Assembly: GCA_021286645.1 (NCBI GenBank)
Contig: JAJTBZ010000097.1
Span: 186,001 to 250,000 of the forward strand
DNA length: 64,000 nt
Source of the DNA: Ignavibacteria bacterium
Lineage (GTDB): Bacteria > Bacteroidota > Ignavibacteria > Ignavibacteriales > Ignavibacteriaceae
Direction of reading: 5' to 3'
The position numbers and the translations under genes were made by a program. The notes under the pieces are model-generated. The model had not been told where the DNA came from, made no database searches, and worked only from the letters and a program-made list of their open reading frames with translations. Each line of letters starts with the position of its first letter. Positions within the stretch are counted from its first letter, which is position 1. Positions 1-64,000 of this stretch are shown here, in pieces.

Positions 1-117
1 TGTTGAGTAGTAGGTGTCGTCCTGGGCTGCAGCAAACCCGCTCAACATAATTACTAAAACAATCATCCATTGTATGCGCAACTTCGAAAAAAATACTCTA
101 TCCGTTCTGATCTTCAT
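1..117 (-). CDS. N-terminus of an exported protein (partial, runs off the left edge)
   Basis: Reading leftwards from an ATG at 117 gives 39 uninterrupted codons. They encode a typical signal peptide: a basic start (MKIRTDR), a hydrophobic core (MIVLVIMLSGF), and a cleavage-type AAA/QDD junction near residue 31. Only five to eight residues of the mature protein lie in the window, so its function cannot be told. It is divergent from the thioesterase gene, and the 241 bp between them would hold both promoters. Confidence 0.6.
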   Translation of the reverse strand, partial: MKIRTDRVFFSKLRIQWMIVLVIMLSGFAAAQDDTYYST

Positions 118-358
118 TCTTCTATCTATATATAATAAAAAAAACAGGGCTTGCAAATTACGGAAAATCCTGCTCATGCTAAATTGAATTTTTTATACCT
201 AAAAATCAGGTGATCGGGAGCAAATAACAATTTTCTGCTGCCCATGTATTAGTCTTATAATTCTATTTTTTGCATGACTTTGCAAAATGAAAATAGAGAA
301 TTCATATTTTGCAGGAATGAAATACGCAATTTTTGAAATTACGAGATGAAAAATTAGT

Positions 359-1117
359 ATGAGTATTATTAATCCCGGAGATCCCGGAAAAACGTTTTGG
401 CGTGAAAATTATTACCTCTCTTCGTATCATATCGATATCCAGGGAAGAACGTTCATAACTTCTTTGTTTCAGTTTATGTTAAACAGTGCATGGGCACACG
501 CGAATCAGTCAGATTTCAGTTACGATGAATTAAAAAAGGAAGGAAATTTTTGGGTGCTTTCGCGGTTTTATGCTGAATTTGACGCTATGCCTGTATGGAA
601 TGATGTAATAACACTTGAGACATGGGGTAAGGGTGTTGATCGACTCTTTGCGGTGAGAGATTTTGAAATGTTTTTACCAACAGGCAAACAATTTGCCAGG
701 GCTTCTTCTGCCTGGTTAATACTGGACCGGCAGACATTAAAACCGCAGCGCCCGCAGGGACTTAACCAGCACTCCCAATTTAGCACGAAACGCGAAGCGG
801 TTGCATGCAGGTTCGATAAAGTACCGGAGTATGCAGAGTCAGTGAAAGTTGGTGAATTCATCGTGAGATATTCGGATATCGATCTTAACAGGCATGTAGG
901 TTCGGCAGCGTATCTTCGTTGGGTTGTTGATTGCTTCCCAAATCAAATAACACTGGAGAAGCGTATTAAATCATTCGAAATAAATTATCTTGCAGAGGGT
1001 CACCTCGGAGATCGTATTGCAATATATTTGGCTGAGGATAATGACCGATTTATATGTTCCGTCGTTCGAGAACAGGAAGCACAGGTCTTGTGCCGATTAA
1101 TTTTGCATTGGGTTTAA
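359..1117 (+). CDS. Acyl-ACP thioesterase family protein (double hotdog)
   Basis: The 252-residue protein matches the acyl-ACP thioesterase family (Pfam Acyl-ACP_TE), which hydrolyses acyl-ACP to free fatty acids in the cytoplasm. It reads as two hotdog halves. The first (about residues 10-130) has the HIDIQGR entry and a central-helix segment, FMLNSAWAHA. The second (about 155-250) carries the signature RYSDIDLNRHVGSAAYLRW, in which the Asn/His pair corresponds to the conserved catalytic-site segment of the family. The length is usual for bacterial members. It stands alone, 73 bp before a histidine kinase gene on the same strand. Substrate chain length cannot be read from the sequence. Confidence 0.85.
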   Translation: MSIINPGDPGKTFWRENYYLSSYHIDIQGRTFITSLFQFMLNSAWAHANQSDFSYDELKKEGNFWVLSRFYAEFDAMPVWNDVITLETWGKGVDRLFAVRDFEMFLPTGKQFARASSAWLILDRQTLKPQRPQGLNQHSQFSTKREAVACRFDKVPEYAESVKVGEFIVRYSDIDLNRHVGSAAYLRWVVDCFPNQITLEKRIKSFEINYLAEGHLGDRIAIYLAEDNDRFICSVVREQEAQVLCRLILHWV

Positions 1118-1190
1118 GTCCTGATTTTATTTGGATATTTCTTTTAATATATTGGAAATCTGTATAACTTAATTATGCGTGCAAATACTC

Positions 1191-3527
1191 ATGGAATCCG
1201 ATTCTGATAAATCCCTTTTCGCGCTATTGTATGATAACGTATCTGACGGGGTTGTTGTAACAGATACCCAAGGAAAAATACAATATGCAAATAAAGTAAT
1301 ATATGCTTTAACTGATCCGGCGTGTATGCAACCCGGCACGGACATATCGATATTTTTCACCCATCATGGTATTATCAGCGAAGGAGTATTTGACCCGGAT
1401 ATTCAGGAAAACACAAGCAGATTATATCCTGCTGATTTTGTAATACATGGCAACGTGTATAAACTGGCAATTTCCTCCCTTCAATTAAACGGGAATAGTA
1501 TTCGCATATACACGCTGCATGTACCGGATTATAGTAACGCGCTCCGTTCGTATATTCTCCATCATCGTGAATTTTATGAATTTATTGCCGCATCTTTGCA
1601 TGAAGTAGTTTACTATTTCGATTACCTGTCGAATACATATTTGTATATGAGCAGGAATATCGAAGACCTGATTGGCTATTCTGTCGATGAGGTTAACACA
1701 ATGGGTATGCATAAGCTCATAAAAAAAATTGAAAAAGTTGGCGGTGCCGATCTTGCAAAAAATCTGCAACAAGTGCATCCGCAGGCTGGAAGTGTTATAG
1801 TAAACGAATACTTGATGCGAACCCGGGACGGGGGTACCCGTTGGTGTGAAGAAAAAGGATGCAAAATAAAAGATCAGCAGGGTAGACTGATTGGCCAGTT
1901 TGGCACACTACGGGATATTTCGAAAGAAAAAAGTATATTCTCTGCATTGCGTGATACCGAGTTTAACCTGAAAAGCCTTCTCGATTATACGCCAATCGGA
2001 ATGGCGGTAATGCAGGATGCACGGTTAGTTTACGCCAACTCTGAAATGCTAAGAATTTTGAGAACCGGTTCTTCGCAGTTGCATGAAAAAAATGTAGAGG
2101 ATTTTATACGTCCCGAGGCAGTGGAACCGTTTTGGGTATTAATAAAAAATGTTCAGCAAAAAAATGAAACGCTCAGTGAGTATTTGTTTGAATTAATTAA
2201 TGCTGAGGGAGAGCATGTTAGTGTTCAGGGCAGCCTGATCCCGATACAATATTCCGGTACACCGGCTTTACAGGTTATTCTGAAGGATATGAGTGAGCAG
2301 AAAAAGCTGGACCAGGCGCGACTTGCAACATTACGTATCGCAGAAGCGACTGAGCAAATCACCGATCTCGCCGAGTTGTGCCAGTTCATTCATACCACAC
2401 TTGCCGATTTTATTCCTATCCGTAATTTCTATATGGCATTTATCGAGAAATCGGGTACGGAAATTACGTTCCCGTACTATGTCGATGAATTCGATGAACC
2501 ACCAGTCGGGGCTTCTCCAATAACTGGTTTAACCGGATATGTAATACAGGAAAAGAGATCTGTTCTTTTGACTCATGAACAGTATGAGGTTATTCATGAG
2601 CATGGCGATGTGGAAGTTGTAGGTGAGCCGGCGGCTGTGTGGCTGGGCGTTCCGTTAAAAATACGGAATGAAGTTATTGGTGTTCTGGTCGTTCAGGATT
2701 ACCAAAACCCCGAAACGTACGGTGACAGAGAAAAGGAATTGCTTGAAACAATTTCGTACTCGCTTTCGTATGTAGTTGAACGGAAGCGTATCGAGATTGA
2801 ACGCGTGGAATTAATTTCTAAGTTGAAGGAACTGAATGCTTCGAAAGATAGCCTGTTCTCGGTTATTTCACATGATTTGCGCAGCCCGTTCAATTCAATC
2901 CTTGGATTTGTAAATATATTGGAGAGTGATTATGCTGAACTTTCCGTTGAAGAAGCCCTTGACATTTTGGGTTCATTGAAAAACGTTACCCAAAAGGTCT
3001 TGAATATGCTTCATAACCTGCTTGAGTATTCACGATTCCAGTTAGGACACATTGAGTATCATCCTGAGAAAACAAACCTGAAAGCTGCTGTTCTATATAT
3101 AGTGCAACTTCTTAAAGGAAATCTTGAAAAGAAAAGTATTACGCTAAATGTAGATGTGAACGATGAGCTATTCGTATTTGCTGATGAAAAGATGTTGGTT
3201 TCTGTTTTGCAGAATCTAATTACGAACGCGATTAAATTTTCTGCACATAATTCTGTTATAACTGTATCTGCCCAATCTGCCGAAGACCATTTTGCGGCAA
3301 TCTCCGTGCGCGATCAGGGCGTGGGAATGAATTCCGAACAATTGGAAAACCTCTTTAAAATCGAACATATTAAATCTACATTTGGTACCGATAACGAAGC
3401 AGGCAGTGGTTTGGGATTAATTTTGGTTCGCGATTTTGTTCGGCAGCAGGGAGGGACTATATCGGTTGAGAGTGAAAAGAATAACGGTGCGGTATTCACG
3501 TTTACTATTCCGTTATGGGGAAATTAA
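1191..3527 (+). CDS. PAS/PAC-GAF hybrid sensor histidine kinase (soluble)
   Basis: A multi-sensor histidine kinase of 778 residues without obvious membrane segments, so probably cytoplasmic. In order: a PAS domain (about 8-120), a PAS-PAC unit (about 125-245, ending in GQFGTLRDISKEKS), another PAS (about 250-370), a GAF domain (about 385-535), then a HisKA dimerisation helix with the phospho-acceptor His near residue 561 (FSVISHDLRSPFNS). A HATPase domain follows, with N box LITNAIKFS, G1 DQGVGM and G2 GSGLGL. No receiver domain or partner regulator is adjacent. A GTG at 1179 is an in-frame alternative start; the ATG at 1191 is preferred although neither has a clear Shine-Dalgarno. The last 23 bp overlap the end of the convergent gene downstream. 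Confidence 0.88.
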   Translation: MESDSDKSLFALLYDNVSDGVVVTDTQGKIQYANKVIYALTDPACMQPGTDISIFFTHHGIISEGVFDPDIQENTSRLYPADFVIHGNVYKLAISSLQLNGNSIRIYTLHVPDYSNALRSYILHHREFYEFIAASLHEVVYYFDYLSNTYLYMSRNIEDLIGYSVDEVNTMGMHKLIKKIEKVGGADLAKNLQQVHPQAGSVIVNEYLMRTRDGGTRWCEEKGCKIKDQQGRLIGQFGTLRDISKEKSIFSALRDTEFNLKSLLDYTPIGMAVMQDARLVYANSEMLRILRTGSSQLHEKNVEDFIRPEAVEPFWVLIKNVQQKNETLSEYLFELINAEGEHVSVQGSLIPIQYSGTPALQVILKDMSEQKKLDQARLATLRIAEATEQITDLAELCQFIHTTLADFIPIRNFYMAFIEKSGTEITFPYYVDEFDEPPVGASPITGLTGYVIQEKRSVLLTHEQYEVIHEHGDVEVVGEPAAVWLGVPLKIRNEVIGVLVVQDYQNPETYGDREKELLETISYSLSYVVERKRIEIERVELISKLKELNASKDSLFSVISHDLRSPFNSILGFVNILESDYAELSVEEALDILGSLKNVTQKVLNMLHNLLEYSRFQLGHIEYHPEKTNLKAAVLYIVQLLKGNLEKKSITLNVDVNDELFVFADEKMLVSVLQNLITNAIKFSAHNSVITVSAQSAEDHFAAISVRDQGVGMNSEQLENLFKIEHIKSTFGTDNEAGSGLGLILVRDFVRQQGGTISVESEKNNGAVFTFTIPLWGN

Positions 3528-5454
3528 ATATACCATGTAGTTGATATTGGAAGGTGATTCTTAATTCTTCCCTGCCGATAAAATGCGTGGTATCTGTAAA
3601 CCCCGCGCTCGTATTTCTATAGCTTAGGCCCGCCGAAAGCCCCTTGCCGCTTTTATACTCGACCCCCAGATTGTACGTATATGATTCCGGTTGTATGTAC
3701 TCCTGTTCGAATTTTGTATCTTCGTTTTGCCAGCCAATGACAGGCAGCCAGCCGGTACCACGGCCGCTCATTGCAACGCTGCTGTGTATTGTTACGTTAT
3801 TATTAACCAGATATTTGAATCCCGCCTGAAGCCGAATATTCTTTGTTGCAAGTTCATTTTCATTATCCGTTGTGAAAGAGGTTAGTGCCGCCATTGTTAA
3901 AGTGACTTTCTTTCCGGCTTGGAGATTAAAAGAAGTGGCGAACTGAAAATTGCCTGGTATAAACAGATCATCAAATTCGTTGGTCCCCTCCATTTTCGAT
4001 TCTCGAGTGTACCTGAATTCTGCTGTGAGGGAATGGCCCTCCTCCAAATGCTGTCTGTAGCGTGCCCTTATATGTATTGCGGGTGCGGTGGAGTTCTCGA
4101 GCCAGTTACAAGTTGAGCCCAGGTCAATGGTATAGTTGTTTCCGGAATAGGCTAGTCCTGAACCAAGTTGTACAGACGGGCTATTTATCTGCGCGTGGTT
4201 GTTGAACGAGCACCGATCTACAACCATTTGAGCGGCGAACCTTCTGAGCATGATGTAGCCCTCGGTATTTGACTCGTAAGGAATGGTAATATGTATCCCT
4301 GCGGATATGCCGGAAGGCAGAAAAGCAAGCTCTGTGCGCACTACATGTTTTCGAAATAGGAATAGCGCCGAAAGAGAACCTGCAGATTGATATACTATTT
4401 TTTTATTGCAACTATCGGAATAAATTATTTCAGATGAAGATGCAGTCCCGTTAAGTCGTACATTTTCAGCCGGAGCGCATTTTATCATACATCCGCCGGC
4501 CCTTTCCTCCAAATTATCGTGATGGTATATCTCCGTAAGTGTGCAGTGACGGGGGTATTTAATAACATGAATACCTTCAGGATATGATATATCCGGTTCT
4601 GAATCAAAATATCTGAATGAAAGGAATGGTGAAAAACTCAGCCCCATGAGATTGAAAGTGCTGGTCGTGCCGCGAAATCGGGCCTGGCCGGGAGCGTTAT
4701 TCGCTGCTTCAATACCTGAAAAGCAGTCAGTTACTGCGCTGGAAGGATGCAAATTATCCGGCTGTCGTGAGTTGCTGCAAAGCAGGCCGAGCTCTGTAGT
4801 TATTGCATAGTCGCCGATGATAATCTTTGAACAATTCCATAAGCGTTCAATCAGGATGCTACCCGAAAAATTATCGGTATAACTATATTCACCAGCTTCT
4901 TTGTTGCCTTGGAAAGAGGCACTATAACCATTTTGCGATTGATAATCTAAATTAATCCTATTCGCGTGGAAACTCCCCGCCCAATTGGGTTTGCGTTCAT
5001 CGCTGAGCGGGTACGAGTCTATGATGCGGAAGCTGAGTTTATCATTGGGGAGAAGTCTGTTTTGGGAGGATGTACCTTGCGTTGGTGAAAAGGAGGAATA
5101 AAGAAACGGAATAAGGCGGGCAACATATTGACTGTCTATATCGATAACAGAAAATAATTCTTCCGGGTTGAGAATAACTCCGTGTTTTTCCCTGAATTCA
5201 ACAATTTTTAATGCAGTGTGAAAATCAATTATTGGCAGTGATAGTAAAGTCGAAAGTTCTGCTGAGTTAATTTCTATCGGGTGATAAAAGTAGTAGTCTA
5301 AACGGAGCAGCTCGTCCCGGATTAGAACAGTTTGATTCTGCACCAGTAATTCGTTTCGAACGAGCTGATACAAGCTGTCCCGACCGTTTCCCCGATTTTG
5401 TGCGAGAGACGGGAGAGAAATAGTTAGAAAAATCACCACGATAATATATTTCAA
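3505..5454 (-). CDS. Helix-hairpin-helix domain outer-membrane beta-barrel protein
   Basis: The start is taken as the TTG at 5454. A good Shine-Dalgarno (GGGGAAG) lies just upstream, and the product then begins with a clean signal peptide (KYIIVVIFLTISLPSLAQ). The open frame extends to 5571 but would give a non-signal leader and overlap the upstream gene. After the signal come about 60 residues resembling ComEA-type helix-hairpin-helix units (INSAELSTLLSLP, then LNPEELFSVIDID). The rest is a long run of amphipathic beta strands ending in an aromatic-rich strand, as in outer-membrane barrels. Proteins with this HHH-plus-barrel plan are common in Bacteroidota relatives and have no firm function. 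It follows the PorV-like gene by 28 bp, probably as one operon. Confidence 0.7.
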   Translation of the reverse strand: MKYIIVVIFLTISLPSLAQNRGNGRDSLYQLVRNELLVQNQTVLIRDELLRLDYYFYHPIEINSAELSTLLSLPIIDFHTALKIVEFREKHGVILNPEELFSVIDIDSQYVARLIPFLYSSFSPTQGTSSQNRLLPNDKLSFRIIDSYPLSDERKPNWAGSFHANRINLDYQSQNGYSASFQGNKEAGEYSYTDNFSGSILIERLWNCSKIIIGDYAITTELGLLCSNSRQPDNLHPSSAVTDCFSGIEAANNAPGQARFRGTTSTFNLMGLSFSPFLSFRYFDSEPDISYPEGIHVIKYPRHCTLTEIYHHDNLEERAGGCMIKCAPAENVRLNGTASSSEIIYSDSCNKKIVYQSAGSLSALFLFRKHVVRTELAFLPSGISAGIHITIPYESNTEGYIMLRRFAAQMVVDRCSFNNHAQINSPSVQLGSGLAYSGNNYTIDLGSTCNWLENSTAPAIHIRARYRQHLEEGHSLTAEFRYTRESKMEGTNEFDDLFIPGNFQFATSFNLQAGKKVTLTMAALTSFTTDNENELATKNIRLQAGFKYLVNNNVTIHSSVAMSGRGTGWLPVIGWQNEDTKFEQEYIQPESYTYNLGVEYKSGKGLSAGLSYRNTSAGFTDTTHFIGREELRITFQYQLHGIFNFPITE

Positions 5455-5482
5455 TATGCTTCCCCAAATGCCATTTATTTTG

Positions 5483-6283
5483 CTACAATTCCAACTCCAG
5501 CTCAATACAATGGGTAGAGCCAAGTATGTTGTGATATTGCATGGCATAGGTAAAAGATGCCGGTCCCGCACGGAATACTATGCCTCCGGACGGAATCGCG
5601 GGGTACGTGGTATACCCAGCCATGATGGTTATATCCAATGGCAGTAAATACTCAAATCCGGTGTGAGTGGTTGCAGACCGATCGGATTCTTTCTCAACGG
5701 AAAAGTTGATTCGAATGGAAGATGGCGCCCATTGAAAACCAACAGCTGTCTGTACCGGCAGCAACGTATTGCCCTGCCCGATAGAAGAGCGGGTGAAATT
5801 AGTTATCGAGAAGCCTGCCCGTAACTCCCGGGTAAATAGATAAACAAATCCCCCGTTAAACATCAACGTAGATGCGCTGCCATAATTCTTAATAGACAAA
5901 TTTTCCAAGGTAACTGAAATTCCCGCGAGCACGTTCGCGGCTGCCTCGGCAGCCACTCCGGCGGTTATTTTCGTTTCACGGTACAAATCAAAACCATATG
6001 TAGTGCATCCCGCTGAGGCGGTAAATTGCCTTAGTGGATAGATTACTGCTGTGCTAAGACAGCGAAGTTGGTCAAGCCCAAATGGGGAAGGAGAAAAGAA
6101 AAAGCCGATTTTTGTTTCGTTCAATTCAGCAGTGCTGGCCGGATTACTGAAAAAGCTGAATGAATTATCACAACGAACCATTGAAGAGTACCCCAACCCC
6201 ATTTGCTGTGCCCCCGGAATACCTTGCCCCCATACCAATGTAGTTAGCAGGGTAATTATCACAGTGGAAAAAATTTTACCCAT
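5483..6283 (-). CDS. PorV/PorQ-like outer-membrane barrel protein
   Basis: A 266-residue exported protein with a signal peptide (residues 1-19, ending VWG/QG). The motif FFSNPASTA near residue 45 is the hallmark of PorV/PorQ/UPF0164 family barrels, which belong to the FadL-like superfamily. Repeated amphipathic strands follow (GFDLYRETKITAGVAAE, GGFVYLFTRELRAGFSIT). PorV proteins take part in T9SS by handing cargo to the attachment complex, while PorQ-type members are less understood. The protein is shorter than classical PorV (about 380 residues), so it is better called PorV/PorQ-like. The start at 6283 has AGGAAT upstream. It is divergent from the PorD-like gene, 65 bp away. Confidence 0.7.
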   Translation of the reverse strand: MGKIFSTVIITLLTTLVWGQGIPGAQQMGLGYSSMVRCDNSFSFFSNPASTAELNETKIGFFFSPSPFGLDQLRCLSTAVIYPLRQFTASAGCTTYGFDLYRETKITAGVAAEAAANVLAGISVTLENLSIKNYGSASTLMFNGGFVYLFTRELRAGFSITNFTRSSIGQGNTLLPVQTAVGFQWAPSSIRINFSVEKESDRSATTHTGFEYLLPLDITIMAGYTTYPAIPSGGIVFRAGPASFTYAMQYHNILGSTHCIELELEL

Positions 6284-6348
6284 TAATTCCTAACAGCAAA
6301 ATTTGTATTTTGTTACATCAAAATAATAAAAAATCAAAACAAGAGATT

Positions 6349-7263
6349 ATGAAAAAAATATTCGCGCTGATTTTCCTGTTCGCGTGTGCCGCTGCCGGAT
6401 TTGCACAGGAACTGGATGCCACTGTGACAGTAAATTTCCAGAATCTGCCACAGCTGAATAAAGAAAACCTTGTTCGCTTTGAAAATGATTTGAAAAACTA
6501 CGTCAACTCTACACGCTTTTCCGGGCAGGAGTGGCGATACCAAAAAATTAAATGCTCTTTTAATATTTCTATTAATACTGCCACGGGCGATAACTCCTAC
6601 ATGGCTCAGGTTGTAGTTATATCGCAACGTAATATTCATAAAACTTCGGATTTTACCATGTTGTTACGTATTTTCGATAACAACTGGAGCTTCAATTACG
6701 AAAAGAATCAGCAGCTTATATCAAATCCCACCACTTTTAATTCATTGTTGAGTTTTATCGACTACTATGCCTTGTTGATTATTGGCATGGAGAACGATTC
6801 CTGGGATAAATTAAGCGGTACCCCGTTTTTTGCAAAAGCCAACGAAATAGCATTAATGGGTGCTAATACACCTCAGAAGAAGGGATGGGAATCTACTTCC
6901 GGAACATATAACCGGCGAGATTTTACGGAAAATCTGTTAAGCGAGAAATACCGTGTAGTACGTGAGGCTTTTGCTGATTACCATTACGGGCTCGATATGA
7001 TGTCTCAGCGAATACCTGTTGCACAGAAGAAGGAGCAATACTACAGAGCCGGTCAGGAGCGCATCGCGGGTTTTGTTCGGTCCGTAGACGGGATTAGCTC
7101 GAAACTTGATATTAACAGTTTTTATGTTAAGGCAGTTTTTGAAGCTAAATACCTTGAACTTGCCGAACGGTTGAAGGATTATCCTGACAAACAGATATTC
7201 CGCATGCTGAAATCGGTAGATAACGCGCACTCAACGAAATACGACGAGATGCTGAAGAAATAA
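6349..7263 (+). CDS. porD: PorD-like T9SS protein (DUF4835)
   Basis: 304 residues from an ATG at 6349. A signal peptide (KKIFALIFLFACAAAGFAQ) leads straight into the DUF4835 pattern: an initial ELDATVTVNFQ strand, an LKNYVNSTRFSG segment and a 'CSFNISI' strand. The middle holds the conserved block SLLSFIDYYALLIIGMENDSW, followed by FTENLLSEKYR and a helical C-terminal half. DUF4835 proteins are named PorD in T9SS annotation and are periplasmic or envelope factors of gliding and secretion machines. An upstream TTG at 6310 in frame would place a basic stretch before the signal and is less likely. The neighbouring divergent PorV-like gene supports a T9SS context. Confidence 0.75.
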   Translation: MKKIFALIFLFACAAAGFAQELDATVTVNFQNLPQLNKENLVRFENDLKNYVNSTRFSGQEWRYQKIKCSFNISINTATGDNSYMAQVVVISQRNIHKTSDFTMLLRIFDNNWSFNYEKNQQLISNPTTFNSLLSFIDYYALLIIGMENDSWDKLSGTPFFAKANEIALMGANTPQKKGWESTSGTYNRRDFTENLLSEKYRVVREAFADYHYGLDMMSQRIPVAQKKEQYYRAGQERIAGFVRSVDGISSKLDINSFYVKAVFEAKYLELAERLKDYPDKQIFRMLKSVDNAHSTKYDEMLKK

Positions 7264-7347
7264 AAAAAGATATTGTATTTATTACTGAAAATCTTTAATT
7301 TTGATTTCTACGTTGGTAATGATATTTACCACGTGACATTTTGAAAC

Positions 7348-7420
7348 TGCCCTGTGGTGTAATTGGCAACACGTCTGACTCTGGATCAGAAGAGTCCAGG
7401 TTCGACCCCTGGCGGGGCAG
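7348..7420 (+). tRNA. tRNA-Gln (anticodon CTG)
   Basis: A complete cloverleaf. The acceptor arm TGCCCTG pairs with CGGGGCA with one G-U. The anticodon stem TCTGA/TCAGA encloses the loop CTCTGGA, giving anticodon CTG (reads CAG, Gln). The T arm is CCAGG-TTCGACC-CCTGG and the discriminator base is G. The 3' CCA is not encoded. The accessory island begins immediately after it. Confidence 0.92.
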
Positions 7421-7427
7421 CAAAAGT

Positions 7428-7462
7428 AAAACCCTGTAAGATAATTTCTTGCGGGGTTTTTT
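7428..7462 (+). terminator. Intrinsic terminator after tRNA-Gln
   Basis: An AAAACCC arm pairs with GGGGTTT around an inner AAGA/TCTT stem, and the hairpin runs into six T residues. It is placed 8 bp after the tRNA, as expected for its terminator. Confidence 0.75.
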
Positions 7463-8095
7463 CGTTTTAAATGCCCTTTCGTTGCTCAACGCTAAATGCT
7501 TTTTTTCGGGGACAGTTATTTAAGATTCTCCTGAATTTTATAAATAGAAGCGGGCAAGTTATGAGGTAGTAGACTATGAATAATTGGGGACATCTCTCAC
7601 TGTCGGAAAGAATTGTTTCTCAATTCCCAGTGCAACATCCACAACTGCTTAGGAAAAATTAGAAATTCGATATAGTAGGTAATATTAGTTTGGTTATTGT
7701 TACTCCGCATTCTTTGCTGGCAGGAGGCACCAGTCCCGGGGTCCACTATACTGATGAACGTTATGGCATAATCAGTATACATAAATTACTAAAAGAGCAA
7801 AACCTTGAACTAATGCTGAGAATTGTTGTATCAGCGGTAATGGAAGCTTAAAATGCAATGATTTTTTTGTACAATCCAGATGGTATGCTATGGCGATGCT
7901 AATGATCCACCTATTTATAGATGCTCAATAGAGTTTTTATTTTTTTATTCTTTTGCCACAATAATTAACCAAATTTTAGTATTAGAAGAGAAATTCCATA
8001 TATTTAAATGGTAAGTGAAAATGATTGGGAAAATTTTAGCGGGTCTTCACTAATTATCAGTTTTAAACACTTTAAGAGATATGGGGTAAATTATT
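7463..8095. other. AT-rich gap with no convincing intact gene
   Basis: About 630 bp between the tRNA-Gln terminator and the lipoprotein gene. No frame gives an intact protein. Two GGGGACA-type words (near 7508 and 7587) and the relic frame at 7663-7851 suggest decayed sequence. A frame at 8008-8211 overlaps the lipoprotein start and has no protein-like features. Confidence 0.5.
7663..7851 (+). pseudogene. Possible relic of a larger protein (C-terminal end)
   Basis: An open frame without a usable start reads to a TAA at 7849. Its tail (GVHYTDERYGIISIHKLL, then a helical ending MLRIVVSAVMEA) looks like natural protein. It loosely recalls the C-terminal end of SpoIIE/PP2C-type phosphatases, where a Gly-Val-x-Asp segment precedes an FG-x-x-x-LL helix. 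The resemblance is weak and this is an inference only. Confidence 0.2.
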
Positions 8096-8632
8096 ATGTT
8101 GATACAATCGAGGAAACCGAAAAGATTAGAAAGTGTCTCGTCCATTTTTCATCTGTTAATCTTTTTGAACGCAGTTCTACTATTTGCTGGGTGCTCAGAA
8201 AAGAAGATTAACTTTGTCGGACAATTTGCATATGTTTTCGACTACTTCGGCAGGCAATACGTTTACTTTACCGCTACCAATTTTACCGGGGAAACTCTTG
8301 ATATAGAGGTGGTTGCTTATAACTCTTATCTTAATGAAGAAAAGACAATTCACATATCAAAGATTGGTCAACTGGAATCTTTTAAGTTTGGTTATGAACA
8401 AGGCTGGAGTTGGCAGCCGGGTGAAATATTGATTATTCGCACAAAAGGAGGCCAGCGCTTGTTTTGGAAATATGGATATGGTGCAAACGTCTCATTCGGA
8501 AGCGGTAGTCACTGCAAAGGCGACAATGAAGAGGGGATGCAAAATTGGTGCACCTGCCCAGGATACAAGCCATTTTACAATAAGGACAGCAAATGCGATA
8601 TTTGCGGCCATCCAAAAAGCAGGCACAATTAG
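8096..8632 (+). CDS. Predicted lipoprotein with a C-terminal Cys/His (zinc-binding-like) tail
   Basis: 178 residues. A basic N-terminus (QSRKPKR) and hydrophobic stretch end in the lipobox LLFAGC, so the protein should be lipidated at Cys33 and held in the envelope. The middle (about 45-125) is beta-rich and aromatic. The last 30 residues carry C-x-C, then C-x-x-C-G-H and a final H (WCTCPGY, KCDICGHPKSRH), the spacing of a small zinc-binding module. No family is recognised. Such a tail is unusual on a protein predicted to leave the cytoplasm. It sits alone in the accessory island. Confidence 0.6.
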   Translation: MLIQSRKPKRLESVSSIFHLLIFLNAVLLFAGCSEKKINFVGQFAYVFDYFGRQYVYFTATNFTGETLDIEVVAYNSYLNEEKTIHISKIGQLESFKFGYEQGWSWQPGEILIIRTKGGQRLFWKYGYGANVSFGSGSHCKGDNEEGMQNWCTCPGYKPFYNKDSKCDICGHPKSRHN

Positions 8633-8710
8633 TAGATCTTTTAGAATTTTTTAGTTACGGTATTTGAGAATATTTATCGTAATTATTTATCAAATATTTT
8701 AAGGCGCTGT

Positions 8711-8821
8711 ATGACAGAACTAATCTGGGATGGTAAATATAATAAGGCTATCTATAGAGAGGGAGTATTGTGGTTTTTTAATATACTAGTGAAGATTACT
8801 AAGCGTCTTAAATCACTTTGA
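8711..8821 (+). CDS. Small ORF (36 aa), possible leader gene or truncated N-terminus
   Basis: An ATG at 8711 opens a 36-codon frame beginning MTELIWDGKYN and ending in a basic helix (VKITKRLKSL). The ELIWDGKY opening is familiar as the N-terminus of larger restriction or helicase-type proteins, so this may be the stump of a lost gene. It could also be a genuine small protein, because it ends 42 bp before the Mrr-type nuclease gene. There is no clear Shine-Dalgarno. Confidence 0.3.
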   Translation: MTELIWDGKYNKAIYREGVLWFFNILVKITKRLKSL

Positions 8822-8863
8822 ATATATTGTTGTTTATAAAACATATTTTGAATTGAGGCAAAT

Positions 8864-10672
8864 ATGGAAACCAAATTAATTGAAGTCGGTCTGGCGGAAC
8901 GAAAATATAACTCTTCTTATTCAAGGATCCTTGGTTATACTGTTGAAATGTATCATAAGGGATTGAATGAACATAAAATTCTCTCAGCTCCCGATTTGGT
9001 TATGCTTCAAACCAAAGTAGATTTGCAGTTATCCAAATGGACAGAAAAATGGGAAACTGTTGAGTTGAAAAAGAAGAACATTGAAATGCGGGAAGCAAAC
9101 CTTGAAGAAGCTTTGGCTAGAACAGAAAACGCGCTGGAAGAAATGCATGCCATAGATAACCTGTTATTGCACACCTTATCAATAAACGATACTATTAATT
9201 GGAATAAATTGAAAGATAAGAGGAAATTTACTGTCCCGAGCCCAGCAGAGAACCTGCAACATGAACTGGAAATAATAACAGAACCTATAAAACCTACTTT
9301 TAATAAGCTCCCTGTAAAACCAGATAAAACCGATTCGATATTTAAAACGAAATTTACCTTGTTGGATAAAATTTTTCCGTCTCTCCGTAAGAAAAAGGAA
9401 TTACATGCCAACGAGGCCTATAACTTAGCTTTTGAAAATTGGGAAGAAAAAAGCAAAGAAATTGAGAAAAATAATGTTGAAATACAAGAAAAATATGAAT
9501 TAGACCTTGCTTTATGGCAATCAAAAAGAGAACAATGCATTCTGAAAAACAAAGAAAAAGTTGATGAATGGGAAAAACATAAAAAGGAACATTATGCCAG
9601 GCAGGTTGAACATAATTCTAAAATTAATGAGTTGCAAGATTCATATATGAATATCAGTGAAGCAGCAGTTTTAGAGTATTGCCAAATGGTCTTAAATAAT
9701 TCCGAATACCCCGAATTTTTTCCACAGAATTTTGAACTAGAATACAATCCAGAAACAAAAATTCTAATAGTAGAATATGAACTACCATCAATCAAGGATT
9801 TTCCACGAACGAGAGAATGGAAATACATTGCATCAAAAAAAGAATTGAAACCTTATTTCATTCCCGATAGTGAATTAAACAAATTATTTGATGAAGCTAT
9901 ATATAAAATTACTCTCAGGTCTTTACACGAACTTTTTGAAGCTGACGTGGCGAAAGCTTTAGATTCCGTTTCCTTCAATGGTTGGGTTAATGCTGTTAAC
10001 AAAGCCACGGGGAAAGAAGAGAGCAATTGTATAGTATCTATTCAGGTAAGGAAAACGGATTTTGAGACTATAGATTTGTCCAAGGTCGATCCAAAAATAT
10101 GTTTTAAGAATTTAAAAGGTGTTTCAAGTAGTAAGCTTAGTTCATTAACACCGGTACAACCTCTATTGCGTATAAACAAAATGGATAAGCGATTTGTTGA
10201 GGGATATAATGTTGTTGACGGCCTCGATACTTCAATAAATATTGCTGGTATGGATTGGGAAGATTTTGAGCATCTTATTCGCGAATTATTTGAAAAAGAA
10301 TTTAGCTCGAATGGTGGCGAAGTTAAAGTAACACAAGCCAGTAGAGATGGTGGCGTTGATGCCATTGCGTTTGACCCGGATCCTATTCGAGGTGGGAAAA
10401 TAGTCATTCAGGCCAAAAGGTATACCAATACTGTTGGTGTATCAGCTGTTCGAGATTTATTTGGTACTGTTCATAACGAAGGTGCGACAAAGGGAATTCT
10501 TGTTACTACAGCAGATTATGGCCCTGATGCATACGAATTTGCTAAAGGGAAACCATTAACTTTGTTAACGGGATCCAATCTTTTATTTTTACTCGAAAAA
10601 CATGGGCATCATGCTAAAATAGATCTAAGGGAAGCAAAGAGAGTGTTAGCGGAAAAGGAAAAATTGGAATAA
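8864..10672 (+). CDS. Mrr-family restriction endonuclease-like protein with long coiled-coil N-terminus
   Basis: 602 residues. The first 290 or so are Lys/Glu-rich and strongly helical or coiled-coil (for example EKWETVELKKKNIEMREANL). A mixed middle region follows. The C-terminal Mrr_cat domain (about 460-590) begins at GMDWEDFEHLIRELFEKEF. Its catalytic core has Asp in RDGGVDAIAF (near 493-497) and Gln-x-Lys in IVIQAKRY (near 515-518), the D...QxK form common in Mrr. GILVTTADYGPDAYEFA follows, typical of the fold. It is expected to cut DNA, probably modified or foreign, with the coiled coil acting as sensor or oligomeriser (inference). A GAGG Shine-Dalgarno precedes the start. Base composition is AT-rich compared with the operons to either side. 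Confidence 0.75.
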   Translation: METKLIEVGLAERKYNSSYSRILGYTVEMYHKGLNEHKILSAPDLVMLQTKVDLQLSKWTEKWETVELKKKNIEMREANLEEALARTENALEEMHAIDNLLLHTLSINDTINWNKLKDKRKFTVPSPAENLQHELEIITEPIKPTFNKLPVKPDKTDSIFKTKFTLLDKIFPSLRKKKELHANEAYNLAFENWEEKSKEIEKNNVEIQEKYELDLALWQSKREQCILKNKEKVDEWEKHKKEHYARQVEHNSKINELQDSYMNISEAAVLEYCQMVLNNSEYPEFFPQNFELEYNPETKILIVEYELPSIKDFPRTREWKYIASKKELKPYFIPDSELNKLFDEAIYKITLRSLHELFEADVAKALDSVSFNGWVNAVNKATGKEESNCIVSIQVRKTDFETIDLSKVDPKICFKNLKGVSSSKLSSLTPVQPLLRINKMDKRFVEGYNVVDGLDTSINIAGMDWEDFEHLIRELFEKEFSSNGGEVKVTQASRDGGVDAIAFDPDPIRGGKIVIQAKRYTNTVGVSAVRDLFGTVHNEGATKGILVTTADYGPDAYEFAKGKPLTLLTGSNLLFLLEKHGHHAKIDLREAKRVLAEKEKLE

Positions 10673-11070
10673 TTGGAATAATGCATGCGATGTAATATAT
10701 CATTAGGTAAGTTTCTTGAACACTAGCAGGACCCCAAAGTATTTTTCGAACTGACGGAATTTTTCTGATTTCGCATTTCATACGCGGATGCTTCCGCAAT
10801 TATTTTCCCGAGCATAGCCAGATCCGATGATGGTAATGAATGGATCTTCGAAACCACAGGATATGAGAACATTGAAGTACGCATTAAATATGAAGCCGCA
10901 GTAAACTGATGTAAAAACGCCACCGATTTATTCTGCGCTCATTAGTGTTATCTCAAAGTCCCATAGCGGGATTTCGAATCTTTGCTGCCGTCAGCATTAT
11001 ATGAATTGATTATCATTCTCCAAAGTGATACTCTTATTTGACTTTCATTTAATTTAAAGAGTTCTAAACT
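10673..11070. other. Intergenic stretch with a protein-like relic
   Basis: About 400 bp between two accessory nuclease genes. A start-less frame at 10769-10909 reads like the end of a real protein (contains SDDGNEWIFETTGYENIEVR, ending YEAAVN) but has no ATG and is cut off upstream by a stop. Minus-strand frames here look random. No RNA gene is seen. Confidence 0.4.
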
Positions 11071-11613
11071 ATGGCAAAGAGCACTGCGAAAAACCATTCC
11101 CGTAAATTACTTATTCATTCTTATGGTCTTTTTTGGTCACCGGATAAAGTCAATTGGGGTAAGCCTAACAATTCTGGTAGCTTGGAGGGTATTGCAGCAG
11201 CAAGCAAAAAACCTGTAGACTTTAGGAAAATATCTGCCATTTATATACTTTATTATAATTACCATCCTGTATATATTGGTCAGGTTGGTAAAGGCACTCA
11301 TTCCCTTTTTAGTCGTCTTAAGGAGCACAGAAAAAATCTTTCCGGTAGATGGAATATGTTCTCATGGTTCAGTCTGCAGGGCGTTACTGGTGCTAATAAA
11401 CCCAGCAAGAAAAAAAGCACATTTCATCCTTCACTTGCGGTAACTTTGGATCATTTAGAGGCAATTTTAATTGAATCGATAGAACCATCGTTAAATAGGC
11501 AACGCGGCAAATTTGGCAGTGATGTTATTAAATATGAGCAATGCGAATATTCCGAAATGACTGCTTCTGATAAAAAATTAGAAGAAATCCTGTTAAAATT
11601 GGATTCAATGTAA
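11071..11613 (+). CDS. GIY-YIG domain protein (predicted nuclease)
   Basis: 180 residues. The GIY-YIG module lies in the middle: AIYILYY (the GIY strand) and HPVYIGQVGKG (the YIG strand), followed by FSRLKEHRK, which supplies the conserved Arg and His. It closes with LEAILIESIEPSLNRQRG, giving the metal-binding Glu and the terminal Asn. All key positions of a catalytic GIY-YIG nuclease are therefore present. About 50 residues precede it (SYGLFWSPDKVNWG) and an inserted Lys-rich loop lies at about 110-125. It is not UvrC-like. It is a single gene, between the Mrr-type gene and the DUF3800 pair. Confidence 0.7.
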   Translation: MAKSTAKNHSRKLLIHSYGLFWSPDKVNWGKPNNSGSLEGIAAASKKPVDFRKISAIYILYYNYHPVYIGQVGKGTHSLFSRLKEHRKNLSGRWNMFSWFSLQGVTGANKPSKKKSTFHPSLAVTLDHLEAILIESIEPSLNRQRGKFGSDVIKYEQCEYSEMTASDKKLEEILLKLDSM

Positions 11614-11774
11614 ATGGTGTTAAGGCAGCGTGAATTGTATAGAATAAGTTGGCATTGTTATGTTGTTGGGTAATGTGCGCTTTGCATTTGCTCAGTTATT
11701 CTTGCGTTAGTAATTCAATTTTGAGGATATTTGTGTTATTCTTTTTATAGTTTTTGATAAAATATGGTGAAAAT

Positions 11775-12470
11775 ATGAACATCGAGGTGTATTGTGACGA
11801 AAGTTGTCCTGAGACTCTGAAGGATAAACCTTCGCATAAGTATTTACTGCTTGGCAGTCTTTGGTTGCCCTCGTCATTTAGATCAAAATTGAAACAAGAT
11901 ATTAAAGTTCTCAGAGCGGTACATAATTATCATCTTGAAATAAAATGGAATAAAGTCTCTCCTAAGTATTTAGAATTTTACAAGGCGCTTGTATCACATT
12001 TTTTTTGCTCTCAAGATTTGCGTTTTAGAGCCCTGGTTGTTGAATCTGCGCAAATTGATCTAGTTAAATTCCATTCGGACGATGCTGAATTAAGCTTCTA
12101 TAAATTTTACTATGAAATGCTTCATCACTGGATTTTGGACTTTAATGAATATCAGTTTTTTCTTGATTATAAGACGAATAAAATCCGTTTCAGGCTGCCT
12201 ATTCTAAAGCGCGTGTTGTCTAATGCTTCTTTGTCTTCATCTGTATTAAATGTTCAATCTATCCACTCTGGTGAATCTATAGGAATCCAGTATTGTGATT
12301 TTCTTCTGGGAGCGGTTAACGCTAAGTTTAATAATTCAGTTGCATCCGACTCTGCAAAGGCGGAAATAATCAGGCATATTGAGTATGGTTTAAGTCGCGA
12401 AATTGGTCCAACTCCAAAGTCAATGGATAAATTTAATATTTTCCGTATCCTTTTGCAGGGAGGGTGGTGA
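11775..12470 (+). CDS. DUF3800 domain protein
   Basis: 231 residues from the ATG at 11775 (a TTG at 11754 is a poorer alternative). It matches DUF3800: an opening strand with Asp-Glu-Ser (VYCDES, residues 8-10), a KYLLLGSLWLP strand, the conserved EIKWNKVSPKYLEFY segment, and a closing Q-x-x-D (IQYCDFLLGAVNAKFN). The acidic positions are placed as in an RNase H-like fold, which is the usual proposal for DUF3800; no activity is established. The stop codon overlaps the start of the next gene as TGATG, so the two are very likely translated together. Confidence 0.75.
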   Translation: MNIEVYCDESCPETLKDKPSHKYLLLGSLWLPSSFRSKLKQDIKVLRAVHNYHLEIKWNKVSPKYLEFYKALVSHFFCSQDLRFRALVVESAQIDLVKFHSDDAELSFYKFYYEMLHHWILDFNEYQFFLDYKTNKIRFRLPILKRVLSNASLSSSVLNVQSIHSGESIGIQYCDFLLGAVNAKFNNSVASDSAKAEIIRHIEYGLSREIGPTPKSMDKFNIFRILLQGGW

Positions 12471-12901
12471 TGGCATATGCTTTAGCCCGGAATCTTACCG
12501 AGGCTGTTTATAGACAAATATTTGAGACCGTCTATTGTGACTCATCAAACCCAATTATCACACATGATGGTATTCGTGTAAAATTCTTTCCTGATCAGTT
12601 TGACCACGCTTTTTTTGAAAGTAATAATTGGCAGGCTGGCGACAAATCTATGTTTTCCCAATCCCGTGCGGAACGAATTTATTGGATAAAAGATACTTTA
12701 CAGGATCCTCAGGCAATTTTAAAAGTTGGATGGGATAAGCTTAATAAAACTTATAATTATTCACGCAGGGTAGCAGTTGTTGTAACAGATTATGTAGTAA
12801 TTATTCATATCAATAACTCAACGGAGGCTAAGTTTATAACTGCTTACAAAGCCGATAAGTCAATAGGTAGAATACTAGCCGCCCCACCTTGGAAAATTTA
12901 A
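12470..12901 (+). CDS. Predicted BECR-type (barnase/EndoU/ColicinE5/RelE-like) nuclease
   Basis: 143 residues. The ATG at 12470 overlaps the preceding stop (TGATG) and is preceded by AGGGAGGG; a GTG at 12464 is less likely. The pattern fits phage-type BECR ribonuclease domains: DQFDHAFFES with a candidate catalytic His, the helix SRAERIYWIKDTLQDP, two strands (RRVAVVVTDYVVIIHI), and a final FITAY strand with the usual Thr and Tyr. Members are metal-independent ribonucleases found in toxins and phages. The family call rests on motif reading alone. Coupling to DUF3800 suggests that the two act together. Confidence 0.55.
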   Translation: MAYALARNLTEAVYRQIFETVYCDSSNPIITHDGIRVKFFPDQFDHAFFESNNWQAGDKSMFSQSRAERIYWIKDTLQDPQAILKVGWDKLNKTYNYSRRVAVVVTDYVVIIHINNSTEAKFITAYKADKSIGRILAAPPWKI

Positions 12902-12907
12902 AATAAA

Positions 12908-12935
12908 AAAACGCTGATTAACTGGTTCAGCGTTT
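12908..12935. terminator. Perfect hairpin after the DUF3800/BECR pair
   Basis: AAACGCTG and CAGCGTTT form an 8-bp stem around an 11-nt loop, 6 bp after the stop codon. It lacks a long T run on the plus strand but is placed as a terminator or 3' stabiliser for the pair. Confidence 0.5.
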
Positions 12936-13881
12936 GAAACCTCTGTAATTTCCTTACCAACAGGTAAAGACCGATACAAATATAGCTGTTCAGATTCGGT
13001 TTGTCAATAGTTTCTGGATAATTATTCCTTATTTATTTAGTCCTCAATAAATCACAATTTCGTTTATCTTTCTGAAACTTATATGGGTGGAATTATCTAC
13101 GGCATCGTTGGCTAAAAATAGAAAAACCGTCTAAATAGTAAAATTTTTGATTACTGTGAAGCAGATATGCTTAACACTTGAATAATGGCTAAGGCGAATT
13201 TGTTTATTATTGCCCCAATTAAGCATGGCTTATGTCCCTTGTTTATGTAAACCCAGATTGTATTTTCCAGAGATTGTTGGGCTCATTAAAATATGAGTCT
13301 GAAATATTCTGTTAGCAGTGATAATCTGGAGTACTGAGCCTCCGGAAGTATGAGATAGAGTTGAAGAGACTGGTTGGGAAGGCTAAAGTTTAATGGAGAT
13401 AGCTGTGGCGGAAGTGAATTCTGTTTACACCGCGATGAATTACATCACACAATGTTTTGTTAAGGCGGAGAGTGACGTAAAAAAAGGTAACAGGTAGGTT
13501 ATATTTAATGATACTCGGCTATAAGTGGAAATGGATCATTCCCTTTTATCTTGTTTCTGCATGAGTGTAAGCAATCGCGCACGGGCACATAAAGGGCTTC
13601 GGCTGTAGTTCAACGGTGACCAAATTCGAAGCGCGTATCGGGTATGCATGAGGTAATGCCGGCGTTCGTGTCCGGTGTGTGAATATGATTTTGTCCCCTT
13701 AGTCCGGGGGACAGTAGTACTGCAGTTTGTTATAAAAAAGACAAAATCTCTATGCGGAAGCCGTTCGGTGAGTTTGGGCATTTAATGCCCAAAAAATACA
13801 CCCAAAAGGATTCAATGTTAGGAAAACCGGAATGAAGGTGATGAAAAATGCGAATTAATTAACAAAAAATTCATTTTTAAC
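12936..13881. other. Non-coding stretch with small hairpins, no gene recognised
   Basis: About 950 bp with no believable frame. Two local hairpins stand out: GTCCCC/GGGGAC at 13693-13712 and TTGGGCAT/ATGCCCAA at 13774-13792. The block around 13560-13680 is more GC-rich than its surroundings but fits no tRNA, tmRNA or other RNA that I can recognise. Confidence 0.4.
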
Positions 13882-13911
13882 TTGACACGGGAATAAAAAT
13901 GATTGTATATT
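13882..13911 (+). promoter_or_regulatory. Sigma70-type promoter of the chitobiose cluster
   Basis: A perfect -35 box TTGACA (13882-13887) and a -10-like TATATT (13906-13911) are 18 bp apart. The promoter lies 58 bp before the ROK regulator start, with the operator immediately downstream. Confidence 0.65.
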
Positions 13912-13914
13912 GCA

Positions 13915-13939
13915 TTAGTTTGTTTGAACAACCAACTAA
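13915..13939. promoter_or_regulatory. XylR-type ROK operator
   Basis: The half-sites TTAGTTTGTT and AACCAACTAA are separated by TGAAC. The second is the reverse complement of the first at nine of ten positions. The arrangement is close to the classical XylR operator of Bacillus. It starts 3 bp after the -10 box, so a bound ROK protein would block transcription of its own gene and probably the operon. An AACTAACTAACTAA run lies just downstream beside the start codon. Confidence 0.7.
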
Positions 13940-13968
13940 ATAACAATCGAGACACAACTAACTAACTA

Positions 13969-15183
13969 ATGCTTATGATTACTGAGAGCACACAGATCAT
14001 AACCGGAAATTCGAAAGTTCTACGCGGAATTAACCGCACGATGATACTGAATATCATCAGGGAACAACAGCCAATTTCACGAGTAAACATCGCGCGCCTG
14101 ACCGGGCTGAACAAAAGCACGGTCTCGAGCATTATAACGGAACTACTGGAGGAGGACCTGATTTTTGAACAGGAAACCAAGGACCAGAATGTTGGCCGTA
14201 ACCCGATTAACCTGTACTTGAAACTTGATAAGTACTATGTCGGGGCAATCAACATCGATTCTGTTATAACACGTTTTGCCATTACCGATATCGACGGTAG
14301 TGTTAAGGGACAGTCGTCAATTGATACGGATTCGAAAAATCCGGATGCATTTATTCATACATGTATAACCGAATTGCTAAAATTGGCAGACGCTTCGGGT
14401 GTGGGCCAATTAGAAGGCATAGGAGTTACCGTCGCAGGTATCGTGGATTCAAAAGCATTGATTGTAAATTTTGCACCAAACCTTGGGTGGAGAGATTATA
14501 ATATCGGTGAAGCTATCCGTAAGGAAGTTCCGAATATTCATATCATTGCCGCAGGCAATGATGCAAAATCATCTGCTCTTGCCGAATTATGGTTTGGTAA
14601 AAATCAGCTGCCACAATCAAACTTCGTTTTCCTATCGGTAAGCGCCGGTATCGGATCGGGAATAGTAGTAAACAACAAACTCTTAAGCGGAGAGTATCAG
14701 GCCGCAGGAGAGTTTGGACATATGGTAATATACGAGGGCGGAGATTTGTGTAAGTGCGGTAACAACGGGTGTTGGGAAGCCTATGCTTCAGATAGAGCCA
14801 TTGTTCGCCAATATCTTGCTAAACGTCCCGGTAAATTTGAACACAATATAGACATCCTGGCCCAGGATATTATTGATCTGGCAAAGAAGAATGACCAGTT
14901 GGCAATAGAGGTTCTGAAGCAAACTGGTTATTACCTGGGTTTAGGTATCGCCAATATTATCAAAGCAGTTGATCCGCATGCAATCATTATCGGTGGTAAG
15001 ATTACCCAGGTTTGGGATATTATATATCCGGAGATTAATACCCTGGTTACTCAACGCGCGTATTTTGGCAGAAAAAATACAATTTCGATTCTGCCGACTT
15101 CACTAACGGTTTTACCACGATTGCTGGGCGCTGCCACGATAGCAATTGAGGAATTATTTGACGGACTTAAAATTACAGTATAA
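13969..15183 (+). CDS. ROK-family transcriptional repressor (NagC/XylR type)
   Basis: 404 residues. A winged helix-turn-helix comes first (about 20-85: QPISRVNIARLTGLNKSTVS), then a ROK domain (about 95-400). The ROK domain has a sugar-site Glu-x-Gly-His (GEFGHMV) and a zinc motif CKCGNNGCWEAY. It should bind the operator overlapping its own promoter and be released by an amino-sugar ligand such as GlcNAc or a phosphate ester (inference from the operon). An ATG at 13975 is an alternative start. First gene of the chitin/chitobiose cluster, same strand as the eight genes that follow. Confidence 0.85.
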   Translation: MLMITESTQIITGNSKVLRGINRTMILNIIREQQPISRVNIARLTGLNKSTVSSIITELLEEDLIFEQETKDQNVGRNPINLYLKLDKYYVGAINIDSVITRFAITDIDGSVKGQSSIDTDSKNPDAFIHTCITELLKLADASGVGQLEGIGVTVAGIVDSKALIVNFAPNLGWRDYNIGEAIRKEVPNIHIIAAGNDAKSSALAELWFGKNQLPQSNFVFLSVSAGIGSGIVVNNKLLSGEYQAAGEFGHMVIYEGGDLCKCGNNGCWEAYASDRAIVRQYLAKRPGKFEHNIDILAQDIIDLAKKNDQLAIEVLKQTGYYLGLGIANIIKAVDPHAIIIGGKITQVWDIIYPEINTLVTQRAYFGRKNTISILPTSLTVLPRLLGAATIAIEELFDGLKITV

Positions 15184-15194
15184 GAAAGATGAAA

Positions 15195-15232
15195 CCCCGC
15201 TTCCCATGAATTTGATCATGGGAAGCACGGGG
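15195..15232 (+). promoter_or_regulatory. Strong intercistronic hairpin
   Basis: CCCCGCTTCCCATGA pairs with TCATGGGAAGC and CGGGG, with one bulged A and a short loop: a stem of about 14-15 bp between the repressor and kinase genes. No T tract follows, so it is more likely an mRNA processing or stability element, or a weak attenuator, than a full terminator. Confidence 0.55.
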
Positions 15233-15256
15233 AATAAAAATCAGGAAACAGAAAAC

Positions 15257-16234
15257 ATGGACACGGAAAAAATGGTAATAGGAATTGACATTGGCGGAAC
15301 TAATACGGTTTTAGGCGGTATAGATCTGCGGAATAATGTTATAGCCGAAGGCCATATCAAAACCCAGGTGTGGGAAGGTGTTCATGGATTCATAAAAAGG
15401 CTTGTAGCCGCAATTGAGAAAATTGAAAAAGAAAACGAAAATTCACATTCTCTGGCCGGGATTGGAATTGCAGCTCCCAGTGCAAATTATGTAACAGGTG
15501 TCATTGAATCTTCTGCTAACCTGAAATGGGGAGATGTGAATTTTATTGACTTACTGAAAGAACATTATTCAGTGCCAATTGCCTTGCTTAATGATGCTAA
15601 CGCAGCCGCATTAGGAGAACAGCTTTTCGGGTGCGCAAAAGGCATGAAAAATTTTATCGTGCTTACTTTAGGCACCGGACTCGGAACCGGCATTGTGGTA
15701 GATGGTAAGCTGCTCTTCGGAGAAAACGGGTTTGCCGGTGAATTGGGTCATGCAATTGTAGAAAAGGACGGTCGTCAATGTAACTGCGGCCGGCAGGGCT
15801 GTCTGGAAACGTATGTATCGGCAAGTGGAATACGGCGAACAGTGTTTGATTTGCTCGGAAAATATAACGATGCAAGTGAACTGCGGTTAATGAATTTCGA
15901 CAACGTTAGCAGCAGAATGATTTTTGAATTGGCCCAAAGAGGCGATGCAATAGCAAATAAAGCTTTTCAATATACCGGTGAAATACTTGGCAGGGCCCTG
16001 GCTAATATGGTGACATATCTTGACCCGCAGGCAATAATTCTTTCGGGCGGATTGGCAGAAGCAGATAACTATTTGCTGGAGCCAACATCAAAATATTTCG
16101 AGAAGTTCTTATTAAGCGTGTATAAAGGGAAAGTACAAATTAGAAAATCACAATTGATTAACGGTAAAGCCGCTGTATTGGGTGCAGGCAGTTTCGTAAG
16201 AGATCAATTTTCAGAAAAAATTTTAAGTAAGTGA
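15257..16234 (+). CDS. ROK-family sugar kinase, likely N-acetylglucosamine kinase
   Basis: 325 residues from the ATG at 15257, which has AGGAAA upstream. The longer open frame starting at 15146 would run into the preceding gene and the hairpin. The ATP-binding DIGGT motif is at the N-terminus (IGIDIGGTNTVLGG), the catalytic Asp lies in LLNDANAAALGEQ, the sugar-site GELGHAIV follows, and the zinc motif is CNCGRQGCLETY. There is no DNA-binding domain, so it is an enzyme. The cluster yields free GlcNAc from chitobiose phosphorolysis, so GlcNAc 6-phosphorylation is the likely role; glucokinase activity is the alternative. Ends just before the TonB-dependent receptor gene. Confidence 0.8.
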   Translation: MDTEKMVIGIDIGGTNTVLGGIDLRNNVIAEGHIKTQVWEGVHGFIKRLVAAIEKIEKENENSHSLAGIGIAAPSANYVTGVIESSANLKWGDVNFIDLLKEHYSVPIALLNDANAAALGEQLFGCAKGMKNFIVLTLGTGLGTGIVVDGKLLFGENGFAGELGHAIVEKDGRQCNCGRQGCLETYVSASGIRRTVFDLLGKYNDASELRLMNFDNVSSRMIFELAQRGDAIANKAFQYTGEILGRALANMVTYLDPQAIILSGGLAEADNYLLEPTSKYFEKFLLSVYKGKVQIRKSQLINGKAAVLGAGSFVRDQFSEKILSK

Positions 16235-16296
16235 AAATTATTAATCAACCTATGGAAGATTTGGTTCCATTGAAAATAACAATCGAGGAAAACAAT

Positions 16297-19251
16297 ATGC
16301 GCAGGATTTTTACTAATCTGAGTATGTTAACAATGCTGATCTTCTTGTGTAGCAGGGTGGCTCTCGCGGGCGGTGCTACGGTAGAAGGTCATATAAGGGA
16401 TTCAAAAACCGGCGAACCGCTTTTTGGCGCGAATGTGATTTTAGTTGGTACAGCTATTGGTGGCGCATCAGATCTGGATGGCAAGTATCGAATCGTTAAT
16501 GTGCCTGAAGGTACCTTTTCGGTAAGAGTAAGCTATTTGGGTTATAACGATATTAAAACCACGCTAACTATTAAGGATGCCTCAACCATTAAAAAAGATT
16601 TTATGATGGACGCCGTAAGCCTTGAAGGTAAAGAAATCGTGGTTACAGGGCAGGCATACGGACAGAAACAGGCAATTAACCAGCAACTTTCTGCCGATCA
16701 AATATTGAATGCAGTTTCAGCAGCGAAAATTCAGGAGCTGCCGGATGCAAACGTTTCAGAATCAATCGCTCGACTTCCGGGTGTGGCTATCATGAGAAGC
16801 GGTGGTGAAGGAAACCAGGTTATTATTCGTGGCATGTCGCCAAAATATAACAGTATCAGTATCGATGGCGTACAGATGGCATCATCGGGCAAAGATGACA
16901 GAAGCACAGACCTGAGTATGATTTCCTCAAATATGCTTGATGGTATTCAGGTCGCGAAAACTGTTACTGCCGATATGGATGCAGATGTAATGGGTGGTGC
17001 TGTTAATTTTTCATTCCACGAAGCTAAAGTTGATGAAACACATCCTTATAAAGTTGGATTATTAGCACAAGGCAGCTATAACGGGCTTGACAATGCGGTA
17101 AATAAATTTAACAACTATAAGTATGTGGGCAGCTATGAGACCCGTTTACTCGATCAGTTGTTTGGCGTATTTTTTCAATTGGATGTAGAGAGAAAAAACT
17201 TACATTCAAATGAATTAGGAGCGAGCTATATTATTAATGGAGCAGATGGTAGTGGACTTTCATCTCTTGATGACAGTTTTATTCTAAGTAATATATCAAG
17301 GGACAGAAGAAGAACAAATGCATTATTGGTTCTCGATTACCTTGTGCCGGAAGGGAAAATAAAATTTGTTAATTTCTATAGTGCGGGGCAGACAGATATC
17401 TCAACTCGCAAAGAGACATATATAATTCAGATAGCCGAACCGCGCCATGAATATGGAACTGTTTATAATTCAAACAAGGTAAAGGTTGCAACGAGCGCCC
17501 TAAGCTATGAGCAGCAGATGCCATGGTTTCTGATTGATGGAAAACTTTCGTACACTTATTCGGAATCAAATGCTCCGGATGATTGGGAAGTAACATTTGC
17601 TCAGAGGGATAATGTGGGTTTAAGCCAGTTCAAAGGAATGAGTAATTTATACCCCTTGAAAATTGTTGAAGGCTGCAAGAATAATGATTCACTAACATAT
17701 CTATCAAATGTTTTGAGCAATAGTTCATTGTCTCTTGAAAGAGCAGTTACAGGAAGTTTGGATTTCGTTTCAAAAATAAACATCAACAACGATGTTTCTA
17801 TTTCATTAAAATATGGTGGAAAGTATAGATATCAGAATCGTGAGTATAATTACTATGTTCTCGACAGTAAGGGAGGTGAAGGTGGATTTAATGATGCAAG
17901 CGTTGCCCCTGTTGTAAATCTGATAAACTCAACATTTGGGTTTAAATCAGCTGCGGCAGGAATACCTTATTATAATTTTATTGATCCGAACTATAGCTAT
18001 GGTAGTTTCCTAGGCGGAACGTATGCAATGGGGAATGGTGCGAACTATTCAATGATGCCTAGCCTGGTAAATTTATTAAAAAACAATCTTGATCTAATTG
18101 CGCAGAATAAAGCCTCAATAGCATTTAGTTATGACGATGCCAAATCAGTAACGAATGATTATTCGGGAAATGAAACAAAAAGCGCAATATATATTATGCC
18201 AACAATAAATATTGGGCAACAGGTTACGCTTATTGCAGGGTTAAGATACCAAAACCTTAAAACTGAATATTCAGCTACACAAGGACACTCTTCAGCCACT
18301 TCGGATCAGGCTTATCAAAGAATTGATACTATGGTAACTAAAAATCATGGTTATTGGCTTCCAAGTTTTTCGGTAAAATATAAGCCAATAGAATGGCTAG
18401 ATCTACGCGCTTCATATACTAATACGATAGCATATCCGGACTATGTTTCGATTATTCCACGAATTTATGCCGGTACTAATAATCAGTCAGGATTTATTGA
18501 ATACAATAATGTCGATCTAAAGCCTACCAGATCACAAAATTATGACGTTTACTTATCTGTTTACAATAATCAGATTGGGTTATTTACTGTAGGTGGATTT
18601 TACAAACGAATTGAAGATTTAATTTATCAATATTCGTTTGTCCCGATAAAAGGAACTGCGAATAATTATATGCCGAGCAATTTTCGGGACGATGGAAAGA
18701 CAATCTTCAAAGTAAGTACATATGTTAATAATTCATTTGTTATTAACAATTATGGACTTGAATTAGATTGGCAAACTCATTTTTGGTACCTACCGGGCGT
18801 CTTGAATGGACTAATATTTAATGCAAATTATACGCATATATTTTCGAAGGCAGAATATCCAATCCAGTTTAACAAAGTTGCAAACCGTGTTTCTTATTAT
18901 ATTGATTCATCATATACCGATAGACTTCTTAATCAACCAAATGATATAGTAAACGTTTCAGTCGGATTTGATTATTCGGGTTTTTCGATGCGAGTTTCAA
19001 TGCTATATCAAACGAACATATTTACCGGAACAAATTTCTGGCCGGCTCTACGTAGCAATACCGAAAATTATACTCGATTTGATTTGGCGATTAAACAAGA
19101 TTTACCCTGGCATGGAATGCAGGTGTATTTGAATCTAAACAACTTAAATAATGCGAAGGATAAAGCGGTAAATCAGGGTAACGTACCAGTGCCAAGATCC
19201 GAACAGGATTATGGAATGACTTCTGATTTAGGGCTGCGTATAACATTATAG
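16297..19251 (+). CDS. TonB-dependent receptor (chitooligosaccharide uptake predicted)
   Basis: 984 residues from the ATG at 16297, chosen because CGAGG lies 8 bp upstream and a signal peptide follows at once (RRIFTNLSMLTMLIFLCSRVALA). In order: a carboxypeptidase-regulatory-like domain (about 27-110, VEGHIRDSKTGEPLFGANV), a plug (about 120-240, with EGNQVIIRGMSPKYNSISID), and a 22-strand-type barrel to the aromatic-poor end LGLRITL. It lies in the outer membrane and would import oligosaccharides with TonB energy. There is no SusD-like lipoprotein next to it, so it is not a classical SusCD pair. Substrate is inferred from the operon. Confidence 0.85.
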   Translation: MRRIFTNLSMLTMLIFLCSRVALAGGATVEGHIRDSKTGEPLFGANVILVGTAIGGASDLDGKYRIVNVPEGTFSVRVSYLGYNDIKTTLTIKDASTIKKDFMMDAVSLEGKEIVVTGQAYGQKQAINQQLSADQILNAVSAAKIQELPDANVSESIARLPGVAIMRSGGEGNQVIIRGMSPKYNSISIDGVQMASSGKDDRSTDLSMISSNMLDGIQVAKTVTADMDADVMGGAVNFSFHEAKVDETHPYKVGLLAQGSYNGLDNAVNKFNNYKYVGSYETRLLDQLFGVFFQLDVERKNLHSNELGASYIINGADGSGLSSLDDSFILSNISRDRRRTNALLVLDYLVPEGKIKFVNFYSAGQTDISTRKETYIIQIAEPRHEYGTVYNSNKVKVATSALSYEQQMPWFLIDGKLSYTYSESNAPDDWEVTFAQRDNVGLSQFKGMSNLYPLKIVEGCKNNDSLTYLSNVLSNSSLSLERAVTGSLDFVSKININNDVSISLKYGGKYRYQNREYNYYVLDSKGGEGGFNDASVAPVVNLINSTFGFKSAAAGIPYYNFIDPNYSYGSFLGGTYAMGNGANYSMMPSLVNLLKNNLDLIAQNKASIAFSYDDAKSVTNDYSGNETKSAIYIMPTINIGQQVTLIAGLRYQNLKTEYSATQGHSSATSDQAYQRIDTMVTKNHGYWLPSFSVKYKPIEWLDLRASYTNTIAYPDYVSIIPRIYAGTNNQSGFIEYNNVDLKPTRSQNYDVYLSVYNNQIGLFTVGGFYKRIEDLIYQYSFVPIKGTANNYMPSNFRDDGKTIFKVSTYVNNSFVINNYGLELDWQTHFWYLPGVLNGLIFNANYTHIFSKAEYPIQFNKVANRVSYYIDSSYTDRLLNQPNDIVNVSVGFDYSGFSMRVSMLYQTNIFTGTNFWPALRSNTENYTRFDLAIKQDLPWHGMQVYLNLNNLNNAKDKAVNQGNVPVPRSEQDYGMTSDLGLRITL

Positions 19252-19257
19252 GATAGA

Positions 19258-19289
19258 TCGTGGGTTATGCGCACTTGCGTAACCCACGA
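19258..19289 (+). promoter_or_regulatory. Intercistronic hairpin after the TonB receptor gene
   Basis: TCGTGGGTTA and TAACCCACGA form a perfect 10-bp stem with an extra GCG-type inner pairing, 6 bp after the receptor stop. No T tract follows. Confidence 0.55.
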
Positions 19290-19352
19290 CAATAAGATGA
19301 GGATCTGGTTAACTAAAAAAATATCATAAACTCTCACAGAAAGGAAGCTATA

Positions 19353-21083
19353 ATGAACAAACTGTTCACTACTTTTTTCGTTTTTGCTTTAATGATGCTC
19401 ATGGCAGCATCGAAAACATTTGCAGGCGCAAATGATACTTTGACCATTTTTGCATCACAGGGCAACCTGGAAGTATTAATTGGTGCTGACACGATAATGG
19501 GTGGTACGCAGAAGCACTTAGCATACAAGCTTGTTTCAACAGATACTACTTATTTATTTAAGGCTCCAATTACTTTGAAATCTAGTGTGGCATTAGTTGG
19601 TGTACTCAACCAATTAACTGGCCGCCCACCTTGTATTCAGCCGGATGTCTTGGCCGATCTGACTGTTCCGAATTTTTTGTTTTACGTAAGCGGCAATAAT
19701 ACTTCAGTTCTGTTTAAAAATCTATATCTCCTGGGTATGGCCTGGAACGGCACCATTAATAATGATGGTCGCGCAATAACTGTTACTGCTGATAAGGTTC
19801 GTCTCACTATTGATTATGTTATTTTTGACGAGTGGAGAACTTTTGCAATAGCTTATAGTGGAGATTGGGATCAATTTAGAATTTTTAATTGCAAATTCCG
19901 CAATATGGTTAATGGTGCTTCACAATGGTACTTAGGCGAAGTGCTTCGGAATACAACCGGAACTGCTATAACTGATACGCTGATCATGAAATACAACACA
20001 ATGTTCAACGTCAATGCTTACTCAGCATGCCCTGTAACGAAGGTTTATAATAGCTATTTTGAATTCAGTCATAACAGCATAGTATGGTCGTTTAAGAATC
20101 CATTTTTTATCTTTAACGTTACAAATGGTAAAGTTAATAATAACTTATTCTATGGTGCCTGGACCGGTGGAATAAGTAAAACTGAATATCCATGGTGGGA
20201 TCAATTATGGTCGCCCGAAGTTGGCTCGATTGTTGATTTTGACGCTCTCGATTCTGCAAAGGCCGCCTATATAGCTCCTGGTTCAAACCCTCGTGCAAAT
20301 GTTATTGATACTGCTGCAGAAAAACTTCGGAAGATTGAAGTGAAAAATAACGTATGTTTCTGGCCAACTCAGGTTACAAATTACTGGAAAACATGGAACG
20401 ATTCCGCGCATGTTGATTCAGTTTACACGCCTACCTGGATGAATGCCCGTACAACAAAAATGTTTAACGATAAAGTTACATGGCCTGGTTTAGTGCAAGC
20501 TGGCAACTTACAGGTTGATCCTTCTTTTGGTACTTCAATTAATAGTGTTCTGAATGAAAATGCCGGAAACGGAGTAGGCTTATTGAAATACTTCAAACTT
20601 ATTCGTACAAATACAATTGGAACGGAAGTATGGGGCTATAAACCTACCCAAGCTGGTGTTGGCTATTGGGTTCCAACATGGCCTCTACCAGAAGCTGCAG
20701 ATATGAAATATGCAAATACAACTTTACGAACTGGCGGAACTGATGGTTTACCTGTTGGAGATCCATATTGGTTTAATGGTACTTCCGCAGTTAAAGAAGG
20801 TGGAGTTCGTGGAGCTAATACATTCTCATTAGCCGATGCATATCCGAATCCGTTCAACCCTTCAACTACTGTTAGTTTCTCATTAATGCAAACCGGTAAC
20901 GTAACACTGAAAGTGTATAACGTTATGGGTCAGGTAGTAAAGACTGTAATAGACAATGAAGCAAGAACAGCCGGCGAGCATTCAGTTCGCGTTAATATGA
21001 GCAATATGTCCAGCGGTGTTTATATGTACACCTTAACACAGGGCAGCAGCTCGATTACCAAAAAATTCGTCCTCATGAAATAA
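19353..21083 (+). CDS. T9SS-exported beta-helix-like protein
   Basis: 576 residues. A signal peptide (KLFTTFFVFALMMLMAASKTFAG) leads into a repeating strand-rich body with Asn/Asp ladders (FKNLYLLGMAWNGTINNDG, FRIFNCKFRNMVNGA) that suggests a right-handed beta-helix. About residues 490-576 form a type A T9SS sorting domain: AYPNPFNPSTTVSF, LKVYNVMGQVVKTV, GVYMYTLTQG, ending KKFVLMK. It should be exported and released or anchored at the cell surface. It takes the place in the operon where SusD-like proteins are found in Bacteroides, so a chitin- or oligosaccharide-binding role is plausible but unproven. AGGAAG precedes the start. Confidence 0.75.
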   Translation: MNKLFTTFFVFALMMLMAASKTFAGANDTLTIFASQGNLEVLIGADTIMGGTQKHLAYKLVSTDTTYLFKAPITLKSSVALVGVLNQLTGRPPCIQPDVLADLTVPNFLFYVSGNNTSVLFKNLYLLGMAWNGTINNDGRAITVTADKVRLTIDYVIFDEWRTFAIAYSGDWDQFRIFNCKFRNMVNGASQWYLGEVLRNTTGTAITDTLIMKYNTMFNVNAYSACPVTKVYNSYFEFSHNSIVWSFKNPFFIFNVTNGKVNNNLFYGAWTGGISKTEYPWWDQLWSPEVGSIVDFDALDSAKAAYIAPGSNPRANVIDTAAEKLRKIEVKNNVCFWPTQVTNYWKTWNDSAHVDSVYTPTWMNARTTKMFNDKVTWPGLVQAGNLQVDPSFGTSINSVLNENAGNGVGLLKYFKLIRTNTIGTEVWGYKPTQAGVGYWVPTWPLPEAADMKYANTTLRTGGTDGLPVGDPYWFNGTSAVKEGGVRGANTFSLADAYPNPFNPSTTVSFSLMQTGNVTLKVYNVMGQVVKTVIDNEARTAGEHSVRVNMSNMSSGVYMYTLTQGSSSITKKFVLMK

Positions 21084-21105
21084 TATTAGTTAGTGCCTCG
21101 ATTGT

Positions 21106-21135
21106 GCCGGGGTTGCTCTTCGGAGTGGCCCTGGC
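21106..21135 (+). promoter_or_regulatory. Intercistronic hairpin with UUCG tetraloop
   Basis: A 13-bp stem (GCCGGGG side against CCCTGGC, with G-U pairs inside) is capped by C-UUCG-G, an unusually stable tetraloop. It lies 22 bp after the beta-helix gene, and TTTCAT follows. The remaining 300 bp up to the symporter gene hold no gene; a GTG-started frame at 21217-21444 overlaps the symporter start and is not credible. Confidence 0.6.
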
Positions 21136-21434
21136 CTTTCATAAAAAACACAAATTGGATATGAAGAAGGATGGTAGCCGAGGTATTTATTCCATTAGTA
21201 AACAGAGTGCAAGTTCGTGAGTAAAGTTAAGAATATTACAGACTATCTGTCGGCCGCAGAAAAAAAGATTTTACGATACAATTCTCATAACTGCCCTGGT
21301 GCAAATTCCGAGCAAAAAATATATATAAATCCACAACATTTTTTGCGTACCGGTTACCGCGGAAGGAATTTAATGTGGTTTACAGCCGGTAATAACTATC
21401 CGAATTTAGTAATTAAAACAAATGCCGATTCTTT

Positions 21435-23213
21435 ATGCAGTTAACACTTATCGACTGGATTGTAATAGCCCTGTATTTTATTTTTAATCTGGGCGTAGGC
21501 CTGTACTTAAGAAAGCGGGCAACGCAAAGTGTGAGCGATTTTTTTGTTTCCGGTCGTAATGTAACGTGGTGGTTAGCCGGAACTTCTATGGTAGCGACAA
21601 CATTTGCAGCGGATACCCCGTTGGTGGTCTCCGGACTCGTGGCCAGAAACGGGATCGCCGGTAATTGGATCTGGTGGAGCATGGCCTTTAGCGGAATGCT
21701 GACAGTGTTCTTTTATGCGAAATTGTGGCGCCGTGCAGGAGTTTTAACGGATGTTGAATTCGCAGAAATCCGATATTCCGGGAAACCTGCTGCATTTTTA
21801 CGCACTTTTCGCGCAGTTTATCTGGGGCTACCAATAAATCTTATCATTATGGGGTGGGTAAATCTGGCAATTGTTAAAATAATGATGTTAGTGCTTGGAA
21901 TTAACAAGTTTGAAGCCCTCATCATTGCAATTGGTATAATGTTTATTACCGCCTCCATTTCTACACTTTCGGGTTTGTGGGGCGTGCTTTGGACAGACAT
22001 GTTTCAGTTTTTACTGAAGATGGGTATGGTAATTGTTTTAGCAATCTTCGCGATTAATGCAACCGGCGGTATGGGAATGCTGTTGGAAAAATTACATGCG
22101 ATCGATCAGACACGCGAATCGAGCAGTTCCATTCTCTCACTTGTCCCCGATCTCAATTCCGCCTGGATGCCAATAATTACATTTCTTGTTTATATTGCGG
22201 TAAATTGGTGGGCCTCCTGGTACCCCGGTTCGGAGCCTGGCGGCGGCGGGTATGTTGCACAAAGAATTTTTTGTGCAAAGAATGAAAAACATTCACTTTT
22301 GGCAACTCTATGGTTTAATATAGCGCATTACGCGCTTCGTCCCTGGCCGTGGATACTCGTGGCATTGGTTGCGGTAGTTCGTTTTCAACAGGATGCACGT
22401 TTTATTGCAGATCCGGAAACGGGATATATCCGAATTTTAATATCGGATTTACCGGCGTATTTACGCGGCCTTATGTTGGCAGCTTTCGCGGCTGCTTACA
22501 TGTCCACCATTGGAACACAGCTGAATTGGGGAGCGAGTTATATAGTCAATGATGTATATAAAAGATATTTCCCTGAAAGACCGGAAAAACATTATGTGAA
22601 TTTTTCACAGATTATCACTATGGCCCTGATGATACTTTCTGCAATTGTTACATTTTATATGGATTCAATTGGCGGGGCATGGCAGTTTCTTATGGCAATT
22701 GGGGCTGGAACAGGTCTGGTATATATACTCCGGTGGTTCTGGTGGCGGATTAACGCGTGGAGTGAAATTTCTGCGCTCATTGGGGCTTTCTTCGTTTCAT
22801 TCATTCTGCAATATGGTTTTAATCTAAATGAAAGCGATCCAAAACAATTTGCCTACTTATTGCTCGGTACTACTTTGTTAACCACAACAGTATGGGTTAC
22901 CGTAACTTTACTTACCAAGCCTGAACCTGAAGAAAAGTTGTTGGCTTTCTATAGAAAAGTGCGCCCGAATGCACGGTTCTGGGGACAGATAGCCCAAAAA
23001 GCTACCGATGTTGTACCGGTACATGACGGGTTGTTTAGTATTGGTAACTGGGTTTGCGGTGTCGCTATGATATATTCTTTCCTTTTCGGAATAGGTAAAA
23101 TTATTCTTGGCAGCGTATTAGTAGGCAGCCTTCTTACCGGTTTAGGGTGCATTCTGGGAGGAATAATTTACTATCAAATGAATAAAAAAGGCTGGGAAAC
23201 ATTGGGTGAGTAG
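21435..23213 (+). CDS. Sodium:solute symporter (SSS family)
   Basis: 592 residues with about 13 hydrophobic segments. The N-terminus is typical of the family (TLIDWIVIALYFIFNLGVGL, then SDFFVSGRNVTWWLAGTSM and AADTPLVVSG), where the SSS sodium site is formed. FWWRI and similar aromatic loops near the end are common in sugar-type members. It should bring sugars into the cytoplasm with sodium. In this operon the expected substrate is GlcNAc or chitobiose arriving in the periplasm through the TonB receptor. The ATG at 21435 is the only sensible start. Confidence 0.82.
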   Translation: MQLTLIDWIVIALYFIFNLGVGLYLRKRATQSVSDFFVSGRNVTWWLAGTSMVATTFAADTPLVVSGLVARNGIAGNWIWWSMAFSGMLTVFFYAKLWRRAGVLTDVEFAEIRYSGKPAAFLRTFRAVYLGLPINLIIMGWVNLAIVKIMMLVLGINKFEALIIAIGIMFITASISTLSGLWGVLWTDMFQFLLKMGMVIVLAIFAINATGGMGMLLEKLHAIDQTRESSSSILSLVPDLNSAWMPIITFLVYIAVNWWASWYPGSEPGGGGYVAQRIFCAKNEKHSLLATLWFNIAHYALRPWPWILVALVAVVRFQQDARFIADPETGYIRILISDLPAYLRGLMLAAFAAAYMSTIGTQLNWGASYIVNDVYKRYFPERPEKHYVNFSQIITMALMILSAIVTFYMDSIGGAWQFLMAIGAGTGLVYILRWFWWRINAWSEISALIGAFFVSFILQYGFNLNESDPKQFAYLLLGTTLLTTTVWVTVTLLTKPEPEEKLLAFYRKVRPNARFWGQIAQKATDVVPVHDGLFSIGNWVCGVAMIYSFLFGIGKIILGSVLVGSLLTGLGCILGGIIYYQMNKKGWETLGE

Positions 23214-23276
23214 AATGCCCTCTAATTCAATACAATAGTTCATAAAATTTAAGTGATAGTTTAAATAAGGTATTAT

Positions 23277-24575
23277 ATGTCGGAAATTGAAATGCAAAAC
23301 ACAAAACAGGAAAAGAAGCCACATCCGGGCACATGGGTGCCATCGTTGTATTTTGCTGAAGGATTACCCTTTGTTACAATTGCAACGGTCTGTGTGCTGA
23401 TGTATAAGGATATGGGGCGGTCTGATGCTGAAATTGCTTTCTTTACCTCACTGATCGCTTGGCCCTGGACCTTTAAACCATTATGGGGGCCGTTGCTTGA
23501 AATGTTTAAAACAAAAAAATATTTTGTTGTTGGCACTCAGTTGGTAAGTGGTATCCTGTTTGGTTTAATAGCATTTAGTTTGCCGTTTGCCGGATTTTTT
23601 CAGTATTCACTGGCAATATTTGCAGTGCTTGCATTCAATGCCGCTACCCATGATATAGCCGCCGATGGTGTTTACATTAATGCGCTAACCATGAAAGAGC
23701 AAACCAAATATGTCGGTTGGCAGGGAGCTTTTTATAATCTTGCAAAAGTACTGTCACAGGGAGTGTTTGTTTACATGGCCGGTATGTTAACCAAGGTGCT
23801 TGGGGTTAAACACGCGTGGATGACTGTAATGGGAGTTTTTGGCGTGATAATGTTCGTACTGAGTATTTATCATAGTAAAATGCTGCCCTCTGGCGGTTCT
23901 GCCGGTGAGGTGCACAGTTTAAGGGAGACCTTCGATACACTATGGGATGTAATCAAAACATTTTTCCAGAAAAAATATATTGGCTGGGGCATAGCGTTTA
24001 TCGTTTTGTATCGTTTCGCTGAAGGACAGGCGATAAAAATTGTACCATTGTTTCTCCGATCCGGGCGTGAACTTGGGGGGCTTGGCATGTCTACCTCGGA
24101 GATTGGAATTGTGTATGGTGTGTTTGGCGCTGCTGCGTTTGTAGCCGGTTCATTGCTGGCCGGATATTTTACGGCCGGAAGAGGTTTGCGTAAATCACTG
24201 ATGGTGTTATGTGCTGCTTTCAATATTCCTTTCGCTGTGTACGCGTTTTTAGCCATTGCCCAACCTACCAGTTTTATGCTTATCGGAGCCGCGGTTGTAT
24301 GTGAATATTTCGGATACGGATTTGGTTTTGTAGGATTAACGCTATTTATGATGCAACAAATCGCGCCGGGAAAATACAAAATGGCCCATTATGCATTTGC
24401 CACTGCAATAATGAACTTGGGATTTATGCTGCCATCAATGGTGAGTGGGTTAATCAGTGATTATCTGGGGTATCAAAAGTTTTTTATTTGGGTAATTATT
24501 GCAACCATACCATCATTTTTAGTTGCATGGCTTGTCCCATTTCGGAATACCGAATTAGATGAAGTAATCAATTAA
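23277..24575 (+). CDS. MFS permease, AmpG/PAT-like
   Basis: 432 residues with 12 predicted membrane segments. The start (PGTWVPSLYFAEGLPF) and the loop FKPLWGPLLEMFKTKKYF are characteristic of the AmpG/acetyl-CoA transporter branch of the MFS. AmpG carries GlcNAc-anhydromuropeptides, so a permease of this branch for amino-sugar disaccharides is consistent with a chitobiose operon. Together with the symporter it gives the cluster two inner-membrane carriers, perhaps for chitobiose and GlcNAc separately (inference). It follows the symporter by 63 bp and precedes the phosphorylase by 27 bp. Confidence 0.8.
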   Translation: MSEIEMQNTKQEKKPHPGTWVPSLYFAEGLPFVTIATVCVLMYKDMGRSDAEIAFFTSLIAWPWTFKPLWGPLLEMFKTKKYFVVGTQLVSGILFGLIAFSLPFAGFFQYSLAIFAVLAFNAATHDIAADGVYINALTMKEQTKYVGWQGAFYNLAKVLSQGVFVYMAGMLTKVLGVKHAWMTVMGVFGVIMFVLSIYHSKMLPSGGSAGEVHSLRETFDTLWDVIKTFFQKKYIGWGIAFIVLYRFAEGQAIKIVPLFLRSGRELGGLGMSTSEIGIVYGVFGAAAFVAGSLLAGYFTAGRGLRKSLMVLCAAFNIPFAVYAFLAIAQPTSFMLIGAAVVCEYFGYGFGFVGLTLFMMQQIAPGKYKMAHYAFATAIMNLGFMLPSMVSGLISDYLGYQKFFIWVIIATIPSFLVAWLVPFRNTELDEVIN

Positions 24576-24602
24576 GCTTACGCAGTAGATTAAGGAGTTT
24601 TT

Positions 24603-27002
24603 ATGCGTTACGGATATTTTGATGATGCTAATAAAGAATATGTAGTCGAACGGCCTGATGTGCCGGTTTCCTGGACAAATTATTTAGGTGTTAAAGATCT
24701 GTGCACTGTAATTTCACATAACGCCGGTGGTTATTCATTCTATAAATCAACCGAACACCATCGTGTAACACGCTTCCGACAGAATGGGATTCCACTCGAC
24801 AGGCCCGGGCATTATGTATATATTCGCGACGACGAGACTGGTGAGTACTGGTCGCTTTCGTGGCAACCTGTAGGGAAAGATTTTACGAAGGCTCACTATA
24901 CATGTCGGCATGGATTTTCTTATTCGAAATTCCAGTGTGATTATCAGGGAATAGAGGCTGAACAAAAACTATTTATTCCCATGGAAGATGATGTAGAACT
25001 TTGGGATGTGAAAATAAAAAACACCAGTGGCCGTTCCCGAAAGCTGAGTGTCTATTCATATGTAGAGTTCTCTTTCCACCATATCGAAATTGATAATCAG
25101 AACTTGCAAATGAGTTTGTATGCAAGCGGCTCGAATTACAAAGACGATATTATTGAGTACGATTTTTTCTATGAGCCCTGGACCTACCATTTCTTTGCAT
25201 CTGATTTTACTCCGGATGGTTACGATTGTGTTCGTGATGTGTTTATTGGCAATTATCGCAGTGAGTCGAATCCGATTGCTGTGGAGAACGGGATATGCAG
25301 CAATAGTACGGAGTTAGGTGGAAATCATTGTGCTGCTATGCAGAAGAGAATAGAATTAGAAAGCGGGCAGGAAGCTCGCCTGATATTTATGTTGGGAGTG
25401 GGATCGCGCGAAGAAAGAGGTCGGGCGATGAAGAAGAAATACTCGAATACAGAAACAGTAGATGCGGCTTTTCAGGCATTGGCCTCATTTTGGGAAAATA
25501 AAATGGCCATGTTCCAGTGCAAAACTCCGCATGCAGGCCTGAATACTATGATTAATCAATGGACGCTGTATCAGGCTGAAGTTTGTGTTATCTGGTCCAG
25601 GTTCGGTTCGTTTGTGGAAGTAGGTGGCCGTGTTGGTTTAGGGTATCGTGATACTTCGCAGGATGTTATGGGCGTTGTGCACAGCAATCCGGAAAAGACC
25701 AGGTACCGGATAATACAATTATTAAAAGGGCATACAAGCATGGGGTATGGCCTTCATCTGTTCGATCCGGCCGTATTTGAGCCGGAAGAAAATAAATTAC
25801 CGGGCGTTAAATTGCCAACTGTCGTTCCAACTCCAAACATTTCTGATATCGTGCATGGAATGGAAGATGTCTGTTCTGATGATGCCCTATGGCTCGTTGC
25901 TTCTATATGTGAATGGGTAGTAGAAAATGGAGAGATTGAATTCTTTAATTCTATTATTCCTTATGCTGATGGCGGAGAGGGTACAGTTTACGAACATCTG
26001 ACAAAAATCCTTGATTTTTCGGCAAAATTTGTTGGGAAAAATGGTATTTGCCAGGGCTTGCGTGCAGATTGGAATGATTGCCTGAATCTGGGTGGTGGCG
26101 AGAGTGCCATGGTATCGTTTATGCATTACTGGGCGATACAAATATTCATTAACTCCGCTGAAATTCTGGGTAAAACTGATGATGTGAAAAAATATCAGGA
26201 AATGGCGGGAGTAGTAAAAGAATCATGCGAGAGAGAATTATGGGATGGCGAATGGTACCTGCGCGGATTTACAAAGAAAGGAATTAAAATTGGCACCCAT
26301 GAGCATGAAGAAGGTAAGATTTTCCTAAATGCACAGAGCTGGGCAGTGTATTCGGGAGTGGCATCAGCTGAGCGGGCTCACCAGTGTATGGATTCCGTTG
26401 ATAAACACTTGTACTCTCAATACGGACTTCACCTGGTGTTGCCTGCTTACTCAAAACCCGATGACGATATCGGTTACATCACCAGAGTGTATAAAGGCAT
26501 TAAAGAAAATGCTGCAATATTCAGCCATCCAAACCCCTGGGTAGTTATAGCCGAATGTAAATTGGGTAATGGTACACGGGCAATGAAATATTATGATTCG
26601 ATATTACCGTATAACCAGAACGATATGATAGAGATTCGGCAGTCAGAGCCATATTCGTACTGCCAGTTCATAATGGGTAAAGATCATACTGCACACGGTC
26701 GTGCCCGTCATCCCTGGTTAACAGGCACGGCAGCATGGTTTTATACAGCAGTTACCAAATATATTCTTGGAATACGGCCAACATATACAGGACTCGAAAT
26801 TGATCCCTGCATTCCGTCCGACTGGAAAGAATTTGAGGTGACTCGAAAATGGCGGGGAGCGATATATAAAATAAAAGTGCAAAACCCCAACGCCAAAGAA
26901 AAGGGTGTTGCACAAATTGAATTGAATGGTGCCCGGGTAGAAGGAATTATACCCGTTCAACCAGCTGGAACAGAAAACAACATCACTGTTGTGATGGGAT
27001 AA
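24603..27002 (+). CDS. chbP: N,N'-diacetylchitobiose phosphorylase (GH94)
   Basis: 799 residues. It closely follows the Vibrio chitobiose phosphorylase from end to end: the RYGYFDDANKEYVVERPDVP opening, the beta-sandwich with TVISHNAGGYSFY, and the (alpha/alpha)6 barrel with VGGRVGLGYRDTSQD. The general acid is Asp492 in GLRADWNDCLNLGGG, the same number as in Vibrio proteolyticus ChbP. The segment NPWVVIAECKLGNG and the phosphate-site region HGRARHPWLTGTA are also present. It splits diacetylchitobiose with phosphate into GlcNAc-1-P and GlcNAc in the cytoplasm, with no signal peptide, saving one ATP. AAGGAG lies 6 bp before the start. This gene sets the function of the whole cluster. Confidence 0.92.
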   Translation: MRYGYFDDANKEYVVERPDVPVSWTNYLGVKDLCTVISHNAGGYSFYKSTEHHRVTRFRQNGIPLDRPGHYVYIRDDETGEYWSLSWQPVGKDFTKAHYTCRHGFSYSKFQCDYQGIEAEQKLFIPMEDDVELWDVKIKNTSGRSRKLSVYSYVEFSFHHIEIDNQNLQMSLYASGSNYKDDIIEYDFFYEPWTYHFFASDFTPDGYDCVRDVFIGNYRSESNPIAVENGICSNSTELGGNHCAAMQKRIELESGQEARLIFMLGVGSREERGRAMKKKYSNTETVDAAFQALASFWENKMAMFQCKTPHAGLNTMINQWTLYQAEVCVIWSRFGSFVEVGGRVGLGYRDTSQDVMGVVHSNPEKTRYRIIQLLKGHTSMGYGLHLFDPAVFEPEENKLPGVKLPTVVPTPNISDIVHGMEDVCSDDALWLVASICEWVVENGEIEFFNSIIPYADGGEGTVYEHLTKILDFSAKFVGKNGICQGLRADWNDCLNLGGGESAMVSFMHYWAIQIFINSAEILGKTDDVKKYQEMAGVVKESCERELWDGEWYLRGFTKKGIKIGTHEHEEGKIFLNAQSWAVYSGVASAERAHQCMDSVDKHLYSQYGLHLVLPAYSKPDDDIGYITRVYKGIKENAAIFSHPNPWVVIAECKLGNGTRAMKYYDSILPYNQNDMIEIRQSEPYSYCQFIMGKDHTAHGRARHPWLTGTAAWFYTAVTKYILGIRPTYTGLEIDPCIPSDWKEFEVTRKWRGAIYKIKVQNPNAKEKGVAQIELNGARVEGIIPVQPAGTENNITVVMG

Positions 27003-27044
27003 TTTATGCGGAACTTGTATCTATATATGTGGAGAAATAAATGT

Positions 27045-28643
27045 ATGCACAATGCCTGCTATCTTTTTTTTATCCTATTATTTCCCTTCTCTACTAATTT
27101 ATCTGCACAAAAAAAAGAAATTGTAGCATACTACCCTCAATGGGGTATAAACCACCAGCCCTATATGGTGAAACATATTGAAAGTACAGGTTCCGCCAAA
27201 TTAATTACTACATTAGTCTATGCATTCATTGAACCGGCTCCGAATGAAAAGGGTAATATCGAGACCCGGTTCATGAATGATTATATCGATTACCAGCAGC
27301 CTTATAGTGAGTTGATGAGTGTTGATGGTAAAGCCGACGACCCGGCGCAACCATTGCGCGGGCAATTTAACCAGTTACGGAAATTGAAGAAACTACATCC
27401 TAAATTGAAGATTGTAATTTCTATTGGCGGGTGGCTTGGTTCTGTTTATTTTTCTGATGCAGTGCGAACTCCCGAGGCAAGAGCTTATTTTATTCATGAT
27501 TGCATTGATAAATTTATACTGGGGAATCTGCCTGTTAAAAATGGCGCGGGAGGTAAAGCGGTTGCAGCCGGAATATTTGACGGATTTGATCTCGATTGGG
27601 AATACCCCATTGATGGCGGAGTAGAAGGCGAGCATCATAATAAAAACGACCGTGAAAATTTTAGTCTGCTTATAAAAGAATTCAGGACACAACTACAAAA
27701 AATAAAGCCGCATGGGCTGCTAACGTGCGCGTTATCGGCGCGTATTACTGATCTGTATAAATTTAATGGCCGGGTTGACCAGCAGTATGTAGATTGGTTT
27801 AATATGATGACATACGATTATCATGGCGGTTGGGATAAACAGGCAGATCATCATACGAATTTGCTTTCAGGTATTAATGATATAAATTCTGCCGGAGCGA
27901 AAGAGTCGCTTGATAGGACAGTTCGATATTTTCGTGATTCCTGCGGAGTTTCGCCAAATAAGATAATCCCGGGAGCTGCATTCTACGGGCGAGGTTGGAA
28001 AGATGTAGCTAAAACAAACAATGGATTATTCCAGGCCGGTAGTATTGCCCCGGGATTATATGAGGCGGGTTTTAATTACTACGCTGATTTAACGAAGCTA
28101 ATGAAGAATGGTTATTCATATTTTTGGGATGAAGCCTCATTAGCGCCATATCTCTATAGTGAAAAAGAGAAAACATTTTGGAGTTTTGATGATCCACGTT
28201 CAATCGCGCTGAAAACGCGTTATGCAGAAGCATATAAACTACGGGGGTTTGTATTCTGGGAAATTACCGGAGATAATGCCGATGGTGAACTCGTTAGAAC
28301 TATAGCTGATAGAAATATGCCTTCTGCAATGAAGACGCACAAAAGAAATAGTGCCTTACAGGTAAATCCTGAGTATCAGTTAATAGTTGGTAAAACAAGT
28401 ATTGCCTATAGAACCGGAAGCATTGTTCCTTTAACGCTAAAGGTAAACCAAGATGGCGCGACTATACAGCAGGCAGAGTTTTTTTGTGACGGTAAATCAC
28501 TTGGGTTTGTAACTTCCGCGCCATTTACGTGGGCATTATTTAATGCGCAACCGGGTATGCATGTATTATATGCTGTTGTGAGTTTCGGACGAGAAAAGCC
28601 AGTAAAAACTCCCGATGTTAAACTTCAGATATTGGATAATTGA
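27045..28643 (+). CDS. GH18 chitinase, exported
   Basis: 532 residues from the ATG at 27045, which has GGAGA 9 bp upstream and begins a clean signal peptide (HNACYLFFILLFPFSTNLSAQ). An ATG at 27006 in frame is possible. The GH18 barrel (about 25-420) has the SxGG strand (VISIGGWLG) and the catalytic DxxDxDxE in FDGFDLDWEYP with Glu near residue 186. It also has MMTYDYHGGW and the closing FVFWEITGDN. An Ig-like domain (about 440-530) follows, with no sorting domain, so it is probably periplasmic or cell-surface bound rather than T9SS-exported. It would produce diacetylchitobiose for the phosphorylase encoded upstream. Confidence 0.9.
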   Translation: MHNACYLFFILLFPFSTNLSAQKKEIVAYYPQWGINHQPYMVKHIESTGSAKLITTLVYAFIEPAPNEKGNIETRFMNDYIDYQQPYSELMSVDGKADDPAQPLRGQFNQLRKLKKLHPKLKIVISIGGWLGSVYFSDAVRTPEARAYFIHDCIDKFILGNLPVKNGAGGKAVAAGIFDGFDLDWEYPIDGGVEGEHHNKNDRENFSLLIKEFRTQLQKIKPHGLLTCALSARITDLYKFNGRVDQQYVDWFNMMTYDYHGGWDKQADHHTNLLSGINDINSAGAKESLDRTVRYFRDSCGVSPNKIIPGAAFYGRGWKDVAKTNNGLFQAGSIAPGLYEAGFNYYADLTKLMKNGYSYFWDEASLAPYLYSEKEKTFWSFDDPRSIALKTRYAEAYKLRGFVFWEITGDNADGELVRTIADRNMPSAMKTHKRNSALQVNPEYQLIVGKTSIAYRTGSIVPLTLKVNQDGATIQQAEFFCDGKSLGFVTSAPFTWALFNAQPGMHVLYAVVSFGREKPVKTPDVKLQILDN

Positions 28644-28724
28644 GTAGAAATACTACCCGATACCAGCCCAAACAGCCAAAATAAAATAGCTCAGGGAAAA
28701 TGTTAAGGATAATGTGAGGTGTGA

Positions 28725-31076
28725 ATGCATCAATATGATGGCACATCCTCTGTGGAGGATGTTGAATTAGAACGGAGCATGAGGAAAATACTTTATGCCC
28801 CAACTGAAAAAATACGAATCGTTGAAGTAGATAATTTCCCGGTACTGGGAAAATTGACTGCCTTCCGGTTTATCGAGTGGGTACTAAAAAACCCTGGAGG
28901 CGTAATATCATTGCCGACAGGGAAAACACCTGAATTTTTTATAAAGTGGGTAAAGAGAATACTTGAAAGATGGGATTCGATAGAAATTCAGAATTACTTA
29001 CGTGAATATGGCATTCCGGGCAATACACGTCCCGATATGAAAAGTTTGTATTTTGTACAAATTGATGAATTTTACCCGATGGATGCGCAGCAACATAATA
29101 GTTTTAATTTTTATGTAAGGAACTATTATCTTCGGGGATTTGGATTGGACCCGGCAAAGGCGCTGTTAATTGATGCCACAGCTTTGGGGCTGCCTCCCGG
29201 CAAATCTATGGAAAAAATTTTTCCGGCCGGTAACGTTGATCTATCTCTTAGAGTAAGGCAGTCCAGGAACCCGCTTGAAGAATTACAGCGGGAAGTTATT
29301 AATAAGGTAGACCGGTTTTGTATGGATTATGAGAGCCGGATTAGAGAATTAGGTGGTATAGGTTTTTTTCTTGGTGGCATAGGTCCCGATGGGCATATAG
29401 CTTTTAACGTGCGTGGTTCAAGTTTTTATTCTGTTACGCGGTTAACGGGTACAAACTACGAAACGCAGGCTGCTGCAGCCACAGATTTAGGTGGTATTGA
29501 AATCTCCCGAAGCCGTTTGGTAATTACAATTGGTTTGGCAACAATTACCTATAACACTTCTGCAACTGCAATAATTATTGCAGCCGGCGATGCCAAGGCT
29601 AAAATTGTCAGGGATGCAGTCGAGTCGGAAAAAGACCCGTTATATCCCGCGTCTGTGTTGCAGAACCTTGATAATGCCAGATTCTATATCACACGTGGTG
29701 CCGCAAGTTTGCTTACCGAGCGTAAATTTGCTGAAACTGTAAATGAAGACTCAACGGGTGAGTTTATGGAAGATGATGCGGTGCTTAATCTTGCGCTGAA
29801 GCGCGGGAAACAACTTGATGAATTGATTCTTGAAGATTTTGAGTCCGATGGATTTGCAGCAAAGGTACTTGAGCAATCAGCCAAAAGTTATTCAGTTTTA
29901 GCCCGGGGGGCTCAGGAACGACTCATAAATAAATTATTAAAAGGGGTTGCCCCGATAAGCGGAAAACGGTTTTTCCATACTGAGCCACATCATGATGATA
30001 TAATGCTTGGATATTTGCCTTATTTATATCATTTAGTCAGGGATCCGGAAAACCAGCATTCATTTGCGAATTTAACTTCGGGATTTACGGCTGTTTCAAA
30101 TCCCTATTTTCTATCGATTATTAAAAAGCTGAGTAGTTATCTAAAAAATGAGGAATTTGCAATCCTGCTATCGGAAGGCTATTTTAACCCCAGGGATGAA
30201 GTAAAGCGTGCAGAAGATATGTATCTGTTCCTTGATGGTAACGCGGGTAATGTGCAGGAACAAAAAGACGAAGCCGAAGCACGCCGTATGGTAAGGAATT
30301 TAATTGAAGTGTATGGCAGTTCCGATGCACTCTCGCTTCGGGTTCGGGCGGAAAGTATAGAAGCCTATTTGATTTCTCAATACCCCGGGGCAAAAGATCC
30401 ACCTGATATTCAAATGTTGAAGGGGATGCTGCGTGAATGGGAAGTGGAATTGTTGTGGGCGTATTTTGGAATTGAGCCGTCTGCAATTCACCCTTTGCGT
30501 TTGGGATTCTATCAGGGCGATATTTTCTCGGAGGAGCCGGAAGTAAATCGTGATGTATTACCTATTTACGAATTAATGAAAAAGATACAGCCCGATATAG
30601 TGACTGTTGCATTCGATCCGGAAGGCAGCGGTCCGGATACTCATTACAAAGTTCTTATGGCGGTAGCCGAGGCGCTTAGATTGTATGAAAAAGAAAGTGG
30701 CAGATCAGATATTAAAGTATGGGGATATCGTAACGTATGGTATAGGTATAAACCGGCTGAAGCTGATGTAATTATTCCGGTTTCGCTAAATACACTCTCG
30801 TTACTGCATCAGTCTTTTATGAACTGCTTTGGCTCGCAAAGTGCGGCTTCGTTTCCAAGTTATGAGCATGATGGCCCGTTTTCTGAGTTGGCGCAGAAAA
30901 TTTACGTTGACCAATATGGTATGGTTAAAACATTCCTTGGGAAGCACTACTTCCAGAAACATAGCCACCCGCGCTTTCGTGCCGCACGCGGACTTATCTT
31001 CCTGAAAGAAATGGACCTAAATAGCTTTTATCAGAAGGTGCGTCAATTGAAAAAAGTGACAGAAGCGGGGATTTAA
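28725..31076 (+). CDS. NagB-like deaminase fused to a PIG-L (LmbE-like) deacetylase domain
   Basis: 783 residues, two domains. Residues about 30-370 form a NagB/6-phosphogluconolactonase fold: SLPTGKTPEFF phosphate loop, VQIDEFYPMD with the Asp used in ring opening, and GGIGPDGHIAFN with the Asp and His of the active site near 221-224. The Glu that follows AFN in E. coli NagB (Glu148) is Val here. Residues about 405-770 hold a PIG-L deacetylase domain with the metal motif PHHDD near 420 and a late DPEGSGPDTHY segment. The arrangement is known from Bacteroidota and usually annotated as glucosamine-6-phosphate deaminase. With no nagA in the cluster, the fused domain is a candidate GlcNAc-6-P deacetylase (inference). 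Confidence 0.85.
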   Translation: MHQYDGTSSVEDVELERSMRKILYAPTEKIRIVEVDNFPVLGKLTAFRFIEWVLKNPGGVISLPTGKTPEFFIKWVKRILERWDSIEIQNYLREYGIPGNTRPDMKSLYFVQIDEFYPMDAQQHNSFNFYVRNYYLRGFGLDPAKALLIDATALGLPPGKSMEKIFPAGNVDLSLRVRQSRNPLEELQREVINKVDRFCMDYESRIRELGGIGFFLGGIGPDGHIAFNVRGSSFYSVTRLTGTNYETQAAAATDLGGIEISRSRLVITIGLATITYNTSATAIIIAAGDAKAKIVRDAVESEKDPLYPASVLQNLDNARFYITRGAASLLTERKFAETVNEDSTGEFMEDDAVLNLALKRGKQLDELILEDFESDGFAAKVLEQSAKSYSVLARGAQERLINKLLKGVAPISGKRFFHTEPHHDDIMLGYLPYLYHLVRDPENQHSFANLTSGFTAVSNPYFLSIIKKLSSYLKNEEFAILLSEGYFNPRDEVKRAEDMYLFLDGNAGNVQEQKDEAEARRMVRNLIEVYGSSDALSLRVRAESIEAYLISQYPGAKDPPDIQMLKGMLREWEVELLWAYFGIEPSAIHPLRLGFYQGDIFSEEPEVNRDVLPIYELMKKIQPDIVTVAFDPEGSGPDTHYKVLMAVAEALRLYEKESGRSDIKVWGYRNVWYRYKPAEADVIIPVSLNTLSLLHQSFMNCFGSQSAASFPSYEHDGPFSELAQKIYVDQYGMVKTFLGKHYFQKHSHPRFRAARGLIFLKEMDLNSFYQKVRQLKKVTEAGI

Positions 31077-31170
31077 TCTTTCAAGTCGCGTTGTTAGCAA
31101 CTACATACAAGTTTTTTGCCCGGTAGTAGCAATTTCGAAATTGTGAATAGTGGTTGGTTAGTGTTGTGAG

Positions 31171-31206
31171 AAAGGCGGTATCAGGGAAACCTGTTGCCGC
31201 CTTTTT
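31171..31206. terminator. Terminator closing the chitobiose cluster
   Basis: AAAGGCGG pairs with CCGCCTTT around an inner CAGG-GAAA-CCTG stem, followed by more T residues. With A residues on the other side it can serve both the cluster and the converging adenylate kinase gene. Confidence 0.8.
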
Positions 31207-31216
31207 ATTGCCTGAA

Positions 31217-32377
31217 TCATCGTTTATTTTTAATGCCCATTTCCACTTCGGCCGCAACTCGTTCGAACACTTCTTCAAAAGGTCCAAGACCATTGATCTT
31301 AACAATATCAAAATTTTGCCGGTATTTTTCGATTACAGGACTTGTTTTAAGTTCGTGCTCTTTGAGCCTTTTTACAATATTCGCTGTACTATTATCATAA
31401 GGTCCCGATTTACCACGTTCATCGAGGCGGATAATTAAATCCAACGGGGGAACTTCCAATTCCAATATCTGTGAAATATTGGTATCATGTTTTTGCAGTA
31501 ATCCGTCAAGAATATAGGATTGTACCAGAGTACGGGGGAAACCCTTGAAGATGAAACCTTTTACGTCTTTACTGTTTTCAAGTTTCTCTTCAATAATTTG
31601 CACTACCACTTCATCGGGAACTAATTGTCCTTGTTCGTAGGCTGCTTGTACGCGTTTACCAATTTTAGATCCGCGCATAATTTCCGTTTCGAGAATTTTA
31701 CCAGTGGTGATATATTCGAGTCCAAAACGTTGTGCCAATGCCCTGCCATGCTGCCCACGGCCTGATCCGGGGTACCCAAAAAGCAGAATGTTGTAGAGGC
31801 GTTTGCTTAACTCATCATCAATAAGCTGACTAATTTGGGAAGTAACATTAGCTACTTCTTTCGTACCATCCACCTCATGAAAGATGCCCTGATTACGATA
31901 GAAATCAAGAACCGGCAAAGTTTTCTCGTGGTATTCTACCAGTCGCTTTCTGATAACGGTATCATTATCATCCAGCCTGCCGGAACTTTCACCACGTTTC
32001 AGCAAACGTTGTACAGAAAGTTCTTCAGGGACGTGAATACTGATGAGCAGATTAAGGGATGTGTGCAACTTGATCATGAGTCCCTGCAAAATATATGCCT
32101 GCACGTAGGTTCGGGGAAAACCATCAAAAAGGAAACCATTCGCCTGGGGATTTTGGGTAATTGTGTTCTCGATAATCTGTACGATGATTTCATCGGATAC
32201 AAGTTGGCCTGCTGACATCAGGCTCACTGCTTCCTGGCCAAGTTTGGTCTTGTTCGCTATTTCCTTTCGGAGCAAATCACCGGTTGAAATGTAGAACAGT
32301 TTGTATTTGTTAATCAGAAATTCTGATTGGGTTCCTTTTCCCGCGCCCGGAGGCCCGAACAATGCAATATTGAGCAT
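31217..32377 (-). CDS. Tandem adenylate kinase, second copy degenerate
   Basis: 386 residues from the ATG at 32377. Two adenylate-kinase domains lie head to tail. The first (about 1-190) is intact: P-loop GPPGAGKGT, STGDLLR, FDGFPRT, and the LID RGESSGRLDDND. The second (about 195-386) keeps the fold (TTGKILETEIMRGSKIGK, GFPRTLVQSYILDG) but its P-loop reads GYPGSGRGQH with Lys to Arg, and the conserved Asp of DGFPRT is Lys. It is therefore probably not catalytic and may regulate or bind nucleotide only. The enzyme interconverts ATP+AMP and 2 ADP. No other adk is visible in the window. The longer frame to 32473 has no credible start signal. Confidence 0.85.
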   Translation of the reverse strand: MLNIALFGPPGAGKGTQSEFLINKYKLFYISTGDLLRKEIANKTKLGQEAVSLMSAGQLVSDEIIVQIIENTITQNPQANGFLFDGFPRTYVQAYILQGLMIKLHTSLNLLISIHVPEELSVQRLLKRGESSGRLDDNDTVIRKRLVEYHEKTLPVLDFYRNQGIFHEVDGTKEVANVTSQISQLIDDELSKRLYNILLFGYPGSGRGQHGRALAQRFGLEYITTGKILETEIMRGSKIGKRVQAAYEQGQLVPDEVVVQIIEEKLENSKDVKGFIFKGFPRTLVQSYILDGLLQKHDTNISQILELEVPPLDLIIRLDERGKSGPYDNSTANIVKRLKEHELKTSPVIEKYRQNFDIVKINGLGPFEEVFERVAAEVEMGIKNKR

Positions 32378-32653
32378 AGAGATATCTATAATTAATAATA
32401 CAGAATATGGGTTGTTGTATTGCTTTTCCTGATTTGCACTAAGCCGGATTTCAGGATGTGCAGTAAAATACACCGTAGTAATTCCGTAGTGTAAACTAAT
32501 AAATAATCATATCCGGCACAAATAGCTAAACACATTAATATTCAAAAAAGTGCCGCTGAGAAGAAAAAATCCGCATAAATGAATGAATAAGTTGGTTTTT
32601 AGTGGTAAAAACGGGATGTACATAGAATAATTCGGCATTTTTCCGTTAAAATA

Positions 32654-32663
32654 GGGGGGGGGG
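32654..32663. repeat. Homopolymer of ten G
   Basis: An uninterrupted run of ten G residues lies between the DUF2062 gene end and the adenylate kinase gene start, 24 bp beyond the DUF2062 stop on its 3' side. It lies in no gene. It may be a slippage-prone site or an assembly artefact. Confidence 0.7.
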
Positions 32664-32687
32664 CTGGTATTGAGGTCCGAAGAAATT

Positions 32688-33176
32688 TTATTCGTAATCG
32701 GCTGGAACAGGCCTGATTTTAAGAAGAAGAGCTAACAGAGTTTTATAGCTTAAATAGGCAACTACAGGAGCTACAATACACCACGCACCAATTGCCTGGA
32801 GGGTAACTACCCATAATATTGATAGAGAATGCATCGGGCTGTGACCAACCATGGCGGCGATCTGCGGGAGAGAATAGTGGAGCTGTTCTACCCTGAAAAT
32901 AACTGCACCCAGCCGCATAAAAGGAATAATAAGCATTAAATGCACCGGGGTGAGTGAATAGTTTATCATTTGCATCAGTGGAAGATTTAACCGAAAACGG
33001 ATAGCAACGAAGGCGCACATAAGCGTAGTTGCCCCAAAAATGGGGAAAATGCTTATTGTGAAAGCCCCTGCCAATGCCAGCGCAATTTCATGCGGTGTGG
33101 TTCCCTGCGCGAGTAGGCGCATTACGGGGGCAAGGTATTTATTGGCGAAAAGCGCCTTTATCCTTTTTACTATCAT
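32688..33176 (-). CDS. DUF2062 membrane protein
   Basis: 162 residues, small integral membrane protein. The family signature is present: LLAQGTTPHEIALALAGAF near the N-terminus, then IFPIFGATTLMC, and two further hydrophobic hairpins with INYSLTPVHLMLIIPFMRLG. DUF2062 proteins sit in the inner membrane and have no established function, though they often lie near lipid or glycosyl-transfer genes. A second copy is encoded at 59295-59759, with about the same length and layout. It is separated from the desaturase gene by 141 bp. Confidence 0.8.
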   Translation of the reverse strand: MIVKRIKALFANKYLAPVMRLLAQGTTPHEIALALAGAFTISIFPIFGATTLMCAFVAIRFRLNLPLMQMINYSLTPVHLMLIIPFMRLGAVIFRVEQLHYSLPQIAAMVGHSPMHSLSILWVVTLQAIGAWCIVAPVVAYLSYKTLLALLLKIRPVPADYE

Positions 33177-33317
33177 GAAGGTGAAACAGTCCTCTTATAC
33201 GAAATGTACTTGCTGATCTACACTGATAAATGAAACAAACAAGGGGCAAAATATACAAATTTCCTGCTACGTAAGAAACAGGAAATTATTTTTGGCTACG
33301 TGCTTACCCGTGCTTCT

Positions 33318-34064
33318 CTATGCCTCTTGTGTTGATCCGGAAGACAGGTGTATAATATGAAGCCAATGTAATAGTTTTAATACCGGGTATACCGGATCAA
33401 TTTCAAAAAAACGGACTGCAAAATTAGGACGTGAAGGATATTTATGGTGATTATTCTGAAACAATTCGCCTAAAGCCAGAAAATCGAAGGCAAGTGTATT
33501 TTGTGATTTGTCGTTAGTATCGACAAAATTACGGTACCCGTACTTGTGTCCGGCCCAATTCACAATCGCGCCATGAATTGGCCCCATAAGAAAATGGCAC
33601 GGGAGCAGTAAAAACATCCACCATTGTGTTGCAAAGAAGTAATAAAAAGTTACATATCCAATTCCCCACAAAACGCGGTGGCCCCAGCCATCGGCAAAGT
33701 TTTCAAAACTTTCCCAGCGGGGGATGTTTTTTGTAAAGTTTTCGCCCGGTTTTATTTTGTTTTTAACCAAATCAAGGTAGTATTGCTTTGTTTTCCACAT
33801 CATACCAAAAACACTTCTGAAAAAATGAGGGGAGTGCGGATCTCTTTCCGTGTCGCTAAAAGCGTGGTGGAGCCGATGCATAACCGCGTATGCGCGCGGG
33901 TTAAGGAATGATGAACCCTGGAAAATATAGGTGGAAATATAAAAGAACCGCTCCCAGAATTTTTTCATACTGAACATTTTATGAGCCCCGTACCGGTGCA
34001 GGAAAAAAGTCTGGAAAAACAATGAACCGAACCAATGAGTAATAAAAAAAATCGCTATAACCAT
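33318..34064 (-). CDS. Membrane fatty-acid desaturase
   Basis: 248 residues from the ATG at 34064, chosen because of the strong AAGGAGAGG Shine-Dalgarno 5-6 bp upstream. Three histidine boxes bind the di-iron centre: HRYGAHK (H-x4-H), HRLHHAFSD (H-x2-HH), and NNHHKYPSRPNF near the C-terminus. Hydrophobic segments between them (VIAIFFITHWFGSLFFQTFF, YVTFYYFFATQWWMFLLLP) place it in the inner membrane. It resembles bacterial acyl-CoA/acyl-lipid delta-9-type desaturases, using oxygen to add a double bond, which implies life with some oxygen. Its product could feed the methyltransferases encoded at 54-59 kb (inference). Confidence 0.85.
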   Translation of the reverse strand: MVIAIFFITHWFGSLFFQTFFLHRYGAHKMFSMKKFWERFFYISTYIFQGSSFLNPRAYAVMHRLHHAFSDTERDPHSPHFFRSVFGMMWKTKQYYLDLVKNKIKPGENFTKNIPRWESFENFADGWGHRVLWGIGYVTFYYFFATQWWMFLLLPCHFLMGPIHGAIVNWAGHKYGYRNFVDTNDKSQNTLAFDFLALGELFQNNHHKYPSRPNFAVRFFEIDPVYPVLKLLHWLHIIHLSSGSTQEA

Positions 34065-34276
34065 GCCTCTCCTTTTGAAACGTATACTGTGCAAATCTCT
34101 ATACGCAGAGGGAACTATAAAAGCCGGGGATTAGTTCCAGTATTGACCGCGGAAGAAAGCGCAGTAAAAAGGGTAAAAAAAATGCCCCCGTGTCCTGAGT
34201 CATTGATTTACCGGGCGGGAGTTTGTATTTTACGAAAGATTCTTAAGAATCGTATAATTGTACAGAGAAAGGTAAA

Positions 34277-34819
34277 ATGGCAATATCATTGCTCAATAAT
34301 AGCATCCTGACGGCGAACCCGATGTTGGCGACGTGGTTTCAGGAAACTACCGGACCGGAGATTCAGCGGCAAAAAAGCGCGAACCCATCGGCTCCGAAAA
34401 CTGCTATTCCCGGCGATAAACTGATATTGAGCCAACAGGCAAAAAACTTATTAGCCGCCATTGATGCTTCGGGTATGGATCCGATACAACCCCAATTAAG
34501 TAACTCAGCGCCGGTAGCGGGTATGGCCTATGCATATCAGACAGGGCTGAATCCCAATTATAGTATGCCGGGAACCTCATCGGTTACAGCCGGCCCGAAG
34601 AAAACAGCAACCGAAGCGCTATTTGAGGGATCTGAAAAGGGAATTGATACAGATTCTGATTCTGATGATGTTACAGCTTCGGGTTATTTTGTCACTCTTC
34701 CTTCGGGTAATAATAATTCTGCCGTTATTCCAACGGTTACACCGCAAAAACAACTTACCGATAAATACCTGGCAGCTCAAAACAGCTATACAGGTTCTTT
34801 AGTTAATATGACCTTTTAA
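34277..34819 (+). CDS. Hypothetical protein, Ser/Ala/Pro-rich
   Basis: 180 residues, not recognised. AGAAAGG stands 4-5 bp before the ATG, so expression is likely. There is no signal peptide or membrane segment. An amphipathic piece, GDKLILSQQAKNLLAAID (about 45-65), is followed by low-complexity sequence and an acidic DTDSDSDD run near 125. The LSxxA pattern recalls short motifs of flagellar or anti-sigma peptides, but this is too little to name a function. The stop overlaps the end of the convergent patatin gene by 4 bp. Confidence 0.6.
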   Translation: MAISLLNNSILTANPMLATWFQETTGPEIQRQKSANPSAPKTAIPGDKLILSQQAKNLLAAIDASGMDPIQPQLSNSAPVAGMAYAYQTGLNPNYSMPGTSSVTAGPKKTATEALFEGSEKGIDTDSDSDDVTASGYFVTLPSGNNNSAVIPTVTPQKQLTDKYLAAQNSYTGSLVNMTF

Positions 34820-35682
34820 TTATCCTGTAAATATTCCTTGAGAGCCGGAACGAATACCGCTGCATCCTTATACCCAATATCGTATACAGCGTACAGTTTT
34901 TGTTTATCTCTCTCCACGCGTCCCACAGCTAGGGTTTGTTGCGGGCGGATAACAAATACTCGTCCCGTTCTTTCGGCTTCCTCGATATAGTCCATTGTTT
35001 CATTGTACATGATATGCCTGTTACGAAGAGTGGTCTGCAAACCGGGGAAGGCGGGGTACCGTAAAGCGGCATATTTAGCGAGGGGCTCAATTTTTTTTCT
35101 ATAACCATTTGGCTGGGTAAGTATGATAACATTTTTCGTATTCCCGTCGCTCTCGCTTTTCCTGATGGGTACAGAATCGCTTAAGCCGCCATCCATATAT
35201 GGCTCTCCTTTATAAAATACGGGTTTTTGAATAAAGGGGAGGCTTGAGCTGGCCTGAAGAATTTTCATATAGCTGTTCCCAAGTTCCTTATGTCCATAAT
35301 ATTCTGCCTGCCCGGTTTTACAATTAGTAACAACAGTAATACAGTTGCAATTATGCGAGAAGAAAGCAGTATAATCAAATAATTCAATGGAATTTGGTAT
35401 GGTGTTAAAGATGAAATCCATTCCGAACAGTTCACCACGGAAAAGCAGTCGTTTGTAACTAATGTAGCGGGGATCGTTCACAAAGCTGATATTAACAATT
35501 TTATTTCGCATTGTTTGGCGTGAGACATAATTAGCGGCATTGCAGGCTCCCATAGATACACCAATGATATAAGGGAACCAAAGTTCATTTTCCATAAAAA
35601 ACTGCAGTATGCCTGAAGTATATACTCCCCGCATACCGCCGCCTTCCAGTATTAATCCAGTATTTTTCAATTTCTTTCCCAA
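34816..35682 (-). CDS. Patatin-like phospholipase
   Basis: 288 residues, cytoplasmic. The oxyanion loop EGGGMRGVYTSGIL, the nucleophile elbow GVSMGACNAANY (Ser in G-x-S-x-G) and the catalytic Asp in MDGGLSDSVP make up the full Ser-Asp dyad of the patatin family. About 90 C-terminal residues (LRNRHIMYNETMDYIEEAER, RVFVIRPQQTLAVGR) match the DUF6363-type extension of the YjjU/RssA-like branch. It probably hydrolyses acyl chains from phospholipids; substrate unknown. It is a single gene on its strand, with no clear partner. Confidence 0.88.
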   Translation of the reverse strand: MGKKLKNTGLILEGGGMRGVYTSGILQFFMENELWFPYIIGVSMGACNAANYVSRQTMRNKIVNISFVNDPRYISYKRLLFRGELFGMDFIFNTIPNSIELFDYTAFFSHNCNCITVVTNCKTGQAEYYGHKELGNSYMKILQASSSLPFIQKPVFYKGEPYMDGGLSDSVPIRKSESDGNTKNVIILTQPNGYRKKIEPLAKYAALRYPAFPGLQTTLRNRHIMYNETMDYIEEAERTGRVFVIRPQQTLAVGRVERDKQKLYAVYDIGYKDAAVFVPALKEYLQDN

Positions 35683-36234
35683 AAAAATCCATTACAAAAA
35701 TACAATAACCAGATTGCTAATAAAAGTAGGAAAGATAACCGTAGAATACCTGTGAAGGGGTTTAGTATTGGCATAAAAAACCGTATTTTTACCGGGCGTA
35801 TTTTGCTCATTTACAGCCGGAAAAAAGGAGAATTATTCTCCCTCAGGAATGAGATGACATACTTTCTGCCAATGAGATGAGGTAGAATGCGAAGATTCTG
35901 AATTGGCGGCTGGAAAATCTGTGTTATAAATGGTTTTTTAGACCCGAAACAGAAATTTTCAATTCAAAAGATCAGTGTTAACGCTTCATTGGGGGTATAA
36001 CGAGCCCATGGGAAGTAAGACCGGCAATAGAGATAAAATACCCCGCGTTAGGATCATCCTGGCATAATAATTGCTTTTATGCAAGTGCCGTGCCGGGGGA
36101 GTGCAGAACCGCACGAACAGGCCCTGAGAATGGCAGTACTGAAACCTGCTGTGGTTTTCTACTGCCAACCCGCTTACAGCGGCGGATTGAACAAACACTG
36201 TAATAAATAATTTTTTCAGTTATTCAGATTGGTT
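35683..36234. other. Divergent intergenic region, no gene recognised
   Basis: About 550 bp between the patatin gene and the AspT-like transporter gene, which diverge. A minus-strand frame at 35986-36198 has no protein-like character. No RNA or repeat is recognised; promoters for both neighbours must lie here. Confidence 0.5.
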
Positions 36235-37902
36235 ATGAACGCAATTACTTCTCTTTTTACATCCGTAAGCATCGCCTCTGCTGTTCTTTACCTTGCTTTG
36301 GCGGCTTTTTCGGGTATTCTGATCGGGAGGCTGGAATTCAAGAATATTAAGCTGGGAATAGCAGGTGTTCTCTTTTCCGGCTTATTTCTCTCTCATTTAG
36401 GAGCGCGTCCTCAGGTAGAAATTTTACATTTCGCGCGTGAATTCGGACTCATATTATTTGTTTACGCTATTGGGCTGGATATTGGCCCCCGTTTCGTTTC
36501 TTCATTCAAGAATGAGGGATTGAAATTAAACCTGTTTGCCATTTCCATTGTTCTGCTGAATGCAGTTGTTACCCTGGCATTGTATTTCGGGCTTCATCTG
36601 GATCCGGCATTAATTACCGGTATTATGTGTGGCGCCGTTACCAATACACCTAGTTTAGGAACTACGCAACAGATATTAATGGAATTTTCGAAAAACGGTA
36701 TGGGAGCAGCGAATGCCAATCTTTCGGGCATGGGATATGCCATTGCGTATCCATTCGGTATTTTTGGTATTATTCTGGTAATGCTGCTACTTCGCATAAT
36801 CTTTCGTATCAAAGTGAAAGATGAAGTACAGGATTATACAAATAGTCTTACCAACGCGGGCCTTAAACTGGAAAGTGTAACAATTAAGGTAACAAACCCG
36901 CAATTGTTTAATCGGAATATTGGCTACATCCGTCACGTTATTGATAAAGAATTAGTAATCTCTCGTATATTACGTGGAAACGAATGGATTATACCCATTG
37001 ATGAGACGCAGATTCTTGATGGCGATATTCTCTATGGTGTATCGCAAATGGATCATATAGAAAACCTGGAAATAAAAATCGGTCAGGTTACTATATCAGA
37101 AAAACGCGAGATTTCCGGTACTTTGGCAATGGCTCATATACTTGTTACAAACAGAAAATATGCCGGCAAAACTATTCAGCAAATCGGTATCTATCGCCGG
37201 TACGAAGCCAATATTACGAGAATATTCCGTGCCGGTATCGAAATACTCCCATCTTTGGATACCTCGGTAGAATTTGGTGATACGGTACGGGTTGTTGGTA
37301 AAGCTGACTTGTTGAACGACATTAAAAATGAGTTGGGTAATTCGATTAAAGAACTCGCGATGCCGAATACAGTTCCAATTTTTATCGGAATCTTTTTAGG
37401 TGTTATACTGGGTTCTATTCCTATTTTTATACCCGGCTTGCCGGCTCCCGCGAAACTTGGTTTGGCTGGCGGGCCGTTACTTGTTGCTATATTGTTAGGC
37501 CACTTCGGCAGAGTTGGGAAAATGGATTTCTATATGACTCCCGGTGCAAATATGATGTTGCGCGAGATAGGTATAACATTGTTTCTTGCCGCGGTTGGGT
37601 TGCTTTCAGGTGCCAACTTTGTAAACACTATCTGGAATGGCGGTTACTGGTGGATGCTTTACGGTGCTGTTATAACATTTATTCCGATTATGATAGTTGC
37701 TTCGGTTGCGCGATTAATGAAAGTCAATTATCTGAAGATTTGTGGATTGATTTCCGGAACAATGACAGACCCGCCTGCACTGGAGTTTGCCAATTCATTG
37801 GCCCCGGTGCCCGCGCAGGCAACCGCGTACGCGTCGGTATACCCGTTGGCTATGTTTCTGAGAATTTTACTGGCGCAGATATTGTTGCTGTTTACCATGT
37901 AA
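36235..37902 (+). CDS. AspT/YidE-type transporter with two RCK-C (TrkA-C) domains
   Basis: 555 residues. Two membrane halves (about 1-185 and 375-555) each hold the duplicated AAE-family motif: MCGAVTNTPSLGTTQQ in the first and ISGTMTDPPALEFAN in the second. Between them are two TrkA-C type ligand-binding domains (GDILYGVSQMDHIENLEI; GDTVRVVGKADLLNDI). This is the plan of aspartate:alanine exchangers and of the YidE/YbjL putative transporters. The true substrate cannot be told. The ATG at 36235 is taken as start. A strong terminator follows. Confidence 0.82.
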   Translation: MNAITSLFTSVSIASAVLYLALAAFSGILIGRLEFKNIKLGIAGVLFSGLFLSHLGARPQVEILHFAREFGLILFVYAIGLDIGPRFVSSFKNEGLKLNLFAISIVLLNAVVTLALYFGLHLDPALITGIMCGAVTNTPSLGTTQQILMEFSKNGMGAANANLSGMGYAIAYPFGIFGIILVMLLLRIIFRIKVKDEVQDYTNSLTNAGLKLESVTIKVTNPQLFNRNIGYIRHVIDKELVISRILRGNEWIIPIDETQILDGDILYGVSQMDHIENLEIKIGQVTISEKREISGTLAMAHILVTNRKYAGKTIQQIGIYRRYEANITRIFRAGIEILPSLDTSVEFGDTVRVVGKADLLNDIKNELGNSIKELAMPNTVPIFIGIFLGVILGSIPIFIPGLPAPAKLGLAGGPLLVAILLGHFGRVGKMDFYMTPGANMMLREIGITLFLAAVGLLSGANFVNTIWNGGYWWMLYGAVITFIPIMIVASVARLMKVNYLKICGLISGTMTDPPALEFANSLAPVPAQATAYASVYPLAMFLRILLAQILLLFTM

Positions 37903-37924
37903 AATAAGTTGGCAGAAAATGCAT

Positions 37925-37957
37925 AAGCGGCACTCAATCGGGTGCCGCTTTTTTTTT
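37925..37957 (+). terminator. Intrinsic terminator after the AspT-like gene
   Basis: AAGCGGCAC pairs with GTGCCGCTT and runs into nine T residues: a textbook rho-independent terminator 22 bp after the stop codon. Confidence 0.92.
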
Positions 37958-38028
37958 GTTAAGTTTCATTTAAACGTCAGTAGACAATATCAATAAAATC
38001 AGATGCCTGAAATGGAAATGTCCTCCTA

Positions 38029-39084
38029 TTACAGCATATCCATTTTGCGGAGGAGGTACATGATAATAACCCCGGACATCATGCTTGCCAGATGCACCAG
38101 CCAGGCAACGCCCTGAATATTAAGTGTTATACCAATTAATTGTTGGGCAACAAACCAGATACCGATGTATACCCACACGGGCACAGTAATTTTTAGGGGG
38201 AACACAAATATCATTTTATAGAAACGTAGTTTTGCTTTTGGATAGAGAACCAGGTAGCAGCCTAAAATTCCTGAAATAGCACCACTGGCGCCCAACAGCG
38301 GAATTCCTGACTTGAAATTAAAAAAGCCATAAATTAGTCCGCCGAGCAGCCCGGTGAAAAGGTAAATGGTGAGGTACTTAAGTCCACCGCATCTATCCTC
38401 GATATTATCGCCAAAGATATACAGAAAGAACATATTGCCGAATAAATGGCCCACGCCGCCATGCAGAAACATACTGGAAAACAAGGTGTAGGAAAATTCC
38501 AGCGGGTGAGCGAAAAACCTTGCCGGAACAAATGTGAAACTCATAGCATCTTCGGGTGCCATGAGGAGTTCCATGATGAACATAACCACGTTGAAAATGA
38601 TAAGGCCGTAGGTAACGACAGGGGTATGGTTTACAGGGATATCGTCTTCAATCCAGCCGAAAAACGATTTTATAAAACTGCCGCCGGATTCCAGGCTGCT
38701 TTCCTTAACTTCATGAGAACTGAGATTGATGTATGGTTTACCGGCAAAGATATACCAGTTTAAAAAACCGCCAATGTCTTCAGTTTTAAGCCAAATACCA
38801 TTGCATTTAACGCATCGCAGAACCGCGGTGCCTGAATCCATGAGGTTGTGTGATTCCGCCAAATGGTTACAATCGGGGCAATACCCATTCGATATAACCC
38901 TGTAGTCGGGTATTGGTGCATTTTCGAACTTTTTAATGATCGCTTCGTTATCAGACAGGTATTTAACGAATCCCGGAAATTGCTGCGCGCTAATCCAAAA
39001 TCCCCTGCATGATTCACAAAAACTTAACTTACTGCCGCTATAATCCTTCGCGGCCATGGATTTATTACATGCCGGACACTGCAT
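38029..39084 (-). CDS. Rhomboid intramembrane serine protease with N-terminal zinc ribbons
   Basis: 351 residues. The first 110 hold two C-x2-C ... C-x2-C ribbons (MQCPACNKS/FCESCRGFW and GYCPDCNHL/LRCVKCNGIW) of the zf-TFIIB type. Six membrane segments follow with the rhomboid marks HGGVGHLFGNMFFLYIFGDN, the catalytic Ser in GASGAISGILG and the His in WLVHLASMMSG. Ribbon-rhomboid proteins occur in many bacteria; the substrate is not known. The last residues stay in the membrane, so there is no C-terminal domain. Not linked to neighbours, which face other ways or are further than 100 bp. Confidence 0.88.
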   Translation of the reverse strand: MQCPACNKSMAAKDYSGSKLSFCESCRGFWISAQQFPGFVKYLSDNEAIIKKFENAPIPDYRVISNGYCPDCNHLAESHNLMDSGTAVLRCVKCNGIWLKTEDIGGFLNWYIFAGKPYINLSSHEVKESSLESGGSFIKSFFGWIEDDIPVNHTPVVTYGLIIFNVVMFIMELLMAPEDAMSFTFVPARFFAHPLEFSYTLFSSMFLHGGVGHLFGNMFFLYIFGDNIEDRCGGLKYLTIYLFTGLLGGLIYGFFNFKSGIPLLGASGAISGILGCYLVLYPKAKLRFYKMIFVFPLKITVPVWVYIGIWFVAQQLIGITLNIQGVAWLVHLASMMSGVIIMYLLRKMDML

Positions 39085-39190
39085 AATATGTTAGACCCCT
39101 CATATTGATGAATTAACTGATAAAACCACTACACAATATAAAATTGACTCGGTTCATAATCAATACAGAAGATATACCCAAATGGAATTA

Positions 39191-40708
39191 TTACGGGAAA
39201 GGCTCATATCTCATGCTTGATGGAATATCGGGTAGATGCAGAACAAAAAGATTTTTTCGGGCTCGGGTAATTGCTGTATAAGCCCATCGCATGTATTCCT
39301 CCGACCCGGGGGCAATGAAAGAACGGAAATCGAGGAATACGTTAGTCCACTCGCCGCCCTGTGCCTTGTGGCAGGTAATAGCATAACCGAATTTCACTTG
39401 CAAAGCATTTAGATACGGACTGTTTTTTAGTGCCTCCTTAAAAGCCTCTTCCTGCTCATGGAATAATTCGGGGTTGTCCTTCTTTAATTTTTTCGCGGGT
39501 GGAATGAGACGGTGCATTTCCATCGCGGCCTGTTTTAAGGCTGCCCATTCTTTTGCCTGAAGAGATGCGGCCGGAGACCATAGCAAATTCTCCATAACAG
39601 TACACGAGGTATGGACAATTTCATTCATTTCATCCCGACTCGATACCGTTACATCACGGAAAATAAATGTATAGGTATTTCCATCAATTGCTTCCACCGA
39701 ATAAGTTCTTACTTCGGGATTCACTTTTATTACTTCAACAATATCGCCATTCAGTAGTCCAAACAGCCGGTTGTTTGAGGTAACCAGAAGGCGGTCGCCT
39801 TTTTGAATGGGGGCATTTTTATCTTTGAACTTTAGTGATCGAAGCAGGTTGTTATAGTAGGCCGCGAATTTATTTGTTGAGACCAGTACAATAGTTTCCT
39901 CTTCAGATGAATCTGCGACAGCATCTTTCCAATAAGGTAAGAACTGCGTGTTTTGAATTCTGCAGGCGATAGCATCATCAAATGCATCGAAAGAGTAATC
40001 TTTCATAACGAGGTATTCGCGAACCGCGGTGGCGACTTTCAGAATTACACTCTCTGCGCTTTGGCGGATAACATCAGTCAGTGTAAATTCACGTGCTGAA
40101 ATGTTGTATTCATTTTCCAGATACGAGGGATCGAGGGCGACAGATTGTGGTTGCTGGACCGGTGGAAGTTGTGCCGGGTCGCCGACGATAATTACTTTCC
40201 GACGAGGGAAGTGTAACTTGGCTGAGGGAAGTATTCCTATATGTTTAAAGAAATCCTTTAGAAGCCTGCCTGACCCAAAACTTAAAAATTCGCCGCTGCC
40301 TTCCGCATCGGAAAGCATGGAAGCTTCATCAATGATATATACCGTATCGGAGGAATGCTGATTATATTTTAATGCAAATTTTAATGCGGGTGTCTCATCG
40401 CCGGTCGCGCTTACTTCAACACTCTCTTTTGCTTCTCCGTAGATAAGCGAGTGAATAGTTGAAGCTGTATAACCGGTTTTTACCGAGAGTAAACGGGAAG
40501 CCCTGCCTGTTGGAGCGATTAAGAAAAATTCGCGTTTACGGTTAGCCAAAAAACGCGCTATGAAATGTATAAGATACGTCTTACCGGTTCCCGCAAAACC
40601 TTTTAGGATATATACGGGCTCGTCCGAAGAGAGAAACGCGATTATTTCCGCGTACGCGTTTTGCTGCGGCAATGTCAGTTGTAAATTATGTTCGGGAATC
40701 AGATTCAT
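39191..40708 (-). CDS. RecD-like/UvrD-type superfamily 1 DNA helicase
   Basis: 505 residues. Walker A is GFAGTGKTYLIHF, Walker B VYIIDEASML, motif III VGDPAQLPPV, and the C-terminal UvrD_C_2 box ITCHKAQGGEWTNVF, then YTAITRARKNLFVL. It fits short RecD/Dda-type 5'-3' helicases, common as stand-alone genes in Bacteroidota. It would act in DNA repair or recombination. No RecB or RecC genes are near. It is encoded 90 bp after the multi-PAS kinase on the same strand but with no functional link visible. Confidence 0.85.
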   Translation of the reverse strand: MNLIPEHNLQLTLPQQNAYAEIIAFLSSDEPVYILKGFAGTGKTYLIHFIARFLANRKREFFLIAPTGRASRLLSVKTGYTASTIHSLIYGEAKESVEVSATGDETPALKFALKYNQHSSDTVYIIDEASMLSDAEGSGEFLSFGSGRLLKDFFKHIGILPSAKLHFPRRKVIIVGDPAQLPPVQQPQSVALDPSYLENEYNISAREFTLTDVIRQSAESVILKVATAVREYLVMKDYSFDAFDDAIACRIQNTQFLPYWKDAVADSSEEETIVLVSTNKFAAYYNNLLRSLKFKDKNAPIQKGDRLLVTSNNRLFGLLNGDIVEVIKVNPEVRTYSVEAIDGNTYTFIFRDVTVSSRDEMNEIVHTSCTVMENLLWSPAASLQAKEWAALKQAAMEMHRLIPPAKKLKKDNPELFHEQEEAFKEALKNSPYLNALQVKFGYAITCHKAQGGEWTNVFLDFRSFIAPGSEEYMRWAYTAITRARKNLFVLHLPDIPSSMRYEPFP

Positions 40709-40798
40709 CAGAAGTTGATAATTATTATCGTATAAGATATGAAAATATAGAGAAAAGCTCTATCAGGTAGATGAACACGGGGATGATTTACACGTGAT

Positions 40799-43700
40799 TT
40801 ATTGGACAAGCGCGGGTAAGGTGAAATAAAAAGTGCTGCCCCTGCCCGCTTCGCTGTTAACAGAAAGTTCTCCGCCATGTTTTGTAACAATATCGCGACA
40901 AAGAACTAAACCGAGACCTGTTCCTTTTTCTTCGCGCGTGCCCAATTGCGTGTAATGGATATCAATTCGGAAAAGTTTTGTTAACGCTTCCTGTGGTATC
41001 CCGATTCCATTATCGGATACAGAGATGTAAGTTCCGGTTTCGGTTGTTTTGGCCAGAATGGTGACGGTGCTGTTTTCGTAACTGAATTTGATTGCATTTG
41101 CCAATAGATTGCGTAATACCATTTGAAGCATATTCCCATCGGCATAAATCAGAACATCGTCGGCGCAGTCAATCCTGATGCTAATATTTTTCTGCGAAGC
41201 CGAGTGATTCAGTAGATCAATTGCCAGGGAGATTTGATGCAGGCAAATCAATAATTCGGGTCGGAAGGGCATGCGGCCGGAACCTAGTCGTGACCATTGC
41301 AGCAGGTCTTCGAGTAATTGATTTTGGTTCTTTACTGATTTATATAAGTCAATTGAAATACTTTGTAATTGTTCAGGAGTGAAAATATTAATATCCTTCG
41401 CGATCATTTCTGTAACACTTAGGATACTGGCAAACGGGCCGCGGAGATCATGGCTGATAATAGAGAAGAATTTATCTTTTGACTCGTTCAGCGATTGCAA
41501 CTCATCGGCATATTGTTTCAGTTTTAATTCTGCTGCCTTCCGGTATGAAATATCACGGAGCGACCCTTCCACGCCAACAGGGGTACCATGCGAGTCAAAC
41601 ATAAAGTGGGCATTCACCGAGGTCATAACTTCAACACCCGATTTCCGGCGCAGCACAATCTCGTAATCGATTACTTCACCTTGTTCTTTTAAAACTTCCA
41701 GCAGCTTTTGTCTTTCTTCGGGATGCGCGTAAACCTGATGAACCGGCTTGCCAATGAGTGAATCTGCCGGATAATCCGAGTAGCGTTGAATTGAGGGACT
41801 AATATCCGTAATAATGCCATTCATATCTGTCTGGTAGAAAACATCCTGAACATTTTCGAAAATACGCCGATATTTCAGTTCGCTTTTTCGCAATGCTTCT
41901 TCTGCCGTTTTCAGGTCGGTAATATCAATCATGCTTGTTAACCAGCATTGAGTTATGCCCACCTGAATACGATCTGCTGAGAACAATCCGATAATAACAG
42001 AGCGATCTTTGCATTGAACTTCAACTTCCAGATTAACAATGGGTGATCCGGAAGAAGAAAGATCTTTCAAATTCTGAAGAAGATTGGCATTGGGGAATAA
42101 ATTTAGATCAATGGCTGTTTTGCCAATTACCTCATCGCGGGAATAGCCGAGCTTTTTAATAAATGCCTGATTGATATTCAGAATTCGGCCGCTACTGCCT
42201 TGTGAGATAGTCATTATCGTTGAAACAGAATGGAAAGCACTGGAAAACATTTCTTCGGATAAACGCAATTTCGTTATATCTTTAATAACAATAAAGATTG
42301 CCTCTTTGCCATTCCAGTTGCCTGCAACAGCCCGGGTTTCGACCGGGATGAAAACGTGTTTGGCGTTAATCACGGGTATTGAAGTGGTCTCTTCATCGCC
42401 CTCGAGCAACGAGCTTATTAACGAAAGCCCCTCTTGTTGATATGCTGAGGGGTAAAGCGAAAGGAAGTTGGCGTTCAGCATTTCATCACGTGAATAGCGT
42501 AGTTTGCGTAAAGTAGTGTCGTTGCATTCAATAATAGTACCATCGGGTCGAATGACCAGCACCATATCTTCAATGGTATTAAAAAATGTATCCAGATTCG
42601 TCTTCGATTGCAATAATTCCTGTTCAAGTTTCTTTCTTTCAGAAATATCGATTATACTTTCGATCAGGTAGGTGTGGCCGTTGATCTCCTGCTGTGAAAC
42701 ACTTTTTAATATCGGGATACTATCGCCGTTATAGCGCAGAAGTACCTTATCGGACATATTCATATGTTCGTGTAAGTCGGTTACCGGGCAGGCGCCAATT
42801 TCGCGGGGACATATGAAGCGATGGCATATTTGCCCGACTACTTCATCTCTGCCGGCCCCGATCATTTCCAGACCGACAGGGTTAATATCTACAATTTTAT
42901 GAGTAGCAGCATCAATTATTATTACACCTGAAGCCAGGGCAGTAAGAATGCTTTGTAGCCACATCCTGCTTTCCAGTAGTGCTTCTTCAAGCTGCCTTTG
43001 TTCGGTGATGTCATAATTAACGCCAACCATCCGAACTGGTTTGCTGTTGGCATCACGTATAACATTTCCGTAGGCTTTAATATAATGTAAAGAATTATCA
43101 GTATGAATTACACGAAATTCGGTATCGTATTGTTTCTCGCCGGCAAGGGCTGCGTTAATTAAATTCTCGCAATATTCGCGGTCATCGGGATGTAACGCGT
43201 TTACCCATGCTGCATGGATTCCGGAGAACAGGCTTGGCTTTACACCGTAGAGCTTATACATCATATCATCCCAAATCAGAATATCCTGCTTTACATCCCA
43301 ATCCCAAACGGCAAGTTGCCCGGCAGTTTTTGCTATTTTGAAACGCTCAAGCAGAATGTCAGCATGGGGGGCAGAACGCAAGTGCCAGCCTTCCGCGTTA
43401 AATGTAAGCATATACATAGCTGCCTGGTCCGAATCAAGGTAAAGCGGCATGATATCACATTTAACCTTACTGCCGTTATTCCTTTCAAGTTCTATTTGTT
43501 TCGGTTGTTTGTCGGCAAACGAATCCGGATTAAACTCTGGTTCGGGGATTTGAGTGAAAAACAATTCCAGATGTTTTTGTGCCAGGTCGTCGCTTGCGGC
43601 GTGTACCAGGCGCGCGAACTGAATATTCGCGCTGTATATTATTCCACTGGTTGAGGTGAGAACGCCTGCTGTATTGGTAATTTCACACATCTTCAACAAC

Positions 43701-43987
43701 TGGCGCGCGTGCATTTCGAATTCCTGGTGCTTCCTGAGCGGTTCGAACAGATTGTTATACACACTAAGCATGAGCGCTGCCGCTGAAAGAATTGCAATTC
43801 CAAGGAGTAAGTAAAATTCTGACGATCCGGGTTTAATGTTAATTAGCGCGGGTAATAGTGTACACAAGAGAAAAAGAATAAACAAAAGGCCAGGCAAAAG
43901 GATGTGCTTACTTTTCAGGAGTGAAAAGCCGAAGTAAGTGAATTCACGTTTTTCAATTATCGTTTCCGGTATCTGCATGTCTTTCAC
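40799..43987 (-). CDS. Membrane multi-PAS sensor histidine kinase
   Basis: 1062 residues. Two membrane helices near the N-terminus (about 20-65: LLPGLLFILFLLCTLLPALI and FYLLLGIAILSAAALMLSVY) are followed by about six PAS units, several with PAC ends (VRMVGVNYDITEQRQ, YLIESIIDISERKKLE, EGSLRDISYRK). HisKA has its His near 846 (FFSIISHDLRGPFAS) and the HATPase reads LLANAIKFS, DNGIGIP, GTGLGLVL. No receiver domain. It lies 76 bp after the second kinase gene of the FIST operon and may belong to it. PAS number and C-terminal half are clear; ligands are not. Confidence 0.87.
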   Translation of the reverse strand: MKDMQIPETIIEKREFTYFGFSLLKSKHILLPGLLFILFLLCTLLPALINIKPGSSEFYLLLGIAILSAAALMLSVYNNLFEPLRKHQEFEMHARQLLKMCEITNTAGVLTSTSGIIYSANIQFARLVHAASDDLAQKHLELFFTQIPEPEFNPDSFADKQPKQIELERNNGSKVKCDIMPLYLDSDQAAMYMLTFNAEGWHLRSAPHADILLERFKIAKTAGQLAVWDWDVKQDILIWDDMMYKLYGVKPSLFSGIHAAWVNALHPDDREYCENLINAALAGEKQYDTEFRVIHTDNSLHYIKAYGNVIRDANSKPVRMVGVNYDITEQRQLEEALLESRMWLQSILTALASGVIIIDAATHKIVDINPVGLEMIGAGRDEVVGQICHRFICPREIGACPVTDLHEHMNMSDKVLLRYNGDSIPILKSVSQQEINGHTYLIESIIDISERKKLEQELLQSKTNLDTFFNTIEDMVLVIRPDGTIIECNDTTLRKLRYSRDEMLNANFLSLYPSAYQQEGLSLISSLLEGDEETTSIPVINAKHVFIPVETRAVAGNWNGKEAIFIVIKDITKLRLSEEMFSSAFHSVSTIMTISQGSSGRILNINQAFIKKLGYSRDEVIGKTAIDLNLFPNANLLQNLKDLSSSGSPIVNLEVEVQCKDRSVIIGLFSADRIQVGITQCWLTSMIDITDLKTAEEALRKSELKYRRIFENVQDVFYQTDMNGIITDISPSIQRYSDYPADSLIGKPVHQVYAHPEERQKLLEVLKEQGEVIDYEIVLRRKSGVEVMTSVNAHFMFDSHGTPVGVEGSLRDISYRKAAELKLKQYADELQSLNESKDKFFSIISHDLRGPFASILSVTEMIAKDINIFTPEQLQSISIDLYKSVKNQNQLLEDLLQWSRLGSGRMPFRPELLICLHQISLAIDLLNHSASQKNISIRIDCADDVLIYADGNMLQMVLRNLLANAIKFSYENSTVTILAKTTETGTYISVSDNGIGIPQEALTKLFRIDIHYTQLGTREEKGTGLGLVLCRDIVTKHGGELSVNSEAGRGSTFYFTLPALVQ

Positions 43988-44063
43988 AGTAAGTCAAAAA
44001 TCAGAATATGGAAGTAACGAACAATACAGATTGAATATAGTATATTTTTTATTTAAATGCACT

Positions 44064-45722
44064 TTATTCAAGAGCGGGGAAACGAACCATGAAGGTTGAA
44101 CCCTTTCCTACTTCGCTGTGTACTACCAGATGCCCGTACATTAATTCCGTAATACGTTTTGTTATAGTTAATCCCAAACCACTTCCTTCATAACTTCGGC
44201 CAAAACCTTCGCTTACTTGTCTGAATTCTTCAAAAATTAGCGGTAAATCATTTTTATGAATGCCAATACCGGTATCCTGCACGCGAATAGAAACCCAATG
44301 CCGGGCATTATCAAATTCATTTTCGACAATAACTACCACGCTGCCCGCGCGTGTATATTTCAAGGCGTTATTAAGCAGGTTATGAAGAATTTCAACCAGC
44401 AGATGTTCGTCAAGATTCGCGTAGATCTCTTCATTCGGGCATGATATATCGAAAGCCAGTCCTTTTTGCAGTGCCGGCGCAGAGAATAATAACGCGGCAT
44501 CGTGAACACAGCGTACTACTCCTACACGGCCCAACGATACTTCAAGCTTGTTGGCCTCGATTTTTGAAAGGTCAAGTATCATATTGAGCGTGCGGCTAAG
44601 GCGCTTACCCGAATTGAAAATTGTATCGGCCATCTTCAAATGCATCGGATCTGCCAGTTCAGACTGTAATATTTCAGCATAGCCCAAAATGCCAATAAGG
44701 GGCGTTCGTAGTTCATGACTCATATTTGCGAGGAAACTGGATTTCACCCTGTTCATTTCTTCAGCTCGTTCTTTAGCCTGAATGAGTTCAGCTTCGGCAA
44801 TTTTCTTATCGGTAATGTCACTTACGACAACAATGCCCGCGACTATTTTCCCCTCTTTATCGCGCACGGGCCCCGCGTTAAAAGTAAGCCAGCGTTCTTC
44901 ACCCGTATCTGTCTTGAAAATTGCTTCGATATTTTTTGAAACGATACCTTCTTTTATGGCCAAAGTCAGTGGGGAATCTTCCTCGCGATATGGTGTTTTG
45001 CCATCGGGATAATAGATAATCCAATCGGTATTGTACTCGTCTATACGGGCTGCCGGAATAACTTGCATCGAAGAACCGCTGCGCATTCGAAGGGCAGCCT
45101 GATTTGCCAGGCGGATCCTGCTATCCGGAGCATCAACAATCAGCATACCGGCCGGGCTTTGTTCTATTGCCGAAACCAGTAATGCACGGGTCTTTTCCAG
45201 TTCTTCCTGTACTTCCTTTCGGGCGGTAATATTTCGAATCATTGCAATATATTGTTCTTCGGGAATGGGCAGTAACCGTGCTTCATAGTAGTAGTTTTTG
45301 TTTTGCACTTGCAACTTGTATTCAAAACTGACCAATGTGCCGGTAGAGTGGACGAGTTGAAGAGAACTGGCGAACTGGGCGCTCGCATCCTTATCGGGGA
45401 TATCCTGAATCCGTTTGCCGATTAACTCACGCGGCTGGATGATAAAATCGTTAATACTGCCCGCTTTATAATCGAGAATAACCCCGGATGAATTAATTCG
45501 AAAAAAGAGGTCGGGTATAGATTGGAATATGCCGCGCATATCGGTATTGGCGGTAATTAGCTCGGAGCTGCTGAGTTCCAGAGACCGCTCTAACATTTCT
45601 CTGTCCGTGTCGAATCCATGATAGGCGTTATCTACTGCGGTAATAAAGTCCTCAAGTTCTTTTGAGAACGGTCCTGTAGAATTAAAAAAACGTTTAAGTT
45701 GCCGTTTTAACAGGTTATGCAT
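44064..45722 (-). CDS. PAS sensor histidine kinase (soluble)
   Basis: 552 residues. A short helical N-terminus (about 1-55, LLKRQLKRFFNST) precedes two PAS domains (about 60-175 and 185-310, each closing with a PAC-like end such as GIVVVSDITDKK). HisKA carries the His near 336 (FLANMSHELRTPLIG) and the HATPase LLNNALKYT, DTGIGI, GSGLGL. No membrane segment. It starts 6 bp after the FIST protein gene, so the pair is almost certainly co-transcribed and the FIST protein is its probable sensory partner. Confidence 0.88.
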   Translation of the reverse strand: MHNLLKRQLKRFFNSTGPFSKELEDFITAVDNAYHGFDTDREMLERSLELSSSELITANTDMRGIFQSIPDLFFRINSSGVILDYKAGSINDFIIQPRELIGKRIQDIPDKDASAQFASSLQLVHSTGTLVSFEYKLQVQNKNYYYEARLLPIPEEQYIAMIRNITARKEVQEELEKTRALLVSAIEQSPAGMLIVDAPDSRIRLANQAALRMRSGSSMQVIPAARIDEYNTDWIIYYPDGKTPYREEDSPLTLAIKEGIVSKNIEAIFKTDTGEERWLTFNAGPVRDKEGKIVAGIVVVSDITDKKIAEAELIQAKERAEEMNRVKSSFLANMSHELRTPLIGILGYAEILQSELADPMHLKMADTIFNSGKRLSRTLNMILDLSKIEANKLEVSLGRVGVVRCVHDAALLFSAPALQKGLAFDISCPNEEIYANLDEHLLVEILHNLLNNALKYTRAGSVVVIVENEFDNARHWVSIRVQDTGIGIHKNDLPLIFEEFRQVSEGFGRSYEGSGLGLTITKRITELMYGHLVVHSEVGKGSTFMVRFPALE

Positions 45723-45728
45723 ACAAAA

Positions 45729-46865
45729 TTATTCTTCGCGCAAGGTTGTAATTGTCATAGTTTGATTATGTAATTCACATTGCTCACCTGATTTGAATGG
45801 TGAAATTTCACCGTATGAATAGAACCCCGTTAAAACAACATTTTTACCTAAAACTTCCCGCGGGCCCTCAATTTCTTCTTCCACCCGCTGCTTAAGAACC
45901 AGTTTCCTTCCAACGCAACTAATAAGGATTGCCAGTTCGGGCGGAGCGGTATCGGCTGTACAGCAAATTTTAGCAGCACCAATTGAGCCATCAATGAGCC
46001 GATCGAAATTTGCTTTCATGAGACGCGCATAAGAACCTTCGGGAACGTCACCGGCAAATGTAAGGGATTGCTCTTCTGCATTAATGCCCAGTATTGTTCT
46101 TACTACACCCTGCTCACCTGTTTTTGTGCGTAAGCTTAATGGGAAAAGTAAACCTGTTGCCGGCAAACCTTTTGCATGGTCACCAAGATATTTTTTATAC
46201 AGTTCAAGTGCAGATTGCCCGTCTAACTCAAACAGTACATTATCCCTGGATCGAGTTACCTGTCGTTCCGGGCCAAACGGGTCCCAGCCGCCGAGTGAAC
46301 CAAACTGCACCTTAATAGATGAGCCGTAGAAACCAAGAATAGCAACTACACCGGTTTGTGGAGGAGAGTCCCAAAATACGAGGGTTTCTGAAAAATTCGG
46401 ACCATCGCCGGCCAAGCCGCCGGTTATCGTTACCTGTTCGGGTAGAATATTTTTTACGCCGCGCACCAAATCGCTGCCATTCACATGCAGACCATCAGAA
46501 AGCAAAAAGACATGAGTCAGGTCTTCATGCGGGATAAGCTTTGCGAGAGCCGAACCGGCACTAAAACTGTTTTCATGTTTGGAAAGCTTTATTTTTGCAC
46601 CATTGATATATGCTTTCTCAAATGTAATAGCAGTAAGCACGAGAGAATCGTCCTGAACGCTGGTATTAATAATTTCGCCTGCGGTGGAGCATCCCAATAC
46701 GTGTGCAGTAGGGTACATTTGTGAAATTTCATTATATCGTTGAGTGTCTTTGAGCAAGGCGGTAGCTCCGAATACGAGTACAAGATGAGCGCTGTCTTGC
46801 AGAGTTGAAATGGAATTTAGTTCCCATTGATGGGCGGGGGTCCAGGTTCTTTGCTCAAACTTCAT
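45729..46865 (-). CDS. FIST domain sensory protein
   Basis: 378 residues. FIST_N (about 25-220) with VLGCSTAGEI and VTITGGLAGDGPNF, and FIST_C (about 230-365) with GLLFPLSLRTKTG, the SVxR-like GILISCVGRKLVLKQ segment and GFYSYGEISP near the end. FIST proteins are cytoplasmic small-ligand sensors (amino acids have been proposed) that work with histidine kinases or cyclases. AAGGAG stands about 10 bp before the ATG. A perfect palindrome lies 26 bp upstream. Encoded directly before a PAS histidine kinase, consistent with a sensor-kinase unit. Confidence 0.88.
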   Translation of the reverse strand: MKFEQRTWTPAHQWELNSISTLQDSAHLVLVFGATALLKDTQRYNEISQMYPTAHVLGCSTAGEIINTSVQDDSLVLTAITFEKAYINGAKIKLSKHENSFSAGSALAKLIPHEDLTHVFLLSDGLHVNGSDLVRGVKNILPEQVTITGGLAGDGPNFSETLVFWDSPPQTGVVAILGFYGSSIKVQFGSLGGWDPFGPERQVTRSRDNVLFELDGQSALELYKKYLGDHAKGLPATGLLFPLSLRTKTGEQGVVRTILGINAEEQSLTFAGDVPEGSYARLMKANFDRLIDGSIGAAKICCTADTAPPELAILISCVGRKLVLKQRVEEEIEGPREVLGKNVVLTGFYSYGEISPFKSGEQCELHNQTMTITTLREE

Positions 46866-46890
46866 AGATGCTAACTCCTTTTATTACCGG

Positions 46891-46912
46891 TATCGTTACA
46901 AGAATAACGATA
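46891..46912. promoter_or_regulatory. Palindromic site upstream of the FIST operon
   Basis: TATCGTTA and TAACGATA form a perfect 8-bp inverted repeat with a 6-nt spacer, 26-47 bp upstream of the FIST gene start. It may be an operator or, in the transcript, a hairpin in the 5' leader. Confidence 0.5.
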
Positions 46913-47038
46913 TTTATAGGCTATATATATAATTTTAAAACTTTATCCGCAATAGGAAGAAATAATTTATTATATATCGATTATTGAATGATTCTCAATT
47001 GGCTGAAAGATGTAAAATATTAAGAGGTTTAAGATATT

Positions 47039-47473
47039 ATGAAAGATATTCAGTTAACCTGGCAGTTGTGGGCGGTGCTTTCTGCCGTATTTGCCGCATG
47101 CACCGCGATTTTCGCGAAAATTGGCTTGAGCACAATAAATTCTGATTATGCCACATTTATACGAACCATTGTCATAGTAATAGTTTTAGCAGTGATTCTG
47201 ACATTCACCGGTCAGTTTCAGCCTGTGAGAGTGCTAACGGGGAAAACTCTTACGTTTCTCATATTGTCAGGGTTGGCAACAGGTGCATCCTGGCTCTGTT
47301 ATTTCCGGGCATTAAAGCAGGGCGAAGCCTCGCACGTTGCCCCAATCGATAAATTGAGTGTCGTTTTTGTCGCGCTCTTCAGTGTAATTATATTAGGCGA
47401 GAAAATTTCGCTGCTTCATTGGCTGGGTATAGCACTCATTGCTGCCGGAGCGGTAATTATCGCTGTACTATAA
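47039..47473 (+). CDS. EamA-family half-size transporter
   Basis: 144 residues with five membrane helices and one EamA repeat (FAACTAIFAKIGLSTINSD, then YFRALKQGEASHVAPIDKLS and LGEKISLLHWLGIALIAAGA). This is the usual size for single-repeat members, which probably work as dimers. Substrate unknown. Preceded by AGAGG and divergent from the FIST operon, 173 bp away. Confidence 0.85.
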   Translation: MKDIQLTWQLWAVLSAVFAACTAIFAKIGLSTINSDYATFIRTIVIVIVLAVILTFTGQFQPVRVLTGKTLTFLILSGLATGASWLCYFRALKQGEASHVAPIDKLSVVFVALFSVIILGEKISLLHWLGIALIAAGAVIIAVL

Positions 47474-47703
47474 GCATGCTTAACTATTTAAGCATATACG
47501 ATACTGGAAAAATAAGTTTCTTCTACCATGCGGGTACCCGGTTTTTAGTTGTTTAATTTCTATTTGCATTCACCAGGATCATAGGTGCATGTCGGCAGGG
47601 CGGAATGCTTCTTCAGAGAAGTAAAATGACAGTTCAGTTGAATTAGCCCTTCTAGGGAAGTACTTTTTAGTATTTTTGTTTGTAGAATAATTCACGGGGA
47701 CAG

Positions 47704-48756
47704 ATGATACAATTTAAAAATATCGATATATATTATTTTTCGGGTACCGGTAACTCGAAAAATTGCGCTATTTGGTTTCAGCGAAGTGCGCAGGAGGCAG
47801 GAACTGAGTGCCGTATTCATGATATTACCCGATTGGAGCACACGAAAATTACCGCTCCGGATATGAATACTCTCGTTGTTTTTATATCACCGGTTCATGG
47901 ATTTAACTACCCGCCCATAATGCTAAATTTCATTACCCGTTTCCCCCGCGGATCTTCACCGGTTGTATTGATGAATACACGGGCAGGTATGTTGATTAAA
48001 AATTGGATAACTCCCGGTTTAAGCGGGATTACGTTCTACCTTTCCGCCTTTATTCTCGCGTTGAAAGGATATTCTTTCCGATCGTTTTATCCGGTTAATC
48101 TCCCCTCGAACTGGATTTCTGTTCACCCGGGACTGAATGAACGAACGGTTAAATATCTGCATCAGAAAAACATGGAACAGGTGGAGGGGTTTGCTTCCGC
48201 GATTCTTTCAGGTGCGAGAAATTTCAGAAGCTGTTTTGAATTAATTCAGGATGCAATTATCGCGCCGATAGCAGTGCTGTATTATTTTATCGGTCGTTTC
48301 TTTCTCGCGAAGACCTATTACGCTTCTGCTGATTGTGATAATTGCGGCCTCTGTAGCAAGAACTGTCCGGTACAGGCAATTCATACGATAAGAAACCGGC
48401 CCTATTGGACTATACACTGCGAAAGTTGTATGAAATGTCTGGGTAATTGTCCCCAAAAAGCAATCGAAACGGCCCATGGTTTCGTGGGTATCATTATAGT
48501 TATTTACAATCTTGTATTGTTATCGTTGATGTACAAATATGTCTACCCTGTCTCACCTATTATAGATAACGCGCTGATACGTTTCCTGATAGAGCCAGTC
48601 ATTTTAATAGCTTTTACATCGGCTGCTTATTTTATCGCTCATATAACTTTGGGCTTCAGGTTTTTTGAGCGATTGATGGTATTCACATCGCTTACGAAAT
48701 ATAAATTTTGGGGAAGACGATACAAGGCATTGAAACAGTACGGCAATAAAAGTTGA
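47704..48756 (+). CDS. EFR1-type flavodoxin/ferredoxin fusion membrane protein
   Basis: 350 residues. A flavodoxin-like N-terminal domain (about 8-180) has the FMN loop YYFSGTGNSKN and a SPVHGFNYPP loop. Two 4Fe-4S clusters follow, CDNCGLCSKNCP and CESCMKCLGNCP (about 215-265). Two or three hydrophobic segments (GIIIVIYNLVLLSLMY, VILIAFTSAAYFIAHITLG) end the protein. The flavodoxin-plus-ferredoxin order matches the EFR1 family; the membrane tail is less common and would tether electron transfer to the inner membrane. Its partner is not visible nearby. A clear terminator follows. Confidence 0.78.
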   Translation: MIQFKNIDIYYFSGTGNSKNCAIWFQRSAQEAGTECRIHDITRLEHTKITAPDMNTLVVFISPVHGFNYPPIMLNFITRFPRGSSPVVLMNTRAGMLIKNWITPGLSGITFYLSAFILALKGYSFRSFYPVNLPSNWISVHPGLNERTVKYLHQKNMEQVEGFASAILSGARNFRSCFELIQDAIIAPIAVLYYFIGRFFLAKTYYASADCDNCGLCSKNCPVQAIHTIRNRPYWTIHCESCMKCLGNCPQKAIETAHGFVGIIIVIYNLVLLSLMYKYVYPVSPIIDNALIRFLIEPVILIAFTSAAYFIAHITLGFRFFERLMVFTSLTKYKFWGRRYKALKQYGNKS

Positions 48757-48784
48757 TAACAGATTGAATTGTTATTTCCCGCTT

Positions 48785-48815
48785 GGGGCAGCTTTCTGTA
48801 AGGCTGCCCCGTTTT
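48785..48815 (+). terminator. Intrinsic terminator after the EFR1-type gene
   Basis: GGGGCAGC and GCTGCCCC form a perfect 8-bp stem followed by GTTTT, 28 bp after the stop. Confidence 0.85.
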
Positions 48816-48883
48816 CTATGCGGAAATAAAATGTTCAGAACGCAAATGTTTGAAAAATAGCATTACTGTTGTGCTGGTGAATC

Positions 48884-51697
48884 TTACTTGATCAGTAACA
48901 TTTTTTGCGTGGCTGTATAACTGCCTGCCTGCATACGGCAGAAATATAGGCCGCTTGGCAGGTTCGCGGCGTTGAACACTGCCGAATACTTACCGCTTTG
49001 TTTAACCTCATTTACCAGTACCTGTACCTGCCTGCCCAGCGGGTCGTATACAATGAGGGATACAAGTACCGGACTCGCTACACTATAGCTAAGCGTAGTG
49101 GAAGGATTGAATGGATTCGGGTAATTCGTTTCGAGTTTGTATTCTGTACATACGGTACCGGGTAGAATTTCGATGGCTGTAATTGCCGGGTTTGTAATTA
49201 CAGTCGGTCTGCCGGCTGTAACAGTTGTATTGAGCAGTCTGCCTGAAGTTGCCCTATCACGCATGGTAAAACTGCGGCCAATGCACTGAACCGAAACAGG
49301 GTATGCCGCGCCGGTAATGTTGGCAACAACCATTCCTTCGTGATCGGATTCTGCATTCCGCTGACTTGAAAATCTGCTATCAAAAACTCCCGCGGGGCCA
49401 AGTGGCGGAAGATCAAAATCGGTAGTGTTCTCTGCACGGTTCAGTAAAAACAATTTAGCCGACGCACTATTGGCATCAGTTAGGGTAATGGTGGTTGTAA
49501 TGCCAGGAAGACTATTTTCGCGGCTTCTTTCTACCAATGCCTGGCGATTCGTGGGAATAGTTAGAACTCCATTCTGGCTTGCACGTACCCAATAGCCTTT
49601 GCCGCTTTGCAGAGTGGATGCTATGTAATATGCTCCATTGTATCCATAGAACTGCGAATTTATTATGCCAGCCGGCACTGTAATTATTGAACTCGTCGGT
49701 ACATCGTTCTGAAAAATACCAATGAGATTCCAGCCAGCCGAAAGATTTACCTGATTACCGGCAGAAGTTCCGCAAACATTTACTGATGCGGCGTCAGTCA
49801 TCCTGATCCAGTATCCTTTTCCCGGTGAAAGGGAGGGATTGATCTGGTACCCATTCAAATAACTGTACGCGGGTGAATTCGCGACCGGGAATAAACTTGT
49901 AACCGATGAATCAGCGGGCCGTACCGGAACAGAAATGATATTCCAGCCGGCTGCCATTGTTATGGTACCACAAGGACTGGTTATAGAAAATATTGCATCG
50001 CTAATGTCATTGAGAGCGAGGTTATGAGAATCGGATATTCGTATTTTACACTGGGCGGAAACTGCTGCCGGAACATTCCATGAGAATGTTCCCGTGCCGG
50101 CAAGAACAGCCTTGCTGATATTTTGCCACTGGGTGCCATTGTCAGTAGTGTAATCGATACGAACTGAATCGATACCGGTACTGTTCCAACGAATCTGGTG
50201 AATGGAACCGGCAGCCCATGCTTCACCGCCATTAGGTGATGTTACGGTAACGGCGGCTGCAGCTTGTGTATCAACTATGAAACTCCACGCTCCTCGGGGG
50301 GCAGGTAAAGGTTTTACAATAGTTCTGCCGCTGTTAGATGTCGCGGATATATAATAAAATACTTTTATCCCAACACTTTGTACGGGAATCTGGGAGATAA
50401 AAGTATCCGCGCCTACGGGGTACATAGGAACCTGATTATACCCGTGAATAGTATCGATGCTCCACCATAGCGTTGCTGAGTTGATGCCTGAACGTGAATC
50501 GATATAGGATTTTACCTGAAATGGATTGGTAATACCGGCGACGGTCCGTATGGGCGCGTGCGAAATGACTATCGGCTCACGTACACCGACTTCTTTAGTT
50601 ATACAGTGGATTGCACCGAGAGCGGTAATGCTTTGGTTGCAATCGATTCCAACCACATTATAGCCTGGCATTGCCTCGCGATAAATGCGAAGAGCCGTGG
50701 TATCATATTTTGCTTCGTACGTTGGTACTATAACTGTCTTATTAATAATAGATGAATTGGTATACGTACGGTAGTCACCGCTGTTTGAAGGGTAACGGCC
50801 CTGGGCATCGGGCGGCATGAGAACGCGGACTACCTTGTAATCGCGGCCATAGCACGTTTTAAAATTCGATAAAATATATTGTAAATTTGCTTCGATCTGC
50901 GGCCCGTCTGCCACACCGGTAGGGTACTGACCCACGAGAAGTGTTTCTTCATCAAGGAGCTTAATATGCATATCGATATGGTGTATTTGATCGTAGGGGA
51001 GAGTCTCGAGCTTTATATACCGGTTAATTCCCATGAATTTTTTCATAATGGTATCTATGGACGCGGAGGTTTGCGTCGGATTCTCATCAATGATTAGTTT
51101 GGAGGAGAATCCGGTACCGTTGCCATCGGCCATAAAATTACCGCCGGTATGGATTAGATTATAGGGCGCTGTTGTTGTTTGGTATAGCGGCAGTCCCTGC
51201 ATATTTGCAAATACCGAGGGTACCAGATCATCGTTGGGGCGGGGGCGGTTATAAATCCAATCAATAATGAACAGGCTGTCGCAGTTGTTTGTATAGACTG
51301 ACCACGGGCCATAATCGCGGCACCATACTGAATTGAAAGAAGCCACAATAAATTTTAGATTGGTAAGCGGCACACCGCCGCTTTGCAGGTAACTCTTTAC
51401 CGATGCCGAATCACTGCATACAATGTATACAGTGCATTCCGTTTGAGCGAATTTAACAATCTGCCGTAATATAGAAGTATATGAAGTCCAGGCAATCATA
51501 ACGCCCTCTAATTCTTCCCATTCCGCCATGGTTCGTACGGGGGAAGCAGGGGGAGTGGTAAAACCTAAAATACTCTTGGGTGAATGATAGGTTTTCATCA
51601 TCTGCTTTTCTATTTCGGTCATCTGGTGAGGCAGATCCTGAGCGAATACATTCAATGAACAAACAAGGAGTATGCTGAAGATTACGAAGATTTTCAT
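48884..51697 (-). CDS. T9SS-exported peptidyl-arginine/agmatine deiminase-like protein
   Basis: 937 residues. After a signal peptide (1-19, ending VFAQ) comes a PAD_porph/agmatine deiminase domain (about 55-400). Its catalytic set is Asp128 (WCRDYGPW), His240-x-Asp242 (QIHHIDMHI) and Cys365 (GAIHCITKE). Next is an Ig-like part (about 470-580) with SPNGGEAWAAGSIHQIRW, then two copies of a GWN-I/L-I repeat module (about 590-700). A type A T9SS sorting domain closes it (YPNPFNPSTTLSYSV ... QKMLLIK). It would act outside the cell, releasing ammonia from arginine-type groups. It is far longer than agmatine deiminases (about 350 aa) but like Porphyromonas PAD in plan. Confidence 0.85.
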   Translation of the reverse strand: MKIFVIFSILLVCSLNVFAQDLPHQMTEIEKQMMKTYHSPKSILGFTTPPASPVRTMAEWEELEGVMIAWTSYTSILRQIVKFAQTECTVYIVCSDSASVKSYLQSGGVPLTNLKFIVASFNSVWCRDYGPWSVYTNNCDSLFIIDWIYNRPRPNDDLVPSVFANMQGLPLYQTTTAPYNLIHTGGNFMADGNGTGFSSKLIIDENPTQTSASIDTIMKKFMGINRYIKLETLPYDQIHHIDMHIKLLDEETLLVGQYPTGVADGPQIEANLQYILSNFKTCYGRDYKVVRVLMPPDAQGRYPSNSGDYRTYTNSSIINKTVIVPTYEAKYDTTALRIYREAMPGYNVVGIDCNQSITALGAIHCITKEVGVREPIVISHAPIRTVAGITNPFQVKSYIDSRSGINSATLWWSIDTIHGYNQVPMYPVGADTFISQIPVQSVGIKVFYYISATSNSGRTIVKPLPAPRGAWSFIVDTQAAAAVTVTSPNGGEAWAAGSIHQIRWNSTGIDSVRIDYTTDNGTQWQNISKAVLAGTGTFSWNVPAAVSAQCKIRISDSHNLALNDISDAIFSITSPCGTITMAAGWNIISVPVRPADSSVTSLFPVANSPAYSYLNGYQINPSLSPGKGYWIRMTDAASVNVCGTSAGNQVNLSAGWNLIGIFQNDVPTSSIITVPAGIINSQFYGYNGAYYIASTLQSGKGYWVRASQNGVLTIPTNRQALVERSRENSLPGITTTITLTDANSASAKLFLLNRAENTTDFDLPPLGPAGVFDSRFSSQRNAESDHEGMVVANITGAAYPVSVQCIGRSFTMRDRATSGRLLNTTVTAGRPTVITNPAITAIEILPGTVCTEYKLETNYPNPFNPSTTLSYSVASPVLVSLIVYDPLGRQVQVLVNEVKQSGKYSAVFNAANLPSGLYFCRMQAGSYTATQKMLLIK

Positions 51698-51816
51698 GCT
51701 GTGCCGCGGCTTTAATTAAATATTAATATTAGTACCGGTAACTTATCAAAAAAAACACCTGACCGCAAATAAATAGACCCGGAGAATTTTAGGAGGGGAG
51801 AAGATCGGCGTGAAAT

Positions 51817-52581
51817 TTATTTTGGCCGGGTAAATGGGATAAGTGCCGGGGTTCGGGATTTGTATAAATCCCATTGGGGGTTGTTGGTATATTTTTGTTC
51901 AAGCATAGGGATGCCGCTTACTTTTACTATAAGCACATTGAGCACTGCCGGGCCAATAAGTGAGTAGAAGCTGGTAAACGCCGCGGAAAAAATGCCAATG
52001 CCCCACCAGAGCATTATTTCACCAAAATAATTAGGATGTCTCGATACGCTCCATAAGCCGGTTGTCATTAACTGCCCCCGGGAGGAAGGTAGATTTTTAA
52101 ATTGGTAAAGCTGGAAATCGGCGACGCTTTCAAAAATGAGTCCGGTTAGGTACAATAAGAAACCGATACCGGCAACCAGGTAATTCCCGGTATTGTTATG
52201 TGTGAACATAAAGAAAATAGGTGCGGCTATAATCATCATTAGAACTCCCTGGAGCATGAATACGCGCAAGAATGCATTCAGTGCCTGCCGCTTACCCCAT
52301 GCTTCGCGAAAAGCAGTATATCTCTTATCCTCTCCTTTGCCAATTGATCTTGCAAGTATAAAAGTAGCTAATCGGAGAGCCCAAATAACTATCATGCCAA
52401 AGAGTATTATTTGGGACGGAAAAATCACCGTAGCAGTTAACATAAGGGTTAAACAAATTACTACAAATCCCGGTCCCCAGAAAATATCGATAATTGAATT
52501 GTTTTTCAGCCGCTGAGCAATAATGAAAATCATTATCAATGAAAGGAATATAACGGCAAATGAGGCCATAACCGCTTGCAT
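51817..52581 (-). CDS. DUF1295 (steroid 5-alpha-reductase-like) membrane protein
   Basis: 254 residues with about six hydrophobic helices. The DUF1295 marks are present: IDIFWGPGFVV near the start, the SRHPNYFGEIMLWWG motif near 185, and FYSLIGPAVLNVLIVKVSGIP. The family is related to 5-alpha-reductases and isoprenylcysteine methyltransferases, acting on lipids at the membrane. The start overlaps the stop of the MerR gene as TAATG, so it is translationally coupled to the regulator and belongs to the same lipid cluster, though on the opposite strand to the main operon. Confidence 0.82.
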   Translation of the reverse strand: MQAVMASFAVIFLSLIMIFIIAQRLKNNSIIDIFWGPGFVVICLTLMLTATVIFPSQIILFGMIVIWALRLATFILARSIGKGEDKRYTAFREAWGKRQALNAFLRVFMLQGVLMMIIAAPIFFMFTHNNTGNYLVAGIGFLLYLTGLIFESVADFQLYQFKNLPSSRGQLMTTGLWSVSRHPNYFGEIMLWWGIGIFSAAFTSFYSLIGPAVLNVLIVKVSGIPMLEQKYTNNPQWDLYKSRTPALIPFTRPK

Positions 52582-53531
52582 TATATTGCCTCGGTTTTAT
52601 CTGCTTGTGAGTGCACAGGCATGTTGGTAATTTTCTTCCGAATAACTGATAATGTTTGGCGGTATTGCCTGGCACTGGAAGTTACAATAGCCCGTATACC
52701 AAGTAAAGCAGAATGGTATCCACGGGCAGCCCGTCCGGAAGCTATAATAAAAGCATCCTCGCCGAGCAGAGAGCGAAGCCGCGGGATCTGCAATAATAAA
52801 GCCCCATCGTCTGCCGGATATACTAAACTAAGATGAACACAACGCGAGTGTAACTGTATGGCAGCAGATGCTATTTCCTCTACAGGCAGGCCCGGTCCAA
52901 GGTAAATGGTGCGCCAACCCTCAGATGAGGCAATAATTGAGGCCAGAACCGCCTCTAATTCGTGAAATTGTCCTTCAGGGGCGGCAATCACAATAGCCGG
53001 GGAGCTATTAGAGGCACTATATGAGGTTGATATCCTCGCGAGGAAAAATTTAATTGCGGATGAGGCAAAGTGCTCCTGTGCCACGCGCATTTCACCATCA
53101 TTCCACATATTACCAATTTTCTCTATCAGCGGAATGATAATCTGCTCGATAACTTCAATTACAGGTTTCTCAACGAGTACGGTACCAAGTAATTTGTGCA
53201 GTTTAGGGGAGTCGTATTCCCGTATAGCCTGAATACATTCGTCAATAAGCCCGATGAATTCGGATTGCATATTTTTTTTGGGTATATCCGGCCCGCCTAT
53301 TACCCGAAGCTGTTCGAGTTGCTCAAGCGAATGACCGGCAATATCACCAATTCGATGTCCTTCCTGTGTTAATTGCCCCAACAGTGTTAGTTTATCTAAA
53401 TCTGAATCGGTGTATAATCGTCTGTTGGACTCAGTCCTTTGTGGTTTAAAGGCCTCATATCGTTTTTCCCATGCCCGTATGGTCAGCTCGGGTACTCCCG
53501 AAATTCGGGAGACAGTTTTAATTGTGTGCAT
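52581..53531 (-). CDS. MerR-family regulator with B12-binding domain (CarH/LitR-like)
   Basis: 316 residues. An N-terminal MerR helix-turn-helix (about 3-70: IKTVSRISGVPELTIRAWEKRY) is followed by a four-helix B12-cap domain with the W-x9-EH motif (Trp143, Glu153-His154; MWNDGEMRVAQEH). A Rossmann-like B12 domain has the cobalt-ligand histidine at 190 in APEGQFHELEAV. These are the marks of adenosylcobalamin photoreceptors CarH/LitR, which bind DNA in the dark and let go in light. The glycine of the usual HxxG motif is Glu here. It is divergent from the lipid operon and the likely regulator of it; direct repeats lie in the shared intergenic region. Confidence 0.85.
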   Translation of the reverse strand: MHTIKTVSRISGVPELTIRAWEKRYEAFKPQRTESNRRLYTDSDLDKLTLLGQLTQEGHRIGDIAGHSLEQLEQLRVIGGPDIPKKNMQSEFIGLIDECIQAIREYDSPKLHKLLGTVLVEKPVIEVIEQIIIPLIEKIGNMWNDGEMRVAQEHFASSAIKFFLARISTSYSASNSSPAIVIAAPEGQFHELEAVLASIIASSEGWRTIYLGPGLPVEEIASAAIQLHSRCVHLSLVYPADDGALLLQIPRLRSLLGEDAFIIASGRAARGYHSALLGIRAIVTSSARQYRQTLSVIRKKITNMPVHSQADKTEAI

Positions 53532-53895
53532 AGCAATATATTAGACAATAATTATACATATTTGAGTAACAATTTCAATTTGTAAAGAGTTCAAACTGCT
53601 GAAATACAAGTAAAAATACAAAATCTTCCAACGGGAAAGCTAATATATTATAATGTAAATGGTTATCGGCATCCCGTTCCGCTCTACATTTACCGATTCC
53701 GTATTGTCTCCATCCCCTTATTTAGGCGCAGGGAACCAATAATATTATACAAATGTTATACAAACATAAATCAATTTTCCAATTTGTCAAAAATAAATTA
53801 ATGACAAATGATAAAATCAGCGAAAGGCAAGGAAATGCAGGTTGCATTGGAGTTAATTACACTGGCAGCCCGGGAAGGTCGGTTACCGGTTCACG
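53532..53895. promoter_or_regulatory. Divergent control region with 11-bp direct repeats and an inverted repeat
   Basis: The region between the MerR gene and the lipid operon. Two tandem 11-bp units, TTATACAAATG and TTATACAAACA, stand at 53745-53766. A third TTATACA lies at 53552-53558 close to the MerR start. An inverted repeat, ATTTGTCA/TGACAAAT, stands at 53782-53809. CarH-type proteins bind direct repeats spaced 11 bp that contain TACA, so these are candidate operators. No gene lies here. Confidence 0.55.
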
Positions 53896-54243
53896 ATGAA
53901 TAAAAATCAGCTTCTAATTGTTTTTTCAATCCTTTGGTTCTACATCGTTTACACGGTAATAACCACGAGCATGCAAAGCAATCTGTTCACCGAATGGAAT
54001 TATCTTGCATCAATTCCATGGATGCGGGCCACGCTGGTTGATTTTTATATTAACGTTGTGGCCATTTTTACATGGATTGCCCTTCGTGAGCGCTCCAAAC
54101 TTGCGTTAACATTCTGGTTACTCGGTCTGGTATTTCTTGGCAGTATTGCTACTACAACCTATATAATTGTCCAATTAATAAAATTAAAAGCGGGCGAGCC
54201 GGTTAGCAATGCTTTCAGCCCCCTTGCTTACCGAAGGAGATAG
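53896..54243 (+). CDS. DUF1475-like small membrane protein
   Basis: 115 residues, three hydrophobic helices. The loop WNYLASIPWMRATLVDFYINVVAIF with PWMRATLVDFY resembles DUF1475 (a membrane family with a PW-x-x-ATL-x-D-x-Y motif), and WIALRERSKLALTFWLLGLVFLGSI fits the same pattern. First gene of the lipid operon, ending 1 bp before the next start. Function unknown. Confidence 0.6.
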   Translation: MNKNQLLIVFSILWFYIVYTVITTSMQSNLFTEWNYLASIPWMRATLVDFYINVVAIFTWIALRERSKLALTFWLLGLVFLGSIATTTYIIVQLIKLKAGEPVSNAFSPLAYRRR

Positions 54244-54244
54244 T

Positions 54245-55276
54245 ATGAATTACGAAGTGTTATTACATAAAGATTTATTGCCGGACTTTGCAATTCGTTA
54301 TGGAATCAAACGATTGTTGCATGAGCGGCTGGCGGAAGAATCTGAACGGGATAAAGAATTGCAACAGTTGAGATTTATGAAATTGGTTGAACAGTTGAAA
54401 GCTACACCAATGGCAATAAATACTACAGAGGCGAATCAACAGCATTATGAAGTTCCTGCTGAGTTTTATATGAAAACTCTTGGGAAAAGGCTGAAATATA
54501 GCTGCGCGTATTGGGATGAAGGAACGCCTGACCTGAACACTGCAGAAGAAAAGATGCTTCAGTTAACATGCGAGCGGGCAGGAGTGAGGAATAATGAAAC
54601 AATTTTAGAACTCGGCTGCGGTTGGGGCTCGTTAACGTTATATATGGCTCAGTATTATCCTCAGTCAAACATTGTGGCAGTAAGTAACTCACATAGTCAG
54701 AAGCGCTTTATTGATGCGCGTTCGGCGGAACTGGGCCTGAGCAATGTAACAGTAATTACTGCAGATATCAACCAATTTACGACCGATGTTCAATTCGATA
54801 GAATCGTGTCTGTTGAAATGTTTGAACACGTACGCAATTACGAGTTGCTTTTCGGAAAAGTTTATTCGTTCCTGAAACCGGGAGGGCACTTATTTGTTCA
54901 CATTTTTACCCACAAGGATTTCGCCTATCTGTTTGATATTAAAGATGAAAGCGACTGGATGGCAAAGTACTTTTTTACCGGCGGCATAATGCCCAGCAAC
55001 CACCTGCTGCTGTACTTTGCACAAGGTTTTCGCACGCTTGGGCATTGGGTTGTGAATGGAACCAATTATGGCAAAACAGCCGAAGCCTGGCTGGCAAATA
55101 TGGATGCAAACGAAACCGCTGTAAAAGAGATTTTTGCCAATATTTATGGTAAAAACTCTGTTACCGGGTGGTGGGTTAAATGGCGTGTGTTTTTTATGAG
55201 TTGTGCTGAATTATGGAATTATAATGAAGGTAATGAGTGGTACGTGAGTCATTATTTATTTCAAAAGAACGGTTGA
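54245..55276 (+). CDS. Coclaurine N-methyltransferase-like SAM methyltransferase (CFA-synthase superfamily)
   Basis: 343 residues from the ATG at 54245 (AAGGAG 5-6 bp upstream). It follows the plant coclaurine N-methyltransferase family closely: QHYEVPAEFYMKTLGKRLKY, the SAM motif ILELGCGWGSLTLYMA, VSVEMFEHVRNYE, and then the long diagnostic block YFFTGGIMPSNHLLLYF, HWVVNGTNYGKT, WWVKWRVFFMSCAEL. In bacteria such genes sit next to FAD oxidoreductase, DUF1365 and CFA-synthase genes and have been linked to the singlet-oxygen response and furan fatty acids in Rhodobacter sphaeroides. A lipid substrate is therefore more likely than an alkaloid. Confidence 0.8.
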   Translation: MNYEVLLHKDLLPDFAIRYGIKRLLHERLAEESERDKELQQLRFMKLVEQLKATPMAINTTEANQQHYEVPAEFYMKTLGKRLKYSCAYWDEGTPDLNTAEEKMLQLTCERAGVRNNETILELGCGWGSLTLYMAQYYPQSNIVAVSNSHSQKRFIDARSAELGLSNVTVITADINQFTTDVQFDRIVSVEMFEHVRNYELLFGKVYSFLKPGGHLFVHIFTHKDFAYLFDIKDESDWMAKYFFTGGIMPSNHLLLYFAQGFRTLGHWVVNGTNYGKTAEAWLANMDANETAVKEIFANIYGKNSVTGWWVKWRVFFMSCAELWNYNEGNEWYVSHYLFQKNG

Positions 55277-55278
55277 AT

Positions 55279-55998
55279 ATGAAAAACAGTATTGTACTTG
55301 TTATTGCAATATTTTTCTGCGTCTGGATGAATGGCGGGGCACAATCCAAACCTGTAGTTGGCAAAGCATACGATCTGAAATCAGCTTCATATTTATATTC
55401 GGAAATAACCAGTATTTTTCCCCATGATGGTAAATCATCGAAAATGGTTACAAGATATACGGATACTGACGGCCGTACATTTGCAGAACGTGTAATACAT
55501 CTGGGAAACAATCGTACCTGTCCCGATTTTACCCTGAATGATTTCCGCTCCGGTTATATTGAGGGAGCGAAGAATGAAGCGGATGGAAAGGTACGTGTGT
55601 ATAGCCGCAAGTCATTTAATGACCCTGTTGAAGAGAAATATTTAGTGATTCCCAAACCGTATGTCATAGATGGCGGGCTGAATTTCTATATACGCGATAA
55701 CCTTTCAGCATTGCTGAGGGGCGAAATTCTTTGCTTTAATTTTGTAGCACCCGCAAAGCTGGACTATTACCGTTTCCGCGTTACGAGGGCTGACACTCAA
55801 AAGAAAATTGCTTCGAATGAGATTATACTGAAACTACAGCCGGATAGTTTTATTTTACGCGCGCTGGTATCCCCGATCTTTATTACCTATTCACTGGAAA
55901 CAAAAGAGCTGCTAATGTATAAAGGCTTATCGAATATTAACGATAACGCGGGGAAAAGTCTGATTGTTTCAATTGATTTTACGGAGAACTATAAGTGA
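55279..55998 (+). CDS. Exported protein of unknown function
   Basis: 239 residues from the ATG at 55279, 2 bp after the previous stop; the longer frame from 55237 overlaps the methyltransferase. A signal peptide (KNSIVLVIAIFFCVWMNGGAQ) precedes a strand-rich body (SASYLYSEITSIF, RYTDTDGRTFAERVIHLG). No family is recognised. Its place inside a lipid-modifying operon suggests a periplasmic helper such as a lipid carrier, by inference only. Its stop overlaps the next start. Confidence 0.7.
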   Translation: MKNSIVLVIAIFFCVWMNGGAQSKPVVGKAYDLKSASYLYSEITSIFPHDGKSSKMVTRYTDTDGRTFAERVIHLGNNRTCPDFTLNDFRSGYIEGAKNEADGKVRVYSRKSFNDPVEEKYLVIPKPYVIDGGLNFYIRDNLSALLRGEILCFNFVAPAKLDYYRFRVTRADTQKKIASNEIILKLQPDSFILRALVSPIFITYSLETKELLMYKGLSNINDNAGKSLIVSIDFTENYK

Positions 55999-57260
55999 TG
56001 GAAAAACTTGCGATAGTTGGAACAGGAATCGCCGGCATGGGCGCTGCATGGCTGTTAAAAGAAAAATATGATATCACCTTCTATGAAAAAAATAATTATC
56101 CAGGCGGCCATACTAATACGGTGACCGTTGATGAAAACGGGAAACCTGTATTTATTGATACGGGATTCATGGTGTTTAATAAAGTTACATACCCCAACCT
56201 GGTAAAGTTATTTGATATTTTACAGGTACCCATTAAACAGACGAGCATGTCATTCAGCGTGCAACATCTTCCTTCCGGGCTTGAGTATTGCGGCTCGGGG
56301 TTGAACGGGCTATTCGCGCAACGGAAAAACTTGTTTAATCCAGGCTTCATCTCTATGCTTTTTGAAATAAACCGGTTCAACTCCGAAGCATTGGAATTAC
56401 TTGCCGGGGATGCAGACAGGGGACTTACGCTTGGCAGTTATATCAGACAGAAAGGCTACCACTCCGAGATACTCGAAAAATACCTGCTGCCGATGAGCTC
56501 CGCTGTATGGTCAACACCGCCAAATAAAATGCTCGAATTCCCTGCTGCTACGTTAGTGCAGTTTTTCTACAATCATGGCTTTCTCGGATTAAATACTCAA
56601 CATCAATGGTACACTATTGTAAATGGGAGTCAGGCGTACAGGAGTAAATTACTTGGCAGTTTCGCGCATAATTTAAAACTGAAAAAGGGTATAGTAAGAA
56701 TTGAGAGAATCCCGGAAGGTGTGGAGTTGATAACAAATGACGGGCAGCGGGAGACGTTTGATAAAGTAATTATTGCTTCGCATGCCGATGAGGCATTGGC
56801 AATGCTCGATATGCCCACTGTTCTTGAACAACGGCTGCTTACGCCATTTAAATATCAGCACAATACGGCAACACTTCACACGGATACAGCCGTAATGCCC
56901 AGGGCAAAACGGGCCTGGTCATCATGGAATTACCGGATAGCCAAAAGCAATAACGATGTATTCGCATCGGTTATATACTATATGAACAGCCTGCAACAAG
57001 TATCTGATACAAAGGATTATTTTGTTTCGATTGATGATCCCGGTGCGGTGCGGGAGGAGCATGTTCTCAGGAAGATTGATTATACACATCCGCTGTTTAA
57101 TTCAAAAACTGCTGCTGTTCAGCCGGAACTGTACAAATTGAATATGCAAAATAATAATACGTATTTCTGCGGGAGTTATTTCAAGTACGGTTTTCACGAG
57201 GACGCGTTTACAAGCGCGGTATCCCTTGCTAAAATATTGGATCCGGGCCTTGTATGGTGA
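55998..57260 (+). CDS. FAD/NAD(P)-dependent oxidoreductase (amine-oxidase fold)
   Basis: 420 residues. The FAD-binding Rossmann motif is IVGTGIAGMGAA near the start, with the Glu of FYEKNNYPGGHTNTV. The C-terminal amine-oxidase end reads TYFCGSYFKYGFHEDAF. The branch is that of the DUF1365-associated oxidoreductases; a related desaturase (UfaD) in Rhodobacter furan fatty-acid synthesis introduces a second double bond (family-level analogy). The ATG at 55998 overlaps the preceding stop; a GTG at 55995 is the alternative. The next gene starts 7 bp inside its end. Confidence 0.85.
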   Translation: MEKLAIVGTGIAGMGAAWLLKEKYDITFYEKNNYPGGHTNTVTVDENGKPVFIDTGFMVFNKVTYPNLVKLFDILQVPIKQTSMSFSVQHLPSGLEYCGSGLNGLFAQRKNLFNPGFISMLFEINRFNSEALELLAGDADRGLTLGSYIRQKGYHSEILEKYLLPMSSAVWSTPPNKMLEFPAATLVQFFYNHGFLGLNTQHQWYTIVNGSQAYRSKLLGSFAHNLKLKKGIVRIERIPEGVELITNDGQRETFDKVIIASHADEALAMLDMPTVLEQRLLTPFKYQHNTATLHTDTAVMPRAKRAWSSWNYRIAKSNNDVFASVIYYMNSLQQVSDTKDYFVSIDDPGAVREEHVLRKIDYTHPLFNSKTAAVQPELYKLNMQNNNTYFCGSYFKYGFHEDAFTSAVSLAKILDPGLVW

Positions 57261-58030
57261 GCTGTATATATGAGTGTGTAGTTATGCATAAACGCCTTGT
57301 GTTCAAGAAGAATCACTTTAACTACAGGTATTTTATGTTTTATATTGATTTGGACGAGGCTGTAGAACTGCATAATAAACATCGTTTCTTTAGTGTGAAT
57401 AAATGGAACCTGTTTAGCTTGCGAGATCGTGACCACATGATATTTGATGCCCCGGGAATAAAAAGCAATATCATTAAGTATCTTAATGCAAATGGTATAT
57501 CCACCGGGGATATGAAAGTACATTTGTTAACCAACACGGCTGTGCTTGGTTATAATTTTAATCCCGTATCATTTTATTTCTGTTTTGATAAACAGGGTAA
57601 GCCCGTGTGCGTGGTTCCTGAAGTAGGAAACACTTTTGGCGAGTTGAAACCATATTTGGTAGGAAATGAAAATTTACAGGAAAATACGTTTAGTAAACGC
57701 GTGAAAAAAGAATTTTATGTATCACCCTTTATAGCGCATGATACATTTTTTGATTTCAATATCAACGTGCCGGGAAAAAAGCTAAGTATTCATATTGATG
57801 ATTATAAGGATGATGAAAAGATATTCATGTCACATCTTTCCGGCGTGAGAATGCCGCTTTCCGATGCGTTACTGTTGAAATACGCACTCAGGTATCCATT
57901 GGTAACCCTAAAAATTATTGCGCTTATACATTATCAGGCGCTGAAATTATTCATAAGTGGATTACCATTCTTTAGAAAAATTGAATTCCCGGAATTACAA
58001 ATTGGAGTTATGCAAAAATGGAAAAGTTAA
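57254..58030 (+). CDS. DUF1365 domain protein
   Basis: 258 residues. A family-typical N-terminus (SCIYECVVMHKRLVF, FNYRYFMFYIDLDEA) and NPVSFYFCFDK with FYVSPFI are clear DUF1365 marks. The function of DUF1365 is unknown, but it accompanies FAD oxidoreductase and CFA-synthase genes in many bacteria. The start overlaps the preceding gene by 7 bp and the end overlaps the next by 13 bp, so the trio is tightly coupled. Confidence 0.85.
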   Translation: MVSCIYECVVMHKRLVFKKNHFNYRYFMFYIDLDEAVELHNKHRFFSVNKWNLFSLRDRDHMIFDAPGIKSNIIKYLNANGISTGDMKVHLLTNTAVLGYNFNPVSFYFCFDKQGKPVCVVPEVGNTFGELKPYLVGNENLQENTFSKRVKKEFYVSPFIAHDTFFDFNINVPGKKLSIHIDDYKDDEKIFMSHLSGVRMPLSDALLLKYALRYPLVTLKIIALIHYQALKLFISGLPFFRKIEFPELQIGVMQKWKS

Positions 58031-59283
58031 TTGATATAATAGAACCTGTTCACAAATCATCGACAGGCATTATGATACAGTATTACGAAAAAATCATACG
58101 AAGGATTTTGCAGGGAATGAAAAAAGGCAAGTTAACGGTTCAGTTCCCCGATGGTTCCATAGAAAATTTTGGTGGGCAGGATTCTGAAATCACGGCTCGA
58201 ATTACTATCCGGACTCCTGAGTTTTTCAGGAAGGTAGTTCTTTATGGCGATATTGGTTTCGGCGAAGCGTATGTGGATGGCGACTGGCAAACCGATGATA
58301 TTACCGCGGTTATCTCCTGGATGATAGCAAATATAGAGAACAATCCCGGTATAAGCGGTTCAAAAAATTCTGTCAGCCTGTTCGGGCTGTTCAGTAAAAT
58401 AAACAGGCTTTTTCATCTCGCGCGTAAAAACTCCATACGCGGAAGCAGGAAAAATATCAGCGAGCACTACGACTTAAGTAATGAGTTCTTTGCCCTCTGG
58501 TTAGATAAAAGCATGACTTACTCTTCTGCCATCGATCTAGAACACTCTGGTGATTTATATACCGGGCAGCAGGCGAAATACCGGCGGCTTTGTGAGCAGT
58601 TACAAATTACCGATACCGATAGTATCCTTGAAATAGGCTGCGGGTGGGGAGGCTTTAGCATGTTTGCTGCTGCTGTTTACGGGTGTAAAGTAACTGCAAT
58701 AACCATTTCCCGTGAGCAGTACGCGTACGTGAAACGGCTCATTGCAGAGAACGGAATGGAACATAAGATAACCGTATTGCTGCAGGATTATAGGACACTT
58801 ACCGGGAAATTTGATAAAATTGTTTCAATTGAGATGCTTGAGGCAGTCGGGCATGAATTTTTGCCGGTATATTTTAGAAAAATCCATGAGTTGTTAAGCA
58901 ACGGGGGCGCTGTTGCTTTGCAGGTTATCACTTCTCATGATTGTAACTACGATAAATTGCGTAAGGGAGTTGACTGGATACAAAAATATATTTTCCCCGG
59001 CTCGTTGTTGCCTTCAATAGGGGCAATACAGGCAGCAGTTCAAAAAACAGGGAACCTGACTTTACATGACGCGAAAAACTTTGGCATCGATTACGCGGAA
59101 ACCCTGCGCATGTGGCGGGAACGATTTAACGAGCGCGTGCATGAGGTGAAGCAGCTAAATTTTGATGATGATTTTATCCGAAAATGGAATTACTATTTAT
59201 CGTATTGTGAGGCGGCATTCAGGATGAGGAATATTAACCTGATGCAGCTTGTTTATACACGCCCTAACAATGTACACATCTGA
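58018..59283 (+). CDS. Cyclopropane-fatty-acyl-phospholipid synthase-like methyltransferase
   Basis: 421 residues. The CFA_synth N-terminal part (about 30-130, YGDIGFGEAYVDGDWQTDD) is followed by the SAM domain with ISEHYDLSNEFFALWLD, ILEIGCGWGGFSMFAA, KIVSIEMLEAVGHEF and the lipid-site block IFPGSLLPSIGAIQ. The fold methylates cis double bonds of phospholipid acyl chains, giving a cyclopropane or a branched product. In the furan fatty-acid pathway a relative (UfaM) does the latter. With the other methyltransferase in the same operon, two separate methylations or a methylation plus a rearrangement are possible (inference). Confidence 0.88.
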   Translation: MEKLIDIIEPVHKSSTGIMIQYYEKIIRRILQGMKKGKLTVQFPDGSIENFGGQDSEITARITIRTPEFFRKVVLYGDIGFGEAYVDGDWQTDDITAVISWMIANIENNPGISGSKNSVSLFGLFSKINRLFHLARKNSIRGSRKNISEHYDLSNEFFALWLDKSMTYSSAIDLEHSGDLYTGQQAKYRRLCEQLQITDTDSILEIGCGWGGFSMFAAAVYGCKVTAITISREQYAYVKRLIAENGMEHKITVLLQDYRTLTGKFDKIVSIEMLEAVGHEFLPVYFRKIHELLSNGGAVALQVITSHDCNYDKLRKGVDWIQKYIFPGSLLPSIGAIQAAVQKTGNLTLHDAKNFGIDYAETLRMWRERFNERVHEVKQLNFDDDFIRKWNYYLSYCEAAFRMRNINLMQLVYTRPNNVHI

Positions 59284-59294
59284 GTTTGAACTCA

Positions 59295-59759
59295 ATGAAA
59301 AGGTTTTTTCGTAATAAGTATATCGCGCCAATATCCCGGTTACTGATGCAGGGAATAACGCCGAAAGAGATCGCGCTTACCGTGGCAGGTTCCTGTGCTT
59401 TGGCAATTTTCCCTGTTATCGGCGCTACCACTCTGCTGAGTTCGCTGTTTGCCCTGCGTTTCAAATTAAACGTACCATTGGTGCAATTAATTAACTACAC
59501 ACTTGCCCCGCTTCAAATAATATTGCTCGTGCCGTATATGAAAATTGGAATGTTTTTCTTTGGTGCAGGCGGTGTAACCTACTCCACGGAGCAGATACTG
59601 CGGCTTATAACAACTGATCCGTTTGGGGCAATCAGTGTACTATGGACCGCGACAATGTGCGCTGTTGGCATCTGGCTGATTACCGCGCCCGCTATAGCCC
59701 TGGTGCTCTATAAAATCACTCTGCGAATAATCCTGAAACTACTACCCGCCCGGGCGTAA
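59295..59759 (+). CDS. DUF2062 membrane protein (second copy)
   Basis: 154 residues from the ATG at 59295. A paralog of the protein at 32688-33176, with the same KYIAPISRLLMQGITPKEIA opening and IFPVIGATTLLSS segment. It closes the lipid operon 11 bp after the CFA-synthase-like gene. A lipid-related membrane role is suggested by the neighbours but not known. Confidence 0.78.
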   Translation: MKRFFRNKYIAPISRLLMQGITPKEIALTVAGSCALAIFPVIGATTLLSSLFALRFKLNVPLVQLINYTLAPLQIILLVPYMKIGMFFFGAGGVTYSTEQILRLITTDPFGAISVLWTATMCAVGIWLITAPAIALVLYKITLRIILKLLPARA

Positions 59760-59802
59760 TAGTGTTGATTAAATTCAGGATATCTGTTGGTAAGGCAGGA
59801 TA

Positions 59803-60246
59803 ATAGGTGCACATTCGAGCAAAGTGGTATCGGCAAATATTGATTTGCTTAGTTATTTTGCTGTCAGAAAGAATATTAGCCTTCACATTAATGTTTCAGA
59901 AAACTACAATGTGCTTGCAGATGAAAATATGATAAGCTGCTTCCTGCAAAATCTTATCACGAATGCGATTAAATTTACGAAAGAAGGAGGTTGGGTAAAG
60001 TTAGTTACCGAAGACGATAATGATCAGATTGAAATTTGTATTAAAGATAATTGCATTGGTATATGAGAAGAACTAAAGAGCTCTCTCTTTAATATGAGCA
60101 CGAACAAAAGCAGCAATGGGACTGCGGGAGAACGTGGAACAGTATTAGGCTTGATATTAAGTAAATATTTTGTCGAGCGGCTGGGTGGACAAATTTGGAT
60201 AGAATGTACTGAAGGCCGGGGGCGAATTTTTCTTTATTGTACCCAA
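59803..60246 (+). pseudogene. Histidine-kinase HATPase remnant with an in-frame TGA
   Basis: Reads as a HATPase domain lacking its HisKA and sensor parts. LLSYFAVRKNISLHINV and MISCFLQNLITNAIKFTKEGG (N box) are intact, then CIKDNCIGI stops at a TGA (60064). The same frame goes on as EELKSSLFNM, the G2-like GTVLGLILSKYFVERLGGQIW and EGRGRIFLY. A single stop thus breaks the domain, and no start-proximal part remains. The end lies just before a repeat copy at 60287. Confidence 0.8.
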
Positions 60247-60286
60247 AGCATAAATGTTCTCCTGTGCATTGAATCTTCAGCTTGGC

Positions 60287-60328
60287 AAGTACTCCTTATC
60301 CCCAGTGGCAGCGAAACTGTGCGATACA
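60287..60328. repeat. tRNA-Arg-tail repeat, copy 1 (degenerate)
   Basis: A 42-bp match to the family seen at 60902 and at 62772-62984: AAGTAC, then CCAGTGGCA, GCGAA and CTGTGCG in the same order and spacing, with several changes. It sits immediately after the kinase remnant. Confidence 0.55.
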
Positions 60329-60355
60329 GAATGGAAAATGGAGGTGGTGAATAAG

Positions 60356-60418
60356 AAAAAGTACGACGGGCTCTTCAGATGTGGGTGTAGCTTTTATACG
60401 AATTTAAGCAAAAGGTGC
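60356..60418. repeat. Second repeat family (R), copy 1
   Basis: About 60 bp related to 60968-61030 and 62504-62564: AAGTAC, TTCAGATGT, a CTTTTA run and GAATT..AGCAAAA. It starts about 27 bp after the tRNA-tail copy, the same order as at the next locus. Confidence 0.45.
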
Positions 60419-60533
60419 CAAAATCCAACAACACCGAAAGTTTCCCAGACCGTCTCAAAAGTAATATATGGATTATCATGATTTATTTTAGGCGTGCAAA
60501 GTAAAATTTAACTTTCGATTTTCAGGATTGGCA

Positions 60534-60902
60534 ATGGATATCAGGGATTTTGAGATGGGAGCCAATAGGAAAGGTTTCCAATACAGCTATTTTTTGCCGG
60601 AAAAGATTAGTCTTTGCTTCGTCTGGACAAACGAAGCAATTAATGAGCTATTGGAAAGTGTGCCGTTGAAACTTGGTGAATTAAATTCCGTTTCCAAATT
60701 TGGACCCGATACAGACCATTTAATTATTACACATATAATCAAAGAATCTATAACCTCCGGCGGTATTGAAGGGACGAAAACGAATATTGAAGAGGCTCTC
60801 GCCGATGAAAAAGATATTAATCCGGAGCGCCATGACGATTGGAAAGAAGAAAACAACTACCTGTCTAGAATCAATCTACAGTGGGAAACATGGCCAAAAT
60901 AA
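60534..60902 (+). pseudogene. Truncated Fic protein (N-terminal Fic_N domain only)
   Basis: 122 residues from the ATG at 60534. It matches the N-terminal part of Fic AMP-transferases: YFLPEKISLCFVWTN, LLESVPLKLGELN, KFGPDTDHLIITHIIKESI and the inhibitory (S/T)xxxE(G/N) helix in SGGIEGTKTNIEEAL. It stops after DDWKEENNYLSRINL, while the catalytic HPFxDGNGR-bearing Fic core is missing. The stop falls inside the AAAAGTACC start of a repeat copy, so the gene looks cut off by the repeat or by loss of sequence at it. Confidence 0.75.
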
Positions 60903-60942
60903 AAAGTACCGCCGATGCCAGTGGCATCGAACCTGTGCGCAG
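60902..60942. repeat. tRNA-Arg-tail repeat, copy 2
   Basis: A 41-bp unit: AAAAGTACCGCCGATGCCA, then GTGGCATCGAACCTGTGCGCAG. Nearly identical to the copies 1.9 kb away at 62772 and 62844. It abuts the Fic remnant. Confidence 0.75.
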
Positions 60943-60967
60943 TTATTAAATTAATCTGAAGTGAAAT

Positions 60968-61030
60968 AAAAAATACCGCGGACGCTTTAGATGTTAGTAC
61001 CGCTCTAAAAGCGAATTAGGCGTAAAAAGC
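60968..61030. repeat. R repeat, copy 2
   Basis: AATACCGCGGACG, TTTAGATGTTAG, CTCTAAAAGCGAATTAGGC. It stands about 25 bp after tRNA-tail copy 2, as at the first locus. Confidence 0.45.
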
Positions 61031-61178
61031 TATATGTGGTTTCTTACAAGAATATATTGACAGTTCTTGTCCAGGTAACAATTGTTTCTTCATTAGGCTG
61101 TAAACTTCGCTTCGGTATAAAAGCCTATGATAAAAATTATTCCCCAGAGCTTATTTACGAACAAAAATTTCCTTTCCT

Positions 61179-62255
61179 CTATTTTAGGACGTCAGTATCC
61201 AGCCCACATATTTCGAGGGCTTTTTTCAACCGCGGCTCTGATATGCCTTCCTGCGAGAGCCTGCGAAGGGCTTCTTCCCTGCTCAACTTACCGGCTCTGA
61301 TAAGGTTACTGTACAGAGCCTGAGAATACGTGAATCCCAATTGTTTGAGAAAAGCTGTGTTTTTAACCGCTTCAAAAATACAGTCGGCGCGCCAGGTTGA
61401 AGTGCAGTCTTCCGGCAGAGCCCATTCAAAAATGCGAAGAGTCTCTTCAACTTCCGATTCATTCCAGTCCGCATAATGATAGTAATCGAATCTGAATATC
61501 TTTGGATATACGAGCCGAAACCAGATTGTGTACTGATTTACATATAACAAGGATGCCTTCAAAAAAACACCTAAATATCTCAGAATAGCAGGGTTGCGGA
61601 GCAGTACATAAATTCCTTTAGATATTCTTAACAAGTTATCCTTTACCATATTAAAAAACGAATAACGATCCTCTGCGTTAATATCAACAGATGCAGGCCC
61701 TGAAGGCAAATATTCAAATCGGTTTCCTCCATAAACAACAGACCGCACATTATATTCATGCGCGATTTTAAAAATGCTCATGTTTATATATTTGCAGGAA
61801 GCGCAGGCAAGATTAATAAAAATGGGAGCTTTTGTTTTTTTATACTGTTCCAAGCAAAAACGGGCAACAGTTTGGTGGTGAGCCGGAGTATCAACCTCAA
61901 TCAGATCGACATTGAGCTTTTCGGCAATTGTGCGGACATTCCTGATAATTTCTGGCGGGGTGAACGGCGTCTTTCCAAACACAGCGAGGCAGCGCAAATT
62001 GAGTTTGGTTGCTAGTTGAACGATTAAGTGGGTACTATCCCTGCCGCCGCTCCAGCCTACTACACAATCGTACTTTCGGCCTTTTCCATTGTAACGGATT
62101 TTCTTTATTAGATTTTCGAGAGCGAGAGTATCTGGCTTTACAAAAATGTGGCTGTTCAGGTTCGGTGAAGCGCATAATTTGCAAAGGCCTGTACTACTAA
62201 GGTGAAAATATTCCGATTCAGAAAGCACGCATGATTTACAAAATTTCTTACTCAT
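61179..62255 (-). CDS. N-acetyl sugar amidotransferase (WbuX/PseA-like)
   Basis: 358 residues. Two C-x2-C ribbons (FCKSCVL, LCKLCAS) are followed by a PP-loop ATPase with CVVGWSGGRDSTHLIVQL, then a TPAHHQTVARFCLEQYK part and INLACASCKYINMSIF with a further Cys pair. This is the plan of the WbpG/PseA/LegG-like enzymes that amidate N-acetyl sugars of surface polysaccharides using ammonia from a partner. No partner HisH/HisF-like or sugar-synthesis genes are next to it, so it is an orphan, boxed in by repeats on both sides. Probably acquired or left behind (inference). Confidence 0.78.
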   Translation of the reverse strand: MSKKFCKSCVLSESEYFHLSSTGLCKLCASPNLNSHIFVKPDTLALENLIKKIRYNGKGRKYDCVVGWSGGRDSTHLIVQLATKLNLRCLAVFGKTPFTPPEIIRNVRTIAEKLNVDLIEVDTPAHHQTVARFCLEQYKKTKAPIFINLACASCKYINMSIFKIAHEYNVRSVVYGGNRFEYLPSGPASVDINAEDRYSFFNMVKDNLLRISKGIYVLLRNPAILRYLGVFLKASLLYVNQYTIWFRLVYPKIFRFDYYHYADWNESEVEETLRIFEWALPEDCTSTWRADCIFEAVKNTAFLKQLGFTYSQALYSNLIRAGKLSREEALRRLSQEGISEPRLKKALEICGLDTDVLK

Positions 62256-62400
62256 ATCTTGACTTTCATTTTGAAAAAAAACGGCATGGTGTTCAAATTG
62301 ATTGTTTAAGGAAATTTATGAAATTGCCCGTATCAAGGCAGACAATAATCATAGTATCGGATGTTTTCTCCAGGGCTAAATATTTGAACTTATATATATG

Positions 62401-62422
62401 ACAATATATATATATATATTGT
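62401..62422. repeat. AT-alternating palindrome
   Basis: ACAAT, a run of alternating AT, and ATTGT give a perfect 22-bp palindrome, 146 bp upstream of the amidotransferase start. It may form a cruciform; no other role is visible. Confidence 0.6.
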
Positions 62423-62503
62423 TAAGGCAAAAAGAGGAATGGAAAATTCTATATTGAGGCGACAGATATCTCCTTTTCATAACTGATCTCCCCTTCTCTC
62501 ATT

Positions 62504-62564
62504 AAAGAAGTACCGGGGTGTTCAGATGTTAGCGCTACTTTAGAGGCGAATTGAGGCAAAATAC
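62504..62564. repeat. R repeat, copy 3
   Basis: AAGAAGTACCGGGG, TTCAGATGTTAGCGC, CTTTAGAGGCGAATTGAGGC. The similarity to copy 1 continues about 80 bp further (a CCCAAACCTTCC-type block and AAAATATGG). Confidence 0.45.
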
Positions 62565-62771
62565 CACAGATTTCACGAGTATCCCAAACCTTCCAGAAAG
62601 TAAAATATGGGCGCAACTTGAGGGAAGATACAGGCTGCCGAGGCAACCGGATATTTATGTTCCATGAATATTTGAGAATGTTTTAAGTTTACATAGGTTT
62701 GAGTGAAAAGTGGCAGGGGTCAAATGAATGTACCAGCCAGTGGCCGGTATGTGCGTAGGGCTTGTTTAAAT

Positions 62772-62984
62772 AAAAGTACCGCCGATGCCAGTGGCATCGA
62801 CTCTGTGCAGTGAAGAAAAGAAAAAAATAGAAGTTTTAGAATGAAAAGTACCCCCGATGCCAATGGCATCGAACCTGTGCGCAGAAGAACAGAATAAAAG
62901 GGAAGCTTCAAAATGAAAAGTACCCCCGATGCCAGTGGCATCGAATCTGTGCGGTGAAGAAAAGAAAAGGAAGCTTTAAAATAA
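62772..62984. repeat. Tandem array of three tRNA-Arg-tail repeats, about 72 bp period
   Basis: Units start at 62772, 62844 and 62916, exactly 72 bp apart, and the real tRNA-Arg 3' end begins 69 bp further on. Each unit is AAAAGTACC(G/C)CCGATGCCA followed by a mirror half TGGCATCGA and CTGTGCG, then a purine-rich spacer (GAAGAAAAG, AAGCTT, AAAATG). The tRNA has the same AAAAGTACCCCCGA and TCGAACCTGTGCGCA ends, but with CAGGAG in place of the palindromic middle (CGATGCCA/TGGCATCG). A minus-strand frame across the array gives a 24-residue repeat, only because 72 is a multiple of three. Confidence 0.85.
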
Positions 62985-62989
62985 AAAAG

Positions 62990-63061
62990 TACCCCCGACA
63001 GGAGTCGAACCTGTGCGCATGGCTCCGGAGGCCACTGCTCTATCCACTGAGCTACGGGGGC
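62990..63061 (-). tRNA. tRNA-Arg (anticodon CCG)
   Basis: A complete cloverleaf on the minus strand. The acceptor GCCCCCG pairs with CGGGGGT, closing with a G-U. The anticodon stem GTGGC/GCCAT (last pair G-U type) carries the loop CTCCGGA, anticodon CCG (reads CGG, Arg). The T arm is ACAGG-TTCGACT-CCTGT. Discriminator A; no CCA encoded. It is followed by T residues, which act as its terminator. Repeats derived from its 3' end follow. Confidence 0.9.
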
Positions 63062-63189
63062 ATTTAAAATACAGACTACAAAGGTAATGTTTCCCGGATA
63101 AATTTCATAATAAAATCGGCGTGTACCTATGGCGGTTTTGCCGTTTTTCTGTCATCCTTATCTGTTTGTGCCGGGTGCTGAAACGGTGC

Positions 63190-63630
63190 TTATTCCCGTG
63201 ATTTTTCTACGAAGTTAACCGCGAATTTAATACATTCCACGCAGACCCTGTCCCGTATTCCCTGTTCTTTCATGTACACGTGGCCTTCGGGCGTACTCAG
63301 ATCGCATTGCACGAGTGCCTTGCAATGCGAAGAGCCGAATTTTTCCTTAAACGCGGCGGTAAGTTCACGTACCGAAGCACTTGCTTTTTCCTTCAGTTCA
63401 TTATTATCGGCGGCCTGACTATCTTCCAGAAAACCGATTGCCATGTACGAGCCGGTAAGTGCCCCGCAGGTTTCCTGCATTCGACCCATGCCTCCGCCAA
63501 AGCCGGCAGCTACCCGTGTGGCAGTAGTAATTTCCAAACCAACGTTTTCCGCAAATGCACCAATGACTGATTGGGCACAGTTGTACCCGTTATCAAATAA
63601 TTCTATAGCCCTATCGGCAGTTTGTGACAT
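63190..63630 (-). CDS. C_GCAxxG_C_C family protein
   Basis: 146 residues, cytoplasmic. The family pattern is clear: YNCAQSVIGAF near residue 18, GFGGGMGRMQETCGALTGSYMAIG in the middle, and the C-terminal Cys positions (SSHCKALVQCDL, RVCVECIKFAV). Members are thought to bind metal or cluster through these Cys; function unknown. Only a short gap separates it from the divergent gene that starts at 63781. Confidence 0.85.
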   Translation of the reverse strand: MSQTADRAIELFDNGYNCAQSVIGAFAENVGLEITTATRVAAGFGGGMGRMQETCGALTGSYMAIGFLEDSQAADNNELKEKASASVRELTAAFKEKFGSSHCKALVQCDLSTPEGHVYMKEQGIRDRVCVECIKFAVNFVEKSRE

Positions 63631-63780
63631 GAATTGTTCCTTTGGTAATTAGATTCTGCAAATATATTACGCCCGGCGGAACGAAAAAAGGTAAAAGGGA
63701 ATAATGATAACAGAAAACAATTCTGTAAATTATTGGTATTGATTAAATTTTACTGCCACAATAGTGCTTAAGGAAATAAC

Positions 63781-64000
63781 ATGTCGCGTGTATATGATAT
63801 AGCCATTATTGGCGGGGGAATTGTGGGTACGGCCGTTGCATTAAAAATTATGGAGACTCGTCCCTGTAAAGTAGTGCTGTTGGAAGCCGAAGATTCGCTT
63901 GCTGCTCACCAGACCGGCAACAATAGCGGGGTAATCCACTCCGGGTTGTATTATAAACCGGGTTCGTTGAAAGCGCTTAATTGCACTCGGGGCAGAAACA
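63781..64000 (+). CDS. lhgO: L-2-hydroxyglutarate oxidase-like FAD enzyme (partial, runs off the right edge)
   Basis: The first 73 codons are in the window. An ATG at 63781 leads to the FAD motif [15 protein letters not shown]. The segment [23 protein letters not shown] then follows, which is a hallmark of LhgO/YgaF and the related D-amino-acid-oxidase-type DAO fold. It would oxidise L-2-hydroxyglutarate at the membrane. The catalytic C-terminal part is not visible. Confidence 0.8.

What the first reader, a model, noticed from the sequence alone, without database searches (positions are those of the whole stretch)
53896..59759. Lipid operon with two methyltransferases, FAD oxidoreductase and DUF1365: possible furan or methylated fatty acids
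The coclaurine-methyltransferase-like gene, FAD oxidoreductase, DUF1365 and CFA-synthase-like gene are tightly overlapped, with DUF1295 coupled to the regulator. The same kinds of genes are used in the Rhodobacter sphaeroides singlet-oxygen response and furan fatty-acid pathway. A methylation, desaturation and oxygen-insertion order is plausible. Which gene does which step is not shown by sequence. The desaturase encoded at 33 kb could provide the unsaturated chain.
Basis: partly seen in the sequence, partly recalled or inferred. Interest (0 to 1): 0.6.

Follow-up and report, generated by a model that had tools for sequence, protein, structure and literature searches.

The report
Light-switched furan fatty acid operon
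This stretch holds a compact set of genes that very probably lets a bacterium build protective furan-containing (probably dimethylated) fatty acids in its membrane, apparently switched on by light through a vitamin-B12-type sensor next door; each part is known from other bacteria, but this arrangement looks new.

Summary
In detail: 53896-59759 is a tight operon, divergent from a MerR-B12 regulator and DUF1295. It is a furan fatty acid (FuFA) cassette, and the steps can be assigned by orthology to Rhodopseudomonas genes equivalent to the experimentally tested UfaD-UfaO-UfaM and FufM: FAD oxidoreductase = UfaD, DUF1365 = UfaO, CFA-like = UfaM, coclaurine-methyltransferase-like = FufM (second, ring methylation). 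The CFA-like protein sits in the UfaM clade (support 100/99) and shares four active-site changes with it. DUF1365 and the FufM-like gene occur in exactly the same 7 of 247 genomes of the phylum, always in one cluster. The regulator keeps the CarH cobalamin motif, and the intergenic region carries two 11-bp CarH-type repeats, conserved in a relative and occurring once in each of the two genomes. New here: all four FuFA enzymes in one cluster beside a CarH-type photoreceptor (instead of RpoE-ChrR), and DUF1295 as a recurrent fufM neighbour. Product, light response and DUF1295 function are inferred; a cyclopropane product is not excluded.

The parts
51817..52581 (-). DUF1295 membrane protein (steroid-reductase/PEMT-like), recurrent neighbour of fufM
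   Evidence: PF06966 220 bits; within about 6 kb of fufM/ufaO in 16 of 18 fufM loci, directly beside fufM in 11
52581..53531 (-). CarH/LitR-type MerR + B12-binding regulator (putative AdoB12 photoreceptor repressor)
   Evidence: PF13411 + PF02607; matches T. thermophilus CarH; W-x9-EH at 143 and axial His at 190 kept
53745..53768 (+). putative CarH operator: two tandem 11-bp repeats (TATACA at 53746 and 53757)
   Evidence: matches published repeat nnnnTnnACAn (PMC9304148); conserved in G062; core pattern occurs once in each of the two genomes
53896..54243 (+). DUF1475 small membrane protein
   Evidence: PF07343; homologues at the same place in four relatives
54245..55276 (+). fufM candidate: coclaurine-NMT-like methyltransferase, predicted to methylate the furan ring
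   Evidence: 43-45% identical to the single such protein of four Rhodopseudomonas species; groups with it 92/90; start codon
55279..55998 (+). unclassified protein with an N-terminal signal-like sequence
   Evidence: no Pfam, NCBIfam or PHROG match; homologues beside fufM in G062, G236 and alphaproteobacterial locus L180
55998..57260 (+). ufaD: FAD oxidoreductase, predicted methyl-acyl desaturase
   Evidence: PF01593/PF13450; 37-39% identical to Rhodopseudomonas UfaD over about 428 aa
57254..58030 (+). ufaO: DUF1365, predicted O2-dependent furan-forming enzyme
   Evidence: PF07103 E=3e-72; 34-37% identical to Rhodopseudomonas UfaO; 16 invariant residues over 15 proteins
58018..59283 (+). ufaM: CFA-like acyl methyltransferase, predicted first methylation
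   Evidence: clade with Rhodopseudomonas UfaM 100/99; C139S, G236E, H240A, H266Q shared with that clade
59286..59759 (+). DUF2062 membrane protein
   Evidence: weak PF09835 hit; G062 operon also ends in a DUF2062 gene
33318..34094 (-). fatty acid desaturase, predicted source of the unsaturated chain; displaced from the operon
   Evidence: PF00487; orthologues (60-77%) head the operon in four relatives; only desaturase in the genome
32688..33176 (-). DUF2062 paralogue beside the desaturase
   Evidence: 44% identical to the operon's DUF2062

Best explanation
A self-contained furan fatty acid cassette acting on phospholipid acyl chains. The desaturase (33 kb) makes a cis double bond; UfaM (58018-59283) transfers a methyl from SAM to that double bond, giving a methyl-trans-monoene; UfaD (55998-57260) desaturates it to a conjugated methyl-diene; UfaO (DUF1365) inserts an O atom from O2 and closes the furan ring; FufM (54245-55276) adds a second methyl, giving a dimethyl furan chain. 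In the dark the AdoB12-bound CarH-type regulator holds the divergent promoter region at the two 11-bp repeats; light releases it, so the membrane gains a singlet-oxygen scavenger when light makes it useful. Shown here: gene content, order, orthology, co-inheritance, regulator motif, operator-like repeats. Inferred: the reactions (from tested R. sphaeroides/R. palustris orthologues), the light response, the dimethyl product.
For: Published genetics/biochemistry: UfaM, UfaD, UfaO sufficient for the monomethyl furan and FufM for the dimethyl form (PMC7380195); FufM is 38% identical to AT4G33110 (PMC10940516). Here: the order ufaD-ufaO-ufaM equals that of Rhodopseudomonas and RPA2571-2570-2569; tree placement; shared active-site changes; fufM-like gene and DUF1365 in exactly the same 7 of 247 genomes, hypergeometric 1e-13 ignoring relatedness, always clustered; in an Alphaproteobacteria sample 7 of 8 fufM genomes have DUF1365, four within 5 kb; desaturase at the head of the operon in 4 of 6 relatives; CarH residues and conserved repeats.
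Against: No lipid data for this organism or any relative in its phylum. The exact sequences of R. sphaeroides UfaM/D/O and R. palustris CGA009 FufM were not in reach; Rhodopseudomonas congeners stand in. MT1-FufM support (92/90) is below the strict threshold. Cotton GhCPS1 has the same Ser/Gln changes and still makes cyclopropane (PMC3132707). The residue after the CarH Trp (Thermus 'WH') is Asn here and Lys in G062. Only two of the repeats fully fit the CarH consensus, and only two of the seven clusters have a CarH-like gene beside them. One alphaproteobacterial genome (G299) has fufM without DUF1365.
Confidence: 0.76

Rival explanations
1. The CFA-like enzyme makes cyclopropane chains and the FAD/DUF1365 proteins modify or support these, as in plant FAD-CFA fusion proteins.
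For: Cotton GhCPS1, a FAD-CFA fusion with Ser and Gln at the positions of E. coli C139 and H266, makes cyclopropane fatty acids in yeast (PMC3132707).
Against: The window protein falls in the UfaM clade, apart from E. coli, Aquifex and mycobacterial cyclopropane synthases, and travels with DUF1365 and a FufM-type gene, which cyclopropane synthesis does not need. The Agrobacterium FAD/CFA pair gave no cyclopropane in yeast.
Confidence: 0.08
2. The end product is a methyl-branched (unsaturated or saturated) chain without a furan: UfaM methylates, a reductase (possibly DUF1295) saturates.
For: DUF1295 is related to steroid double-bond reductases and is a recurrent neighbour; 10-methyl chains elsewhere come from a methyltransferase plus an FAD protein (PMC5660069).
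Against: DUF1365/UfaO and the UfaD-type amine-oxidase-like FAD protein are present; the FAD protein has no match to PF01565, the family expected for TmsA-type reductases from general knowledge. A FufM-type enzyme has no role in this scheme.
Confidence: 0.06
3. MT1 and DUF1295 methylate a lipid head group or another nitrogen substrate (as plant coclaurine NMTs do) and only share regulation with a monomethyl-furan pathway.
For: MT1 is clearly homologous to plant N-methyltransferases (E=8e-69 to coclaurine NMT) and keeps the E-x2-EH motif; DUF1295 has weak PEMT similarity.
Against: Rhodopseudomonas has one such protein per genome, it fits the description of the tested furan methylase FufM, and it is closer to MT1 (43-45%) than to plant NMTs (31-34%); strict co-occurrence with DUF1365 in the phylum.
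Confidence: 0.1

Closest known systems
R. palustris RPA2571-2570-2569 (UfaD-UfaO-UfaM) plus separate RPA0924 (FufM)
   Same: Same four enzymes and same order of the three core genes (PMC7380195; Rhodopseudomonas orthologues)
   Different: fufM is at another locus there, beside DUF1295 in the congeners examined; here it is in the operon, with DUF1475, an unclassified protein, DUF2062 and a CarH-type regulator
R. sphaeroides RSP1091-1087 operon and ufaM (RSP2144), RpoE-ChrR regulon
   Same: UfaD and UfaO homologues; pathway tied to singlet oxygen (PMC7380195, PMC6852236)
   Different: ufaM unlinked, control by RpoE-ChrR; here a CarH-type repressor, and only two short single-cupin ORFs of the genome match the ChrR cupin family
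Pseudomonas LitR (PplR/PmlR) light regulon with ufaM
   Same: A LitR/CarH-family regulator next to light-induced ufaM and an FAD oxidoreductase gene (PMC9758184)
   Different: There class II LitR acting with LOV proteins; here the cobalamin-binding motif is kept
CarH of Thermus/Bacillus/Myxococcus
   Same: W-x9-EH, axial His, 11-bp tandem repeats (PMC9304148)
   Different: CarH targets described there are carotenoid genes; here a lipid-modification operon
Arabidopsis lipid-droplet AtUFAMD1/AtUFAO1/AtFUFM1
   Same: Homologous enzyme set (PMC10940516)
   Different: UfaM and UfaD fused in plants, genes dispersed

Membership tests
FuFA core pathway (UfaM-UfaD-UfaO) | DUF1365 protein orthologous to UfaO | tested here: met
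   E=3e-72 to PF07103; 34-37% to Rhodopseudomonas UfaO
FuFA core pathway (UfaM-UfaD-UfaO) | Amine-oxidase-like FAD protein orthologous to UfaD, beside UfaO | tested here: met
   37-39% identity over about 428 aa, overlapping genes in the same order
FuFA core pathway (UfaM-UfaD-UfaO) | CFA-like methyltransferase of the UfaM clade | tested here: met
   Clade 100/99 with Rhodopseudomonas UfaM; shared residue changes. R. sphaeroides UfaM itself not compared
FuFA core pathway (UfaM-UfaD-UfaO) | Methyl-diene and furan acyl chains formed under O2 | not testable with these tools
   needs expression and GC-MS
FufM furan methyltransferase | Coclaurine-NMT-like protein grouping with Rhodopseudomonas FufM | tested here: met
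   43-45% identity; grouped 92/90 against plant NMTs; support moderate, CGA009 RPA0924 itself not compared
FufM furan methyltransferase | Converts monomethyl to dimethyl furan | not testable with these tools
   needs assay
Cyclopropane fatty acid synthase | Five bicarbonate-site residues C139, E239, H266, I268, Y317 (E. coli) | tested here: not met
   Ser and Gln at 139 and 266, the other three kept; but cotton CPS with the same changes is active
CarH/LitR B12 photoreceptor | W-x9-EH and axial His of the cobalamin domain | tested here: met
   WNDGEMRVAQEH at 143, His190 aligned with Thermus CarH
CarH/LitR B12 photoreceptor | Tandem 11-bp operator repeats nnnnTnnACAn | tested here: met
   Two full repeats at 53746/53757, conserved in G062; known operators have three or four, some only one or two full ones
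CarH/LitR B12 photoreceptor | AdoB12 binding in the dark and release by light | not testable with these tools
   needs purified protein
TmsAB 10-methyl fatty acid system | TmsA-type FAD-binding (PF01565) reductase | tested here: not met
   FAD protein matches PF01593/PF13450 and not PF01565; the TmsA family assignment is from general knowledge

The most novel reading that the evidence does not exclude
A light-switched, complete dimethyl-furan-lipid cassette outside the Proteobacteria, controlled directly by an AdoB12 photoreceptor, starting from its own desaturase (so with a ring position or chain type that may differ from the vaccenate-derived furans), and with DUF1295 as an unrecognised fifth component of the pathway.
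Probability: 0.35. Interest if true: 0.65.

Novelty: new variant of a known kind. Interest (0 to 1): 0.55.

Why it matters
Furan fatty acids are antioxidants of wide occurrence whose bacterial biosynthesis was worked out in two alphaproteobacteria; a compact cassette with all four enzymes offers a portable source, a second group of enzymes to study UfaO (a DUF1365 protein without a solved relative), and a direct link between B12-based light sensing and membrane protection. The recurrent DUF1295 neighbour makes a function for that DUF testable.

Tried and rejected
Structure of DUF1365: no PDB relative by sequence; single-sequence AlphaFold2 gave pLDDT 33, discarded; the relatives I had came from sources the folding tool does not accept, so no alignment was submitted; a scan of viral contigs for usable relatives found none. 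ORF5 has no family. Recent foreign origin: GC and GC3 of the operon genes lie near the rest of the window (UfaO somewhat lower), so composition gives no clear sign of it, although the distribution is patchy. ChrR control: only two short single-cupin ORFs in the genome match the cupin family. Rhodopseudomonas genomes were reached by way of a bacteriophytochrome query because CGA009 and R. sphaeroides could not be named directly.

Full report
Observation. The window 53896-59759 holds a plus-strand run of DUF1475, a CMAS/coclaurine-NMT-like methyltransferase (MT1), an unclassified protein with a signal-like N-terminus, an FAD amine-oxidase-like protein, DUF1365, a CFA-like methyltransferase and DUF2062. 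Neighbouring genes are a few nucleotides apart or overlap by up to 13 nt after start correction (MT1 at 54245, FAD at ATG 55998). Divergent, and overlapping each other by 1 nt, stand a MerR-B12 regulator and DUF1295.

What the parts are. In R. sphaeroides and R. palustris the furan pathway is UfaM (methylates vaccenate), UfaD (FAD protein, desaturates the methyl chain), UfaO (DUF1365, uses O2 to form the furan) and FufM, which makes the dimethyl furan (PMC7380195). FufM is 38% identical to Arabidopsis AT4G33110 (PMC10940516), a coclaurine-NMT-like protein by my own knowledge, so the 'coclaurine' gene of the window is the natural FufM candidate.

Test against Rhodopseudomonas. Four named Rhodopseudomonas species were reached. 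Each has ufaD-ufaO-ufaM in the order of RPA2571-2569 and one strong MT1 homologue (E below 1e-85), 43-45% identical to MT1 and next to DUF1295. A maximum-likelihood tree of 32 methyltransferases puts the window CFA-like protein in a clade with Rhodopseudomonas UfaM and operon-borne Streptomyces and Pseudoalteromonas proteins (100/99), apart from E. coli Cfa, Aquifex CFA synthase, mycobacterial CmaA1 and Rhodopseudomonas paralogues; MT1 groups with FufM (92/90) and both with plant NMTs (100/100). All 13 members of the UfaM clade have Ser, Glu, Ala and Gln where every other CFA-type protein in the set has Cys139, Gly236, His240 and His266. Two of these are bicarbonate-site residues, but cotton GhCPS1 has the same Ser and Gln and makes cyclopropane (PMC3132707), so the residues mark the subfamily, not the product. 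UfaD and UfaO trees put the window proteins with those of the phylum relatives (100/100 and 96/98).

Relatives. In 247 genomes of the phylum DUF1365 occurs in 7 and strong MT1 homologues in exactly the same 7; chance probability about 1e-13 without correction for relatedness. All six other clusters hold MT1, FAD, DUF1365 and the CFA-like gene in this order. In four the cluster begins with a desaturase 60-77% identical to window 33318-34094, the only desaturase of this genome. DUF1365 was not found in the other sampled genomes of the window's own family, so the cassette is patchy. In an Alphaproteobacteria sample 93 of 190 genomes have DUF1365 and 8 have MT1-type proteins, 7 of them together with DUF1365; in four of those the two lie within 5 kb. 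DUF1295 lies within about 6 kb of fufM or the ufa genes in 16 of 18 fufM loci, directly beside fufM in 11. It also sits in or beside ufa operons without fufM (Streptomyces, Phyllobacterium).

Regulation. The regulator matches Thermus CarH over both domains and keeps W-x9-EH and the axial His. CarH operators are tandem 11-bp repeats nnnnTnnACAn (PMC9304148). The intergenic region has TATACA at 53746 and 53757; G062, the relative that also has the regulator, has TATACA and TGTACA 11 bp apart in its intergenic region. Period 11 was unusual against shuffles in both (reached by 2 and 6 of 200), and the core pattern occurs once in each of the two genomes. Only two of the seven clusters have the CarH-like gene beside them. 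G062 also carries a glutathione peroxidase between regulator and DUF1295, fitting a photo-oxidative theme. Control of ufaM by LitR-family proteins and light is known in Pseudomonas (PMC9758184), there through class II LitR and LOV proteins.

Assessment. The kind of system is known; what looks new is the grouping of all four enzymes and, in relatives, the desaturase in one operon, the pairing with a CarH-type photoreceptor, the lineage, and DUF1295 as frequent company. The paper library searched gave no report of furan fatty acids or of this cluster in such bacteria, which is weak evidence because most subscription papers are missing. The taxon was not determined; a Por-type sorting domain suggests a Bacteroidota-like lineage (inference).

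Noticed in passing
55279-55998; L180 5519-6463: Unclassified, probably secreted protein between fufM and ufaD, with homologues beside fufM in G062, G236 and an alphaproteobacterium: an undescribed family tied to fufM.
   Followed up: partly
32688-33176 and 59286-59759: Two DUF2062 paralogues, one beside the desaturase and one ending the furan operon, suggesting that the desaturase left the operon together with a duplicated neighbour.
   Followed up: partly
53781-53808: Perfect inverted repeat ATTTGTCA-N12-TGACAAAT between the CarH repeats and the first gene; possibly a second regulator's site.
   Followed up: no
L008 5402-5881: Glutathione peroxidase between the CarH-like gene and DUF1295 in the relative G062.
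   Followed up: no
48884-51697: Secreted peptidyl-arginine deiminase-like protein (PF04371) with a Por secretion tail next to the locus.
   Followed up: no

Follow-up and report, generated by a model that had tools for sequence, protein, structure and literature searches.

Broken tRNA copies at the tRNA-Arg(CCG) locus

The 64-kb window (the whole stretch of DNA that was analysed) contains an intact tRNA-Arg(CCG) gene on the minus strand (62989-63061; ARAGORN, and Rfam at 64.5 bits). It is the only copy in the genome and is the parent of eight partial copies beside it, all on its own strand, in which the T-arm is interrupted by an insert. We refer to such copies as ghosts. They form two families: R1 has five members, of which four are clear and one has decayed, and R2, which a sequence-only reading of this DNA had overlooked, has three. 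On either side of the insert both families match the tail of tRNA-Arg(CCG), as that reading had claimed for R1, and since the T-arm is broken in every copy none of them can be a tRNA.

The R1 ghost nearest the tRNA (62916-62954, minus strand) consists of the T-arm/acceptor tail with a palindrome at 62927-62943, and next to it stand minus-strand copies at 62844-62883 (palindrome 62855-62871, centre A) and 62772-62810 (palindrome 62783-62799, with CCGCC in place of CCCCC in the acceptor part). These three are spaced exactly 72 bp apart in a tandem array that abuts the tRNA, just as had been described. Another copy lies 2 kb off (60902-60941, minus strand, palindrome 60913-60929). The fifth copy originally counted, at 60287, proves to be a decayed ghost (60285-60325, minus strand, seven mismatches) that has lost the left palindrome arm and retains CGAAACTGTGCG. 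The acceptor letters are CCCCC in the two copies nearest the tRNA and CCGCC in the next two, and the farthest copy is the most decayed, a gradient that fits growth of the array at its tRNA end.

Read on the tRNA strand, R1 runs GCGCACAGGTTCGA-TGCCASTGGCA-TCGGGGGTACTTTT, with small differences between copies, and comprises a variable-loop/T-stem part, an 11-nt palindromic insert that substitutes for CTCCTG of tRNA-Arg(CCG), the acceptor 3′ strand and post-tRNA bases. Together with flanking bases the insert makes up a palindrome of 17 nt, which folds into a hairpin of 7-9 bp, and CGATGCCASTGGCATCG thereby interrupts the T-arm of the cloverleaf. On the other strand the palindrome is CGATGCCA-[G/A]-TGGCATCG, in place of the tRNA's CAGGAG. 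That CAGGAG is replaced had been seen correctly; the 8+8 form given for the palindrome, which lacks the centre base, occurs nowhere, and the real form is 8+1+8.

R2 is the older repeat, with copies at about 60355, 60965 and 62505 that have tRNA-derived ends as in R1 and a different insert. It begins at GTACC and aligns to the tRNA-Arg(CCG) tail TTCG...GGTACTTTT, with an insert that is longer than that of R1 and has decayed. The best copy (60965-61030, minus strand; insert CTTTTAGA...TCTAAAG) directly adjoins the R1 ghost at 60902, and a second (60355-60470, minus strand) directly adjoins the decayed R1 ghost. The third (62505-62612, minus strand) has the tRNA ends TTCG...GGTAC around its longer, decayed insert.

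Two coding sequences lie between the copies: a truncated N-terminal Fic fragment (60528-60902, plus strand; Pfam), whose stop codon abuts an R1 ghost, and an open 358-aa ORF (61179-62255, minus strand) that is amidotransferase-like by sequence and has a weak PAPS_reduct hit as its sole Pfam match. The kinase piece that had been placed with them is at the far edge instead, a stop-broken HATPase_c (histidine-kinase) fragment (59824-60354, plus strand; Pfam) that lies beyond the farthest ghost and runs into it. At 52581-59283 the window also holds a gene for a MerR-type regulator, followed by genes for cyclopropane-fatty-acid-synthase-like methyltransferases, an amine oxidase-like gene and other lipid genes, which looks like a light/B12-controlled cluster.

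The motif TCGAACCTGTGCGC, with up to two mismatches, occurs at four places in the 64 kb, where 0.29 are expected and four were reached in 0 of 100 shuffles. A search of the whole genome, as had been suggested, found the exact motif at four places, all at the tRNA-Arg(CCG) locus (control, 0), and it is present in 0 of 96 relatives. As an exact sequence the copies are therefore limited to this locus, but as a type of structure they are not. In an Rfam scan of the array, which bears on the earlier suggestion of processed small RNAs, tRNA is the sole family matched, with no CRISPR, no known RNA family and no rtT RNA. An assembly error, raised earlier as a possible explanation, is unlikely because the units differ from each other and similar arrays are present in single-contig genomes.

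Ghosts at other tRNA genes and in other phyla

Using pattern searches and tRNA-flank loci, we found that the same genome carries truncated tRNA copies with palindromised arms at tRNA-Asp (two loci), tRNA-Gly-tRNA-Cys, tRNA-Val(cac), tRNA-Pro and tRNA-Glu. The tRNA-Asp units, up to five in number and about 120 bp long, start in the D-loop and end past the terminator of the tRNA; in these a TCCCGC-GCGGGA hairpin replaces the anticodon arm and TCCCGAC-GTCGGGA replaces the T-arm. The tRNA-Gly-tRNA-Cys operon is present a second time; in this copy the anticodon arm of Gly holds TGCCACTGGCA, which is R1's core palindrome, and the T-arm holds another hairpin, while the Cys part has TCCC...GGGA hairpins in the D- and anticodon arms. 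Two tails at tRNA-Val(cac) carry CTGCAAGTGCCTCTGGCA. Genome-wide, TCCCGN4-9CGGGA is found at 38 places (control, 5), and 17 of the 38 are inside tRNA ghost arrays (binomial, 5.5e-12). Palindromes with arms of at least 6 were found in 13 of 17 copies at these loci, compared with 22% of random segments, and also in 19 of 42 real tRNAs with flanks; a minority of the ghost copies has no clear palindrome.

Relatives of the same order have ghosts too. In one genome tRNA-Arg(CCT) is followed by at least 24 units of 63 bp, and at tRNA-Arg(CCG) itself a genome of the order has, in succession, a 5′ ghost whose D-loop carries CCTGCCGGCGAGGCAGG, a GIY-YIG ORF and the intact tRNA. In the 63-bp array CCTGCC-TTCG-GGCAGG hairpins stand beside the tail, with two alternative hairpins possible per unit. 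Elsewhere, a tRNA-Thr gene with partial copies on both sides, one of them with a TCCCGC...GCGGGA hairpin, is possibly a further ghost locus. At another locus a copy of tRNA-Ser has a palindromic insertion exactly within the anticodon loop, an intron-like position.

To GTDB genomes we applied a generic pattern consisting of a D-stem, then TCCCG...CGGGA, then a variable loop. Among the matches listed there are at least 101 ghost-bearing loci; the first 80 loci gave 126 matches, of which 116 lie outside any ARAGORN tRNA. By record title the hosts among these listed matches are mostly Bacteroidota, with Ignavibacteriales, Chlorobi, Neomarinimicrobiota, Desulfobacteraceae, Acidobacteria, Patescibacteria and others. 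Within the phylum the same pattern, which is too narrow for its count to estimate prevalence, occurs in 7 of 396 genomes, single-contig genomes included (reversed control, 0). The loci contain both 5′ ghosts, which lie upstream and represent the 5′ half, and 3′ ghosts, and a real tRNA is nearby in 26 of the 31 listed loci that have full flanks. Some further loci have a full-length extra tRNA copy, with hairpin insertions in the D-loop, at the D/anticodon junction or in the T-loop. The palindrome modules TSCC...GGSA are common to unrelated tRNAs, and the native arm is not copied.

Association with small GIY-YIG nucleases

A small GIY-YIG ORF is found within 1.5 kb in 46 of the 101 ghost loci among the matches listed, at a median distance of 20 bp and on the strand of the ghost in all 46; among the listed loci with full flanks it is found in 16 of 31. 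The ghost pattern itself might have biased this association, and we therefore also sampled GIY-YIG genes independently of ghosts. In 100 genomes of the class, not selected for ghosts, 13 of the best 30 GIY-YIG loci have a tRNA within 1.5 kb, where about one is expected. Of 101 distinct GIY-YIG domains, 63 are near a tRNA, and the strand matches that of the tRNA in 63 of 63.

The nucleases also sort by tRNA isotype. On the GIY-YIG tree, which is built from few columns, leaves its deep forks without resolution and owes part of its isotype clustering to near-copies, isotype changes 36 times, against 58.9 when shuffled, with 0 of 200 shuffles as low. Pro(CGG) nucleases from three families group together. 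The nearest PDB relatives of the tRNA-linked nucleases are UPF0213 proteins (1zg2) and SLX1, a structure-specific endonuclease, and by sequence all belong to the same fold family. The tRNA-linked proteins nevertheless fall outside a separate, supported clade of 21 UPF0213-like proteins without a tRNA neighbour, and six residues of active-site type (Tyr, Gly, Arg, His, Glu and Lys) are invariant in them. A search for phage homologues of the Asp-type nuclease returned only two, both weak.

Complete units are arranged either as intact tRNA, small GIY-YIG ORF and ghost or as ghost, ORF and intact tRNA, and are often in tandem. One single-contig genome has two such arrays, each of three tandem units, which are 317 bp long at tRNA-Pro and 323 bp long at tRNA-Ser. 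In these the ghost lies within the 5′ leader of the ORF, and the near identity of the units suggests recent amplification. The genome studied here retains a GIY-YIG ORF next to its ghosts at only two loci, Asp and Val(tac).

Possible origin of the ghost arrays

tRNA genes are classic landing sites of mobile DNA, and the cases known to us use integrases. The broken copies resemble traces of a selfish element, little known so far, whose home is tRNA genes, and those at tRNA-Arg(CCG) are probably what is left of a tRNA-linked GIY-YIG homing element whose ORF is gone. The nuclease of such an element would cut the tRNA gene in element-free DNA, and repair off an occupied copy would insert the unit, keeping one intact tRNA and displacing part of the old gene as a ghost. 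Repeated cutting and unequal recombination could then multiply units into arrays and trap genes between them. Arrays that lack an ORF, such as that at tRNA-Arg(CCG), would be remnants or passengers, here presumably of an ORF-bearing parent. The earlier suggestion that a small mobile repeat had arisen from the tail of the tRNA was thus near the mark, with the difference that the copies are truncated tRNAs with a broken T-arm and belong to a widespread class that is often linked to GIY-YIG genes.

Several observations count against homing: there is no trace of a GIY-YIG gene in the 64-kb window, the units at tRNA-Arg(CCG) included; this genome retains an ORF at only two of its ghost loci; among ghost loci with full flanks an ORF is missing from roughly half; and a minority of the copies has no clear palindrome. 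Moreover, homing by itself gives no account of why the interruption is palindromic. The palindrome might mark or remove the cut site, leaving the ghost uncuttable; it might make recombinational loss of a unit lethal, as the restored tRNA would carry a hairpin; or it might be a structure recognised by the SLX1-like nuclease.

The closest described case is SegB, a free-standing GIY-YIG homing endonuclease of T-even phages whose gene adjoins tRNAs and which drives tandem amplification of tRNA-Tyr, the amplified segment containing the tRNA and a truncated segB (PMC13096335). There the genome is that of a phage, the amplified tRNA is full length and palindromes are unmentioned in the main text of the paper (PMC13096335), whereas ghost arrays are found in bacterial chromosomes and consist of hairpin-broken partial tRNA copies associated with isotype-sorted nucleases. 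In the open-access literature we found no account of such tRNA-linked GIY-YIG arrays in bacteria.

The best-surviving alternative, which we nonetheless consider unlikely, is a slippage-type tandem duplication of the tRNA tail, in which dead copies gain palindromes by template switching at hairpins and GIY-YIG genes settle later, the duplicated tRNA flanks being safe sites. It would suit units that take in the tRNA terminator and vary in their start points, as well as the many arrays without an ORF, and it has a known precedent in E. coli tyrT, where 178-bp repeats (rtT RNA) stand in tandem downstream of the tRNA, each with the tRNA 3′ tail. The tyrT tail, however, is not known to have a palindromic interruption or a GIY-YIG gene, and the array at tRNA-Arg(CCG), lacking any rtT match in Rfam, was rejected as a repeat of tyrT type. 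What duplication leaves unexplained is the recurrence of the TSCC...GGSA modules across unrelated tRNAs in place of the native arm, and the sorting of nucleases by isotype, all on the tRNA strand.

Less probable still is a mobile palindrome of REP or RPE type, dispersed through the genome and inserting into redundant copies of tRNA genes. Short palindromes that interrupt other sequences, double hairpins among them, are familiar from organelles and Rickettsia (GC clusters, double-hairpin elements and RPEs), and at two loci second tRNA copies of full length with cleanly inserted hairpins have the look of such events; another GIY-YIG class, described below, sits in dispersed palindromic repeats. 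The ghost palindromes differ in that they cluster in extra tRNA copies and are linked with GIY-YIG ORFs: nearly half of the TCCCGN4-9CGGGA places are in ghost arrays, and the full R1 motif is confined to tRNA-Arg(CCG). Genome counts, which do not show many dispersed copies, likewise disfavour it.

The first proposal for these repeats, that islands entering the tRNA 3′ end through a site-specific recombinase left serial attachment scars, is very improbable and was rejected: copies do flank cargo (the Fic fragment and the 358-aa ORF, with the HATPase fragment at the far edge), much as Dehalococcoides islands flank theirs with direct repeats of the ssrA 3′ end (PMC3146451), but those repeats are 20 bp long, uninterrupted and accompanied by serine-recombinase modules (PMC3146451), while here the tail is interrupted in each copy with no intact att core, the 72-bp units are free of cargo, 5′ ghosts exist at other loci, and the cargo ORFs at 59.8-62.3 kb have no integrase domain, their only Pfam matches being HATPase_c, Fic_N and the weak PAPS_reduct.

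Returning to homing, we put forward with more reserve than for the single locus the wider proposal that ghost arrays might represent undescribed, widespread chromosomal selfish elements. Each would combine an SLX1-like GIY-YIG nuclease with a palindromised ghost, be devoted to one isotype per lineage, use the palindrome functionally (as ghost immunity or as a lock against loss) and have spread as tandem or ORF-less arrays across phyla. If this is true, nuclease plus ghost would be another way to live on essential genes, in which one good tRNA is kept and the spares are broken, and it would account for many of the odd fragments of tRNA, and of the small GIY-YIG ORFs, that stand near tRNAs. The tRNA-linked GIY-YIG proteins would then offer a set of tiny nucleases, apparently isotype-specific, and the reading can be tested directly in cultured isolates of Indibacter, Pontibacter, Algoriphagus and Roseivirga.

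UPF0213-like GIY-YIG genes away from tRNAs, seen at two loci and in one of these three in tandem, lie within dispersed palindromic repeats of the form TTGTCATGCCTGCG...GGCATCCAG; no other structured RNAs were found beside non-tRNA GIY-YIG genes. The combination of a GIY-YIG gene and a palindrome may be a wider pairing.
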